Assembly: GCA_022340425.1 (NCBI GenBank)
Contig: JAJDNY010000094.1
Location: 1 to 41,487, forward strand
Length of the DNA stretch: 41,487 nucleotides
Direction: 5' to 3'
Source of the DNA: Desulfobacteraceae bacterium
GTDB taxonomy: Bacteria; Desulfobacterota; Desulfobacteria; Desulfobacterales; JAABRJ01
Position 1 is the first letter of the stretch, and every line of letters begins with the position of its first letter. The position numbers and the translations under genes are program-made. Below, piece after piece: positions 1 through 41,487 of this stretch. The notes under the pieces were generated by a model. It ran no database searches. It worked only from the letters and a program-made list of their open reading frames with translations, and had not been told where the DNA came from.

Positions 1-339
1 CTGCGCGGCGGCATAGAAAATGAGGTCCGGGGCGAGCGCCGCTATGCGTTCCAGCGACGGTGTAAGGAATCCTTCGACAATGGGCTTGGCCGCCATTTCC
101 GGCAGGCGGTTGTCGTTAGCGGTCACCGCCGCCAGCGCCTCCCCGGCTCCCATGGCGACGATCATCTCGGTGATCGCGGGCACCAGTGAGACGACCCGCT
201 GCGGCGGTTCCGGGATGCGGACCACCGTGCCGCGGTGGTCCACAACCGAAACCGCCGCGCCCCGGACCGGGGCGCAGACAAGCGCCAGGGCGAGGAGCGA
301 GAATAATAATGAGGCCGGTGTCAGATGCGTTCTTGGCAT
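1..339 (-). CDS. BtuF-like periplasmic cobamide-binding protein, second copy (partial)
   Basis: Minus-strand frame open from ATG at 339 to the window edge: 113 codons are visible and the 3' part is missing. It starts with a short basic N-terminus and a hydrophobic signal segment ending near an alanine-rich cleavage site. It then shows the hallmarks of the BtuF/FepB class III binding-protein fold: RVVSLVPAITEMIVAMGAG, then EGFLTPSLERIAALAPDLI. A ribosome-binding site GAGGG lies 6-7 bases before the ATG. It sits 98 bp downstream of btuB on the same strand, so it is probably co-transcribed and under the same B12 riboswitch. A complete btuF is present at 4699-5595, so this is a second binding protein. 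It could serve another cobamide or corrinoid precursor, or a metal chelate; the family is clear, the ligand is inferred from context. Confidence 0.85.
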   Translation of the reverse strand, partial: MPRTHLTPASLLFSLLALALVCAPVRGAAVSVVDHRGTVVRIPEPPQRVVSLVPAITEMIVAMGAGEALAAVTANDNRLPEMAAKPIVEGFLTPSLERIAALAPDLIFYAAAQ

Positions 340-353
340 GCCTATCCCTCAGG

Positions 354-385
354 GCCGGGTGCGACATTGAAGGGTCACACCCGGC
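354..385 (-). other. Stem-loop between btuB and the second btuF-like gene
   Basis: An 8-bp perfect inverted repeat (354-361 with 378-385, GCCGGGTG/CACCCGGC, 16-nt loop) lies in the 98-bp gap, with its base only a few bases upstream of the GAGGG ribosome-binding site of the downstream gene. There is no T-run, so it is not a standard intrinsic terminator. It could be an mRNA-stability or differential-expression hairpin within the operon. Confidence 0.4.
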
Positions 386-437
386 GCCTTTTGGCTCACG
401 GTCTTGGATGGCCATTCCCACAGCCTGAAAAAGAGGT

Positions 438-2417
438 TTAAAACGAAAATTTCACGCCGGCGTGGCCCGACAAGCCCGCTGTGGCGTAGCTCCAGCTCTC
501 CTCGTAGTTCTCGTCGAATAGGTTGTCGACCCTGCCATACAGCTGCACGTGGTCGTTTAGGTCATAGGCCGCGGCAAGATTGACCAGGTAGTAGGCGTCC
601 AGGTCTTCCACCCGGTTGCCGTCCGCATCGACTGCCGAGGCGATGGTTTTGCGTTCGTCGACCCAATAGACGTCCAGGTTGAGGTTCAGCCGCTGGAGAA
701 AGCGGTATCGCGCGTTGAAATAGACCTTGTTTTGCGGCCGCCGCACCAGTTCCTCCCCATCCGGGTCTTCGGTGTCGGTGTAGGTGTAGTTGAGCAGCAG
801 TGAGAGCGTCTCGATCGGCGACCACTCCGCAAAGGTCTCCACTCCCTGGGTTTTGGTGGTGCCGTCCAGGTTATCATAGGTTGAGTCGAAGGTTGCCGGG
901 TCAACGACGAATTCGATCTTGTCCCGGTAGCGGGTGGCGAAATAGGTGGCCCCGAATTTCACCTTGCCCTCCAGCAGGCGCTGCTCGAAGCCGGCATCCC
1001 AGCCGCGGCTTTTCTCGGCGTCGAGGTCCTCGTTGCCGCCTAGAAACCCGAAGGCCACGATGGGCTCGGCAAAAAGCTCATACAGCGACGGGGCGCGAAA
1101 GCCCGTGCCGTAGCTGGCCTTGATGGTGGTGTCGGTCTTTTGGATGAGATAGGAGGGGGCCACCTGCCAGGTGGTCTCGGTTCCGAAACGGCTGTGGTCG
1201 TCAACCCGGACGCCGCCCACGACAACCAGCCGGTCGTCCAGCAGAAAGAGTTGGTCGCTGACCCAGTAGCTGTTGATGTCGGCCTCTTTCTGGTCGCTGT
1301 CGTTCTCCTCCAGCTTTTCCTCGAAATAGGTGTAGCCGAGGGAAAGCGTGTTGATCTCGCCGAACATCAGGCTGCCCTGCCAGCCGGCTTCAGTGACGCG
1401 ACCCTCGAGATCGTTGGTTTGGTTGTCGTCGGCGTCGTAAGTTTTGTTGTCCTGGTCGGCGCCTTTGTAGAAAAGATTGGATTCCACCCGCCGGTCCAGA
1501 AAAAAGTTGTGCACGTTGAACTGGTAGAAAAGCTGATCGCTTTCGGTTTTCTGCCTCTTGGAGCCGTCCGGTTCGAGCGTTGCCGGGAACGAGTTGAAAT
1601 TCCAGCGGTCGGCGGCAAACCCGTTGAAATCGTCGATATCGGCGGTTGAATCAATGTAGCGGACAACGGCGTTGACGTCAAAGTCGTCGGTGATGTCGAG
1701 GCCGAATTTTCCCGACAAGGTGGTATTGTCCCAACCGTCGTCCTCGGCTGTGTTGCCGCCCCGCGCAATGTCCCGGTTGCGGTCGTTGGCCGCCGAAAAG
1801 CCGTCGGTTTCGGTTCTGGCGGCCGACAGCGAAAAATTGAATTTTTTCAACTGGCCGGATGCGTCGCCGAAGGCTCTCCAGGTATCGTAGGAGCCGTATT
1901 CCGCGCCGACGTGCGCCGTCGGTTTGCCGCTGCCTTTCTTGGTGATGATGTTGATCACGCCGGCGGTGGCGTTGCTGCCATACAGGGCGCTGAGGGGGCC
2001 GCGGACGACCTCGATGCGCTCGATATTGTCCAGCGTCAGGTTGGCGAGGTCGGCGGAACGGTTGGGCGATGAGGGGTCGTTGAACATGATGCCGTCCACC
2101 AGCACCAGCGTGTTTTTTGAGTCTCCGCCCCGGATGAAGACCGTGGTGGATGACCCCGGAGCGCCGCTTGCCACGATGTCGATTCCAGGTATCCCCTTGA
2201 GCGCTTCCGCGACGCGCGTCTGCTTGGCGGCTTCGATATCCGCCGCCGTGACCACGGAAACCGCGCTGCCGCCGACTTTGTCGAGAGCCGTTTCGGTGCG
2301 GGTCGCGGTCACCACGACTTCCGCCATGGTCGCCGGCCGGTCCTGCGCCGCGGCTGGTGCCGAACTGGCGAATGCCGCCAGCGCCCCAACTGCCAAGATT
2401 CCTGCCAACCGTTTCAT
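438..2417 (-). CDS. btuB: TonB-dependent vitamin B12 outer-membrane receptor BtuB
   Basis: 659 aa. Imports cobalamin or other corrinoids across the outer membrane using TonB energy. The start at 2417 is chosen because GGAGGAA lies just upstream and a clean signal peptide follows (MKRLAGILAVGALAAF, cleavage near AAAQ). The frame stays open further upstream, but that part reads through a terminator. Mature N-terminus has a TonB-box-like AEVVVTATR, then the plug domain (about residues 45-160) with GIPGIDIV, FIRGGDSKNTLVLVDG and VVRGPLSALYGSNATAGVI. The rest is a 22-strand-type beta-barrel ending in a terminal Phe (VKFSF), as expected for BAM-assembled proteins. The cobalamin riboswitch directly upstream and btuFCD next door make the B12 assignment strong over siderophore receptors. 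Confidence 0.93.
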   Translation of the reverse strand: MKRLAGILAVGALAAFASSAPAAAQDRPATMAEVVVTATRTETALDKVGGSAVSVVTAADIEAAKQTRVAEALKGIPGIDIVASGAPGSSTTVFIRGGDSKNTLVLVDGIMFNDPSSPNRSADLANLTLDNIERIEVVRGPLSALYGSNATAGVINIITKKGSGKPTAHVGAEYGSYDTWRAFGDASGQLKKFNFSLSAARTETDGFSAANDRNRDIARGGNTAEDDGWDNTTLSGKFGLDITDDFDVNAVVRYIDSTADIDDFNGFAADRWNFNSFPATLEPDGSKRQKTESDQLFYQFNVHNFFLDRRVESNLFYKGADQDNKTYDADDNQTNDLEGRVTEAGWQGSLMFGEINTLSLGYTYFEEKLEENDSDQKEADINSYWVSDQLFLLDDRLVVVGGVRVDDHSRFGTETTWQVAPSYLIQKTDTTIKASYGTGFRAPSLYELFAEPIVAFGFLGGNEDLDAEKSRGWDAGFEQRLLEGKVKFGATYFATRYRDKIEFVVDPATFDSTYDNLDGTTKTQGVETFAEWSPIETLSLLLNYTYTDTEDPDGEELVRRPQNKVYFNARYRFLQRLNLNLDVYWVDERKTIASAVDADGNRVEDLDAYYLVNLAAAYDLNDHVQLYGRVDNLFDENYEESWSYATAGLSGHAGVKFSF

Positions 2418-2464
2418 AGTTCTTCCTCCTCGGATTGTTGTGGTGTGGCAGAGGGGCTGATGGC

Positions 2465-2498
2465 AAAAAAAAACCGGATCGAAACGATTTCGATCCGG
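2465..2498 (-). terminator. Intrinsic terminator: expression platform of the B12 riboswitch
   Basis: On the minus strand an 11-bp perfect stem (CCGGATCGAAA at 2488-2498, TTTCGATCCGG at 2474-2484, 3-nt loop) is followed directly by nine T residues (2465-2473). It lies between the cobalamin aptamer and the btuB start. This is the arrangement of a transcription-terminating riboswitch: B12-bound aptamer should favour the terminator and shut off btuB. Confidence 0.93.
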
Positions 2499-2558
2499 GA
2501 TTTCCCGTTTATCCTCAGAATCCGCAGGCACCCTCTGTCCACGAAGGCATGGCCCAAC

Positions 2559-2744
2559 GGCTCAGGCAGGTCTTCTGACTTCCCAGCCTTTCCGGCCGCC
2601 TTCCCACCCCGCTCTGGCGGGGCAGTGGCATACACCTGCCGAAAAGGTTCCCGTCCTGGCATCCAGGACCGGCTGGGTCACAGCGGCGGGCCCGTCCCCG
2701 ATTCGCACGGGGTTCCCTATTGAGCTGACAACAGCACCTGAACC
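2559..2744 (-). promoter_or_regulatory. Cobalamin (B12) riboswitch aptamer
   Basis: Read on the minus strand, the closing stem P1 pairs GGTTCAGG (2737-2744) with CCTGAGCC (2559-2566), allowing one G-U. Inside, in order, are TAGGGAACCCCGTGCGAATC, GCCGCTGTGACC, the conserved TATGCCACTG, GGGTGGGAAGGCGGCC, and AAGTCAGAAGACCTGCC. These are the conserved blocks of the cobalamin (B12-box) class. It controls btuB and likely the BtuF-like gene after it. Its position is internal to the locus: btuFCD lie upstream of it, outside its direct cis control. Confidence 0.96.
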
Positions 2745-2755
2745 TATTCCAGGTC

Positions 2756-2784
2756 TGCTTATGCCAAGAACTGCCTGAAGTCAA
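2756..2784 (-). promoter_or_regulatory. Candidate sigma-70 promoter for the riboswitch-btuB transcript
   Basis: On the minus strand TTGACT (2779-2784) and TAAGCA (2756-2761) are separated by 17 bases, ending 12 bases before the riboswitch P1 stem. The -35 is good and the -10 weak. Placement fits a leader transcript that begins just before the aptamer. Confidence 0.45.
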
Positions 2785-2826
2785 TGGCTTATTGAATAGC
2801 AGGGGGACATTGGCACGGCGCCTGCC

Positions 2827-2850
2827 GCCGGCGGGCTTGCAGCCGCCGGC
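2827..2850 (-). terminator. Possible transcription-end hairpin after btuD
   Basis: Eight-bp GC-only stem (GCCGGCGG at 2827-2834 with CCGCCGGC at 2843-2850, 8-nt loop) starts about 12 bases past the btuD stop. No T-tract follows, so intrinsic termination is uncertain; it may be a pause or a 3'-end stabiliser separating btuFCD from the riboswitch-btuB unit. Confidence 0.4.
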
Positions 2851-2861
2851 TCCGATTCCGG

Positions 2862-3695
2862 CTATTTCCCGCCGGGGTCCGGATCGGCCGGGCCGCCGGC
2901 AGCTTGCAGAAATCGGCCCGGGACGGGGGTGATCTGGGGATAGCCGCCCAGCGGGTTGGCGCCCACCAGCACGCGGCAGCCGTAGGTGCGCTCGATATTT
3001 TGGTAGGTGACGATTTCCCGGGGGGACCCGATGGCCACCCGGGTGCCGTCTTTGAGCAGCATCAGGCGGTCTGCGTACATGGCCGCGAGATTGATGTCGT
3101 GGGAGACCATGACGATGGTGACCCCCTTTTCCTCGCGCAGGCGGGCCATGAGGTCCATGACGCGGATCTGGTGGGCGAGATCCAGTGCGGCGGTGGGTTC
3201 GTCCAGCAGGATGACCGCCGGCTCCTGGCACACCGCGCGGGCCAGGTAAACCCGCTGGCGCTCACCTCCGCTGAGCTGGTCGAGCCTGCGGTGGCTCAGA
3301 TGGGAGACTCCGGTGAAGCGCATCGCCTGTTCGGCAATCCGGCGGTCCTTTTGACTTTCCAGCCCCAGCAGGCCCATGTGGGGCGCACGGCCCATCAGCA
3401 GCACCTCCCATACGCTGAAGGGAAAGTTTTCCGCCGCCAGCTGGGGCACCAGCGCCAGGCTCCGGGCCAGTTCGCGGCGGCTGTAGGAGCACAGCGGGCG
3501 CTGGAGCAGGGCGACGCTGCCTCGGAAGCAGCGGTCGATCCCGGCCAGAATTTTCAGCAGGGTGGTCTTGCCCGAGCCGTTGGGGCCGATGATGATGAAA
3601 AACTCCCCCTTCCGGACCTCGAAGGACAGGTCCCGCAGGACCGTTTCGGCGCCGTAGGCGTGCCGGAGGTTGCGGGCGACCACGGCCGGGGTCAT
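2862..3695 (-). CDS. btuD: B12 ABC transporter ATP-binding protein
   Basis: 277 aa. ATPase subunit of a class II (BtuCDF/FecBCDE type) importer. Motifs in order: Walker A GPNGSGKTT (37-45), Q-loop near VPQ (83-85), signature LSGGERQRVYLARAV (141-155), Walker B VILLDEP (161-167) and H-loop MVSHD (His199). The ATG at 3695 overlaps the btuC stop by 4 bp (ATGA) and is preceded by GAGGAG, so translation is coupled. The frame is open far upstream inside btuC, but the coupling and family alignment fix this start. The C-terminal tail after about residue 235 is Pro/Gly-rich and probably variable. Together with the neighbours it drives corrinoid import; on motifs alone an iron-chelate importer could not be excluded. 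Confidence 0.9.
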   Translation of the reverse strand: MTPAVVARNLRHAYGAETVLRDLSFEVRKGEFFIIIGPNGSGKTTLLKILAGIDRCFRGSVALLQRPLCSYSRRELARSLALVPQLAAENFPFSVWEVLLMGRAPHMGLLGLESQKDRRIAEQAMRFTGVSHLSHRRLDQLSGGERQRVYLARAVCQEPAVILLDEPTAALDLAHQIRVMDLMARLREEKGVTIVMVSHDINLAAMYADRLMLLKDGTRVAIGSPREIVTYQNIERTYGCRVLVGANPLGGYPQITPVPGRFLQAAGGPADPDPGGK

Positions 3696-4702
3696 CTTCC
3701 GCTCCTCCTCAGGAGGAAGATAAACAGCGGTGCTCCGATCATCGCGGTGATCACCCCCACCGGCAGCTCGCCTTGGCGCGGCACGATCCGCGCCAGCAGG
3801 TCGCAGCCCACCATGTAGGTGGCGCCCCCCAGGATGCAGGCCGGAACCAGGATGCGGTGATCCGGCCCCAGCAGCAGCCGCAGCAGGTGGGGCATGACCA
3901 GCCCCACGAAACCCAGCAGGCCGCACTGGGCGACGGTGGCGCTGATCATAAACGAGGTCGCCACCAGCAGCGTCATCGTGACCAGCTTGATGTTGACCCC
4001 CAGCGCCATGGCGGTCTCCTTGCCCATCAGCAGGAGGTTCATGGCGTGGGACAGCAGAAAGACCAGCAGGAAGCAGGGGGCCAAAAGCAGCGCCAGCAGC
4101 CGGACCTGCCCCATGTCGGTGAGCGAGAGATCGCCCATCAGCCAGAAGATGATGTTGTGCAAACGGGAGTCCTGGGTGAGCGAAATCAGAAAGAGGATCA
4201 TGGCCGAGCAAAACGCGTTGACCATCACGCCGGCCAGAAGAAGTGAGTCTTTTTTGAGGATCTGGCGGCCCGATGAGAGCACCACCACCAGCGCCAGGGT
4301 GGCCATGCTGCCCGCAAAGGCGGTGGCGCTGACCCCCGGAAAGCGCGACAGGCCCAGCAGGATCCCGCTGATGGCGCCCACTGCCGAACCTCCCGAGATC
4401 CCCAGGATATAAGGCTCCGCCAGGGGGTTGCGCAACAGCGCCTGGAAAACCAGGCCGCCCAGCGAGAGGGTCGCCCCGACCTCGGCGGCCATTAGCACGC
4501 GGGGCAGGCGAATGCGCCAGACGATGGTCTGCTGGACGAGATTGGCGGAATCCAGGGCCAGCAGCGCCTCCCAGATAGCCCGCAAGCCGCTGCCGGTGAC
4601 GCCGAAGCCCAGCCCCAGGAAGCTGGCCGTCAGCAGCGCCAGCAAAAGCGGGAGCGATACGAGCAGCAAACGCCTCAAAACCGGTTGGGGGCCGGGGCTC
4701 AT
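3692..4702 (-). CDS. btuC: B12 ABC transporter permease
   Basis: 336 aa, FecCD/BtuC family, about ten transmembrane helices. Recognisable features are RLPRVLMAAEVGATLSLGG, the family GxxxQxLLRNPLAEPYILG block (here GGLVFQALLRNPLAEPYILG), the Gly-rich ISGGSAVGAISG, and the late GLVMPHLLRLLLGPDHR segment that contacts the ATPase. It overlaps btuF upstream and btuD downstream by 4 bp each, typical of a tightly coupled importer operon. It should form the inner-membrane channel with BtuD. Confidence 0.9.
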   Translation of the reverse strand: MSPGPQPVLRRLLLVSLPLLLALLTASFLGLGFGVTGSGLRAIWEALLALDSANLVQQTIVWRIRLPRVLMAAEVGATLSLGGLVFQALLRNPLAEPYILGISGGSAVGAISGILLGLSRFPGVSATAFAGSMATLALVVVLSSGRQILKKDSLLLAGVMVNAFCSAMILFLISLTQDSRLHNIIFWLMGDLSLTDMGQVRLLALLLAPCFLLVFLLSHAMNLLLMGKETAMALGVNIKLVTMTLLVATSFMISATVAQCGLLGFVGLVMPHLLRLLLGPDHRILVPACILGGATYMVGCDLLARIVPRQGELPVGVITAMIGAPLFIFLLRRSGR

Positions 4703-5595
4703 GGGGCTGCTTGCACCAGTTCCGGTTGGAGCAGGTCCACCAAAAGCTCCAGGCCGTCCACCAGCCGCGGCGATGCCCGGTCAAAGAGGTCGGAATCCAC
4801 CAGGTGGATGCGGCGGTCGCGGGCGGCGGGAATTTCGGGCCACTGCTGCCATTCGGCCTGGGCTTTGAGGAAACTCTCGTTGCGGTCCATGGAGGTGATG
4901 ATTACGATTTCGGGTGCCAGGGCGATGGTCTCCTCCCGGCTGAAGCGCGGGTAGGGCACCGCCCCGGCGGCGACGTTGGTTCCCCCGGCCATGGTGATCA
5001 GTTCGTGGATGAAGGTCCCGCTGCCCACGGAGACGATCGGGGAAATCCCGATCTGGAAAAATACCCGCGGCCGGTGGGTGGTGGCGGCCACCCGGTCTTT
5101 GACGGCCGTGATGCGGGCGTTCATTTCGGCCACCAGGCTTTGCGCCGCGAGGCGCGCATTTAAAAGGCCGCCCACCTCCAGGATGGTCTCGCCGATAGCC
5201 GTCAGATCGACCGGGTTGACGGCGTAAACCGGGATCTGCAGTGCTTCCAGACGCTGGATGACCGCCTTGGGGTTGCCGTCCTTGACGGCGATGCAGAGGT
5301 CCGGCGCCAGGGCCACAATCCGCTCCAGATCCAGGTGGACATAGGAGCCCACTCGAGGCAGGTGCTTCGCCGCGGGGGGAAAATCGCTGAAGCGGGTCAC
5401 GCCCACAAGCCGGTCCTCGCGCCCCAGGGCGTAGACGATCTCGGTGATGCTGGGCGCCAGCGCCACCACCCGCCGGGGGTCCTCCGGGACGACGACGCTG
5501 CGGCCCATTTGGTCGATCACCGTCCCCGCGGCGGATGATTGAAAGGCTGTCAGGACTGCAAGGGCCCCGATGATGAGTTGGACAACGGATCGCAT
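4699..5595 (-). CDS. btuF: Periplasmic cobamide-binding protein BtuF
   Basis: 298 aa. Delivers B12 to the BtuCD permease. The start at 5595 gives a good signal peptide (MRSVVQLIIGALAVLTAF, cleavage near SSAAG), although the ribosome-binding site is weak; an in-frame ATG at 5679 has none either and would bury the signal. Then DQMGRSVVVPEDPRRVVALA, SITEIVYALG, RVGSYVHLDLERIVALAPDL and GGTNVAAGAVPYPRFSREE, all characteristic of class III binding proteins such as BtuF. It is first in the btuF-btuC-btuD unit. No B12 riboswitch was found in the 255 bp upstream, so control of this unit is not obvious. Confidence 0.88.
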   Translation of the reverse strand: MRSVVQLIIGALAVLTAFQSSAAGTVIDQMGRSVVVPEDPRRVVALAPSITEIVYALGREDRLVGVTRFSDFPPAAKHLPRVGSYVHLDLERIVALAPDLCIAVKDGNPKAVIQRLEALQIPVYAVNPVDLTAIGETILEVGGLLNARLAAQSLVAEMNARITAVKDRVAATTHRPRVFFQIGISPIVSVGSGTFIHELITMAGGTNVAAGAVPYPRFSREETIALAPEIVIITSMDRNESFLKAQAEWQQWPEIPAARDRRIHLVDSDLFDRASPRLVDGLELLVDLLQPELVQAAP

Positions 5596-5850
5596 CGGCC
5601 AAAAATTTCCGGCTTCCGCCTGCTGGCGGTCTGTTCCCGAGCACCCCGGAAAGCGTTTGGTGTTTCGTGAAGCCTCCATGCGGCTGATGTGGGCAAATCT
5701 ACCTTTCGGCCCCGGAGCCGTCAACAGGAATCTGGGCCGCGCCCGGCCGGCGGCCGAAAGGTTTCTCCGCTGGGTCAGCGGGCGGTCTTTGAGCGACACA
5801 CCCTCGCGGGCCGTCTCTTGTCAGCATTTCCCAACCGAAAGGAGTGTCTC

Positions 5851-6990
5851 ATGATCCCTTTCCTGTTTCGCGCCGCGATGGCGGCGGTTGTCTTGGCGGC
5901 TTTGACCGGCGGCGGTGTTGCCGCCGCAGCGGCTGCGGGCAAGCCCTTCGAGGTGCAGGAAGTCGCGCGCTTCGACCAGCCCTGGGCGATGACCTTTCTG
6001 CCCGACGGGCGTCTGCTGGTGACCGAGAAACCGGGTAAACTGAAGCTCTTTGACGTTGGCAGCCGGGCAAGCACCGTGATCAGCGGTGTGCCGGAAGTCG
6101 CTTACGGCGGCCAGGGCGGCCTGGGGGATGTGGTGCTGCATCCGCGCTTCGCAGAAAACGATCTTCTCTATCTCAGCTACGCCGAGGCCGGTGCCGGCGG
6201 CGCCGGTGCCGCCGTGGCGCGCGCGCGGCTGGTGTTGGATCCGACCGGCGGCGGCAGACTGGAGGAACTGGCGGTGATCTGGCGCCAGGTGCCCAAGGTG
6301 TCCGGGCAGGGGCACTACGGCCACCGGATCGCATTCGATCGGGACGGGATGCTGTGGATCACTTCCGGCGAGCGTCAGAAGTTCGACCCGGCCCAGGACC
6401 TGCAGTCCACCCTGGGCAAGATCATCCGCCTGGAGGACGACGGGCGTGTGCCGCCCGACAACCCGTTTGCGGATAAAGGCGGCGTCAGCGCCCAGATCTG
6501 GTCGTTGGGGCACCGCAACCCGCTGGGCATCGTCTTTGACGCCGACGGCCGGCTGTGGGTGCATGAGATGGGGCCCAAAGGCGGCGATGAACTCAACCTG
6601 ATCGAGAAGGGTGTCAACTACGGCTACCCGATCGTTTCCGAGGGCGACCATTACAGTGGCCGCACCATCCCCGACCACCACACCCGGCCGGAATTCCGCG
6701 CCCCGGTGATCTCCTGGACCCCGGTGATCTCGCCGTCGGGCTTTATCATTTACACCGGCAAGCGCTTTCCAGACTGGCAGGGCAGCGGCCTGATGGGCGG
6801 TCTTTCCTCGCGCGCGCTGGTGCGCATCACATTCGACGGCGAGCAGGCGCGCGAGGCCGAACGCTTCGACATGGGCACCCGCATCCGTGAGGTGGAGCAG
6901 GGCCCGGACGGGCTGGTCTGGCTGCTGGAAGACGAACGCTACGGCATGGGGGGGCGCCTGCTCAGGCTGGCCCCGGTAACCGGTGGCTAG
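5851..6990 (+). CDS. Periplasmic PQQ-type aldose sugar dehydrogenase (Asd/YliI family)
   Basis: 379 aa with an N-terminal signal peptide (hydrophobic stretch then Ala-rich site near residue 28). The rest is one GSDH beta-propeller domain: [95 protein letters not shown]. These match soluble aldose dehydrogenases that oxidise sugars with PQQ. The ATG at 5851 is preceded by AAAGGAG at a good distance; the frame extends upstream but without a signal. It diverges from btuF and ends tail to tail with the next gene, sharing a CTAG at both stops. Whether the organism makes PQQ cannot be seen here, so substrate and cofactor use are inferred from family. Confidence 0.88.
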
Positions 6991-8849
6991 CGGGGCGCCA
7001 GGAGGAGCAGCCCTTTTTCCGACTGCAGCTCGGCGTCGAAGTGCTCCAGGTAGTTCAGGCCAAGCAGCCCCCAGCCGGGTCGTTCGGGCAAATCCAGCAC
7101 CAGTGCGCGGACATCGTTCACCACCCAGCCTCCGATTTCAATCTGGGGCAGGCGGATTTCCGGGGCGAAGCGCACCCCGCCGGCGGTGACGATCCGTCGC
7201 CGCGGTCTGCCGCCGTCCGCCGCAATTCCCAATGCCGCGGCGGCAGACTGGGGGACGGTCACCAGCGTGGCCCCGGTGTCCACCAGGAATTGCTGGCGCA
7301 CCTCGCCCCCGAGGCCCGCGGTCACCGGGATGCTGCGGGCCCCGGGGGTGAAGCGGATCACGATCTTGCCCGCCAAAGCTTTCAACTCGGCGATCTGATC
7401 GGCCAGGCGTTCGGCCTGCAGGCGAAACGGCTCCGGATAGGCCCGCATCTTGAGCAGGCTTTCGGCCCGGCGCCAGTCCCCGTCGGCCAGGGTTAGCTGG
7501 ACCGCCGACAGGTGCACCGCGGGGTCCTCGGGCATGAATTCCGCTGCCAGGCGATACGCTTCCCAGGCTCGGCCGCGCATTTCCGGCCGGTGGGTATGGG
7601 CCATCTGGCGGGCGTAAATCTCGCCGTGCCAGGCCGCGAGTTGCGCCCGATCAGAATCGGCATCGGCCATGCCGCCGTCGGTCGCCGCCATCACCAGTCC
7701 GACGGCGGCGCCGTATCCGTAAGCCTCGAAGGCGGCGTCGGCCACCGCCAAGAGCAGATCGAGGCTGCCCGCCGCCCGCAGGATGTCAGGGCCGCAGATT
7801 TTGGCCGCTTCCTCCGCAGCGCCCGTTTGCAGCAGCTCCGTGGTCAGGGCGCGCATGCGCGCGATCACCGTCTCGGGACGGATGTCGGCCGGGGTTTGCA
7901 CCGGCGGCAAAACCGCTCTGCGGCTGAACCCCTCGGCCCACTGGGCCAACTCGGCTGCGGGCTGGCCTTTTGGGGCCAGAGCCAGCGCCTTCAGAAAGCT
8001 TTCCTCCCGACTGCCGGCGAAGGTCAGACGGTAGAAGTCGGCCACCTGGAACTCGGGCTGCAACAGCTCGCTGTCCAGACCGTACCAGAGATACGCGTGG
8101 CTGCCGCCATCCGCGAAAGTCCAGCCGACAATTCGGCCGGCCTGCAGTAAAACCCCCGCCCGCTTTTCCGCCTCGCCCAGGGCGCATTTTAAAAAGTGGC
8201 CCTGGCGCATGCATCCCGCGCTCTGCAATGTCGCCGTCTGGTCGGCGCCGCCCGCCAGCGGCCGCCACGCCAGCGGTTGGTCCTCCTGCCAGGCGGCCAG
8301 CCGGCTGCCGGGGATCTTGAATTCCCCCCCGATGCGCCACAAACCGATCTCGTCGCTGTCGAACAGGACACCGCCTTCGATGGGAAACGCGGTCCCGTCA
8401 CCCAGTTCCAGGACCCAGTCGTGGGCGCCGGATACGGCCGCGGCCGGCAGCGCCACCCAGCCGCCGGCCACAATCATCACCGGTGTCTGGTACAGCTCCG
8501 CACCGGCGATATCCCGCAGGGTGACCCTCCCGTAGAAGGGCTTGAAACCGTAGGCCGCCCGGGCTGCTTCAGGCGGTCGCCTTGGTCGCCGGTTGGTGGC
8601 CTGGGGAAGGGGGCCGGGAGCCGAAAAGCCGGGCGGAGAGCCGTCGGGCGGGAGCTTGGCAGGGAGAATAAGCCCCAGCTTGGGGAGGGACCAGAGGAAC
8701 AGCGCCGCCAGGCCGGCGCAAAAAACCAACCCGGCGATCAGCCCCGTCCGGGTGCTGCGCCGCCTCGCGCCGGCGGTCAGGCGGGCACCGCAACGACTGC
8801 AGAAACGGGCGTCATCGGAGCAGGCGCTCCGGCATTTCGGGCATTGCAT
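6987..8849 (-). CDS. Membrane-anchored zinc-ribbon protein with C-terminal retropepsin-like aspartic protease domain
   Basis: 620 aa. Order: zinc ribbon with CPKC (Cys3, Cys6) and CSRC (Cys17, Cys20); basic stretch; one transmembrane helix about 36-54; a Pro-rich linker; a long middle region (about 100-500) with Ala/Leu-rich helical repeats resembling TPR from about 330; and a C-terminal single-lobed aspartic protease domain (about 512-620) with [13 protein letters not shown] (catalytic Asp524) and [16 protein letters not shown]. Such clan AA domains act as dimers. The ribbon should be cytoplasmic and the protease outside the inner membrane. Substrate unknown. An early part around 100-300 could be an inactive trypsin-like fold, but I cannot show this. 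It overlaps the sugar dehydrogenase 3' end by 4 bp, convergent. Confidence 0.75.
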
Positions 8850-9091
8850 CGAAGACCGTCCTGGTCATTGGGGGTTTCGGACTGAAAGGTGGTGCGAGAC
8901 GGTGCGCAACAAAAAAATTCCCCCCAACTTCAGTCTGTGACCCCATCGGACGATGAAATCAAAGGAAATTTCAAACTTCCTGGGCACGGTCCTGCAAATC
9001 CATCGCCTCAAAAAAACCTTCTGAAAATTGGAGCGCACCAGATACCTTATTCACCCGATCAGGGCCCCTGGTCACTGTCAAAGGAGGAAAC

Positions 9092-10501
9092 GTGGCTGAA
9101 ATCAAGAACAATGCAAAACCCGGCGACGGCGTCACACGGCGCGGTTTTATCAAACTGGCGGGCTATGCCGCCTTCGGGGGGGCGGCAGCGATGGCGCTGC
9201 CCGACATCGCCGCGGCCGCGAAAAAAAAACCTTTGAAACCACCGCTTTCCCCGGAACCCCGCTTCTGGGAAAAGGTCCGACAAGAATTCATCCTCGATCC
9301 CGACGTGGTCTATCTGAACATCGGCACCACCGGCGCCATGCCCCGCAGGGTCCTGGAAAACTACGCGCAGTATAACCGTTTGGCGGCGTCGCGTCCACGC
9401 ACTTTTGAAAGCGAACTCGGCGCCACCTTCGGCCTGCCGGACCAGCGGGCGGAGCTGGCCTTGCAGTTCGGTTGCTACCCCGATGAAATCTGCCTGTCGC
9501 GCAATACCACCGACGGCCTGGACGCCATCATCAACGGCCTGGAATTCCATGCCGGCGATGAAATCCTGCTGACCCACCACGAACACATCGGGGCCCTGGC
9601 GCCCCTCAACGTCCTCCAGGACCGCTACGGCGTGGTGCTGACCGAGGTCGAAATACCGGTCCTAAAGGTCCAAGACGCCGCCCAGTTCGTGGAGTGCTTT
9701 AAACAAAAATTTTCCGAAGGACGCACCAAGGCCATCGTCTTTTCGCACATCACTTACAAAACCGGCACCCGCCTGCCGGCCAAGGAACTCTGCCACTGGG
9801 CCAGGAGCAAAGGGCTGATCTCGATTGTGGACGGGGCCCACGCCCCCGGCATGATCGCCCTGGACTTTCACGACATCGGCTGCGACTTCTATGCCGGCGC
9901 CGGCCACAAGTGGCAGTGCGGACCCGGCGCTACCGGCCTCCTCTACATGCGCAACCACGGCGAGAATCTGCCCAAATTCTGGCCCCAGAACAGCTCCACC
10001 TACACCTTCCTGGCCCAGCCCACGGGCAACCTGCGGGAACAATACGACATCGCCTACGCCATGCAGTACCGGGGCCAGGCCAACATTGCCGCCCTGCTGG
10101 CGCTGGTGGACGCCTGCAACATGTGGGAGCGGATCGGCCGGGACCGGATCGAGGCCTACGTCTGCGACTTGAGCGCCTATCTGAAAAAGGCGTTGCGGAA
10201 AAAATTCGAGGGGCAGGGGACTTTTTTCTGTCCGGATGGGCCCGAATTCGCCAGCGGCCTGACGAGCTTCAACCCCTTCGACGAGGTCATCGACGGGGCC
10301 CGGCTGACCAACTTCGTTCAGCGGCTGCAGGACGAATACGGCTACCAGGCGCGCTACACCAACTTCAGGATCTTACAGGATGACCTGGAGGATGCTTACG
10401 CTATCCGCATCTCCACCCACCTCTTCCACAATCGCCGGCAACTCGACGGGCTAGTGGCGGCCATGCACGATCTCTACGGGCGGATGATAATGGGCGGATA
10501 G
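9092..10501 (+). CDS. Tat-exported class V aminotransferase (isopenicillin N epimerase-like)
   Basis: 469 aa. The start is GTG at 9092 with a near-perfect AAGGAGG ahead. Residues 14-45 are a twin-arginine signal: VTRRGFIKLAGYAAFGG followed by an Ala-rich site. The catalytic domain is fold-type I PLP: NIGTTGAMPRRVLENY substrate loop, SIVDGAHAPG (Asp248 to the pyridine N), and GAGHKWQCGPGA with Lys273 as the PLP Schiff-base lysine. Class V members of this sort include isopenicillin N epimerase and cysteine desulfurase-like enzymes; the true substrate is unknown. Export by Tat suggests the enzyme folds and binds PLP in the cytoplasm and works in the periplasm. It stands alone, divergent from the zinc-ribbon protein gene. 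Confidence 0.85.
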   Translation: MAEIKNNAKPGDGVTRRGFIKLAGYAAFGGAAAMALPDIAAAAKKKPLKPPLSPEPRFWEKVRQEFILDPDVVYLNIGTTGAMPRRVLENYAQYNRLAASRPRTFESELGATFGLPDQRAELALQFGCYPDEICLSRNTTDGLDAIINGLEFHAGDEILLTHHEHIGALAPLNVLQDRYGVVLTEVEIPVLKVQDAAQFVECFKQKFSEGRTKAIVFSHITYKTGTRLPAKELCHWARSKGLISIVDGAHAPGMIALDFHDIGCDFYAGAGHKWQCGPGATGLLYMRNHGENLPKFWPQNSSTYTFLAQPTGNLREQYDIAYAMQYRGQANIAALLALVDACNMWERIGRDRIEAYVCDLSAYLKKALRKKFEGQGTFFCPDGPEFASGLTSFNPFDEVIDGARLTNFVQRLQDEYGYQARYTNFRILQDDLEDAYAIRISTHLFHNRRQLDGLVAAMHDLYGRMIMGG

Positions 10502-10800
10502 GATCGCGGCGGCAGCGGTTCGTATGCCAATCCGCTGCGGCCTTCGACGGGCCGTAGAGCTTTCAAAATTGTGGGACTTTCTATACGGGATGCCCCCGAG
10601 GCGGCGCTTCGCCAAGGGGGCGCGGCCCTTTTCGTCTACCGCCGCGCGCCATCGTCAAAAAGACCGGTGCAGGACTTTATCCCGCTTCCAACCGGATTGG
10701 GTCTTAGTTGGAGGCCGGTTCAACCGATATGAGCTTTAGAGCGAATTGCCCGGCCCTGCGCCGGTCGGCCACCGCCCCGCCATTTCTCAGGAGAAATGCC
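10502..10800 (+). other. Intergenic leader before the binding-protein/kinase pair
   Basis: No convincing gene. One hairpin can be drawn: GCCCCC near 10588 pairs with GGGGGC near 10615, enclosing GGCG/CGCC, followed by GCGGCCCTTTTCG; it may end the aminotransferase transcript. A second inverted repeat AACCGG/CCGGTT lies around 10690-10720 in the probable leader of the next gene. Neither matches a riboswitch class I know. Confidence 0.4.
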
Positions 10801-11694
10801 ATGCCGCGGATGTCCCGCCCCATTTTTGGAGTTCTTTGGTTTTTCCTGGCGCTTTCCACCAGCGCAGCCGCCGCCCCCGCCGCCGGGGATTTGTCCGAGA
10901 TTCTGAAGCGCGGCGAGCTGCGCCACATCGGCGTGCCCTACGCCAAGTTTGTCACCGGCAGCGGCGACGGGTTCAGCTGCGACCTGATCCGGGAGTTTGC
11001 CCAGGAGTTGGGGGTCCGCTATGTCTACGTGCGATCCTCCTGGAAAAACGTCATCAGCGACTTGATCGGCCGGCAGTTCACGGTCAGCGGCGACGACGTC
11101 ACGATCATCGGCGACGCGCCGGTCAAGGGCGATCTGATCGCCAACGGTCTGACGATGCTGCCGTGGCGGCAGAAGTTGCTGCACTATTCCCGGCCGACTT
11201 TTCCCAGCGGTGTCTGGCTGATCGCCAGGGCCGATTCGGAGCTGCAGCCCATCACCCCCAGTGGGGATTTGACACGGGACATCGCAGAGGTCAAGGCCAT
11301 GCTTTACGGCCACAGCGTTTTGTGCATGCCCGGCACCTGTTTGGACCCCGCGCTCTACGGGTTGAACGACATTGGTGCAACCCTGGTGCCGCTGCCGCTT
11401 AAAATGAACGAATTTGCGCCGGCGGTGATCAATGGCAGCGCCGAAACCAGCCTGCTGGACGTGGCCGATTCCCTCATCGCCCTTGAAAAGTGGCCGGGGA
11501 AGATCAAGGTGATCGGCCCGCTCTCGCTGCCGCAAACCATGGGGGTGGGCTTCCCCAAAACCTCGCCGCAGCTTTTGAACCGTTTCAACGCCTTTATGGA
11601 CCGCATTTACAAGGACGGCACTTACAGGCAGCTGGTCGACACATACTACCCGGGGGTCGAGGTGTATTTTCCGGAATTCTTCAATCTGAAATAA
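10801..11694 (+). CDS. Periplasmic solute-binding protein (type II, PBPb family), probable sensor ligand-binding partner
   Basis: 297 aa with a signal peptide (IFGVLWFFLALSTSAAAAP). ATG at 10801 follows CAGGAG at good spacing. The body is a bilobed family 3 binding protein: EILKRGELRHIGVPYAKFV, CDLIREFAQELGVRYVYV, then hinge and GPLSLPQTMGVGFPK and NAFMDRIYKDGTYRQLVDTY. The ligand is not evident; the FVTGSGDGFSCDL segment differs from amino-acid binders. No permease or ATPase gene is next to it. Instead, a hybrid histidine kinase starts 25 bp downstream on the same strand, so it most likely feeds ligand status to that kinase. Confidence 0.8.
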   Translation: MPRMSRPIFGVLWFFLALSTSAAAAPAAGDLSEILKRGELRHIGVPYAKFVTGSGDGFSCDLIREFAQELGVRYVYVRSSWKNVISDLIGRQFTVSGDDVTIIGDAPVKGDLIANGLTMLPWRQKLLHYSRPTFPSGVWLIARADSELQPITPSGDLTRDIAEVKAMLYGHSVLCMPGTCLDPALYGLNDIGATLVPLPLKMNEFAPAVINGSAETSLLDVADSLIALEKWPGKIKVIGPLSLPQTMGVGFPKTSPQLLNRFNAFMDRIYKDGTYRQLVDTYYPGVEVYFPEFFNLK

Positions 11695-11719
11695 AAATCC
11701 TGTTTCCGGTTTTAGCCGC

Positions 11720-13969
11720 ATGTTGCTGCACAGACGCATCACCCGCAAAAGGGAAAGCATTTTCCTGTTGGTCACCGCCATCGCCCTGGCCGGCTACATC
11801 GGCTTTGTGCTTTACGCCAACTACCTTTCCCATGAAAAACTGCGCGAGACATCCCTGCGGCTGATCAGCCAGGAGATGGACAAACGCGCCACCGACCTGC
11901 GCTATTTTTCCGAGGCCCTCTCCAAAGAGGTCCGTGACCTTGCGTTCAACGGAAAAATCGCCCTGTTTTTTGAAAACAAGGCCCTGGGAATGAGCATGGA
12001 GTACGGCCTGGGGTCAACCCTGCAGGCCCTGGGCGGCAGCTTCCGAACCTTCGTCGATCAGAAAAAGCTCAACAACCAGCCCATCTACGAACGCGTCCTC
12101 TTCCTGGATCACGAGGGACGACTGCTGATCGACACCGCTCCGCCGCGCCTTCGGCAGGAATTGCCGGCGCAGGCCACAGCGTTTTTCACGGGCCGCCCCG
12201 AGGGGTTTTTCCTTGATTTCGACCGTGATCTCAACTGGCCGGCAGTTCTCTACACCGCGCCCTTTTTCTTCAAAGGCCAGTACAGCGGCCAGATCGCGGC
12301 CTGGCTCATCCCGCAAAATGTTTTCACCCATTTTCTCACGAACCCCTCCGCGTCGGTTAAACACACCGGCATTGCCTGCAGCCGCGACCACGTTCTGCCG
12401 CGGACGGAAGGGCAAGTCTTCTATCGGCCTGAGGAACAAGGCCTTTTTTTGGATGAACAGGCCTTCAGCGCGCTCTTGCAGCACCGCCTGCAAGACGGTC
12501 AAACTTCCGTCCTGCAGGTCAAGGTGGCTGGAACGCCTTTCACCCTGTTTGAAATCCTGCAACTGGACGAGATTTTTGGCAAAACATCGCCGCAAACTCT
12601 TTTGCTGGCCCTGGCACTGCTCGCCGTGGTGGTGATGGGGGCGCTGGCCTATGTGGTCCTGGTGGTCACTCAGAACCGGGTGCTGCACACCCGCGTCATC
12701 GAGGCCCGCAAGAAGGAGGGCGAGATCGCCGAGAAAAACCGCGAACTGAAAGCCGAGATCGAGGAGCGTATCCGGGCGGAGGAGGCGCGCGAGGAACTCG
12801 AAGTGCGACTGCAGCGCGCGGAGAAAATGGAGGCGCTGGGCACCCTGGCCGGGGGCGTGGCCCACGATCTGAACAACATCCTCTCCGGCATCGTCGGCTA
12901 CCCCGATTTGCTGCTGATGGAGGTGCCCGAGTCCAGCCCGATGCGATCGGGGATCCTGACCATCAAAAAATCCGGCGAAAAAGCCGCGGCCATTGTCCAG
13001 GACCTGCTCTACCTCGCCCGGCGCGCGGTTCCCGACAAGCGGGCGGTCAATTTAAACGACATCGTCCAGGAGTATCTCAAAAGCCCCGAATACCAGAAAC
13101 TCCACTATTATCACCCCAAGGTGGAAACCCTGACCCGCCTTGAGCCGCACCCCCTGCCGATTTCCGGCTCCCCGATGCACCTTTCGAAAGCCTTCATGAA
13201 CCTGATCTCCAACGCCGCCGAGGCGATGCCCCAGGGCGGCACCATCGAGGTCGCCACGGCCAACACCTATGTGGATCGGCCCTTCCGCGGCTACGATTCG
13301 GTGGAGGAGGGCGAATACGTGGTGCTGGAGGTTCGCGACAACGGCATCGGGATCGCCCCCGAAAACATCGAAAGAATTTTCGAACCCTTTTACACCAAAA
13401 AAACGATGGGTCGCAGCGGCACGGGACTGGGGATGGCCGTGGTCTGGGGCACCGTCAAGGATCATCACGGATACATCGACGTTCAGAGCGCGGAAGGCCG
13501 GGGGACGATCTTCAAACTCTACCTGCCGGTGTCGCGCCAGGCCCTCGCCGAAGTCGATCATGCCTACCACCTGGAGGATTACCTCGGCCGGGGCGAATCC
13601 ATCCTGGTGGTGGACGACATGCCGGAGCAGCGTCAGATTGCGACCATGATGCTGGAAAAGCTGGGCTACAGCGTCAGCACCGCCGCCAGCGGGGCGGAGG
13701 CGGTGGACTGCGTGGCGCAAAAGCCGGTGGATCTGGTGGTGCTGGACATGATCATGGACCCGGGGATCGACGGCCTCGAGACCTACCAGCAGATCAAAAG
13801 CCTTCATCCCCATCAGAAGGCCGTGATTGCCAGCGGTTTTTCGGAAACCGAGCGCGTCAAGGCCGCCATCGAACTGGGGGTGTCCGAATACGTCCGCAAA
13901 CCCTATTCGCTGGAGAAAATAGGACTGTCGGTGCGCCGCGCGTTGCAGGTCGCTCCAAACGGCCTGTAG
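11720..13969 (+). CDS. Hybrid sensor histidine kinase with receiver domain
   Basis: 749 aa. Transmembrane helix about 13-35; extracytoplasmic sensor about 36-290 (double-Cache-like, judged from size and the DHEGRLLID strand-turn); second helix about 292-317; coiled-coil linker 325-368; HisKA with EKMEALGTLAGGVAHDLNN (phospho-acceptor His382); HATPase_c with NLISNAAEAMPQGG, VRDNGIGIAPENIERIFEPF and SGTGLGMAVV; and a C-terminal receiver with VVDD (632-633), acceptor Asp676 in DLVVLDM, and Lys727. The His-box with NN suits the NtrB/PAS-type kinases common in Desulfobacterota. It is co-oriented with a binding protein 25 bp upstream. No separate response regulator with an output domain follows, so the output partner is elsewhere. 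Upstream bases TTTTAGCCGC give only a weak ribosome-binding site. Confidence 0.92.
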   Translation: MLLHRRITRKRESIFLLVTAIALAGYIGFVLYANYLSHEKLRETSLRLISQEMDKRATDLRYFSEALSKEVRDLAFNGKIALFFENKALGMSMEYGLGSTLQALGGSFRTFVDQKKLNNQPIYERVLFLDHEGRLLIDTAPPRLRQELPAQATAFFTGRPEGFFLDFDRDLNWPAVLYTAPFFFKGQYSGQIAAWLIPQNVFTHFLTNPSASVKHTGIACSRDHVLPRTEGQVFYRPEEQGLFLDEQAFSALLQHRLQDGQTSVLQVKVAGTPFTLFEILQLDEIFGKTSPQTLLLALALLAVVVMGALAYVVLVVTQNRVLHTRVIEARKKEGEIAEKNRELKAEIEERIRAEEAREELEVRLQRAEKMEALGTLAGGVAHDLNNILSGIVGYPDLLLMEVPESSPMRSGILTIKKSGEKAAAIVQDLLYLARRAVPDKRAVNLNDIVQEYLKSPEYQKLHYYHPKVETLTRLEPHPLPISGSPMHLSKAFMNLISNAAEAMPQGGTIEVATANTYVDRPFRGYDSVEEGEYVVLEVRDNGIGIAPENIERIFEPFYTKKTMGRSGTGLGMAVVWGTVKDHHGYIDVQSAEGRGTIFKLYLPVSRQALAEVDHAYHLEDYLGRGESILVVDDMPEQRQIATMMLEKLGYSVSTAASGAEAVDCVAQKPVDLVVLDMIMDPGIDGLETYQQIKSLHPHQKAVIASGFSETERVKAAIELGVSEYVRKPYSLEKIGLSVRRALQVAPNGL

Positions 13970-14214
13970 AGGGATTAGGGGCAGCCGGCTGCGGTTGCAG
14001 TTAAACCCCTCGAGGTAGATCTTGCTTACCGCCGCTTATTTTCGCGAAGCCTGGAGGCAAACTCCGCGATCGGCGTCGCCGGGAGTGGGGAGCCGCCAAA
14101 ATTGATGGTTCCGCAAAAAGCGTTTTACCCCGGCGTGCTGCGGTGTTTGTCAGAAAGGAACCTTTAAGGGTACCCCCTGGATAGATCGGGATTCACAACT
14201 CCCCTTGTTCTTTG

Positions 14215-14244
14215 TTCATTTTCTTTTGCGGAAAAGAAAACGAA
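14215..14244. repeat. Inverted repeat (TTTTCTTTT / AAAAGAAAA)
   Basis: Nine-bp perfect arms at 14219-14227 and 14232-14240 around GCGG, extended outward by TTC/GAA with one mismatch; followed by ACCAAAAGAAACCGCCCG. The same kind of pyrimidine/purine hairpin followed by an AACCAAAAGAAA word is a familiar intergenic element in Gram-negative genomes; here only one copy was noticed. Confidence 0.6.
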
Positions 14245-14299
14245 CCAAAAGAAACCGCCCGCGCCCCTGCGGGCTGCCCTGCGCTTCTCGCAGCCGACG

Positions 14300-14340
14300 G
14301 GCCCTGTGGAATGCGCTTGCGCTCAGACAGCCACAGGGCC
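14300..14340. repeat. Inverted repeat GGCCCTGTGG / CCACAGGGCC
   Basis: Ten-bp perfect arms (14300-14309, 14331-14340) with a 21-nt loop that itself holds GCGCTTGCGC. On the plus strand it is followed by TTTATC only, so it is a poor terminator. It could form a cruciform or an RNA stem, and lies 60 bp from the preceding inverted repeat. Confidence 0.6.
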
Positions 14341-14541
14341 TTTATCGCCGGCTGCTGCGATGCTCGGCCCGGGACGATGGGACATCAATCGCCAACCTCA
14401 ACAAGCGGTTGAGATAAGGCTGCGGTCTTCGAAAAACCCCATACCTGCGTGGATTAGCGGTGAGTTCCTTAGAAGCCCAATTTCTGCGTTGCGCTGCATC
14501 TCGAAGTCGCTGCGGCTGATCAATTCCGAAAGACAAATGAA

Positions 14542-15132
14542 ATGAGAACGAATTTCATCTTGGTTGATTTCGAGAATGTTCAACCCGACAATTTCAGGCT
14601 CTTAAACGGGCACCCAGTCAAAATAAAAGTTTTTTTGGGCTCCAATCAAGTCAAGATTCCAATTGATTTGGCACGCTCCCTCCAGCAGTATGGGTCAAAT
14701 GCAGAATACATTCAAATTGAGGGAAGCGGGTGCAATGCGCTGGACTTTCACATCGCCTATTACATCGGGAGGCTGGCCGGCGAGAACCCCGATGCCATTT
14801 TTCATGTGATCTCCAAGGACACCGGGTTCGATCCGCTGATTAAACATCTGAGGGCGAAAAAGGTGTTCTGTCAGCGTTCGTCATCGATTGCCGACATCCC
14901 GCTGGTCAAATCAGCGGATTCCACGTCTGTTCCCGGGAAGTTTGAGACCCTCATTGGCAATTTGGCCAAACGAAAAACGGGCAAGCCTCGAACCTTGGAA
15001 ACGCTGCGAAGCACTATCAAGGCACTTTTTCCCAATCAGCTCTCGATGGGTGAACTTGAGGCACTCATCGAACAACTGAAAAAGCGGGGCGCAATCAAGG
15101 TCGGTGACGGCAAAGTACAGTATGATTTTTAA
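14542..15132 (+). CDS. PIN-like (NYN/PIN superfamily) domain protein with C-terminal winged-helix-like tail
   Basis: 196 aa. The first 125 residues match a PIN-like nuclease fold: FILVDFENVQP (first acidic strand), KIKVFLGSNQVKIP, GCNALDFHIAYYIGRLA, and VISKDTGFDPLIKHLRAK, which supply the three or four clustered Asp/Glu residues expected at a metal-dependent RNase site. The last 45 residues (TLRSTIKALF to the end) look like a small winged-helix. Neighbouring genes are unrelated and convergent (ydbL ends 13 bp away). The 5' half uses visibly more AT-rich codons than the rest of the window and the gene follows a repeat-rich stretch, so recent acquisition is plausible. No clear ribosome-binding site precedes the ATG. 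Whether it cuts RNA, and whether it has a partner, is not known. Confidence 0.75.
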   Translation: MRTNFILVDFENVQPDNFRLLNGHPVKIKVFLGSNQVKIPIDLARSLQQYGSNAEYIQIEGSGCNALDFHIAYYIGRLAGENPDAIFHVISKDTGFDPLIKHLRAKKVFCQRSSSIADIPLVKSADSTSVPGKFETLIGNLAKRKTGKPRTLETLRSTIKALFPNQLSMGELEALIEQLKKRGAIKVGDGKVQYDF

Positions 15133-15144
15133 AAACAGCCCGCT

Positions 15145-15735
15145 CTACTTCTGCCGCCAGCTGCCGCCCGGCCCTTCGAGATACCAGCCGGGGCGGGCCT
15201 GATCCCGCCACGAGTTGGCGAAGATGGCCTGCACCTCTCCGGCTTTGTCGGCAAAGCCGTTGGCGGCGGCGATTTCCTTGTAGAGCTGGAGGCGGTCGGT
15301 GTTTTCGGCGGCCACCAGGCGCGTGACGCTGCCGCGGGATTTCAGGTCGAGGTTGTCGGTGCTGCGCACCTTGAGCAGGCCGTCGCTGCCGATGCCCACG
15401 TGGCCGGAATCGAGAAAAACGAAAAGCTCCTGGGAGCGCTGCTTCATTGCGTTTTTGATGGCCCGGATGGCGGGTGTGCTGACGTTGATATCCTGGGCGG
15501 CCAGTGCCGACCGGACCTCGAACAGGGAGCGGATCAAGCCGCTGGTCTTGCCGCCCGCTTCGGAAGGTGCGGATTGGGGCGCGTCGGGGGCGCCGCTTTG
15601 CTCTCCCCAGACCTCGTGGACGATTTTGTCGGCGGCGCTGCGGACCTCTTCCGCCGGAAAATAGATGTTGATGGTCACGCATGAGATGATCGCGATGACA
15701 GCCAGAGCGGATAAAATTCCGGGCACCCTTGGCAT
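15145..15735 (-). CDS. YdbL-family (DUF1318) lipoprotein
   Basis: 196 aa. A hydrophobic N-terminus ends in a lipobox, VIAIISC, so Cys19 is likely lipidated. It is followed by VTINIYFPAEEVRSAADKIV, the signature start of DUF1318 proteins in this group, then a variable Ser/Pro linker. The YdbL core follows, with QRSQELFVFLDSGHVGIGSD, VTRLVAAENTDRLQLYKEIA and WRDQARPGWYLEGPGGSW. AGGAGG precedes the ATG at 15735. Known context: ydbL follows ydbH (and ynbE) in enterobacteria and takes part in AsmA-like phospholipid transport across the envelope. Here it follows ydbH with no ynbE gene in the 152-bp gap. Confidence 0.85.
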   Translation of the reverse strand: MPRVPGILSALAVIAIISCVTINIYFPAEEVRSAADKIVHEVWGEQSGAPDAPQSAPSEAGGKTSGLIRSLFEVRSALAAQDINVSTPAIRAIKNAMKQRSQELFVFLDSGHVGIGSDGLLKVRSTDNLDLKSRGSVTRLVAAENTDRLQLYKEIAAANGFADKAGEVQAIFANSWRDQARPGWYLEGPGGSWRQK

Positions 15736-15775
15736 GGCGGGCCTCCTGTTTGACGGTTGGGGTGGGAGCGACAGA

Positions 15776-15822
15776 CCGGTTGCCGTGCCGCCGGATTTGG
15801 TGCGCGCTGCCGCGGCAACCGG
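15776..15822 (-). other. Inverted repeat in the ydbH-ydbL gap
   Basis: Ten-bp perfect arms CCGGTTGCCG (15776-15785) and CGGCAACCGG (15813-15822), 27-nt loop with further GC pairing, located 41 bp before the ydbL start. No T-run follows. It may be a leader structure or an operator that lets ydbL be expressed apart from ydbH; nothing else, and no gene, was found in the 152-bp gap. Confidence 0.5.
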
Positions 15823-15887
15823 CTCGGGTGTTGGGTGACACCTCTGTATATCGCCCCCCCGCGTGAAAAATCAAGCCGCTAGCGGGG

Positions 15888-18845
15888 CTATCCGCCGGCG
15901 CGTTCAATGCGCTGCAGGCGCCGGACCATTTCCGTGAAGGAGATTTTGGGGCTGGAAATGATGACATCGATGCGCGGCGGCAGGAGGCCGCCATCGACCA
16001 GGTATTTGCGCGAGCCGGGGCGGGCGGTGCCCGCCAGGCGGAAAACGTCCCTTTCAAGGGTGCAGGCCAAGCCGATTTTGCGGTAGCGGTAAAAATCGAT
16101 AAATTGGTAAATGCCCTGGGAAAGCGCCTGGGAAACGCCCCCCTGGCTGATGACCGTCAGGTTGTTGAGGGCCTTGACGCTGATGTTGCGCTTGCCGGTC
16201 TCGCGGGTGGCGAATTCGGCCTCAAAGCGTGTGGGCGTTTTCCCGAAAAGCCTCAGATTGTGAATGTGACCGTCGGCGATGCCGTTCATTTCGCCGACGG
16301 CCAGGGTCCGGGTGAGCTGGAAAAGATCCAGGGCGGTGAAATCGATGTCGGCAAAAAAACTCGCGTAGGGGGTCAGGGGGGCTTCAAGGCGCATGCCGCG
16401 GATCGAAAGATCGCCGCCGAAGGCGCTGATATCCATCGCGCCGGGGGCGCTCAGGACCCCATCGACATATCGAATTTTGCCCAGATCGGCGTTTAGTCGG
16501 CCCATCAGCGGCAAAACCCCCAGGGTTTGGGTCAGCCGCTGCAGATCCACCTCCAAAATGCGGATCCGGGCGCTCATGTCCGCGCCGTTTGGCGTATATG
16601 CGGCGGCGGCGTCCTGAATTTCCAGGCGGCCGCCGGCCACCCCGAACACCAGCGGGCTTCGGATCACCAGGCGGTTGAGCGCCGCCTGCAACCGGATCGG
16701 GGAGGGGTCCAGCACCAGGGGGCCGACGGCCAAGCGTGCAAAGGTCAAACTGCCCGGCTGCAAGTCCGCCGGCTCCCCGGCGCTGCCCGTGAAATCGGAG
16801 GCGAAGGCGAAGGGCAGGACCCCGCTGGCCTTTTCCAGGCTTAGGCCTGCCGCAGGCCAGGTGAGACCCAACCCGTCGGGTTGCAGCCTGCCCCGGGTGC
16901 GCCAGGTGCGGCCCTGCTGCTCCAGCCGAAAGTCGCCGGCCACGGCCCCGGACACCCCGAGGGTCTCCATGCCGCTGACGGTTTCCCCCAGGACGGATCT
17001 GAGGATCTCCGCAAACAGGCCCGCCATCTGCGGTGCGGCGAAAGAACCGGTGAGCCGGGTCGCCCCGGGGGCGATTCGGCCCTCCAGCTGTGCGCTTCCC
17101 AGACCGTTGATGGTTAGATTGATCCGCTGCGCTTCCAGGCGCCGCGCTCCCGGTGCGAGCGTTGCGCGCAGGTCGGCTCCGGTCGCCAGCCTGGAAACAT
17201 CGGCATAGAAGGTTCCCCGCAGGACCTCGTCGGCGGCGATTTGGGCCTTCAGATCAAGCTGCAGCGGCTTGCCGCCGGATCTGGCATCGATCTCGCCCTG
17301 CAGTGTGAAACGGCCGCCGGTCAGTCCGGTCATGCCGTCGGCCGAAAAGAATTCCAGCTTCTGCCCGGCCAATGTGTCCAGGCGCAGCCGCATCCCCTCG
17401 GCACTGGTCGACAGGACGCCCGCGGCAGAAATGTTGCCGCTTAGCCCCCCTTCACCGGTCGGCCGCAATGACGCCGGCAGAAGGCCGGGGCCGAAAACGG
17501 CCGCCAGAATTTGCCAGGGGGTCGGTAGAAGCCGGAAGCGCAGCGCTTCCCGGGTGCCCTCGGCCCTGAACACCTCGCGGGAGTCTATCTGAAGACCGAT
17601 ATCCCCAGAAAATGCGCCGTCATTTTGCCGTAGGTGCAGCTGCGCCGCCAGCGGCTGCAAGTCGATTCCATTTGCCGCCGGCGTGATCGCCGCAGGCAAC
17701 CCTTTCAAATCGGCCGCCAGCCGGAGGGTGCCGGCTGCCAGTTCGAAGTCGGCTTCCAGCGCCAAACCGCCGGCCAGCACGGGAGTTTCCTGGTCGTGCA
17801 GACGCCGCTGAAGCGCTTCGGCCTGGGGGACCTGCAGGGAGAAGTCGCCCCGCAGGCTGTCGCCGTCATTTTGCGCGTTGAAGCGCCCGGGGGCCATACC
17901 GGCCAGCAGAAAGCGGGCCTCCGCCTGCCAGATTCCGGTGGCCGCGTTGGTCAGGGCCGCCGTCAGGGCCGCCAGCGGCAGCCGCACCATCGGGGTGCGG
18001 ATTTCGGCGGCCGCTGCGCGCAGCTCAACCGTCCATCCCCGGGTATCCAGGCTAAAATCGGCTGCCGGCTGGAGAACCTCGAAGGTCCAGGCGCCGGTGG
18101 CGATGGGCAGCCCCAGGGCCGCTGTGATCTGGGCCAGATCGCCGCTGTCGAAGCGCTCCAGGGCTAAAGTGCCGCTGACCAACGGGCCGTCGGCCTGGGG
18201 CAGGGTGACCTGCAGCGGCGCTGCGATCAGCTGGTGGCCGCCCACCTGGACGTGCTCCAGGGTGATCCGCTGCCGGGCGCCCCACGAGCCGCTGCCCCGG
18301 ACTTCCAGAGCGAGGCCGGGGGCTTCGCCCAGACGAGCCGAAGCCCGAAACGGAAAGGGGGCCCCGCTGCCGGTCTCGACCTGGATCTGATCCAGGCTGT
18401 AGCGCCCATCGGCGGTGCGATATGAGAAGCGGCCGCCCGCGATTTCAAGCCGCGTCACCCCCCAATCCGGAACCTGGAGGGGCCCATCGGAGGAAGGCAC
18501 CTGGGGGCTTGCCTGAAGCTCCAGTGCGGGCTGGGACAGGTACAGGCGGTCGATCCGGCGCGCCAGTAAACCCGAGGGCGACAGCCCGATTGCGGTGCGT
18601 GGCAGCAAAATACGGTAGTGGCCTGGGCGGTCCAGGGAAACCCCGGAGAGGAAGATGGCCGCATCCTTCAGGGTGATGCGTCCGATGCGGACTTCGGCGG
18701 CAAGCCGGGCGGATGCCGTGCGTTCAACCAGCGGCCGCAGGAGCTGGTTGAGCAGCCGGTCGGACTGCCAGAAGGCGGCCGCTAGGGTCAGCCCACCGAT
18801 CAGCCCCAGCCCGAGGAGGATATAGGTGAGGCGGCGGTGTTTCAT
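15888..18845 (-). CDS. ydbH: AsmA-like envelope protein YdbH (intermembrane phospholipid transport)
   Basis: 985 aa. One N-terminal transmembrane anchor (RLTYILLGLGLIGGLTLAAA), then a long, beta-rich periplasmic region built of repeated amphipathic strands. The C-terminal DctA/YdbH-type domain (about 650-985) contains LFQLTRTLAVGEMNGIADGH, NISVKALNNLTVISQGG and YQFIDFYRYRKIGLACTLER. Length and pattern fit YdbH, one of the AsmA-like proteins shown in E. coli to act redundantly with TamB and YhdP in moving phospholipids to the outer membrane. The start at 18845 gives the anchor; an upstream in-frame ATG (18929) would overlap mscS. The ribosome-binding site is weak. It follows mscS by 49 bp and precedes ydbL. 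Confidence 0.88.
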   Translation of the reverse strand: MKHRRLTYILLGLGLIGGLTLAAAFWQSDRLLNQLLRPLVERTASARLAAEVRIGRITLKDAAIFLSGVSLDRPGHYRILLPRTAIGLSPSGLLARRIDRLYLSQPALELQASPQVPSSDGPLQVPDWGVTRLEIAGGRFSYRTADGRYSLDQIQVETGSGAPFPFRASARLGEAPGLALEVRGSGSWGARQRITLEHVQVGGHQLIAAPLQVTLPQADGPLVSGTLALERFDSGDLAQITAALGLPIATGAWTFEVLQPAADFSLDTRGWTVELRAAAAEIRTPMVRLPLAALTAALTNAATGIWQAEARFLLAGMAPGRFNAQNDGDSLRGDFSLQVPQAEALQRRLHDQETPVLAGGLALEADFELAAGTLRLAADLKGLPAAITPAANGIDLQPLAAQLHLRQNDGAFSGDIGLQIDSREVFRAEGTREALRFRLLPTPWQILAAVFGPGLLPASLRPTGEGGLSGNISAAGVLSTSAEGMRLRLDTLAGQKLEFFSADGMTGLTGGRFTLQGEIDARSGGKPLQLDLKAQIAADEVLRGTFYADVSRLATGADLRATLAPGARRLEAQRINLTINGLGSAQLEGRIAPGATRLTGSFAAPQMAGLFAEILRSVLGETVSGMETLGVSGAVAGDFRLEQQGRTWRTRGRLQPDGLGLTWPAAGLSLEKASGVLPFAFASDFTGSAGEPADLQPGSLTFARLAVGPLVLDPSPIRLQAALNRLVIRSPLVFGVAGGRLEIQDAAAAYTPNGADMSARIRILEVDLQRLTQTLGVLPLMGRLNADLGKIRYVDGVLSAPGAMDISAFGGDLSIRGMRLEAPLTPYASFFADIDFTALDLFQLTRTLAVGEMNGIADGHIHNLRLFGKTPTRFEAEFATRETGKRNISVKALNNLTVISQGGVSQALSQGIYQFIDFYRYRKIGLACTLERDVFRLAGTARPGSRKYLVDGGLLPPRIDVIISSPKISFTEMVRRLQRIERAGG

Positions 18846-18894
18846 GGATTTGCTGCAAAACGGTTTGCTGTGCCCGGCGGCCGTCGGGATCCTT

Positions 18895-19698
18895 TCAGGA
18901 CGGCGGCGGCACCGCACTGACCGCGGCAAATTCGACCCCCAGCGCCATCAGGGTGGTTTTCCCCCGGCCGCAGAGGTCGGTGATGAATTGGAACTGGTCG
19001 CGCGGGTCCACCGGGTAGGCCCTCAGCCGGTAGTGGGTCCCCCAGGGCTGCTCTTGGGCGACCACGACGACGGGCCGCTTGAGCTGCACGTAGGGGCTCG
19101 TCAAGGCCACGTCGTGAAGGGCGCTTTGAACGGCCGCCGGGTCGTGCCGGGGGTGAAGGTAAAAATCGGCGACACACTGCAGGTACTGCGTTCCGCTGTT
19201 GCTGTTGGCCACCAGGCCGGTCCATAGTTTCGATTGCGGAATGATGACCGTGGTGTCGTCGGGGGTGACGATTTCGATGACGCGCAGGCCGATGGACGTG
19301 ACTTTCCCGTAGCAGCCGTCGATTTCGACCCAGTCCCCCAGCCGGTAGGGAATCTCGTAGACCGCGACCATGCCGGCCATCAGGCTGCTGGCATAGTCTT
19401 TGAGCGCGAAACCGAGGGCGAGCCCCAGGGCCCCCAGTAGGGCGAAGATGTTCTTGAAGGTGGGATCGATCAGAAGCGGAACCGATAGGAAGACCACCAG
19501 AAAAATGATCAGCAGGCGCAGCACCTGGACCGAGCCCAGCACCTGCTGCCGCTGGCGCCCCGGAAGCCTTTCCGCCAGCCGGGGCAGCACCCGTTTGATG
19601 ATCGTAATGGCGGCCCAGCCGGCCGCGACGATCACGGCCACGTGCAAAAGGCGGTCCCACGTGATGTGGATGATGCTCGATAGTGTGCCTGGGGTCAT
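18895..19698 (-). CDS. MscS-family small-conductance mechanosensitive channel
   Basis: 267 aa. Three transmembrane helices (about 14-37, 60-79, 84-110) lead into the pore helix ALLGALGLALGFALKDYASS and the beta domain MAVYEIPYRLGDWVEIDG, then KVTSIGLRVIEIVTPDDTTV and IIPQSKLWTGLVANSNS. These are the classic MscS core signatures. It releases solutes at hypo-osmotic shock. It is 9 bp downstream of an unknown P-loop-like protein gene and 49 bp upstream of ydbH on the same strand, suggesting one envelope-stress operon. Compact size means no extra sensory domain, leaving room for a separate regulator. Confidence 0.93.
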   Translation of the reverse strand: MTPGTLSSIIHITWDRLLHVAVIVAAGWAAITIIKRVLPRLAERLPGRQRQQVLGSVQVLRLLIIFLVVFLSVPLLIDPTFKNIFALLGALGLALGFALKDYASSLMAGMVAVYEIPYRLGDWVEIDGCYGKVTSIGLRVIEIVTPDDTTVIIPQSKLWTGLVANSNSGTQYLQCVADFYLHPRHDPAAVQSALHDVALTSPYVQLKRPVVVVAQEQPWGTHYRLRAYPVDPRDQFQFITDLCGRGKTTLMALGVEFAAVSAVPPPS

Positions 19699-19707
19699 GG
19701 GGTTTGC

Positions 19708-20958
19708 CTAAAACGGGTCCGTCAGGAAGTTGCGCTCTTCCAGATGGCGCCTGACCGCGGGATAGGCCAATGGCGCCACTTGCCAGGAACCGCCCGCTTG
19801 AACCGCCACGCCGGCACTCTGGAGCCTGCCCAGGGTCTGCATGATGGTGAAGGGCGGCAGGGGCAGCAGCTCAAGCAGGAGCTCCTCCGGCTGTCCGTCG
19901 TGAAGCAGAAGGCTGTGCAGCACGAAGTCGCCGGCGGGCCGTTCCACAGAAGGCACGGACGGCAGCAGGGGCGCAATCTTGGGCAGCACCCGGATCACCT
20001 GCTGCCGGTCCCCCGCATCAGCGTCGGCGTTACGTGTCGTCTCGGTATCCGCATCGGGGGGCATCCTGCGGAGGCTGTGGCGCCACATGGCGCGGGCCAC
20101 CCCGCCGATGCCGCGGCTGCAGGCCGCCAGCAGGGTCAGGTAGTCGCCGGGCGGCGCCGGCTGCTCCCCGCTGTCAGCCCGGGTCTGGGGATCCGGAAAA
20201 AAGGCCTCCTGGCTGTCGCCCAGGCGGAAGCTGCAGCCGGCCCTCGCCTGGGGACCGGCCAGCCGTGCCAGCCAGCGCCAGAGCCGCTCGCCTTCCAGCG
20301 CCTGGGGGGTCAGCACCGGCAGGATGCCCGCCCCGGCGGCCACCTCCAGATAAGCCCAGGCCCAGCTGCCGCAGGTGACGGCCCCCTGTCCCAGACGGCC
20401 GGCGGTCAAATCAGCCAGCAGCAGCCGGACCGCCTGCAGTCCGCGGGGGTGCCGCAGAAAACACTTTTCGAGCCCCAACAACACCCAAGGCGACCGGGTG
20501 GCCGTCTGCCGGATGCGGTCAATCCAGTCATCAGGTGTAAAGATGATCTCCCGGGTTGTGGGCGGTGGGATGCGGGCCCATCGCCTGCGGGCGGCCACCG
20601 CCGCCAGGGCTTGCGTATGCCCCGAAAAGGGCGCTCCGATGATGCCGATGGCAGTACCGTCATCCCGGTCGGCAGCGCGCGCGTCCAGAGCTTCCTCCAG
20701 CCCGGCAACGGCCCCCGGCCATTCGTCGGGGGGGGCGATCTCGTCCAGCAGCCGTGCCGGCAGCGCCTCGAGTTGGTCCGCTTCGGCGGGTGGGCGCGCC
20801 TCGGCTGCATCCGGCTGGCGGAGATTGCGCCAGAAGGCCGTTACCCGGGTCCGCAGGTTGTTTTTAACCGTGTCGCTGGGCACCCGGTAGTCGCCCGGCG
20901 GAACGAAAGTCCAGAGGGGGGCTTCGCTGGTTTCGGAATCCGGTTCGGCGTTCGTCAT
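19708..20958 (-). CDS. Degenerate P-loop (AAA/STAND-like) protein with C-terminal winged helix, linked to MscS
   Basis: 416 aa, soluble, no signal peptide. Around residue 105 it has IGIIGAPFSGHTQALAA, in the place of a Walker A loop but with His114 instead of Lys. A Walker-B-like strand follows, PWVLLGLEKCFLRHPRGL (about 157-174), with Glu but no DE pair, and then TCGSWAWAYLEVAAGAG (about 195-211), a sensor-strand-like segment. The last 80 residues (VLHSLLLHDGQPEELLLELL onward) resemble a winged helix. Similar P-loop proteins occur beside MscS channels in related genomes, as far as I recall. ATP hydrolysis is doubtful without the Lys. The 9-bp spacing to mscS makes co-translation likely and suggests it senses or regulates the channel. 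The ribosome-binding site before ATG 20958 is poor. Confidence 0.6.
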   Translation of the reverse strand: MTNAEPDSETSEAPLWTFVPPGDYRVPSDTVKNNLRTRVTAFWRNLRQPDAAEARPPAEADQLEALPARLLDEIAPPDEWPGAVAGLEEALDARAADRDDGTAIGIIGAPFSGHTQALAAVAARRRWARIPPPTTREIIFTPDDWIDRIRQTATRSPWVLLGLEKCFLRHPRGLQAVRLLLADLTAGRLGQGAVTCGSWAWAYLEVAAGAGILPVLTPQALEGERLWRWLARLAGPQARAGCSFRLGDSQEAFFPDPQTRADSGEQPAPPGDYLTLLAACSRGIGGVARAMWRHSLRRMPPDADTETTRNADADAGDRQQVIRVLPKIAPLLPSVPSVERPAGDFVLHSLLLHDGQPEELLLELLPLPPFTIMQTLGRLQSAGVAVQAGGSWQVAPLAYPAVRRHLEERNFLTDPF

Positions 20959-21086
20959 CCCAAATACACTCTGTTAGGACCGGCTGGGTCAGGCAATGCC
21001 CTTGGGGTGCCGCCGCGGGTGGGGCGCCAAGGTCGCAAACGACGCTTCAACTAAGCGGAAAGCCCCCGGTGCTGTCAAGCAAAATC

Positions 21087-21122
21087 ATCCTGCGGGAAGC
21101 CCTTCCTGACGGCCGGCAGGAT
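21087..21122 (-). terminator. Probable terminator after cysK
   Basis: On the minus strand, the cysK stop region runs into ATCCTGC (21116-21122) which pairs with GCAGGAT (21087-21093), with a further internal GGAAGGGCTTCC helix, followed by GATTTTGC. The T-run is short, so efficiency is uncertain. Confidence 0.55.
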
Positions 21123-22045
21123 CAGTCGATGAAAAGCTCGGTGCTGAGATAGCGCTCGCCGGTGCTGGCGAGGATCACCACGATGCATTTGCCGGCGTTC
21201 TCCGGGCGCCGGGCGACCTCAAGGGCGGCGGCAATGGCAGCCCCGGAAGAAATGCCGCAGAGGATGCCCTCCAGTCTGGCCAGCCGGCGGGCGGTCTGAA
21301 ACGCGGTCTGGTCGCTGACCGTCAGCACCTCGTCGATCACGCTGCGGTCGAGCACCTCGGGGATGAAACCCGCCCCGATGCCCTGGATTTTGTGGGGTCC
21401 GGGCGCACCGCCGGAGAGCACCGGGGAATTCTCGGGCTCCACGGCCACTGTCCGCAGGGCCGGCTTTCTGGCCTTGATCCCCTGGGCGACGCCCGTGATG
21501 GTGCCGCCCGTGCCCACCCCGGCGACCACCAGGTCCACCTGGCCGTCGGTGTCGCGCCAGATCTCCTCGGCCGTGGTTTCCCGGTGAATTCTGGGATTGG
21601 CCGGGTTTTTGAACTGGTCGGGCATGAAGGCGCCGGGATTTTCGGCCAGCAGCCGCTCCGCAGCGGCGATGGCCCCGCCCATGCCTTTGTCCCCCGGGGT
21701 CAGCAGCAGGTCGGCGCCCAGGTGCTTGAGCAGCTTGCGGCGCTCGACACTCATGGTTTCGGGCATGGTCAGGCGCAGGCGGTAGCCCTTGGCCGCACAG
21801 ATGAAGGCCAGGGCGATCCCGGTGTTGCCGCTGGTGGGCTCCACGATCAGGGTGTGGAGCCCGATGCGGCCTGCGGCCTCGGCGGCGTCGATCATCGCCG
21901 CGGCGATGCGGTCCTTGACGCTGCCCAGGGGGTTGAAGAATTCCAGTTTGGCCAGGATGCGGGCGTCCACCTCGTGGGCGATGCGGTTGAGCGCCACCAG
22001 CGGGGTGCCGCCGATGGTGTGCTGCACGTCGGCAAAAATCTTCAT
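21122..22045 (-). CDS. cysK: Cysteine synthase A (O-acetylserine sulfhydrylase)
   Basis: 307 aa. Makes L-cysteine from O-acetylserine and sulfide with PLP. Motifs: [25 protein letters not shown] with PLP Lys44, [13 protein letters not shown] (Asn74 loop holding the substrate carboxylate), [18 protein letters not shown] (phosphate-cup loop), [30 protein letters not shown] and [13 protein letters not shown]. Length is normal. It follows a serine acetyltransferase gene by 49 bp in the same direction, so the two steps of cysteine synthesis are together and can form the CysE-CysK complex. AGGAAAACCCC before the ATG gives a fair ribosome-binding site. Confidence 0.95.
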
Positions 22046-22094
22046 GGGGTTTTCCTCTCTCGGCAGGGCGGGGCGCCCCGCACTCCGCCCTTGC

Positions 22095-23048
22095 TCAGCG
22101 GTACTGCAGCCTGGGGGCTTCCATCAGAACCGTGGTGTCCGGCGGAATCGAGTCGGTGATCCAGACGTTGCCGCCGATCACCGAACGGCTGCCGATCACC
22201 GTTTCGCCCCCCAGGATCGTGGCCCCCGAGTAGACGATCACATCGTCTTCGATGGTTGGGTGGCGTTTCCGATTGCGCAGGCGCGCCACCGCCTCTTTGG
22301 GCAGCGACAACGCGCCGATGGTCACCCCCTGGTAGATCCGGACGTTGTCGCCGATCTTGGTGGTCTCGCCGATGACCACCCCGGTGCCATGGTCGATGAC
22401 GAAGCGCGCCCCGATTCTGGCGCCGGGGTGAATGTCGATGCCGGTCAGGCTGTGGGCGTGTTCGGTCATGATGCGGGGCAGCAGCGGGACGTCGTGATTG
22501 TAGAGTTGATGGGCTACCCGGTAAACCCAGATGGCGTAGATGCCGGGGTAGCAGAAGATGATCTCATCGTAGCTTTTTGCGGCCGGGTCGCCTTCATAGG
22601 CGGCGGCCACGTCTGCGGCCATCAATTTCTGAATGCCGGGAATGGCCCGGATCACCTCCAGGGCGATCTCGCCGGCGCGCCCCTCGCAGTTGCTGCACGC
22701 CTGGTCGTAGCGGAAACAGTCGTGGCGCAGGCTGCGGCAGACCTGATCGCAGAGCAAATCATAGACCATCGAAACACTGCGTCCCATGCTGTAGCGCAGG
22801 TTGACGGGATCGACCTTTTCGGGGGAGAAAAAGCCGGGGAAAAGAATCTCGCGCATCAGCTGGAGAATTTCGATCACCGACTCGCGGGTGGGGATCGGCT
22901 CGTAGGTGACGTGGTGGTGGTCTGGCGGCGCATCGCCGTGTCTGAGAATCTCGTCCACCAGCCCGGGCAGCTGTTGCCTGAATTCCATGGCCTTGCCTGC
23001 GTATGTTCTGCAGGTCCGGACGGATGCCTGCAGGTCCTCTTTTTTCAT
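22095..23048 (-). CDS. cysE: Serine O-acetyltransferase (EpsC-type CysE)
   Basis: 317 aa. Acetylates L-serine with acetyl-CoA. The N-terminal half is helical (about 1-175), with a Cys pair [13 protein letters not shown]; then [17 protein letters not shown] and the left-handed beta-helix of hexapeptide repeats: [80 protein letters not shown]. The conserved [11 protein letters not shown] loop carries catalytic Asp-His. The long N-terminus distinguishes it from short enterobacterial CysE and matches the EpsC group. GGAGG 9 bases before the ATG at 23048 fixes the start; the frame continues upstream without protein-like sequence. Its C-terminus ends in QYR rather than the Ile of canonical CysE that inserts into CysK. 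Confidence 0.93.
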
Positions 23049-23406
23049 GGAAGATGTCCTCCGGATGGCGTGCGCTATTTCTGCCGGCAAACCGCCGTCT
23101 TTCCCCGCATAGTAGATCCCCGCGGCGGAGGCCGCAAGGGGCCGCCGGCAACAAACTGCGGGTGGCCGTCCGGAATACCGGGGAAGATTGAATTCCGGTC
23201 CTGTCTGAATTATGATGCGGCGGCGTTGGACCGGGTTTGATGCCGGCGCAAAAAATTTGCCGTCTGACCGGACGGGGGGCTCGCGCTGGCGGGGTTCACC
23301 CGTTTGCGACGCCCCCCCTTTCGGGAAGTGGCGCCGAGGGAAGTTGCGCGGCATCGTTCCTGCCCGTGTAAGGAAACCACCCGGCCCACGACATAGCCGA
23401 AAACCC

Positions 23407-23436
23407 CCGGGGTTGCCACCCCCGTGGCAGTCCCGG
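23407..23436 (+). other. Hairpin in the leader of the radical SAM gene
   Basis: CCGGG (23407-23411)/CCCGG (23432-23436) enclosing TGCCAC (23414-23419)/GTGGCA (23424-23429), loop CCCC. It ends 15 bases before the AAGGAG ribosome-binding site, so alternative folding could control translation. More GC-rich pairing is possible in the 150 bp before it, but no known riboswitch class was recognised. Confidence 0.5.
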
Positions 23437-23463
23437 CCATGACCTTGACGAAAGGAGTTGCCC

Positions 23464-24504
23464 ATGGGCTGGCAGATTTCCCCCGCGATCAGCGACATTC
23501 TCGACAAAGGCGGCGGCTTTGGCGGCATCAGCCGCGACGAGGCCCTTACCCTGTTACGTCTGCCGCTTCAGACGCGCGCGGTTTACGCCCTGATGGAGAC
23601 CGCCAACCGCATGTCGCGCCAGCAATTTGGCGATAAGGGTGAAAACCATTTTCACATCGGCGTCAATCTGGCGCCCTGCCCGCTGGACTGCAAGTTCTGC
23701 TCGCTTTCCACCCGGGTGGGCATCTTCACAGAGGCGGTTGAATTCGAGGAGCTGCAGATCGTCGCTTGGGCACGTCAGGCCGCAGCGCAAAATGCCGACG
23801 GCCTGAACATCATGACCACCGGCACCTTTTCCTTCCAGCGGCTGCTGGAGATCGGCCGCCTGCTGAAAAAAACGGTCGCCGTGCCGCTGGTGGCCAACAC
23901 CCGCGACATCAACCACAAAGAGGGCGAGGCGCTCCTGGACGCCGGCTTTGTGGGGGCCTACCACGCCGTGCGCCTGGGCGAAGGGCGGGATACGCCGCTG
24001 AAGCCTGAAAAACGCATCCACACCATCCAGATCCTCCGGGACGTGGGGCTGCGCTGGATGAACTGCGTCGAGCCGGTGGGTCCCGAACACCCGCTGGAGG
24101 AGATCGTTGGGTTGATGTTCCTGGCCCGTGATTACGGCGCCACCTACAGTGGGGTGATGCGTCGAATCAACTTTGCGGGCTCCCCGATGGCCGTCCACGG
24201 CATGATCAGCGAACTGGAGATGGCCCGCATGGTGGCGGTCTCGCGCCTGGTGATGGGTGATGTCCCCCAGGCGCACTGCACCCATGAACCCCACAGCGCC
24301 TCGCTGCTGGCAGGTGCCAACCTCTTTTTCCCCGAAGTCGGCGCCAGCCCGCGCGACGGGGAGGCCGACACCGGCAAGGGCCGTGGCCACAGTCTCGCCC
24401 AGTGCTGCCAGATGCAGCGGGAGATGGGCTGGAACCCGGACCTGCCGTCCAACTGCTTCGTGTCAGCGGCGGTGACCGCGCCAGTGCAACCCCCCGGGGC
24501 CTAA
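23464..24504 (+). CDS. BioB-like radical SAM enzyme of unknown substrate
   Basis: 346 aa. The cluster motif is PCPLDCKFCS (Cys72, Cys76, Cys79; CX3CX2C), preceded by ENHFHIGVNLA and followed by a radical SAM TIM barrel: GLNIMTTGTFSFQRLLEIG, AVPLVANTRDINHKEGEAL, GFVGAYHAVRLGEGRDTPL and CVEPVGPEHPLEEI. Biotin synthase normally has CPEDCKYCPQS and the YNHNLD segment; these are absent, so this is a relative, not BioB. The region after about 230 resembles the BATS-type C-terminal part. It has extra Cys residues (for example CC in LAQCCQMQ). AAGGAG 7 bases before ATG 23464 fixes the start; a TTG six bases earlier has no better site. The gene is isolated, divergent from cysE, with a hairpin in its leader. 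Confidence 0.8.
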   Translation: MGWQISPAISDILDKGGGFGGISRDEALTLLRLPLQTRAVYALMETANRMSRQQFGDKGENHFHIGVNLAPCPLDCKFCSLSTRVGIFTEAVEFEELQIVAWARQAAAQNADGLNIMTTGTFSFQRLLEIGRLLKKTVAVPLVANTRDINHKEGEALLDAGFVGAYHAVRLGEGRDTPLKPEKRIHTIQILRDVGLRWMNCVEPVGPEHPLEEIVGLMFLARDYGATYSGVMRRINFAGSPMAVHGMISELEMARMVAVSRLVMGDVPQAHCTHEPHSASLLAGANLFFPEVGASPRDGEADTGKGRGHSLAQCCQMQREMGWNPDLPSNCFVSAAVTAPVQPPGA

Positions 24505-24676
24505 CCGGGTGCCTGGATCCCGCCGGCGGTTTTGCTGGCCTGGATCTTTTTCAGCGAAAGCGGACTGGCGCCCCCCCACCTGCCGAGGCCCTTACCGTCT
24601 GCTGCGCAATATGCTCCGCCAGCAGGTGGCACGGCTGCAGGCGCGCCCAGCCCGCCCGGGGGATCTGAAAAGAAGC

Positions 24677-24706
24677 TTGTCAGAAAGAGGTAAACTTGAG
24701 TATAGT
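24677..24706 (+). promoter_or_regulatory. Candidate sigma-70 promoter
   Basis: TTGTCA (24677-24682) and TATAGT (24701-24706), 18-bp spacer, in an AT-richer patch just before the small frame at 24716. Start of transcription would fall near 24713. The rest of the gap from 24505 holds no supported gene. Confidence 0.5.
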
Positions 24707-24715
24707 GAAATTGTT

Positions 24716-24775
24716 ATGAAATACGAAAAAATCATTCAGACTCTCCTTTCTTCGCCCCCGAAAGGATTGTCGTGA
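24716..24775 (+). CDS. Possible 19-residue leader peptide
   Basis: ATG at 24716 opens 19 codons (MKYEKIIQTLLSSPPKGLS) and its TGA overlaps the ATG of the next gene by one base (TGATG). It lies just after a promoter-like sequence and would be almost leaderless; no ribosome-binding site is seen. The overlap suggests translational coupling, but chance is possible. Confidence 0.3.
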   Translation: MKYEKIIQTLLSSPPKGLS

Positions 24776-25614
24776 TGAATCCGGAACCATCCGTTGCGGT
24801 CATGCGCTTTCCAGTGGAGAGATTTTTGGCGGTCCTAGCTGCGGCGGTGCTCTTGACGGGCACCGTGGGCTACAGCTTTCGCGTCGAGGACCGGCTGCAC
24901 GAAGATCACCTGGCGCTGCTGGAGACGGCCTTGGAAATCCGTCTGGAGGCCACCATCGCCAACCTTTTTCTGGAAGAGATGCTGATCGGCAACCGTTCGG
25001 GGGAAGCCAAAGATGTGATGGGGCATCTGGATCGGGCCGCATGGTATGCCGGCGCCATGCTGGCCGGCGGGATCAACCCCGACGGTAGGATGATTCCGCC
25101 CGCCGATCCGGCCATTCGCCCGGATATCGAAAATTTGGCGGTCCGGCTGGACCACTTTCGGGGGCTGGCCCGCGAGCGTTTTGCCTCCTTCGCGCGCAAC
25201 GGCCGCGATGGGTCGGAAGACCAGGCTTACCGCGCCGCCCTGGCGCAATTTGCCGGCGCCTCCGACCGCTTCCAGAACAAGCTGCGCCACGAATTCCAGA
25301 AAAGACAGAGCCTTTTTCGTTTTTTTCAGGTCTTCCTGGGGGTCCTGCTGGGGGCTTCGGCGGCCTTCTCTGGCTGGTTTTTGTACCGTTTTGAACGCCA
25401 GCGGGACGCCTATCTGGCTGGGTTGAAAGCGCGGCTTTGCAGGATCAAGGGGTTGCGTGGAATTCTGCCCATCTGTTCCTCCTGCAAGCGCATCCGGGAT
25501 ACCGACGGCCGCTGGAAACCGGTTGAAAACTACATCCGGCACCACAGCGAGGCGGATTTCAGCCACAGCCTGTGTCCCGCCTGCACCCAAAAGCTCTACC
25601 CCGGATTTCGCTGA
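24775..25614 (+). CDS. Inner-membrane protein with periplasmic four-helix-like sensor and C-terminal Cys-rich signalling module
   Basis: 279 aa. Transmembrane helix about 15-34, a helical periplasmic region about 35-180, a second helix about 184-204, then a short cytoplasmic tail. The tail carries GILPICSSCKRIRDTDGRW (Cys234, Cys237) and HSEADFSHSLCPACTQKLYP (Cys267, Cys270). This paired-CXXC module is common at the C-termini of histidine kinases and response regulators in Desulfobacterota and probably binds a metal; its role is not known to me. Here it is attached to a bare sensor without kinase or MCP domain. ATG 24775 is preferred over GTG 24772; GAAAGGA is the ribosome-binding site. Confidence 0.7.
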   Translation: MNPEPSVAVMRFPVERFLAVLAAAVLLTGTVGYSFRVEDRLHEDHLALLETALEIRLEATIANLFLEEMLIGNRSGEAKDVMGHLDRAAWYAGAMLAGGINPDGRMIPPADPAIRPDIENLAVRLDHFRGLARERFASFARNGRDGSEDQAYRAALAQFAGASDRFQNKLRHEFQKRQSLFRFFQVFLGVLLGASAAFSGWFLYRFERQRDAYLAGLKARLCRIKGLRGILPICSSCKRIRDTDGRWKPVENYIRHHSEADFSHSLCPACTQKLYPGFR

Positions 25615-25633
25615 CCGCCAGCTGGGGTGCCAG

Positions 25634-25675
25634 AAAAAACCATCGTTTCCCGCCCCGGACGGGCAGGAAACGATG
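25634..25675 (-). terminator. Intrinsic terminator of the skp gene
   Basis: On the minus strand CATCGTTTCC (25666-25675) pairs with GGAAACGATG (25641-25650), with inner GCCCG/CGGGC pairing, followed by GTTTTTTCTGG. Strong stem plus T-run; it lies 48 bp past the skp stop and between convergent genes. Confidence 0.9.
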
Positions 25676-25723
25676 TTGGGACAAAGGGGCAAGCAGGCTG
25701 CGGCCGGATCTTTCGCCGCGGCC

Positions 25724-26233
25724 CTACTGCTTGTCGTAGAGTTGGATCAGCTTGTCGGTGAGATCCAGGGCTTCCTGGTGGTATAGCACCCGGCTGCGTT
25801 CGAAAATGATGGCGTACCCCTCTTTTTTGGCGATTTGTTCCAATAAGCCGGTCACCGCGTCCTGGATCTGTTTGAGCTTTTCGACCTCGAATTTTTTGAA
25901 GTCGTTGGCATAGCGTCTCTGCAGCTGGTTGAAGTCGTTCACCTGGCTTTGGAACGCGCGTGCTTTTTCCTCCTTGACCTCCTTGGTCATGACCTGGGCT
26001 TCAGCCTCCAGCCGCTTCTTCTGGTTCTCCAGGTCCTGGCCTTTGGTCTTGAGTTCGGCCTCCATGGCCTTTCCTTTTTGCTCGATTTCAGCCTTGGCGG
26101 CCTTGCCGGCTTTGGAATTCTGAAGCACCCGCTGAAAATCGACGACGCCGAATTTGGGTGACGCCCCCCAGGCCACCGAGGCCAGGATCAGGCAAAAGAC
26201 GGCTGCCAGGGCTGTGTGAACCGATGGTTTCAT
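25724..26233 (-). CDS. OmpH/Skp family periplasmic chaperone
   Basis: 169 aa with a signal peptide (VFCLILASVAWGA, cleavage about residue 24). The mature protein starts with the family block SPKFGVVDFQRVLQNSKAGK, then a long Lys/Glu/Gln-rich coiled coil (about 45-135, the Skp tentacles), then YAIIFERSRVLYHQEALDLT and LIQLYDKQ. Skp holds unfolded outer-membrane proteins in the periplasm. Length is standard. AAGGAGG lies 6 bases before ATG 26233. Usually the gene sits next to bamA and lpxD; here it is alone, with its own terminator, so it may be a paralogue outside the main bamA operon. Confidence 0.9.
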   Translation of the reverse strand: MKPSVHTALAAVFCLILASVAWGASPKFGVVDFQRVLQNSKAGKAAKAEIEQKGKAMEAELKTKGQDLENQKKRLEAEAQVMTKEVKEEKARAFQSQVNDFNQLQRRYANDFKKFEVEKLKQIQDAVTGLLEQIAKKEGYAIIFERSRVLYHQEALDLTDKLIQLYDKQ

Positions 26234-26340
26234 AAAATGCCTCCTTGATGGATGTGGCGCAAACGTGCCGCCGGGTTTTAAACAGAGTTTAAAAAAAACG
26301 ACCTATAAATGCCACGGGTGGGTCCTAAAAACAAGAGGGG

Positions 26341-26379
26341 CGGCAATTTTAGCCGGACGCGCCCAAAATTTCGGGCGCG
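26341..26379. other. Tandem hairpins between skp and the ykgJ-type gene
   Basis: Two adjacent inverted repeats: CGGC/GCCG (26341-26355, loop AATTTTA) and CGCGCCC/GGGCGCG (26358-26379, loop AAAATTTC). They lie in the 266-bp region between divergent genes that otherwise shows no gene. They may be operators or leader structures; no T-run indicates a terminator. Confidence 0.45.
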
Positions 26380-26499
26380 TGCAGGCCGGCGTTTCCGACC
26401 CGCAGCACCGTTTTCTGCCGCTACCCAATGGGTTTTAGGATTGCATCGATTCTGAGAGGCCCGGATCGACCTGCCCGAGCCATTACGGAGGGCGGCGCG

Positions 26500-27201
26500 A
26501 TGAAAAGCGAAACCGTTTTTTTGACTCGCGAGCAGGCCGTGGAAGCGATTTGCCGTGATTTCCGGCAGTATGCGCCGCAGCTTCTGCTGTTCTGCGAGGT
26601 TTTGCGGCTGGTTTCGGACCGCGAGACCCGGTTGCGGCCAGAGATCCGCAAAAGAGGCGTCTGGATCAGTGTTTGCGGCCGCCAAAAGATGCGCTGGCTG
26701 GAGGGGCGGGAATTGCTGGCGCATCTCTGCGAGGCGCTGGTGCGGGCCCGACTAGAACCCGCAAAGCTGGCGGCAGTCTGCGCCCGGGTCTTCCAAACCC
26801 GGGCTTTTCCGGCAGTGGCACCCGACACCGGCGAGATCGGGGTTCGCATCGAAGCCGGCATGCACCGCTTCTCCTGCCGTCAGTGCGGACAGTGCTGCCG
26901 CTATCTGGATTACCGCAACGAGGTCGGCGCCGCCGATGTCGCCCGCTGGCAGTCCATGGGGCGCAGCGATATTCTTCGCTGGGTGGGGGTTTACCGCCGC
27001 ACCGACGCCCAGCCGACCTACCGGGCCTGGGTGGACCCGGCCACCGGCCAATTGGCGGCCAGTTGCCCCTTTCTGAAATCGAATGCCTCCGGGAATCGAT
27101 GGGTCTGCGGGATTCATGACGTCAAACCGGAGATTTGCCGCCAATACCCGACAAGCCGCAAGCACGCCCGCATGACCGGGTGCCCCGGCTTTGACGCCTG
27201 A
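26500..27201 (+). CDS. YkgJ/UPF0153-family Cys-cluster (Fe-S/Zn-chelating) protein
   Basis: 233 aa, cytoplasmic. The C-terminal 100 residues hold the family cysteines: FSCRQCGQCCRYLDY (CXXCXXCC), then ASCPFL, WVCGIHDVKPEICRQYPTS and MTGCPGF. The eight or so Cys can bind a metal or an iron-sulfur cluster. The first 125 residues are helical and Arg-rich, without a named domain. The ATG at 26500 follows GGAG by 9 bases; the frame extends a little upstream but is less protein-like. Molecular role of this family is not established. Next to a cytochrome c' gene on the same strand with a 109-bp gap. Confidence 0.85.
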   Translation: MKSETVFLTREQAVEAICRDFRQYAPQLLLFCEVLRLVSDRETRLRPEIRKRGVWISVCGRQKMRWLEGRELLAHLCEALVRARLEPAKLAAVCARVFQTRAFPAVAPDTGEIGVRIEAGMHRFSCRQCGQCCRYLDYRNEVGAADVARWQSMGRSDILRWVGVYRRTDAQPTYRAWVDPATGQLAASCPFLKSNASGNRWVCGIHDVKPEICRQYPTSRKHARMTGCPGFDA

Positions 27202-27310
27202 TTGAAGGTTCGGGGGGCGGGGTGACCCGCTTCGGCGGAGGCTGCCGCGTTTCAAACTCCCCCGGCCCCGCCGGATTCTTCCGGCCAACCACTTACGGAA
27301 AGGAGAGATC

Positions 27311-27766
27311 ATGAAAGCCGTTTTCAAATTTTTGGGATGTGCGGTCAGTTTTCTGGTAGTGATCGGGGTGGCCTATGGGCAGTTCGCCAAACCCGAGGAG
27401 GCCATCGCCTACCGTCGGGCAGTGATGAAGGTCAACGGCCATCATTTCAACAGCCTTGGGGCGATGGTCAAGGGAAGCGTGCCCTACGACCAGGCGGCGG
27501 CAGCATCCGATGCCCAGGTGGTGACGATGATGGCCGGCCTGCCGTGGGCGGCCTTTGCCGTTGCGGGAAGCGATCAGGGGGACACGCGGCTGAAATCATC
27601 GGCGCTGGCCGAAAGGGACAAATTCATGGCGGCGGCGAGCGCCTTCGAGGCGGCCAGCGCCAAACTGCGCGATCTTGCCGACGCCGGTGATGAGGCTGCC
27701 GTCAAGGCTCAGTTCGGGGCCGTTGCACAGACCTGTAAGGAATGTCACAGGGCTTATCGCAATTAG
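27311..27766 (+). CDS. Cytochrome c' (periplasmic, high-spin heme)
   Basis: 151 aa. Signal peptide to about residue 23 (VSFLVVIGVAYG). The mature four-helix bundle has EEAIAYRRAVMKVNGHHFNS at the start, the mid-helix AAFAVAGSDQGDTRLKSSAL, and the C-terminal heme-binding CKECHRAYR (CXXCH at 142-146). C-terminal placement of CXXCH near the end is diagnostic of the cytochrome c' / c-556 fold. Such proteins bind NO or other small gases, or carry electrons. AAAGGAGAG sits 6 bases before the ATG. It is followed immediately by an S4-domain gene, whose open frame begins inside its 3' end. Confidence 0.92.
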   Translation: MKAVFKFLGCAVSFLVVIGVAYGQFAKPEEAIAYRRAVMKVNGHHFNSLGAMVKGSVPYDQAAAASDAQVVTMMAGLPWAAFAVAGSDQGDTRLKSSALAERDKFMAAASAFEAASAKLRDLADAGDEAAVKAQFGAVAQTCKECHRAYRN

Positions 27767-27807
27767 CGGACGGGGCGCCCGCTCAGCTTCTGCGTAATGG
27801 AAATGTA

Positions 27808-28044
27808 TTGGAAATATTTGAAATATCCAGTGACTACATCGAACTCAACAAGCTTTTGAAGGCATCCGGGCTCTGCGATAGCGGTGGAATGGCCAAGTCG
27901 GTGATCACCGGCGGCCAGGTCCTGGTGGACGGCAGCGTGGAGTACCGCGTCAGGTGCAAAATTCGAAAAGGCCAGACGGCCTCCTTCCATGGCCGCAGAA
28001 TCCGGGTGGGGCAGGCGCCGAGGCCCCCGCAAGAAATGTTCTGA
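27808..28044 (+). CDS. S4-domain RNA-binding protein (YbcJ-like)
   Basis: About 78 aa. The frame runs IELNKLLKASGLCDSGGMAK, then VITGGQVLVDGSVEYRVRCK, RKGQTASFHGRRIRV, which is the small stand-alone S4 protein YbcJ/RlbA type. The start is uncertain: an ATG at 27742 lies inside the cytochrome gene and would add 22 odd residues; TTG at 27808 aligns with the family N-terminus and follows a GGAAATG stretch. These proteins bind RNA, perhaps ribosomal or tRNA. It is 41 bp after the cytochrome c' stop. Confidence 0.8.
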   Translation: MEIFEISSDYIELNKLLKASGLCDSGGMAKSVITGGQVLVDGSVEYRVRCKIRKGQTASFHGRRIRVGQAPRPPQEMF

Positions 28045-28133
28045 GCGGCTGCCAGGCTGGTGGGCGCCCCGGCCGGTGGGTGCAGCGGGCGACGTGCGGG
28101 GGTCCTGCGGTCCGGGGTGGCTGGGGTCAGAAT

Positions 28134-28787
28134 TCAGGTGGGGATGCCGGCCACCCGGACTCTAAGATGCAGGCGCATACCGCCGAATCCCACCCCTGCC
28201 ATGGAAAGGGTGGCGGTTGTGCCGTCACGAATGCCGGGGGGCAGGCTCAGGCTGAAGGATTCTCTGATTGCGACTTGGCCGCGCCCCCTGCAGGCCGAGC
28301 ATTCCCAAAAAATGTCCCTCCCGCGGCCGCCGCACTGCTCACAAGGCGCCGTCAACTGGAGGGTAACCGGGAAGGACCCCCCCCGGAGGGCCTCCTGCGG
28401 GGAGAGAATTATTTCGATGTGGGGATCCCGCTGCAGGATCCTTTCCTCATTCCGCTCGAATACCCCCGGGAAAAAAGCATCCAGGATACCTTTTAGCGGT
28501 GATTCTCCCCCGCCGCGGGGGGCCACCTCCTCTGCAACCGGGCCATCGGGCGGGCGCATTACCCGGGTTTGCACCTGACGCTCCAGGCTGGCATCATAAT
28601 CCCGACGTTTGGCGCTATCCGACAGGATCTCGTAGGCATCGCGGGCCTCCAGGAACCGCTCGGAGGCCTCTTTGGAATGTGCCCGGTCGGGATGGAAGCG
28701 CTTGGCGATTCGCCGGTAAGCCTGCTTGATGTTCTCAGCGCTGGCCGTGCGCGTTATTCCCAGTATGACGTAGTAATCTCTGGGCAT
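28134..28787 (-). CDS. Short DnaJ-like co-chaperone with a single zinc site
   Basis: 217 aa, about half a normal DnaJ. The J domain occupies 1-67: RDYYVILGITRTASAENIKQ, HPD at 32-34 in KRFHPDRAH, and AYEILSDSAKRRDYD. A charged/Gly linker follows. Then a reduced C-terminal region (121-217): HIEIILSPQEALRGG, PCEQCGGRGRD (Cys149, Cys152), ECSACRGRGQV (Cys163, Cys166), SLPPGIRDGTTATLSMAG. Only two CXXCXGXG-like motifs occur instead of four, so one zinc rather than two. It stimulates a DnaK-type ATPase by the HPD loop. It lies downstream of the two Hsp20 genes but beyond a terminator. An upstream TTG (28811) is a possible alternative start. Confidence 0.82.
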   Translation of the reverse strand: MPRDYYVILGITRTASAENIKQAYRRIAKRFHPDRAHSKEASERFLEARDAYEILSDSAKRRDYDASLERQVQTRVMRPPDGPVAEEVAPRGGGESPLKGILDAFFPGVFERNEERILQRDPHIEIILSPQEALRGGSFPVTLQLTAPCEQCGGRGRDIFWECSACRGRGQVAIRESFSLSLPPGIRDGTTATLSMAGVGFGGMRLHLRVRVAGIPT

Positions 28788-28829
28788 CTGATACCCCAAA
28801 GATCCACTCAAAAGGCCGGCATCGTCTGA

Positions 28830-28865
28830 AAAGCAAAAAGGCCCCGGCGCAGGGCTGGCCGGGGC
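28830..28865 (-). terminator. Intrinsic terminator of the Hsp20 operon
   Basis: Minus strand: GCCCCGGC (28858-28865) pairs with GCCGGGGC (28841-28848), 9-nt loop, followed by CTTTTTGCTTTTC. It lies between the downstream hsp20 gene and the DnaJ-like gene, so the latter would need read-through or its own promoter. Confidence 0.85.
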
Positions 28866-28919
28866 GTCTTTCGCGTCGCTGCGGAGGGCGGTTTGCCGGT
28901 CTTCTCCGTTTGGGTGGCC

Positions 28920-29327
28920 TTACGCCGCCACCGTGATCTTGCGCGGCATTGCTTTTTCCACCTTGGGCAAGGTCAACCGCAGTACGCCGTTGGTGAGTTT
29001 GGCGTCGATTTTATCCTGGGCGATGACCTCCGACAGGGTGAACTGACGATAATACTTGCCGGTCTCATATTCGATCAGGATGTCCTCCTCGTCGCCGCCC
29101 TCCACCGGAAAGATCTCCCCGGAAATGGTCAGGGTGTTGTCCCGCAGATCGATGTTGAGATCCTCGGGGCGCACCCCCGGCAGGTCGGCCAACATGGTGA
29201 TTGTGGTTTCGGTTTCGAAGATATCCACGTCCGGTGTGAAAACCAGCCCCGGCCGTGTCTGCTCGGCAGGAGAGGTCACTTCCTGCTTGTCTTTGACCTG
29301 GATTTCTTTGGATTCTCTGTCCGCCAT
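28920..29327 (-). CDS. Hsp20 small heat-shock protein (second in pair)
   Basis: 135 aa. N-terminal arm Glu/Lys-rich and short; alpha-crystallin domain about 27-125: FTPDVDIFETETTITMLADL, PGVRPEDLNIDLRDNTLTIS, then YYRQFTLSEVIAQDKIDAKL and NGVLRLTLPKVEKAMPRKI. The V/I-X-V/I-type C-terminal motif is approximated by RKITVAA. ATP-independent holdase. It follows the other hsp20 by 31 bp with AGGAGG ahead, so the pair form one transcript; paired Hsp20 proteins often co-assemble. The Glu/Asp-rich insert GGDEEDILI sets it apart from its neighbour. Confidence 0.93.
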   Translation of the reverse strand: MADRESKEIQVKDKQEVTSPAEQTRPGLVFTPDVDIFETETTITMLADLPGVRPEDLNIDLRDNTLTISGEIFPVEGGDEEDILIEYETGKYYRQFTLSEVIAQDKIDAKLTNGVLRLTLPKVEKAMPRKITVAA

Positions 29328-29358
29328 TGCTGAGTCCTCCTTTCGAGTGCATCGGACG

Positions 29359-29817
29359 TTACGCCACTGTGATCTGTCTGGGTTTGGCCGCTTCGGCTTT
29401 GGCCACTGTCACGGTCAAAATGCCGTTTTTAAGAGTAGCGCTGACTTTTTCCGGATCGATGTCGCCGGGCAGTCCGATCATCCGCGAAAAGGTTCCTGCC
29501 TCGCGCTCCCGCCGGTGGTAGCGAACCTCCTGACCCTCCTCAGTAAACGTCCTTTTGCCCGTAAGTGAAATCGTCTTTCGCAGGACCTGGATGTCGAGAT
29601 CTTCGGCTTTGACCCCCGGGAGCTCCGCGCGCAGATGGTAGTTGTCGCGGTCTTCGGTCAGGTTGATCAGCGGAAAGACCCCGGCCGGGCGGGCGGCAAA
29701 AGTCTCCGGCGCCAGTGTCTCCATCAGCCGGTCCATCTGCTGGCGCATGCGCTCCAGATCACTGAAAGAGCCTCTGGCACGCCACGTGGGCAGTCCGAAC
29801 AATTGTCTGTAAAGCAT
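29359..29817 (-). CDS. Hsp20 small heat-shock protein (first in pair)
   Basis: 152 aa. N-terminal arm with LERMRQQMDRLMETL helix, then the alpha-crystallin domain (about 48-145): LINLTEDRDNYHLRAELPGV, KAEDLDIQVLRKTISLTGKR, YHRREREAGTFSRMIGLPGD, and KNGILTVTVAKAE, ending PRQITVA. ATP-independent chaperone. The start at 29817 is fixed by AAGGAGG. A good promoter lies about 90 bp upstream. First gene of the pair; the more basic and longer N-terminus is typical of Hsp20 A-type subunits. Confidence 0.94.
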   Translation of the reverse strand: MLYRQLFGLPTWRARGSFSDLERMRQQMDRLMETLAPETFAARPAGVFPLINLTEDRDNYHLRAELPGVKAEDLDIQVLRKTISLTGKRTFTEEGQEVRYHRREREAGTFSRMIGLPGDIDPEKVSATLKNGILTVTVAKAEAAKPRQITVA

Positions 29818-29904
29818 GGCCTTTACCTCCTTTTAATAAGTGGTGCGGGTGTTGTTGTCTGGTCAGCTGAGGACCGTTTTTGGCTTGCGTTTGATTATGG
29901 ACTA

Positions 29905-29932
29905 ACGATAAAAACCAAATAAGTTTTGTCAA
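29905..29932 (-). promoter_or_regulatory. Promoter of the Hsp20 operon
   Basis: Minus strand: TTGACA (29927-29932), 16-bp spacer, TATCGT (29905-29910), in an AT-rich run that contrasts with the high-GC surroundings. It looks like a housekeeping-type promoter; no CIRCE inverted repeat was seen between it and the gene. The remaining divergent gap to 30106 is AT-rich but holds no gene. Confidence 0.65.
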
Positions 29933-30106
29933 TATAATTTTTACACAAAAATATTGAATTATTTTTTTCGAAATTTATTGTAAGTAATATACTTATTCTC
30001 ATCAACGCAGCCGCCACCGCGGCCGGTCCGCAAGGTTCGCCCCTCCGTAAAGGGGCCCGGGCGGCGCCAATGCGTGCAACCGTCTCTCAGGGGAGAGGGA
30101 GGGATT

Positions 30107-30757
30107 ATGATAAAGGATAACGGGCAGCAAAAACCGGCGCAAAGAAGCCTGCCCCGGGCATTCTCGCATGACCTCAGGGGCAGGCAATCGGTTCGGGCGA
30201 CCTTTAAACTGACCGAGGGTTGCATCAACGCGATTCACATCGTTGCCGCGCACATGGGGATTAAACAGAAATCGCTGTTCGACCACTTGATGGAGGACAT
30301 TCAGACGCTGAGCCTGATTGCCGAGCAGCTGCCGAATTTCCGTCTCAGCCCCGCCGGACGCATCCAGAAGACATTCGTCCTCAGCCGCAGATCGCTGATT
30401 TCACTGGAGGAGATTGCCAGCAGCTTCAACGCCCCGCGCGATGTGCTGATCGAACTTTCGGTGCGGCGGCTGCTGCCGGTCATCGCCGAAGTGCGCAAAA
30501 ACCATGTGAAACGAAAAAAAACGCTGAAGGGTATTGAGGAGCATCTCGCGGGTGGGGCCGCCCTGCTGGATCGGATCGGCCATGAGTTGGGAAAAGACGA
30601 TGCCGTGCACCAGGAACTGGCGACGGTCATGGCGCACTATGCCCAGGCGGTTGAAAACATCAAAGCGCTGGTCGCGCGGGGTCGGGCGATCGAGGACTTC
30701 GACGAGGAAATCTTGAAAAAACAGATGCCGGCCCACGGCGACCGGGAGCCGTCCTGA
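30107..30757 (+). CDS. Uncharacterised protein with two ribbon-helix-helix-like segments
   Basis: 216 aa, cytoplasmic, not recognised by a named domain. Two similar blocks are visible: RQSVRATFKLTEGCINAIHI followed by AAHMGIKQKSLFDHLMEDI (about 27-66), and RIQKTFVLSRRSLISLEEIA followed by SSFNAPRDVLIELSVRRLLP (about 85-124). Each is strand-helix-turn-helix, the order of MetJ/Arc DNA-binding folds. The last 90 residues are helical and charged with a coiled-coil look. A DNA-binding regulator is a reasonable guess but not shown. Start at ATG 30107 follows GGGAGGG; upstream codons to 30074 are possible but less likely. It diverges from the Hsp20 pair and converges on the membrane-protein cluster. 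Confidence 0.6.
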   Translation: MIKDNGQQKPAQRSLPRAFSHDLRGRQSVRATFKLTEGCINAIHIVAAHMGIKQKSLFDHLMEDIQTLSLIAEQLPNFRLSPAGRIQKTFVLSRRSLISLEEIASSFNAPRDVLIELSVRRLLPVIAEVRKNHVKRKKTLKGIEEHLAGGAALLDRIGHELGKDDAVHQELATVMAHYAQAVENIKALVARGRAIEDFDEEILKKQMPAHGDREPS

Positions 30758-30807
30758 GACGAGGAGTCTCTTGGCTTGGGATAGACGGTGAAGCGGCGGC
30801 CGGCGCC

Positions 30808-31551
30808 TCAGCTCTGTTCCTCGCCGGGCCGGCCGTGGTGGGTGAGAAGCTTCTGGCCGCCCTCGCCTTTGCCCGGGTCTTCTGCCCTGACGTGCAGCGC
30901 GTGTTTTTTGCCCGTGATAATGACCCCCATGCGCAGCGCCATTTCTCGCCGGTATTGAAACTCCTGCTGTTGGCGGTCTTTTTCCAGCCGGTAGCGGGAA
31001 ATCAGAAACACGACCGCCAGCAGGGTGGCCCCGCCCAGCAAAACGGCAGCGCCCCAGAAGAGGTACCCGATGGCCGCTTCGCCGATGCCGGCCAAAAAGG
31101 CGAAAAACCTGTCGATGTGCATGATGGCGACAACCACCACGCACAGGAGCATCAGACTCAGCAGAAACGGCATCTGGTGATGGACGGTGCCGATGGCGGT
31201 TTGGAGCTTTTGATGCCAGGGGGCCTCCGGGGCGTGCGGGGGATTTTCGGCCGCGGCCCCTGGCGTGGGTGCCGCAGCCCCGGCAGACATGAAAAAAAAG
31301 TTGAAGGCGGTCACGAACACGCCGGTCAGAAAGGTTGCGGCGATCGGCATGATCAGGGCGGCCATGAAAAAGTTTTTCCAGGAGAAGGGGATATTGATCG
31401 GGTGCAGCTGGCACAGAAAAAAAACGAGGAAAATGAAAACTTCGAGCGAGAGGATCACATACAGGTAACGGATCACAAATTTCCGCATTTCAGAGGTCTT
31501 AAAGAGGGTGGCAACACCCTGCAGCTCGATTTCGGGTCTTTCTTCGGGCAT
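30808..31551 (-). CDS. Uncharacterised four-helix membrane protein A' (paralogue of 32648-33397)
   Basis: 247 aa, four predicted transmembrane helices (about 28-48, 61-88, 126-150, 160-186), cytoplasmic N- and C-termini. Opening LQGVATLFKTSEMRKFVIRY and helix 1 LYVILSLEVFIFLVFFL parallel the protein encoded at 32648-33397 closely, as do FSWKNFFMAALIMPIAATFL and FNFFF. Between helices 2 and 3 there is a Pro/Ala-rich loop. After helix 4 comes a Glu/Arg/Gln helix (KDRQQQEFQYRREMALRMG) and a charged tail. No known domain. Starts at ATG 31551 after GGAAAG; an upstream in-frame ATG (31593) seems less likely. Last of a three-gene same-strand cluster. Confidence 0.65.
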   Translation of the reverse strand: MPEERPEIELQGVATLFKTSEMRKFVIRYLYVILSLEVFIFLVFFLCQLHPINIPFSWKNFFMAALIMPIAATFLTGVFVTAFNFFFMSAGAAAPTPGAAAENPPHAPEAPWHQKLQTAIGTVHHQMPFLLSLMLLCVVVVAIMHIDRFFAFLAGIGEAAIGYLFWGAAVLLGGATLLAVVFLISRYRLEKDRQQQEFQYRREMALRMGVIITGKKHALHVRAEDPGKGEGGQKLLTHHGRPGEEQS

Positions 31552-31637
31552 ATGTTCTTTCCTGCCTGCCATGGCGGGCTGCGCGCGGTCCAAAAAACCG
31601 CCCCGGCGCGCTCAAACGGCGCCTGGCGGTGAGGCCC

Positions 31638-32633
31638 TCACACCGTGTCAAGGCCTCTGCTGTCCGATCCCTGCGGATTCTGGTAGGCTGCCGCCAGATG
31701 CGACCAGGCCGCTTTGTAGGAGTCCAGCGCACCCTGAAGCCTGGGGATCCGCCTGCGGGCGAGGGTTTCCATGCGAGTGCGGTCGCTTTCGCTGAGCGTG
31801 CCTTGGGACTCGGCCTCCAGATAGTGGAGCAGGGTCAGGGCGAAGAGAATGCGCCGGGTGGTGTCGTTTTGGAGCGGGGCCGCAGGCATGGTCATGCGGA
31901 TGTGGCGGAGGGCGGCGGGGGCTGGCGGGACCGCGGTCAAATAATCTCCCATCACGCAGCTGAGCTTCTTGTGGGCCGCTTTTAAACGCTTCAACTGGGC
32001 TGCCAAATGGGGGTGCCCGTTTGCCACCATCGCCGCCACCTGCTGAATCTCCTTTGGCTGGGGGGTTTCCGCGTACTCCGCGGGCGTCATGAAAAAGCGT
32101 TCCAGTTGGGTGTCGCTGGCACTGCGAAAGTCGCTCTGGTTTAGTCTTTTGAGAATCTCCAGCATGTTCCTGCAGTGCTGCATCACGATGCTGTGAAGTT
32201 TGGCCCCCAGCATCTCCCGCAACAGGGGGTAAGGATCCGACCGGGCGGCTTCAAGCCGCCTCTCCAGGGGCGCGCAGGCCCGCCGCACGTGCTGCTGCAT
32301 CAAGGCGTGAAAATAGATCGGGCTGCTCACCCCCTTCTGGAAGCGCAGGCGTTTCCAGTGGTCCAGGAGCAGGTAGATTCCCATCATCAGGATGATGCAG
32401 ACTCCGCCCACCAGCACCATCGCCCAGCGCGCATGCTGAACGGGAAGATCGGCCCGGGCTGCCAGGGGAAATAACAGCACCAGGGCCGCCAGGCCCCCGA
32501 AAAGAGCCCCCACGACGCTGTTGACCGCAAGCCCCGAGCGGCTTTTAAGTGGCGTCCAGTGTCCCCCGCCGGTGCCCGCTGGAGACCGGTCCAGGGCCGA
32601 CGGATACGGGTTTGAAAAGGTTGGCAGGCCCAT
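31638..32633 (-). CDS. Uncharacterised membrane protein B with long helical cytoplasmic domain
   Basis: 331 aa. Two transmembrane helices near the N-terminus (about 36-59 and 68-90), then a 240-residue soluble, helix-rich region with many Arg/Leu pairs: KGVSSPIYFHALMQQHVRRA, GAKLHSIVMQHCRNMLEILK, HPHLAAQLKRLKAAHKKLSC. No recognised domain. It lies between A (14 bp upstream) and A' (86 bp downstream), all on the minus strand. The first 30 residues are Pro/Gly-rich and the ribosome-binding site for ATG 32633 is weak, so the start could be slightly later. Confidence 0.6.
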   Translation of the reverse strand: MGLPTFSNPYPSALDRSPAGTGGGHWTPLKSRSGLAVNSVVGALFGGLAALVLLFPLAARADLPVQHARWAMVLVGGVCIILMMGIYLLLDHWKRLRFQKGVSSPIYFHALMQQHVRRACAPLERRLEAARSDPYPLLREMLGAKLHSIVMQHCRNMLEILKRLNQSDFRSASDTQLERFFMTPAEYAETPQPKEIQQVAAMVANGHPHLAAQLKRLKAAHKKLSCVMGDYLTAVPPAPAALRHIRMTMPAAPLQNDTTRRILFALTLLHYLEAESQGTLSESDRTRMETLARRRIPRLQGALDSYKAAWSHLAAAYQNPQGSDSRGLDTV

Positions 32634-32647
32634 GGGTAAGAGGGGGC

Positions 32648-33397
32648 CTAATTGGACGGCGGCAGGATCTTGAGGTTCCCCTTGCCCGTTTCCTGCCCCT
32701 CGTAGACAAGGCTCTCGGGCGCAGAGATGATTTTGCCCTTCCGGTCGATGACGGTGTTGTCGTCCAGAATTAGCAATCCCAGTTTGTCCATCACATCGTT
32801 TTTGTACTTGTACTCGTATTGCATCTGTTGGCGGTTGAGGCGGTAGTTGACAAACAGCCACAGCAGCCAGAGCAGGACGGCGACCCCCAGAAGCACCGCG
32901 GTGCCGATCAGGATATGGCTCAAGGCCCTTTCGCCGGCGTTGATGATGAAAAGAAAAATGTCATCCATCTTAAAGAGCAGCATCGAGCCGGTGACGATCA
33001 GAAAGAGGATCGGCAGCAGTGGCACCTGGCGCATGTTGCTCAGATAGGCGCTCAGCTTCATGAAATGGTTTTTCGATTCCTCGCCGTTCACCGGATTGCC
33101 GGCGATCTCCTCGTCGGCCGGGTTGATCCCGAAAAAAAACTTGTTGAACGCCAGAATGAAGATGCCCAACAGGAACGTGCAGGCCACCGGGATGATGAAG
33201 GCGGAATAAAAATAGAGCTTCCAGGGAAACGCGCCTTTTTCCGGCCCCATGTTGCCCACAAAGCTGACCAGGAAAATGAGGATTTCGATGGCCACGATGA
33301 AATAAAGGTAGTTCAGGAAAAAACTCTTCAGTTGGACGGCGTCGAACAGTCGCGCCACCCCGACAAAGCGTTCGGTATTCTGATGTCGCTTGCCCAT
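32648..33397 (-). CDS. Uncharacterised four-helix membrane protein A
   Basis: 249 aa. Four transmembrane helices (about 28-50, 62-88, 125-150, 160-186). Conserved with its paralogue: FVGVARLFDAVQLKSFFLNY, LYFIVAIEILIFLVSFV, WKLYFYSAFIIPVACTFLLG, FNKFFFG, and after helix 4 NRQQMQYEYKYKNDVMDKLG then LLILDDNTVIDRKGKIIS, a short strand-rich tail that looks like the start of a PAS-like or receiver-like sheet but is too short to be one. ATG 33397 follows AAAGGTGAG. First gene of the A-B-A' cluster; no assigned function. Confidence 0.65.
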   Translation of the reverse strand: MGKRHQNTERFVGVARLFDAVQLKSFFLNYLYFIVAIEILIFLVSFVGNMGPEKGAFPWKLYFYSAFIIPVACTFLLGIFILAFNKFFFGINPADEEIAGNPVNGEESKNHFMKLSAYLSNMRQVPLLPILFLIVTGSMLLFKMDDIFLFIINAGERALSHILIGTAVLLGVAVLLWLLWLFVNYRLNRQQMQYEYKYKNDVMDKLGLLILDDNTVIDRKGKIISAPESLVYEGQETGKGNLKILPPSN

Positions 33398-34295
33398 CTT
33401 GCTCACCTTTCCATACCCGAAGGGCCGCCCCGTCAGGACTGCGGCCTTTTTTTCGATACTTGCGACCCCGCTTGCGCCGGCCCCCACCCCCCAGTGGCAC
33501 CATCCCCGGAGGCCTCACCCTTGGCGGCTTCCGTCCGGGAATTTTTTGGGACCGGGGGCTTTCGGGCGCTTACCACGACTGGAGGGCGCCGTTTATAAAG
33601 TTTGTTTTCCGGGCGGCCTCCGGCAATCGTCGGGGCCTCCCTCAAGTGGTCCTCTCCGCTGGGGATTTTAGGTGCCCCAATGGGACACCGGTTTCAAAAC
33701 ACCCTGATCGGTGGCCGAGCAACGGTCCTTTAAAACAGGCGACTCCGCAAAGTCCGATTACCGCCTTGGGCCGTATTGCGTAGTCGCTGCGGCGTGGATA
33801 AGCGCCCCTCCCTTTCGGAGATTGGCGCATCATAACCTGGCGGTTTTACCAAATCATCCAGTTTTGGAACTTTTTACCGGCCCCTTAAAATTTGTTTATT
33901 ATACCATCTGGGCAACTGATGGCAAGCATCAGGCAAAAGGGCGGAAGGCGGCGGGGGCGTGGGAGGCCGCTGCTGTGCCTGGGGCCGGCGCTGCAGGCGG
34001 GGCTATCCGCCGGGCGGTGGGCCGAAGCCGAGATAGGGGCTCACGCGCCAGGCGGATTTTACCGACCAGGGGCAGGGGTTCTGTCTTTACGGGGTAAGGG
34101 CAGCGGTGAAAAATAACGCTGCATCGCGCATGCCTTTTTGCCCGCCACCGGCCTTGCATCCCGCGCCCATATCGCGATTGCGTCGCGGGATGGGCCTGGG
34201 TGACGAACCACAATCCGGCGCCTTTTTGGGAATCTGTTCACTCCCGCGATCACTGAAGGAAACCCCGGCCGCCGGGTTCTTCCAATATTCAGACG
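33398..34295. other. Gene-poor 898-bp stretch with palindromes
   Basis: No convincing gene on either strand. Features: a near-palindrome GGTGCCCCAATGGGACACC at 33671-33689 (operator-like, upstream of the A-B-A' genes); an AT-rich patch around 33870-33910 with TTTATTATACC (-10-like); a segment around 33750-33835 that shares TCGCTGCGGC with the other gene-poor region; and a 9-bp inverted repeat CATCCCGCG/CGCGGGATG at 34157-34165 and 34184-34192. A hairpin with imperfect GAAG-AACCCGG/CCGGGG-TT-CTTC arms follows the lactate permease stop at about 34255-34285 but lacks a T-run. Confidence 0.5.
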
Positions 34296-36005
34296 CTATC
34301 GGGTCAGCAGATAAGCGCTAAGGGGATCGTGATAGCCCATCAGGTAAATCGCCAGCAGTCCGAGAATGCCCGTCAGGGTGCAGTAATAGAGGGTCGGGAT
34401 GATGGTCAGGCGCAGGGTGTTGCCCTCCTGGCCCAGCAGCCCGACCGTAGCGGAGGCCGCCACCACGTTGTGGATGCAGAACATATTGCCCGCTGCCGCG
34501 CCCACAGCCTGAAGCGAGACCACAACCACGCCAGAGATGGCCAGATTTTGGGCCACCCCGTGCTGGAAGAGGCTGAACATGAGGTTGCTGATGGTGTTGC
34601 TGCCGGCGATAAAGGCGCCCAGGCCGCCGATGAACGGCGCGAAAAAGGGCCAGACCTTGCCCACATTGGCGGCCACCCATTCGGCCATCGCCAGGGGCAT
34701 GCTGGAGTAGCCGGCGGCGTTGATACCCGAATTGATGTACACCCGCACCATGGGAATTGTGAAGATCAGCACGAAACCGGCCCCCAGCAGAATGCTGCTG
34801 GATTCCCTGATGGCGGCCCCGAGTTCCTCCGGGCTCATGCGATGGAGAAAATAGGTGAGCAGGACCACGAAGCAGAGGATCGCGCCGGGCAGGTAGAGGG
34901 GCACGAAGGCGGCGCTGATTCCGGTGCCGAGGATGTCGGGCCAGGGGAATTTGACGCTTTTGAGCCAATCGCCCAGGGGCAGTTGGCGCAGGCGGGTGAG
35001 CACCAGAACGACGGCTACCAGGAGGTAGGGAATCCAGGCCCGGACCAGGTTCATGGGCTTTTTGGCCGTCAGCGCGTCGAGTTTGATATCCATCCGGCTC
35101 GTCCAACCGGGGCTCCATTCTTCGCGGGGCGGGAAATCCCAGGTGTCCTTGGGCACCAGAAATCCTTTGGTGGCCGCGACGGTCATGATCGCCATGCCGA
35201 CCAGGGCGCCGATCAGGCTGGGGAATTCTGGCCCGAGAAAAATGCCCGTCAGCGCGTAGGGCACGGTGAACGCCAGACCGCCCAGGAGGGAAAATGGCAA
35301 AATGGACAAGCCCTCGGTCCAGGATTTGTTCTTGCCGAAAAAGCGGGTCATCATGACCACCATGAAGGTCGGGATCAAGGTGCCGGCAATGGCGTGCAGG
35401 GTGGCCGAAGCGGCCGTGATCAGCTGCAGGTAGTGGCTGAAGTCCAGGCCCGCTTGGCCCAGCAGTGCGGTAAGTTGGGGGCTTTCCAAACCCCCCTTGA
35501 CACCGATCAGAATGGGGGTTCCGACCGCTCCGAAGGTCACAGGGGTGCTTTGGATCATCATGCCGATCATGACCGCGCCCAAGGCCGGGAAACCGATAGC
35601 CACCATCAGGGGCGCAGCGATGGCCGCCGGGGTGCCGAATCCCGACGCGCCTTCGATAAAGGCGCCGAAAAGCCAGGCGGTCAGCACCACCTGTATCCGA
35701 CGGTCCGGGCTGATCCGGGTGAAGCCGTTGCGGATAGCGGAGATCGCACCTGAATGTTTGAGGGTGTTGAGCAGTAAAATCGCTCCGAAGATGATGAACA
35801 AAATGTCGGCGGTGATAAAAAGCCCCTGGATGGTCGAGGCGAGGATGCGCACCAAGTCCACCTGCCAGAAGAGAAAGGAGATAATCACGGCCACCGCGTA
35901 GCAGATGGGCATGGCCCATTTTGCGGGCCAGCGGAAACCGACCAGCAGAACGGCCGCCGTCAAGATGGGCAGCACGGCCAGAAAAGACTGCAACCCCAAG
36001 CTCAT
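34296..36005 (-). CDS. L-lactate permease (LctP family)
   Basis: 569 aa, about 13-14 transmembrane helices. Imports lactate (or glycolate) with protons. Family marks: FGAFIEGASGFGTPAAIAAP, ALGAVMIGMMIQSTPVTFGA, GTPILIGVKGGLE, the late FFAPFIGGLGAFIAGSNTIS and NLMFSLFQHGVAQNL, and AAGNMFCIHNVVAASATVGL. Together these are specific to LctP/GlcA permeases. The start at 36005 follows GAGGAGG 6 bases away; an upstream ATG (36080) adds no membrane segment. Lactate is a key electron donor in many sulfate reducers, fitting the organism inferred. It lies 113 bp after the binding-protein gene, separated by a GC hairpin at the stop of that gene. Confidence 0.95.
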   Translation of the reverse strand: MSLGLQSFLAVLPILTAAVLLVGFRWPAKWAMPICYAVAVIISFLFWQVDLVRILASTIQGLFITADILFIIFGAILLLNTLKHSGAISAIRNGFTRISPDRRIQVVLTAWLFGAFIEGASGFGTPAAIAAPLMVAIGFPALGAVMIGMMIQSTPVTFGAVGTPILIGVKGGLESPQLTALLGQAGLDFSHYLQLITAASATLHAIAGTLIPTFMVVMMTRFFGKNKSWTEGLSILPFSLLGGLAFTVPYALTGIFLGPEFPSLIGALVGMAIMTVAATKGFLVPKDTWDFPPREEWSPGWTSRMDIKLDALTAKKPMNLVRAWIPYLLVAVVLVLTRLRQLPLGDWLKSVKFPWPDILGTGISAAFVPLYLPGAILCFVVLLTYFLHRMSPEELGAAIRESSSILLGAGFVLIFTIPMVRVYINSGINAAGYSSMPLAMAEWVAANVGKVWPFFAPFIGGLGAFIAGSNTISNLMFSLFQHGVAQNLAISGVVVVSLQAVGAAAGNMFCIHNVVAASATVGLLGQEGNTLRLTIIPTLYYCTLTGILGLLAIYLMGYHDPLSAYLLTR

Positions 36006-36098
36006 GTCGCCTCCTCTGTAAAAATTGAAGGGTGATGGTGTGCTATGGGCTCTCGCGGCTTTCGCTATTGGCGCTTGCACTGGTCTTCATCTGAAGGC

Positions 36099-36119
36099 GG
36101 GCGCACGGCCCGCGCGCCC
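36099..36119 (-). other. Hairpin at the end of the binding-protein gene
   Basis: GGGCGC (36099-36104)/GCGCCC (36114-36119), 9-nt loop; the stem begins at the last base of the TAG stop. No T-tract. It may pause or end transcription between the binding-protein gene and the lactate permease. Confidence 0.4.
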
Positions 36120-37042
36120 TATTCATAGGCATCGCCAGATCTCAGTTTCTCCTCGGTGCGTTTTTGCTCCAGCAGCGCCTGCTTGCGGGCGACGAATTTG
36201 TTGCGCAGCAACTGGGCCCGGGTGACCCGCGCCTCCCGGGTCGGTTTCAGGCCCGCCCACTGCATGTCCACAAAATAGCGGTACTCCAGCAAATCCATGG
36301 TGCCATCATTTTTGACCTGGCTGATGAAAAGGTTCAGCCAGCCCAGAAAATCGGGGTCCCCCTTGCGCACCGCAAACCCGTAATCCTCCCGGGTTACCGG
36401 CGCCAGCAGCGGCTTGATGCGCGCGGACATCTCCGGGTGGGTACGGGACCAAATTTGAACAAAGGGCGAATCATGGACCGTGGCGTCCACTTCCCCCTTG
36501 ACCAGGGCCGCGACCGCCTCCGGGTGATCGGGAAAGGTTTTGATGGCCTCGGCCGGAAAGAGCTCGCGCGCAAAGTTTTCGATGGTGGTGTCGGCTTTGA
36601 CCCCGATGCGGATCCCCGGAATGTCCACCAGTTCGAAATAGGAGCTGGCCACCGGCGCGACCATCTCTTTTTCGACCAGGGCCGCCTGACTGACCTCGAA
36701 ATACGGGTCCGTGAAGGCGACCTGCAGGCCGCGTTCAACGGTTCGGGTCATAGCGGCGATGATGATGTCCGATTCGCCGGCCAACAGTTTTGGAATTTGA
36801 TCCTTGAACTGATCCGGCATGACAAACCTTGCCTTGACCCCCAGGTGATCGGCGATCAGCCGGGCCAAATCGACATCCAGCCCGAAGATGTCATCTTCGC
36901 CGACCACACAGAAAGGCGGGTAGCCTTTGTTGACGGAGATCACGATTTCACCCTTGGCCTTGATGCGCTCGATTTCTCCGGCGTTTGCCTGGGTGAGCGC
37001 CAGCCATGGGATTGCCAGTAAAATTATGAATACCCCTTTCAT
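36119..37042 (-). CDS. Periplasmic amino-acid-type solute-binding protein
   Basis: 307 aa. Signal peptide MKGVFIILLAIPWLALTQ, cleavage near ANAGE. Bilobed PBPb fold: ERIKAKGEIVISVNKGYPPF, GLDVDLARLIADHLGVKARF, KLLAGESDIIIAAMTRTVER, FTDPYFEVSQAALVEKE, IRIGVKADTTIENFARELFP, VKGEVDATVHDSPFVQIW and VTREDYGFAVRKGDPDFLGW. The sequence is close to polar amino-acid or dicarboxylate binders (GlnH/ArtJ-like). No ABC permease is adjacent. The C-terminal 40 residues (RAQLLRNKFVARKQALLEQK) form an extra charged helix beyond the normal fold. It follows the aspartase fusion gene by 117 bp; GGAGG precedes the ATG. Confidence 0.85.
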   Translation of the reverse strand: MKGVFIILLAIPWLALTQANAGEIERIKAKGEIVISVNKGYPPFCVVGEDDIFGLDVDLARLIADHLGVKARFVMPDQFKDQIPKLLAGESDIIIAAMTRTVERGLQVAFTDPYFEVSQAALVEKEMVAPVASSYFELVDIPGIRIGVKADTTIENFARELFPAEAIKTFPDHPEAVAALVKGEVDATVHDSPFVQIWSRTHPEMSARIKPLLAPVTREDYGFAVRKGDPDFLGWLNLFISQVKNDGTMDLLEYRYFVDMQWAGLKPTREARVTRAQLLRNKFVARKQALLEQKRTEEKLRSGDAYE

Positions 37043-37153
37043 GTTAGGCCTCCATCGTTTGGTATGGGGTTTGGAGGAACTCAGGCGGATGGCCCCAAGC
37101 TTGTGGGTGGTCCTGCCCGGGGTTTTTTACGGTCCCTTTCATCCGCAACTTTT

Positions 37154-37170
37154 CGCGGATTAAATCCGCG
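37154..37170 (-). other. Palindrome across the aspartase stop codon
   Basis: CGCGGAT (37154-37160) and ATCCGCG (37164-37170) with 3-nt spacer TAA. It overlaps the stop codon of the cNMP-aspartase gene. No T-run. Possible mRNA 3'-end or processing hairpin inside the operon. Confidence 0.4.
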
Positions 37171-39016
37171 GCCGGGTCATTTTCTGGGGAGAGAGAATGT
37201 CTTCCAGTTGGCTTTGGTTCAGAAGGTTTTCCTCCAGGACCAGATCCATGACGCTCTTATTTGTCTCCAGCGCTTTTTTGGCGATCCGGGTGGCGTTTTC
37301 GTAGCCGATGTGGGGCACCAGCGCCGTGACGATCCCGATGCTGTTGGCCACGTAATCGCGGCAGCGCTCACGGTTGGCCGTGATGCCCTTGATGCAGCGG
37401 TGGGTCAGGGTGTTGACGGCCTGGATCAGCATCCTCAGCGATTGAAAACAGTTGAATGCGAGCACCGGCTCCATGACGTTGAGCTGCAGCTGACCGGCCT
37501 CGGCCGCCAGCGTGACGGTCAAATCGTTTCCAATGACCTGAAAGGCCACCTGATTGACCACCTCGGGGATCACCGGGTTGACCTTGCCCGGCATGATGGA
37601 GGACCCCGGCGCCATAGGGGGCAGGTTGATTTCGTTCAGCCCCGCCCGGGGGCCGCTGCTGAGCAGCCGCAGGTCGTTGCAGATTTTGGATATCTTGACG
37701 GCAATCCGTTTGAGCACGCTCGAGAACATGACAAAGGCGCCCATGTCGGAGGTCGCCTCCATCAGGTTTTCGGCTTGGACCAGCTCGAATTTGGCGATCC
37801 GCGAGAGCTCCTCGATGGCCAGGCTGGAGTACTCCGGTTTGGCCGTGATGCCGGTACCGATGGCCGTGGCCCCCAGGTTGATCTCCCGGAACAGCTGGAC
37901 CACGACGTTGATCCGCTGGATGTCCTCCTTGACCGTCACCCGGAAGCCTTCGAATTCCTGCCCGAGGGTCATGGGAACGGCATCCTGGAGCTGCGTGCGC
38001 CCCATTTTGATCACATCCGAGAATTCCACCGATTTCTGCTTCAGTTCGTAGGCCAGATCCGCCAGGGCGTCGGTGAGCTCGCTGTAACTGAGCAGGATGG
38101 CCAACCGAATCGCCGTGGGGTAGGCGTCGTTCGTGGACTGCGATTTGTTCACATGATTGTTGGGGTGAATGATATCGTATTCGCCCCTGGAGCGGCCGAG
38201 GATTTCCAGGGCCCGGTTGGCGATGACCTCGTTGGCGTTCATGTTGGTGGAGGTGCCCGCGCCGCCCTGGATCATGTCAACGACGAATTGGCCGTGCAGA
38301 TTGCCGGCAATGATTTCATCACAGGCCTTGCAGATGGCCTCCCCCACCTCTTTGTCCAGGTCTCCCAGCTTTTGATTGGCTTTGGCGGCCGCTTTTTTGA
38401 CCATCGCCAGGGCTTTGACGAAGTTGGGGAAATGCGACAGCGGGATGCCGGTGATGTCATAGTTCTCAAGGGCCCTGAGAGTCTGGACACCAAAGTAAGC
38501 ATCGGCCGGCACCTCCCGCTCACCGAGCAGATCGTGTTCCAGGCGCTGTTTGCCCCCGGCCGGTGCCGCTATCGCTGCCCCCCGGTATCCAAAACTCGCA
38601 TACTTCAACCGGTAGGCCATGACCCGGGCGACCTGGGATAGGATTTTGCCCGCCATTTCCGGGTTCTGTTTCAGGATCTCTTCGACCGCCTGGCGCTCCA
38701 GCGCCAAGACGCGGCTGTCCACCACGGCCCGGCAGGTATTGGTATGCTCGTCTTCATCCAGCATGGCGCCTTCGCCCACAAAGTTGCCCTCACCGATCCG
38801 CGCCACCGTTCTTTGAACATCCCCGATTCCCCTCAGGATTTCCACCTCCCCCGCCTGGATGACGAACATTTCCGTGCGTGTTGTGCCGGCGTGAAAGAGG
38901 TAAGCTCCCAACGGATAGGTTCTGCGGGTGACTTTCTGCGCCAGAAGATCCAGTTCGGCTTCCGACAAGTCCTTGAACAAGACGATGTTTTTTAAAATGG
39001 ATGCTGATTCTGGCAT
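37160..39016 (-). CDS. aspA: Aspartate ammonia-lyase fused to an N-terminal cyclic-nucleotide-binding domain
   Basis: 618 aa. Residues 8-135 are a CRP/cNMP-type beta-roll: ILKNIVLFKDLSEAELDLLA, FHAGTTRTEMFVIQAGEVEI, IGEGNFVGEGAMLDEDEHTN, CRAVVDSRVLALERQAVEEI. Residues 158-618 are a full fumarase/aspartase enzyme: EHDLLGEREVPADAYFGVQT, GGAGTSTNMNANEVIANRAL, HPNNHVNKSQSTNDAYPTAI and the signature APGSSIMPGKVNPV (471-483; the GSS loop holds the catalytic Ser). It deaminates aspartate to fumarate and ammonia. In the cNMP pocket, the Glu82-to-Arg96 distance is longer than in CRP, so binding of a cyclic nucleotide is not certain. It sits between a dicarboxylate/amino-acid symporter and a binding protein. 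Start at 39016 after AAAGGGGGAC. Confidence 0.92.
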   Translation of the reverse strand: MPESASILKNIVLFKDLSEAELDLLAQKVTRRTYPLGAYLFHAGTTRTEMFVIQAGEVEILRGIGDVQRTVARIGEGNFVGEGAMLDEDEHTNTCRAVVDSRVLALERQAVEEILKQNPEMAGKILSQVARVMAYRLKYASFGYRGAAIAAPAGGKQRLEHDLLGEREVPADAYFGVQTLRALENYDITGIPLSHFPNFVKALAMVKKAAAKANQKLGDLDKEVGEAICKACDEIIAGNLHGQFVVDMIQGGAGTSTNMNANEVIANRALEILGRSRGEYDIIHPNNHVNKSQSTNDAYPTAIRLAILLSYSELTDALADLAYELKQKSVEFSDVIKMGRTQLQDAVPMTLGQEFEGFRVTVKEDIQRINVVVQLFREINLGATAIGTGITAKPEYSSLAIEELSRIAKFELVQAENLMEATSDMGAFVMFSSVLKRIAVKISKICNDLRLLSSGPRAGLNEINLPPMAPGSSIMPGKVNPVIPEVVNQVAFQVIGNDLTVTLAAEAGQLQLNVMEPVLAFNCFQSLRMLIQAVNTLTHRCIKGITANRERCRDYVANSIGIVTALVPHIGYENATRIAKKALETNKSVMDLVLEENLLNQSQLEDILSPQKMTRPRI

Positions 39017-39183
39017 GGGTCCCCCTTTTCGGTAAGTGACAGGTTCTCTCGGATGTGCAAACTCCCCGGCTGTGCGGTTTCCGCAACCCCGGTCGCACGA
39101 CGTTTGGGGCATTTGGGGTGGCGGCAGAGGGTTTCCAACCGCCGGACCATGGCGCCTTTTTTTCGGCACCCCAATGTTTCAGC

Positions 39184-40491
39184 TTATCCCGAGCTCTCGG
39201 CGGCCGCTGTTTGGGGGGCCTCCTTTTCCCAGTAAGTTGAATCCAATTCCCCTTCGCTCTTCGCCACGGCGCAGGTGACCGCGAGGTCCCCGGTGACATT
39301 GACGGCGGTTCGCCCCATGTCCAGGAGCGCATCGATGCCGAAAATCATGGCATAGGCCATGGCCACCGATGTTCCCGGCTCGACCTTCAAGCCGACTGAA
39401 TTGAGCACCATCAGCAGCATAATGGCGCCGGCCCCGGGCACGCCGGCGGTGCCGATGGAGGCCAGCACGGCCGTCATGATGACCGTCATCTGCTGGCTGA
39501 TGGTCAACGGAGAGCCGATGGCAAAACCGACGAAAATGGCGCAGACGCCCTGGTAAATGGCCGTGCCGTCCATATTGATGGTGGCGCCCAGCGGCAGGGT
39601 GAATGAAAAAACCCCTTTGGAGACACCCATCTCGTTTTGAGCGACATCCAGGCTCACCGGCAGCGTGCCGCCGCTGCTGCGCGTCACGAAGGCTGTAATC
39701 GTGGCCTCTCTGGCTTTTGCAAAAAACAGTCTGGGGCTGACACGAAAGATCGCCAGCAAGGCGCCGTAGATCAGCAGGTAATGAAGGGCAAAGGCAACAT
39801 AGACAGCCAATGTCACCATGCCCAGGGGGCCGAAGGCTTCCGCCCCCTGTTTGCCGAAGACAACCGCGATCAGAGCGAATACGCCGATGGGCGCATACTG
39901 CAAGATCCAGTGAACCACCTTGTACATGATCTCGCCGCAACCCTCAAAAAACCTGAACACGGTATTGGCGGCCTCCCGGACGCGCTCCTCCCCGCTTTCG
40001 CGAAGAAACGCCAGGCCGATTCCAAAGATGATACAAAAGAAAATCGTCGGCAGAATTTCCCCGGTCGCAAAGGCACTGAAGGGGTTCACCGGAACTACGT
40101 TGATCAGCGTGTCAAGCAGGGAAGGTTGCGTCAGTTCCTTGCCGAACGCACTGGCTGTCCCGGCAAGCTGCAGCCCTTTACCCGGCTGGAAGATATTGCC
40201 CATGATCAACCCCAGCGCCACCGCAAAGGCCGTGGTGATCGTGTAAATCACCAGCGCTTTGACGCCCACCCGCCCCAGTCGCGCGGGATGGATACTGGCC
40301 GCCCCGACAATCAGGGTGAACATCACCACCGGCATCACGATCATCTTGAGCAAGCGGACGAAGATGTCGCCGAAGGGGCTCACCCAGACGATGCCCGGTC
40401 CGAACACCAGGCCGGCGACCGCTCCCAGGACCAGGCCAAGGAGAATGCGGATCAGCAAGTTGATTTTAAAATACCATCCCAGCCATTTCAT
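39184..40491 (-). CDS. Dicarboxylate/amino-acid:cation symporter (DAACS, GltP/DctA-type)
   Basis: 435 aa, about eight helices plus two re-entrant loops. Family motifs: [35 protein letters not shown] (serine-rich loop), [20 protein letters not shown] (the NMDGT cation/substrate site), [17 protein letters not shown] and [20 protein letters not shown] with the substrate-binding NVTGD. Imports glutamate, aspartate or C4-dicarboxylates with Na+ or H+. Adjacent to an aspartase gene (167 bp) on the same strand, which suggests aspartate as substrate. Start at 40491 after AAGGGGGGC. Confidence 0.93.
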
Positions 40492-41004
40492 AAGCCCCCC
40501 TTGTTCACCCTATGGATATGGAATGTGGATAAACGCGCTTCAGACCCCTCCCAGCGGCAAAATGGCAAATGGACCGACCATTGAAAGTCGATCAGATGGA
40601 CTCGCTTTTTGGGCGCCCGGAAGCCTTGGCTAGCCCAAATAGGGTCATCCCGTGCGGTAAAATTTAGAAAAAGTTTGCCCCGCGAAAATAGATTTGCCGG
40701 GCGCCGTTGCCGGGTGATCTGGCCGCTGCCTGATACGTGAAAGAAGACCTTCGGCAGGCCTTGCGCACAAAGGCTTTGACCAAGGAGATGTCTCCGATTC
40801 CATTAAAGCACACGTGAAACAAATCTCCAAAACTGCGAAGATGGTGGAAAGTCTGGAGTGGTATGCCGTGAGCATATTTCAAATTTTGACCCTGACAGCG
40901 GTAGCTCCTGGTCGCGAATTGATTACCCCTTCTTTTTCCAGAGGGCCGGCTGTCCCGCCGTAAAATCCGGCAATAACGGCATCTTCAACCGTCATCAAAG
41001 GCTC
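40492..41004. other. Intergenic stretch before the DUF72 gene
   Basis: About 510 bp without a supported gene. On the plus strand a frame from about 40728 to 40961 reads GLAHKGFDQGDVSDSIKAHV and VKQISKTAKMVESLEWYAVS and could be a remnant, but it has no start, no ribosome-binding site and no homologue I recognise; minus-strand frames over the same part are no better. Composition is more AT-rich than in adjacent genes. Confidence 0.4.
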
Positions 41005-41487
41005 CTAAGACAGCATCCGCTGCAAACTCAAGGCGTTTTGAACGGCATACCCCGCTTCATCGTTGTCAAAGTAGCAGAACACCTCCTTGCCCTGATCAAC
41101 CCAGGTCGAGATGGCCCCGGCCCAGCCAGCCAAGCTGTGCGGGTCGTATTTCCCCTGATAAGCGCCTTTAGGGCCGTGCAGTCGAACGTAGACAAATTCT
41201 GCGGAAACTTCCTTGGGAGAAAGCCGGCCGGAAAATTCATAAATGCAGAAGGCCACCCTGTGATCCCGCAACAAACCGCAGGCCTCCGGGTTCAACCAGC
41301 TCGGGTCCCGAAATTCGAAAGAGTATCGATACCCTCTGGGCAGGACCTCGAGAAAATCCCGCAAACGGCCAGCATTGAAATGCCATCTCGGTGGCAGCTG
41401 AAAAAGAAGAGGCCCCAGCCGGTCCCCCAGTATTTTAACCCGTTCGAGAAATGGCCTAAGAGTCCGCCGAGGATCTTTCAACTTCTT
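41005..41487 (-). CDS. DUF72 (YecE-like) protein, partial
   Basis: 161 codons at the 3' end are visible; the N-terminal part lies beyond the window. RLGPLLFQLPPRWHFNAGRL, YSFEFRDPSWLNPEACGLLR, FVYVRLHGPKGAYQGKYDPH, GKEVFCYFDNDEAGYAVQNA are the core strands of the DUF72 TIM-barrel family, including the FEFRDPSW and YFDND motifs. Function of the family is not established. Complete members are about 240-260 aa, so about 90 residues are missing. Confidence 0.9.
   Translation of the reverse strand, partial: KKLKDPRRTLRPFLERVKILGDRLGPLLFQLPPRWHFNAGRLRDFLEVLPRGYRYSFEFRDPSWLNPEACGLLRDHRVAFCIYEFSGRLSPKEVSAEFVYVRLHGPKGAYQGKYDPHSLAGWAGAISTWVDQGKEVFCYFDNDEAGYAVQNALSLQRMLS

Follow-up and report, generated by a model that had tools for sequence, protein, structure and literature searches.

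Genes A and B of a Desulfobacteraceae locus form a conserved pair that may encode a membrane complex, with a diverged A paralogue in one genus

Introduction

The locus studied here carries three neighbouring genes, A, B and A', on which nothing was found in the literature, and it raises the question of whether their products work together as one membrane system and what such a system could do. A preliminary description had presented them as two paralogous four-helix proteins flanking a two-helix partner, and had suggested a hetero-oligomeric complex such as a channel, a sensor or a defence-like device. Throughout, the window means the whole stretch of DNA that was analyzed (41,487 nucleotides).

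Results

Gene calls and selection

The three genes were located in the window as follows.

32648 to 33397, minus strand: gene A, a four-helix membrane protein of 249 aa (open reading frame, with homologues in many Desulfobacterota)
31638 to 32633, minus strand: gene B, two N-terminal helices followed by a helical cytoplasmic domain of ~240 aa (open reading frame)
30808 to 31551, minus strand: gene A', a diverged four-helix paralogue of A

According to the ORF list of the window, all three genes are co-directional in the minus-strand order A, B, A'. The ATG start codon of B lies 14 bp past the A stop, and A' begins 86 bp past the B stop. In comparison with the congener G001, dN/dS was 0.19 for B and 0.34 for A', and 0.08-0.12 for the neighbouring Hsp20 genes. 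Purifying selection acts on B and A', and both evolve somewhat faster than neighbouring genes. For A, ~100 homologues were present in the sequence sets read. The selection on B and A', together with these homologues, indicates that the large antisense ORFs at the locus are not genes. A, B and A' are real genes. Convergent with A' lies another gene (30074-30757, plus strand), which showed 86% identity in the congener and a dN/dS of 0.11, and gave no Pfam match.

Protein architecture and conserved residues

Hydropathy analysis predicted four membrane segments each in A and A' and two in B, the latter at the N-terminus. The remaining ~240 residues of B were predicted to be all-helical (model pLDDT 73, pTM 0.62), so that hydropathy and the B model agree with the architecture first proposed for these proteins. 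In A, the four helices are followed by a predicted cytoplasmic helix and a short beta segment at the C-terminus. Judging from the charge distribution and this C-terminal helix, A seems to have both termini in the cytoplasm. The AlphaFold2 models of A and B were modest, that of A being weak (pLDDT 70, pTM 0.35).

A-type four-helix proteins were defined as a family in the present analysis, with the signature E38, FPWKxYF (57-63), P70, G78, F84-N85, P126, G155 and L187 in A. E38 sits inside TM1. It belongs to the most conserved columns of the 101 members together with FPWKxYF, P70, G78, F84-N85, P126 and G155; the residue was retained in 97 rows for E38, 99 for W59, 100 each for P70 and G78, and all 101 for F84. 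A itself carries every A-type feature, namely the TM1 glutamate, FPWKxYF, the proline and glycine of TM2, FN at the end of TM2, the proline at TM3 and YxL after TM4. No catalytic-looking residue set was found among the conserved positions of these 101 members.

A and A' were 35% identical across A residues 11-212 (E 1e-37), a span that includes all four hydrophobic segments. The order, strand and paralogy previously reported were thus borne out. The homology is real and wider than the first two helices and the helix after TM4 that had been claimed, and the stretch quoted in its support (FVGVARLF...) lies mostly ahead of TM1.

Searches for known families and folds

For none of the three proteins did a Pfam, NCBIfam or PADLOC score reach the curated cut-off, and no PHROGs hit was convincing, in line with the earlier statement that they match no known family. 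Searching PDB sequences with the A profile and with B revealed no relative. Weak scores to CorA, holin, AmaP, DUF2755 and Rv1733c were far under the cut-offs, and these candidates were rejected. Foldseek and VIA-align found no significant structural match for the A and B models, the VIA-align Z values reaching up to 6.9, a range that the tool rates as common for helical proteins.

These searches bear on the possibility that A, with or without A', is an ion or solute channel or a proton-coupled device working through the helix-1 glutamate, with B gating it from the cytoplasm. The near-invariant TM1 glutamate, which is retained in A' and in a remote ~280-aa family, would fit such a device, as would the conserved proline and glycine of TM2 and a two-helix overlap of the weak A model with the MscS-type protein YbiO (Z 6.7, 66 residues, rmsd 2.6). 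However, the YbiO overlap was under the significance level of the tool, no Pfam channel domain was found (MS_channel gave no match in A, A' or B up to E 5), and a buried glutamate may equally serve helix packing. We consider a channel improbable, though conceivable in view of the conserved buried glutamate.

Distribution and gene contexts of the A family

The A1 profile, which was built from A and A' together, matched 120 of the 389 genomes of the order and 58 of its 150 genera, remote relatives counted in. Further A-family carriers were found by genome scan in Desulfosarcina, Desulfoluna, Desulfobotulus, Desulfuromonas, Syntrophobacteraceae, Desulfomicrobium and Tharpella. The A-family genes are mostly solitary, and their neighbours are clade-specific housekeeping genes: rplU-rpmA-obg, isopropylmalate dehydrogenase, alaS, an S49 peptidase, a TilS-like gene or an ApeI/ketosynthase operon, depending on the clade.

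At Tharpella-type loci (L155 4836-10527; also L105, L112 and L093), an A-family gene heads an apparent operon, followed by genes for a putative lipoprotein, an ApeI/FabA-like dehydratase, a 4HBT thioesterase and two ketosynthases. This arrangement resembles aryl-polyene or fatty-acid-type clusters. It was considered as a clue to the function of A and was set aside, being confined to the Tharpella-type clade.

Origin of A'

A' was found in G000 and G001 only, that is, in the genus of the window. In the tree, A clustered with the Desulfosarcina-group A genes (support 99/91), and A' was placed in a different supported set (100/98). A constraint making A and A' sisters was rejected by the AU test (p 0.0006). 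The long branch of A' qualifies this result and leaves its exact sister uncertain. This rejection and the position in another clade ruled out a recent duplication of A, and the simple duplicate subunits originally envisaged did not survive the test.

The alignment showed that A' keeps E38, W59, K60, P70, G78, F84 and N85 (A numbering) and has the A-type membrane signature except for FSWK and a Y to F change within the FPWKxYF motif. The C-terminal motif LxILDDNTVIDxxGxII of A is missing from both A' sequences, where A stands in place of V216 and G221. Because this conserved motif is missing, A' is a diverged paralogue of A and not its full equivalent; the tree gives it a separate ancestry. Adjacent divergent A-type gene pairs without B were found in G261 (L173, G261:C226 1289-2756) and G040 (L075, G040:C352 191-1566), indicating that A-type pairing arose elsewhere too. 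Given these pairs, a functional pairing of A-type proteins is plausible.

Linkage of B to A

The B profile matched 16 of the 389 genomes of the order and 3 of the 150 genera, namely the genus of the window and two genera of the family containing Desulfosarcina. B is much rarer than A. Coordinate comparison covered the 15 genomes (3 genera, 2 families) in which the contig extends far enough to include A; in every one of them, A is the next gene upstream of B and on the same strand. In the congener G001, B-A' is present and the contig ends inside B. A was also followed by B at each of the 11 named Desulfosarcina-type loci, which overlap the coded genomes and are not an independent sample. Eight of these 11 loci have a thiolase and other neighbours in common, indicating that part of the A-B conservation is plain synteny. 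The pair was also kept amid other flanking genes in the window and at L081 and L083.

No B without A was found where this could be tested. A without B occurred in dozens of genomes, including G043, which is nested inside the B-bearing clade. B goes with A, yet A occurs alone, indicating that the dependence is one-sided. On these gene orders, the conserved unit is A-B and not A-B-A': across genera the proposed order held for A-B in every testable genome, and A' extended it only in the genus of the window.

It is also conceivable that A, B and A' act independently, the A-B linkage being inherited synteny without common function and A' a chance neighbour. A usually stands alone in unrelated contexts, B is confined to few related genera and A' has a different ancestry, all of which would be expected under independence. 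However, the A-B pair is intact in the window and at L081 and L083, whose flanking genes on either side are not those of the Desulfosarcina arrangement, and the gap between the two genes is short in the window. We regard independence as unlikely, while giving it more weight than a channel.

The same distribution bears on an anti-phage defence or toxin-immunity device, to which a cluster of membrane proteins without assigned function would conform; a defence-like device had been suggested earlier. The PADLOC search was empty for A, B and A', and the A query found no relative in viral contigs. The chromosomal location is conserved within Desulfosarcina, the neighbours are housekeeping genes, and A is distributed across Desulfobacterota. 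With this vertical pattern, the defence suggestion was abandoned as very improbable.

The region upstream of A and other features of the window

Two features were identified upstream of A.

33898 to 33925, minus strand: sigma70-like promoter site, TTGCCA-16-TATAAT with TG before the -10 (11/12 consensus matches; a consensus match only)
33744 to 33883, minus strand: degenerate copy of a MITE-like palindromic element in the leader upstream of A (~72% identity)

The sigma70-like site, ~500 bp upstream of A, is a candidate start of an A-B(-A') transcript. The palindromic element is a dispersed sequence of ~127 bp with terminal inverted repeats of ~26 bp (for example, the copy at G000:C137:10465-10593). 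It had ~45 matches at 85-100% identity in G000, a lower bound with 40 of 154 candidates scored, and weaker matches in the congener; none was found in 56 other relatives. The structured leader upstream of A (fold z -3.4) was considered as a riboswitch. This was rejected, because no Rfam family matched even at E 5 and the leader piece is a degenerate copy of the dispersed element, which has at least 40 other copies. The element was not counted as part of the A-B(-A') system.

Elsewhere in the window, a single reading frame (37163-39169, minus strand) encodes an aspartase/fumarase-type lyase with an N-terminal cyclic-nucleotide-binding domain, and a cobalamin riboswitch (2548-2756, minus strand) immediately precedes the gene of a TonB-dependent receptor (438-2531).

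Discussion

We favour, with about even confidence, the reading that A and B are inherited together as a unit of two genes and that their products form a complex in the inner membrane. A would be its core, B a partner that depends on A, and A' an optional second subunit. In such a complex, A would form the membrane core through its four helices, with both ends in the cytoplasm and the near-invariant glutamate within helix 1. The FPWKxYF motif would be placed at the outer membrane edge ahead of helix 2, and helix 4 would extend into the cytoplasm. A probably oligomerises. The two-helix hairpin of B may insert next to A and hold the helical domain in the cytoplasm, where it could couple A to a cytoplasmic partner or control A. 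A' would be a diverged A-family protein that was added downstream in the genus of the window, probably as a second subunit. We infer this topology, the physical complex and the roles of the three proteins from sequence features and gene order. The most likely role would be that of a cell-envelope sensing or scaffolding device rather than an enzyme.

Several points stand against a complex. The A model is of low pTM, a conserved partner is lacking for most members of the A family, and the B linkage could reflect common ancestry in few related genera. The 86 bp between B and A' would allow A' to be transcribed or to act separately. Moreover, family and fold searches gave no direct hint of activity. 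A more far-reaching version is that A-B(-A') represents a new kind of hetero-oligomeric Desulfobacterota envelope device. Its A-type core would be built on a helix-1 glutamate coupled to protons or ions, and would recruit partners that differ between lineages: B in the Desulfosarcina group and diverged A-type subunits in other lineages. This is speculative, and we hold it to be slightly less probable still than the channel.

The analysis defines two unannotated membrane-protein families. The first occurs across Desulfobacterota, and its membrane core is strongly conserved; the second was found only next to the first. The A-B pair is present in cultured Desulfosarcina species and is therefore open to functional tests. 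Should A turn out to be an ion-coupled or sensing device, a major group of sulfate reducers would have an envelope component that has gone unrecognised.

Among known systems, MscS-type mechanosensitive channels offer two membrane helices (YbiO) that superpose on TM1-TM2 of A; however, A has neither a sequence match to them nor an MS_channel domain, and the overlap score is in the chance range for helical proteins. The anti-phage membrane proteins of PADLOC-DB likewise occur in small clusters containing membrane proteins, whereas A, B and A' match none of its profiles and show a vertical inheritance pattern. An unnamed Desulfobacterota membrane family of ~280 aa (L063, L065-L068, L070-L073) is a remote homologue of A (hhalign probability 98.3, E 1e-14). 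At the loci read, neither B nor A' was seen beside its genes. Unlike A, its members have ~55 extra residues between TM1 and TM2, predicted to be extramembrane, and a different C-terminus; this segment is conserved, probably extracytoplasmic, and looks like a small sensor domain. As in A, they have the TM1 glutamate, four helices and the post-TM4 helix, and their motif FPFRxWF has FP(W/F)(K/R) in common with the A family.
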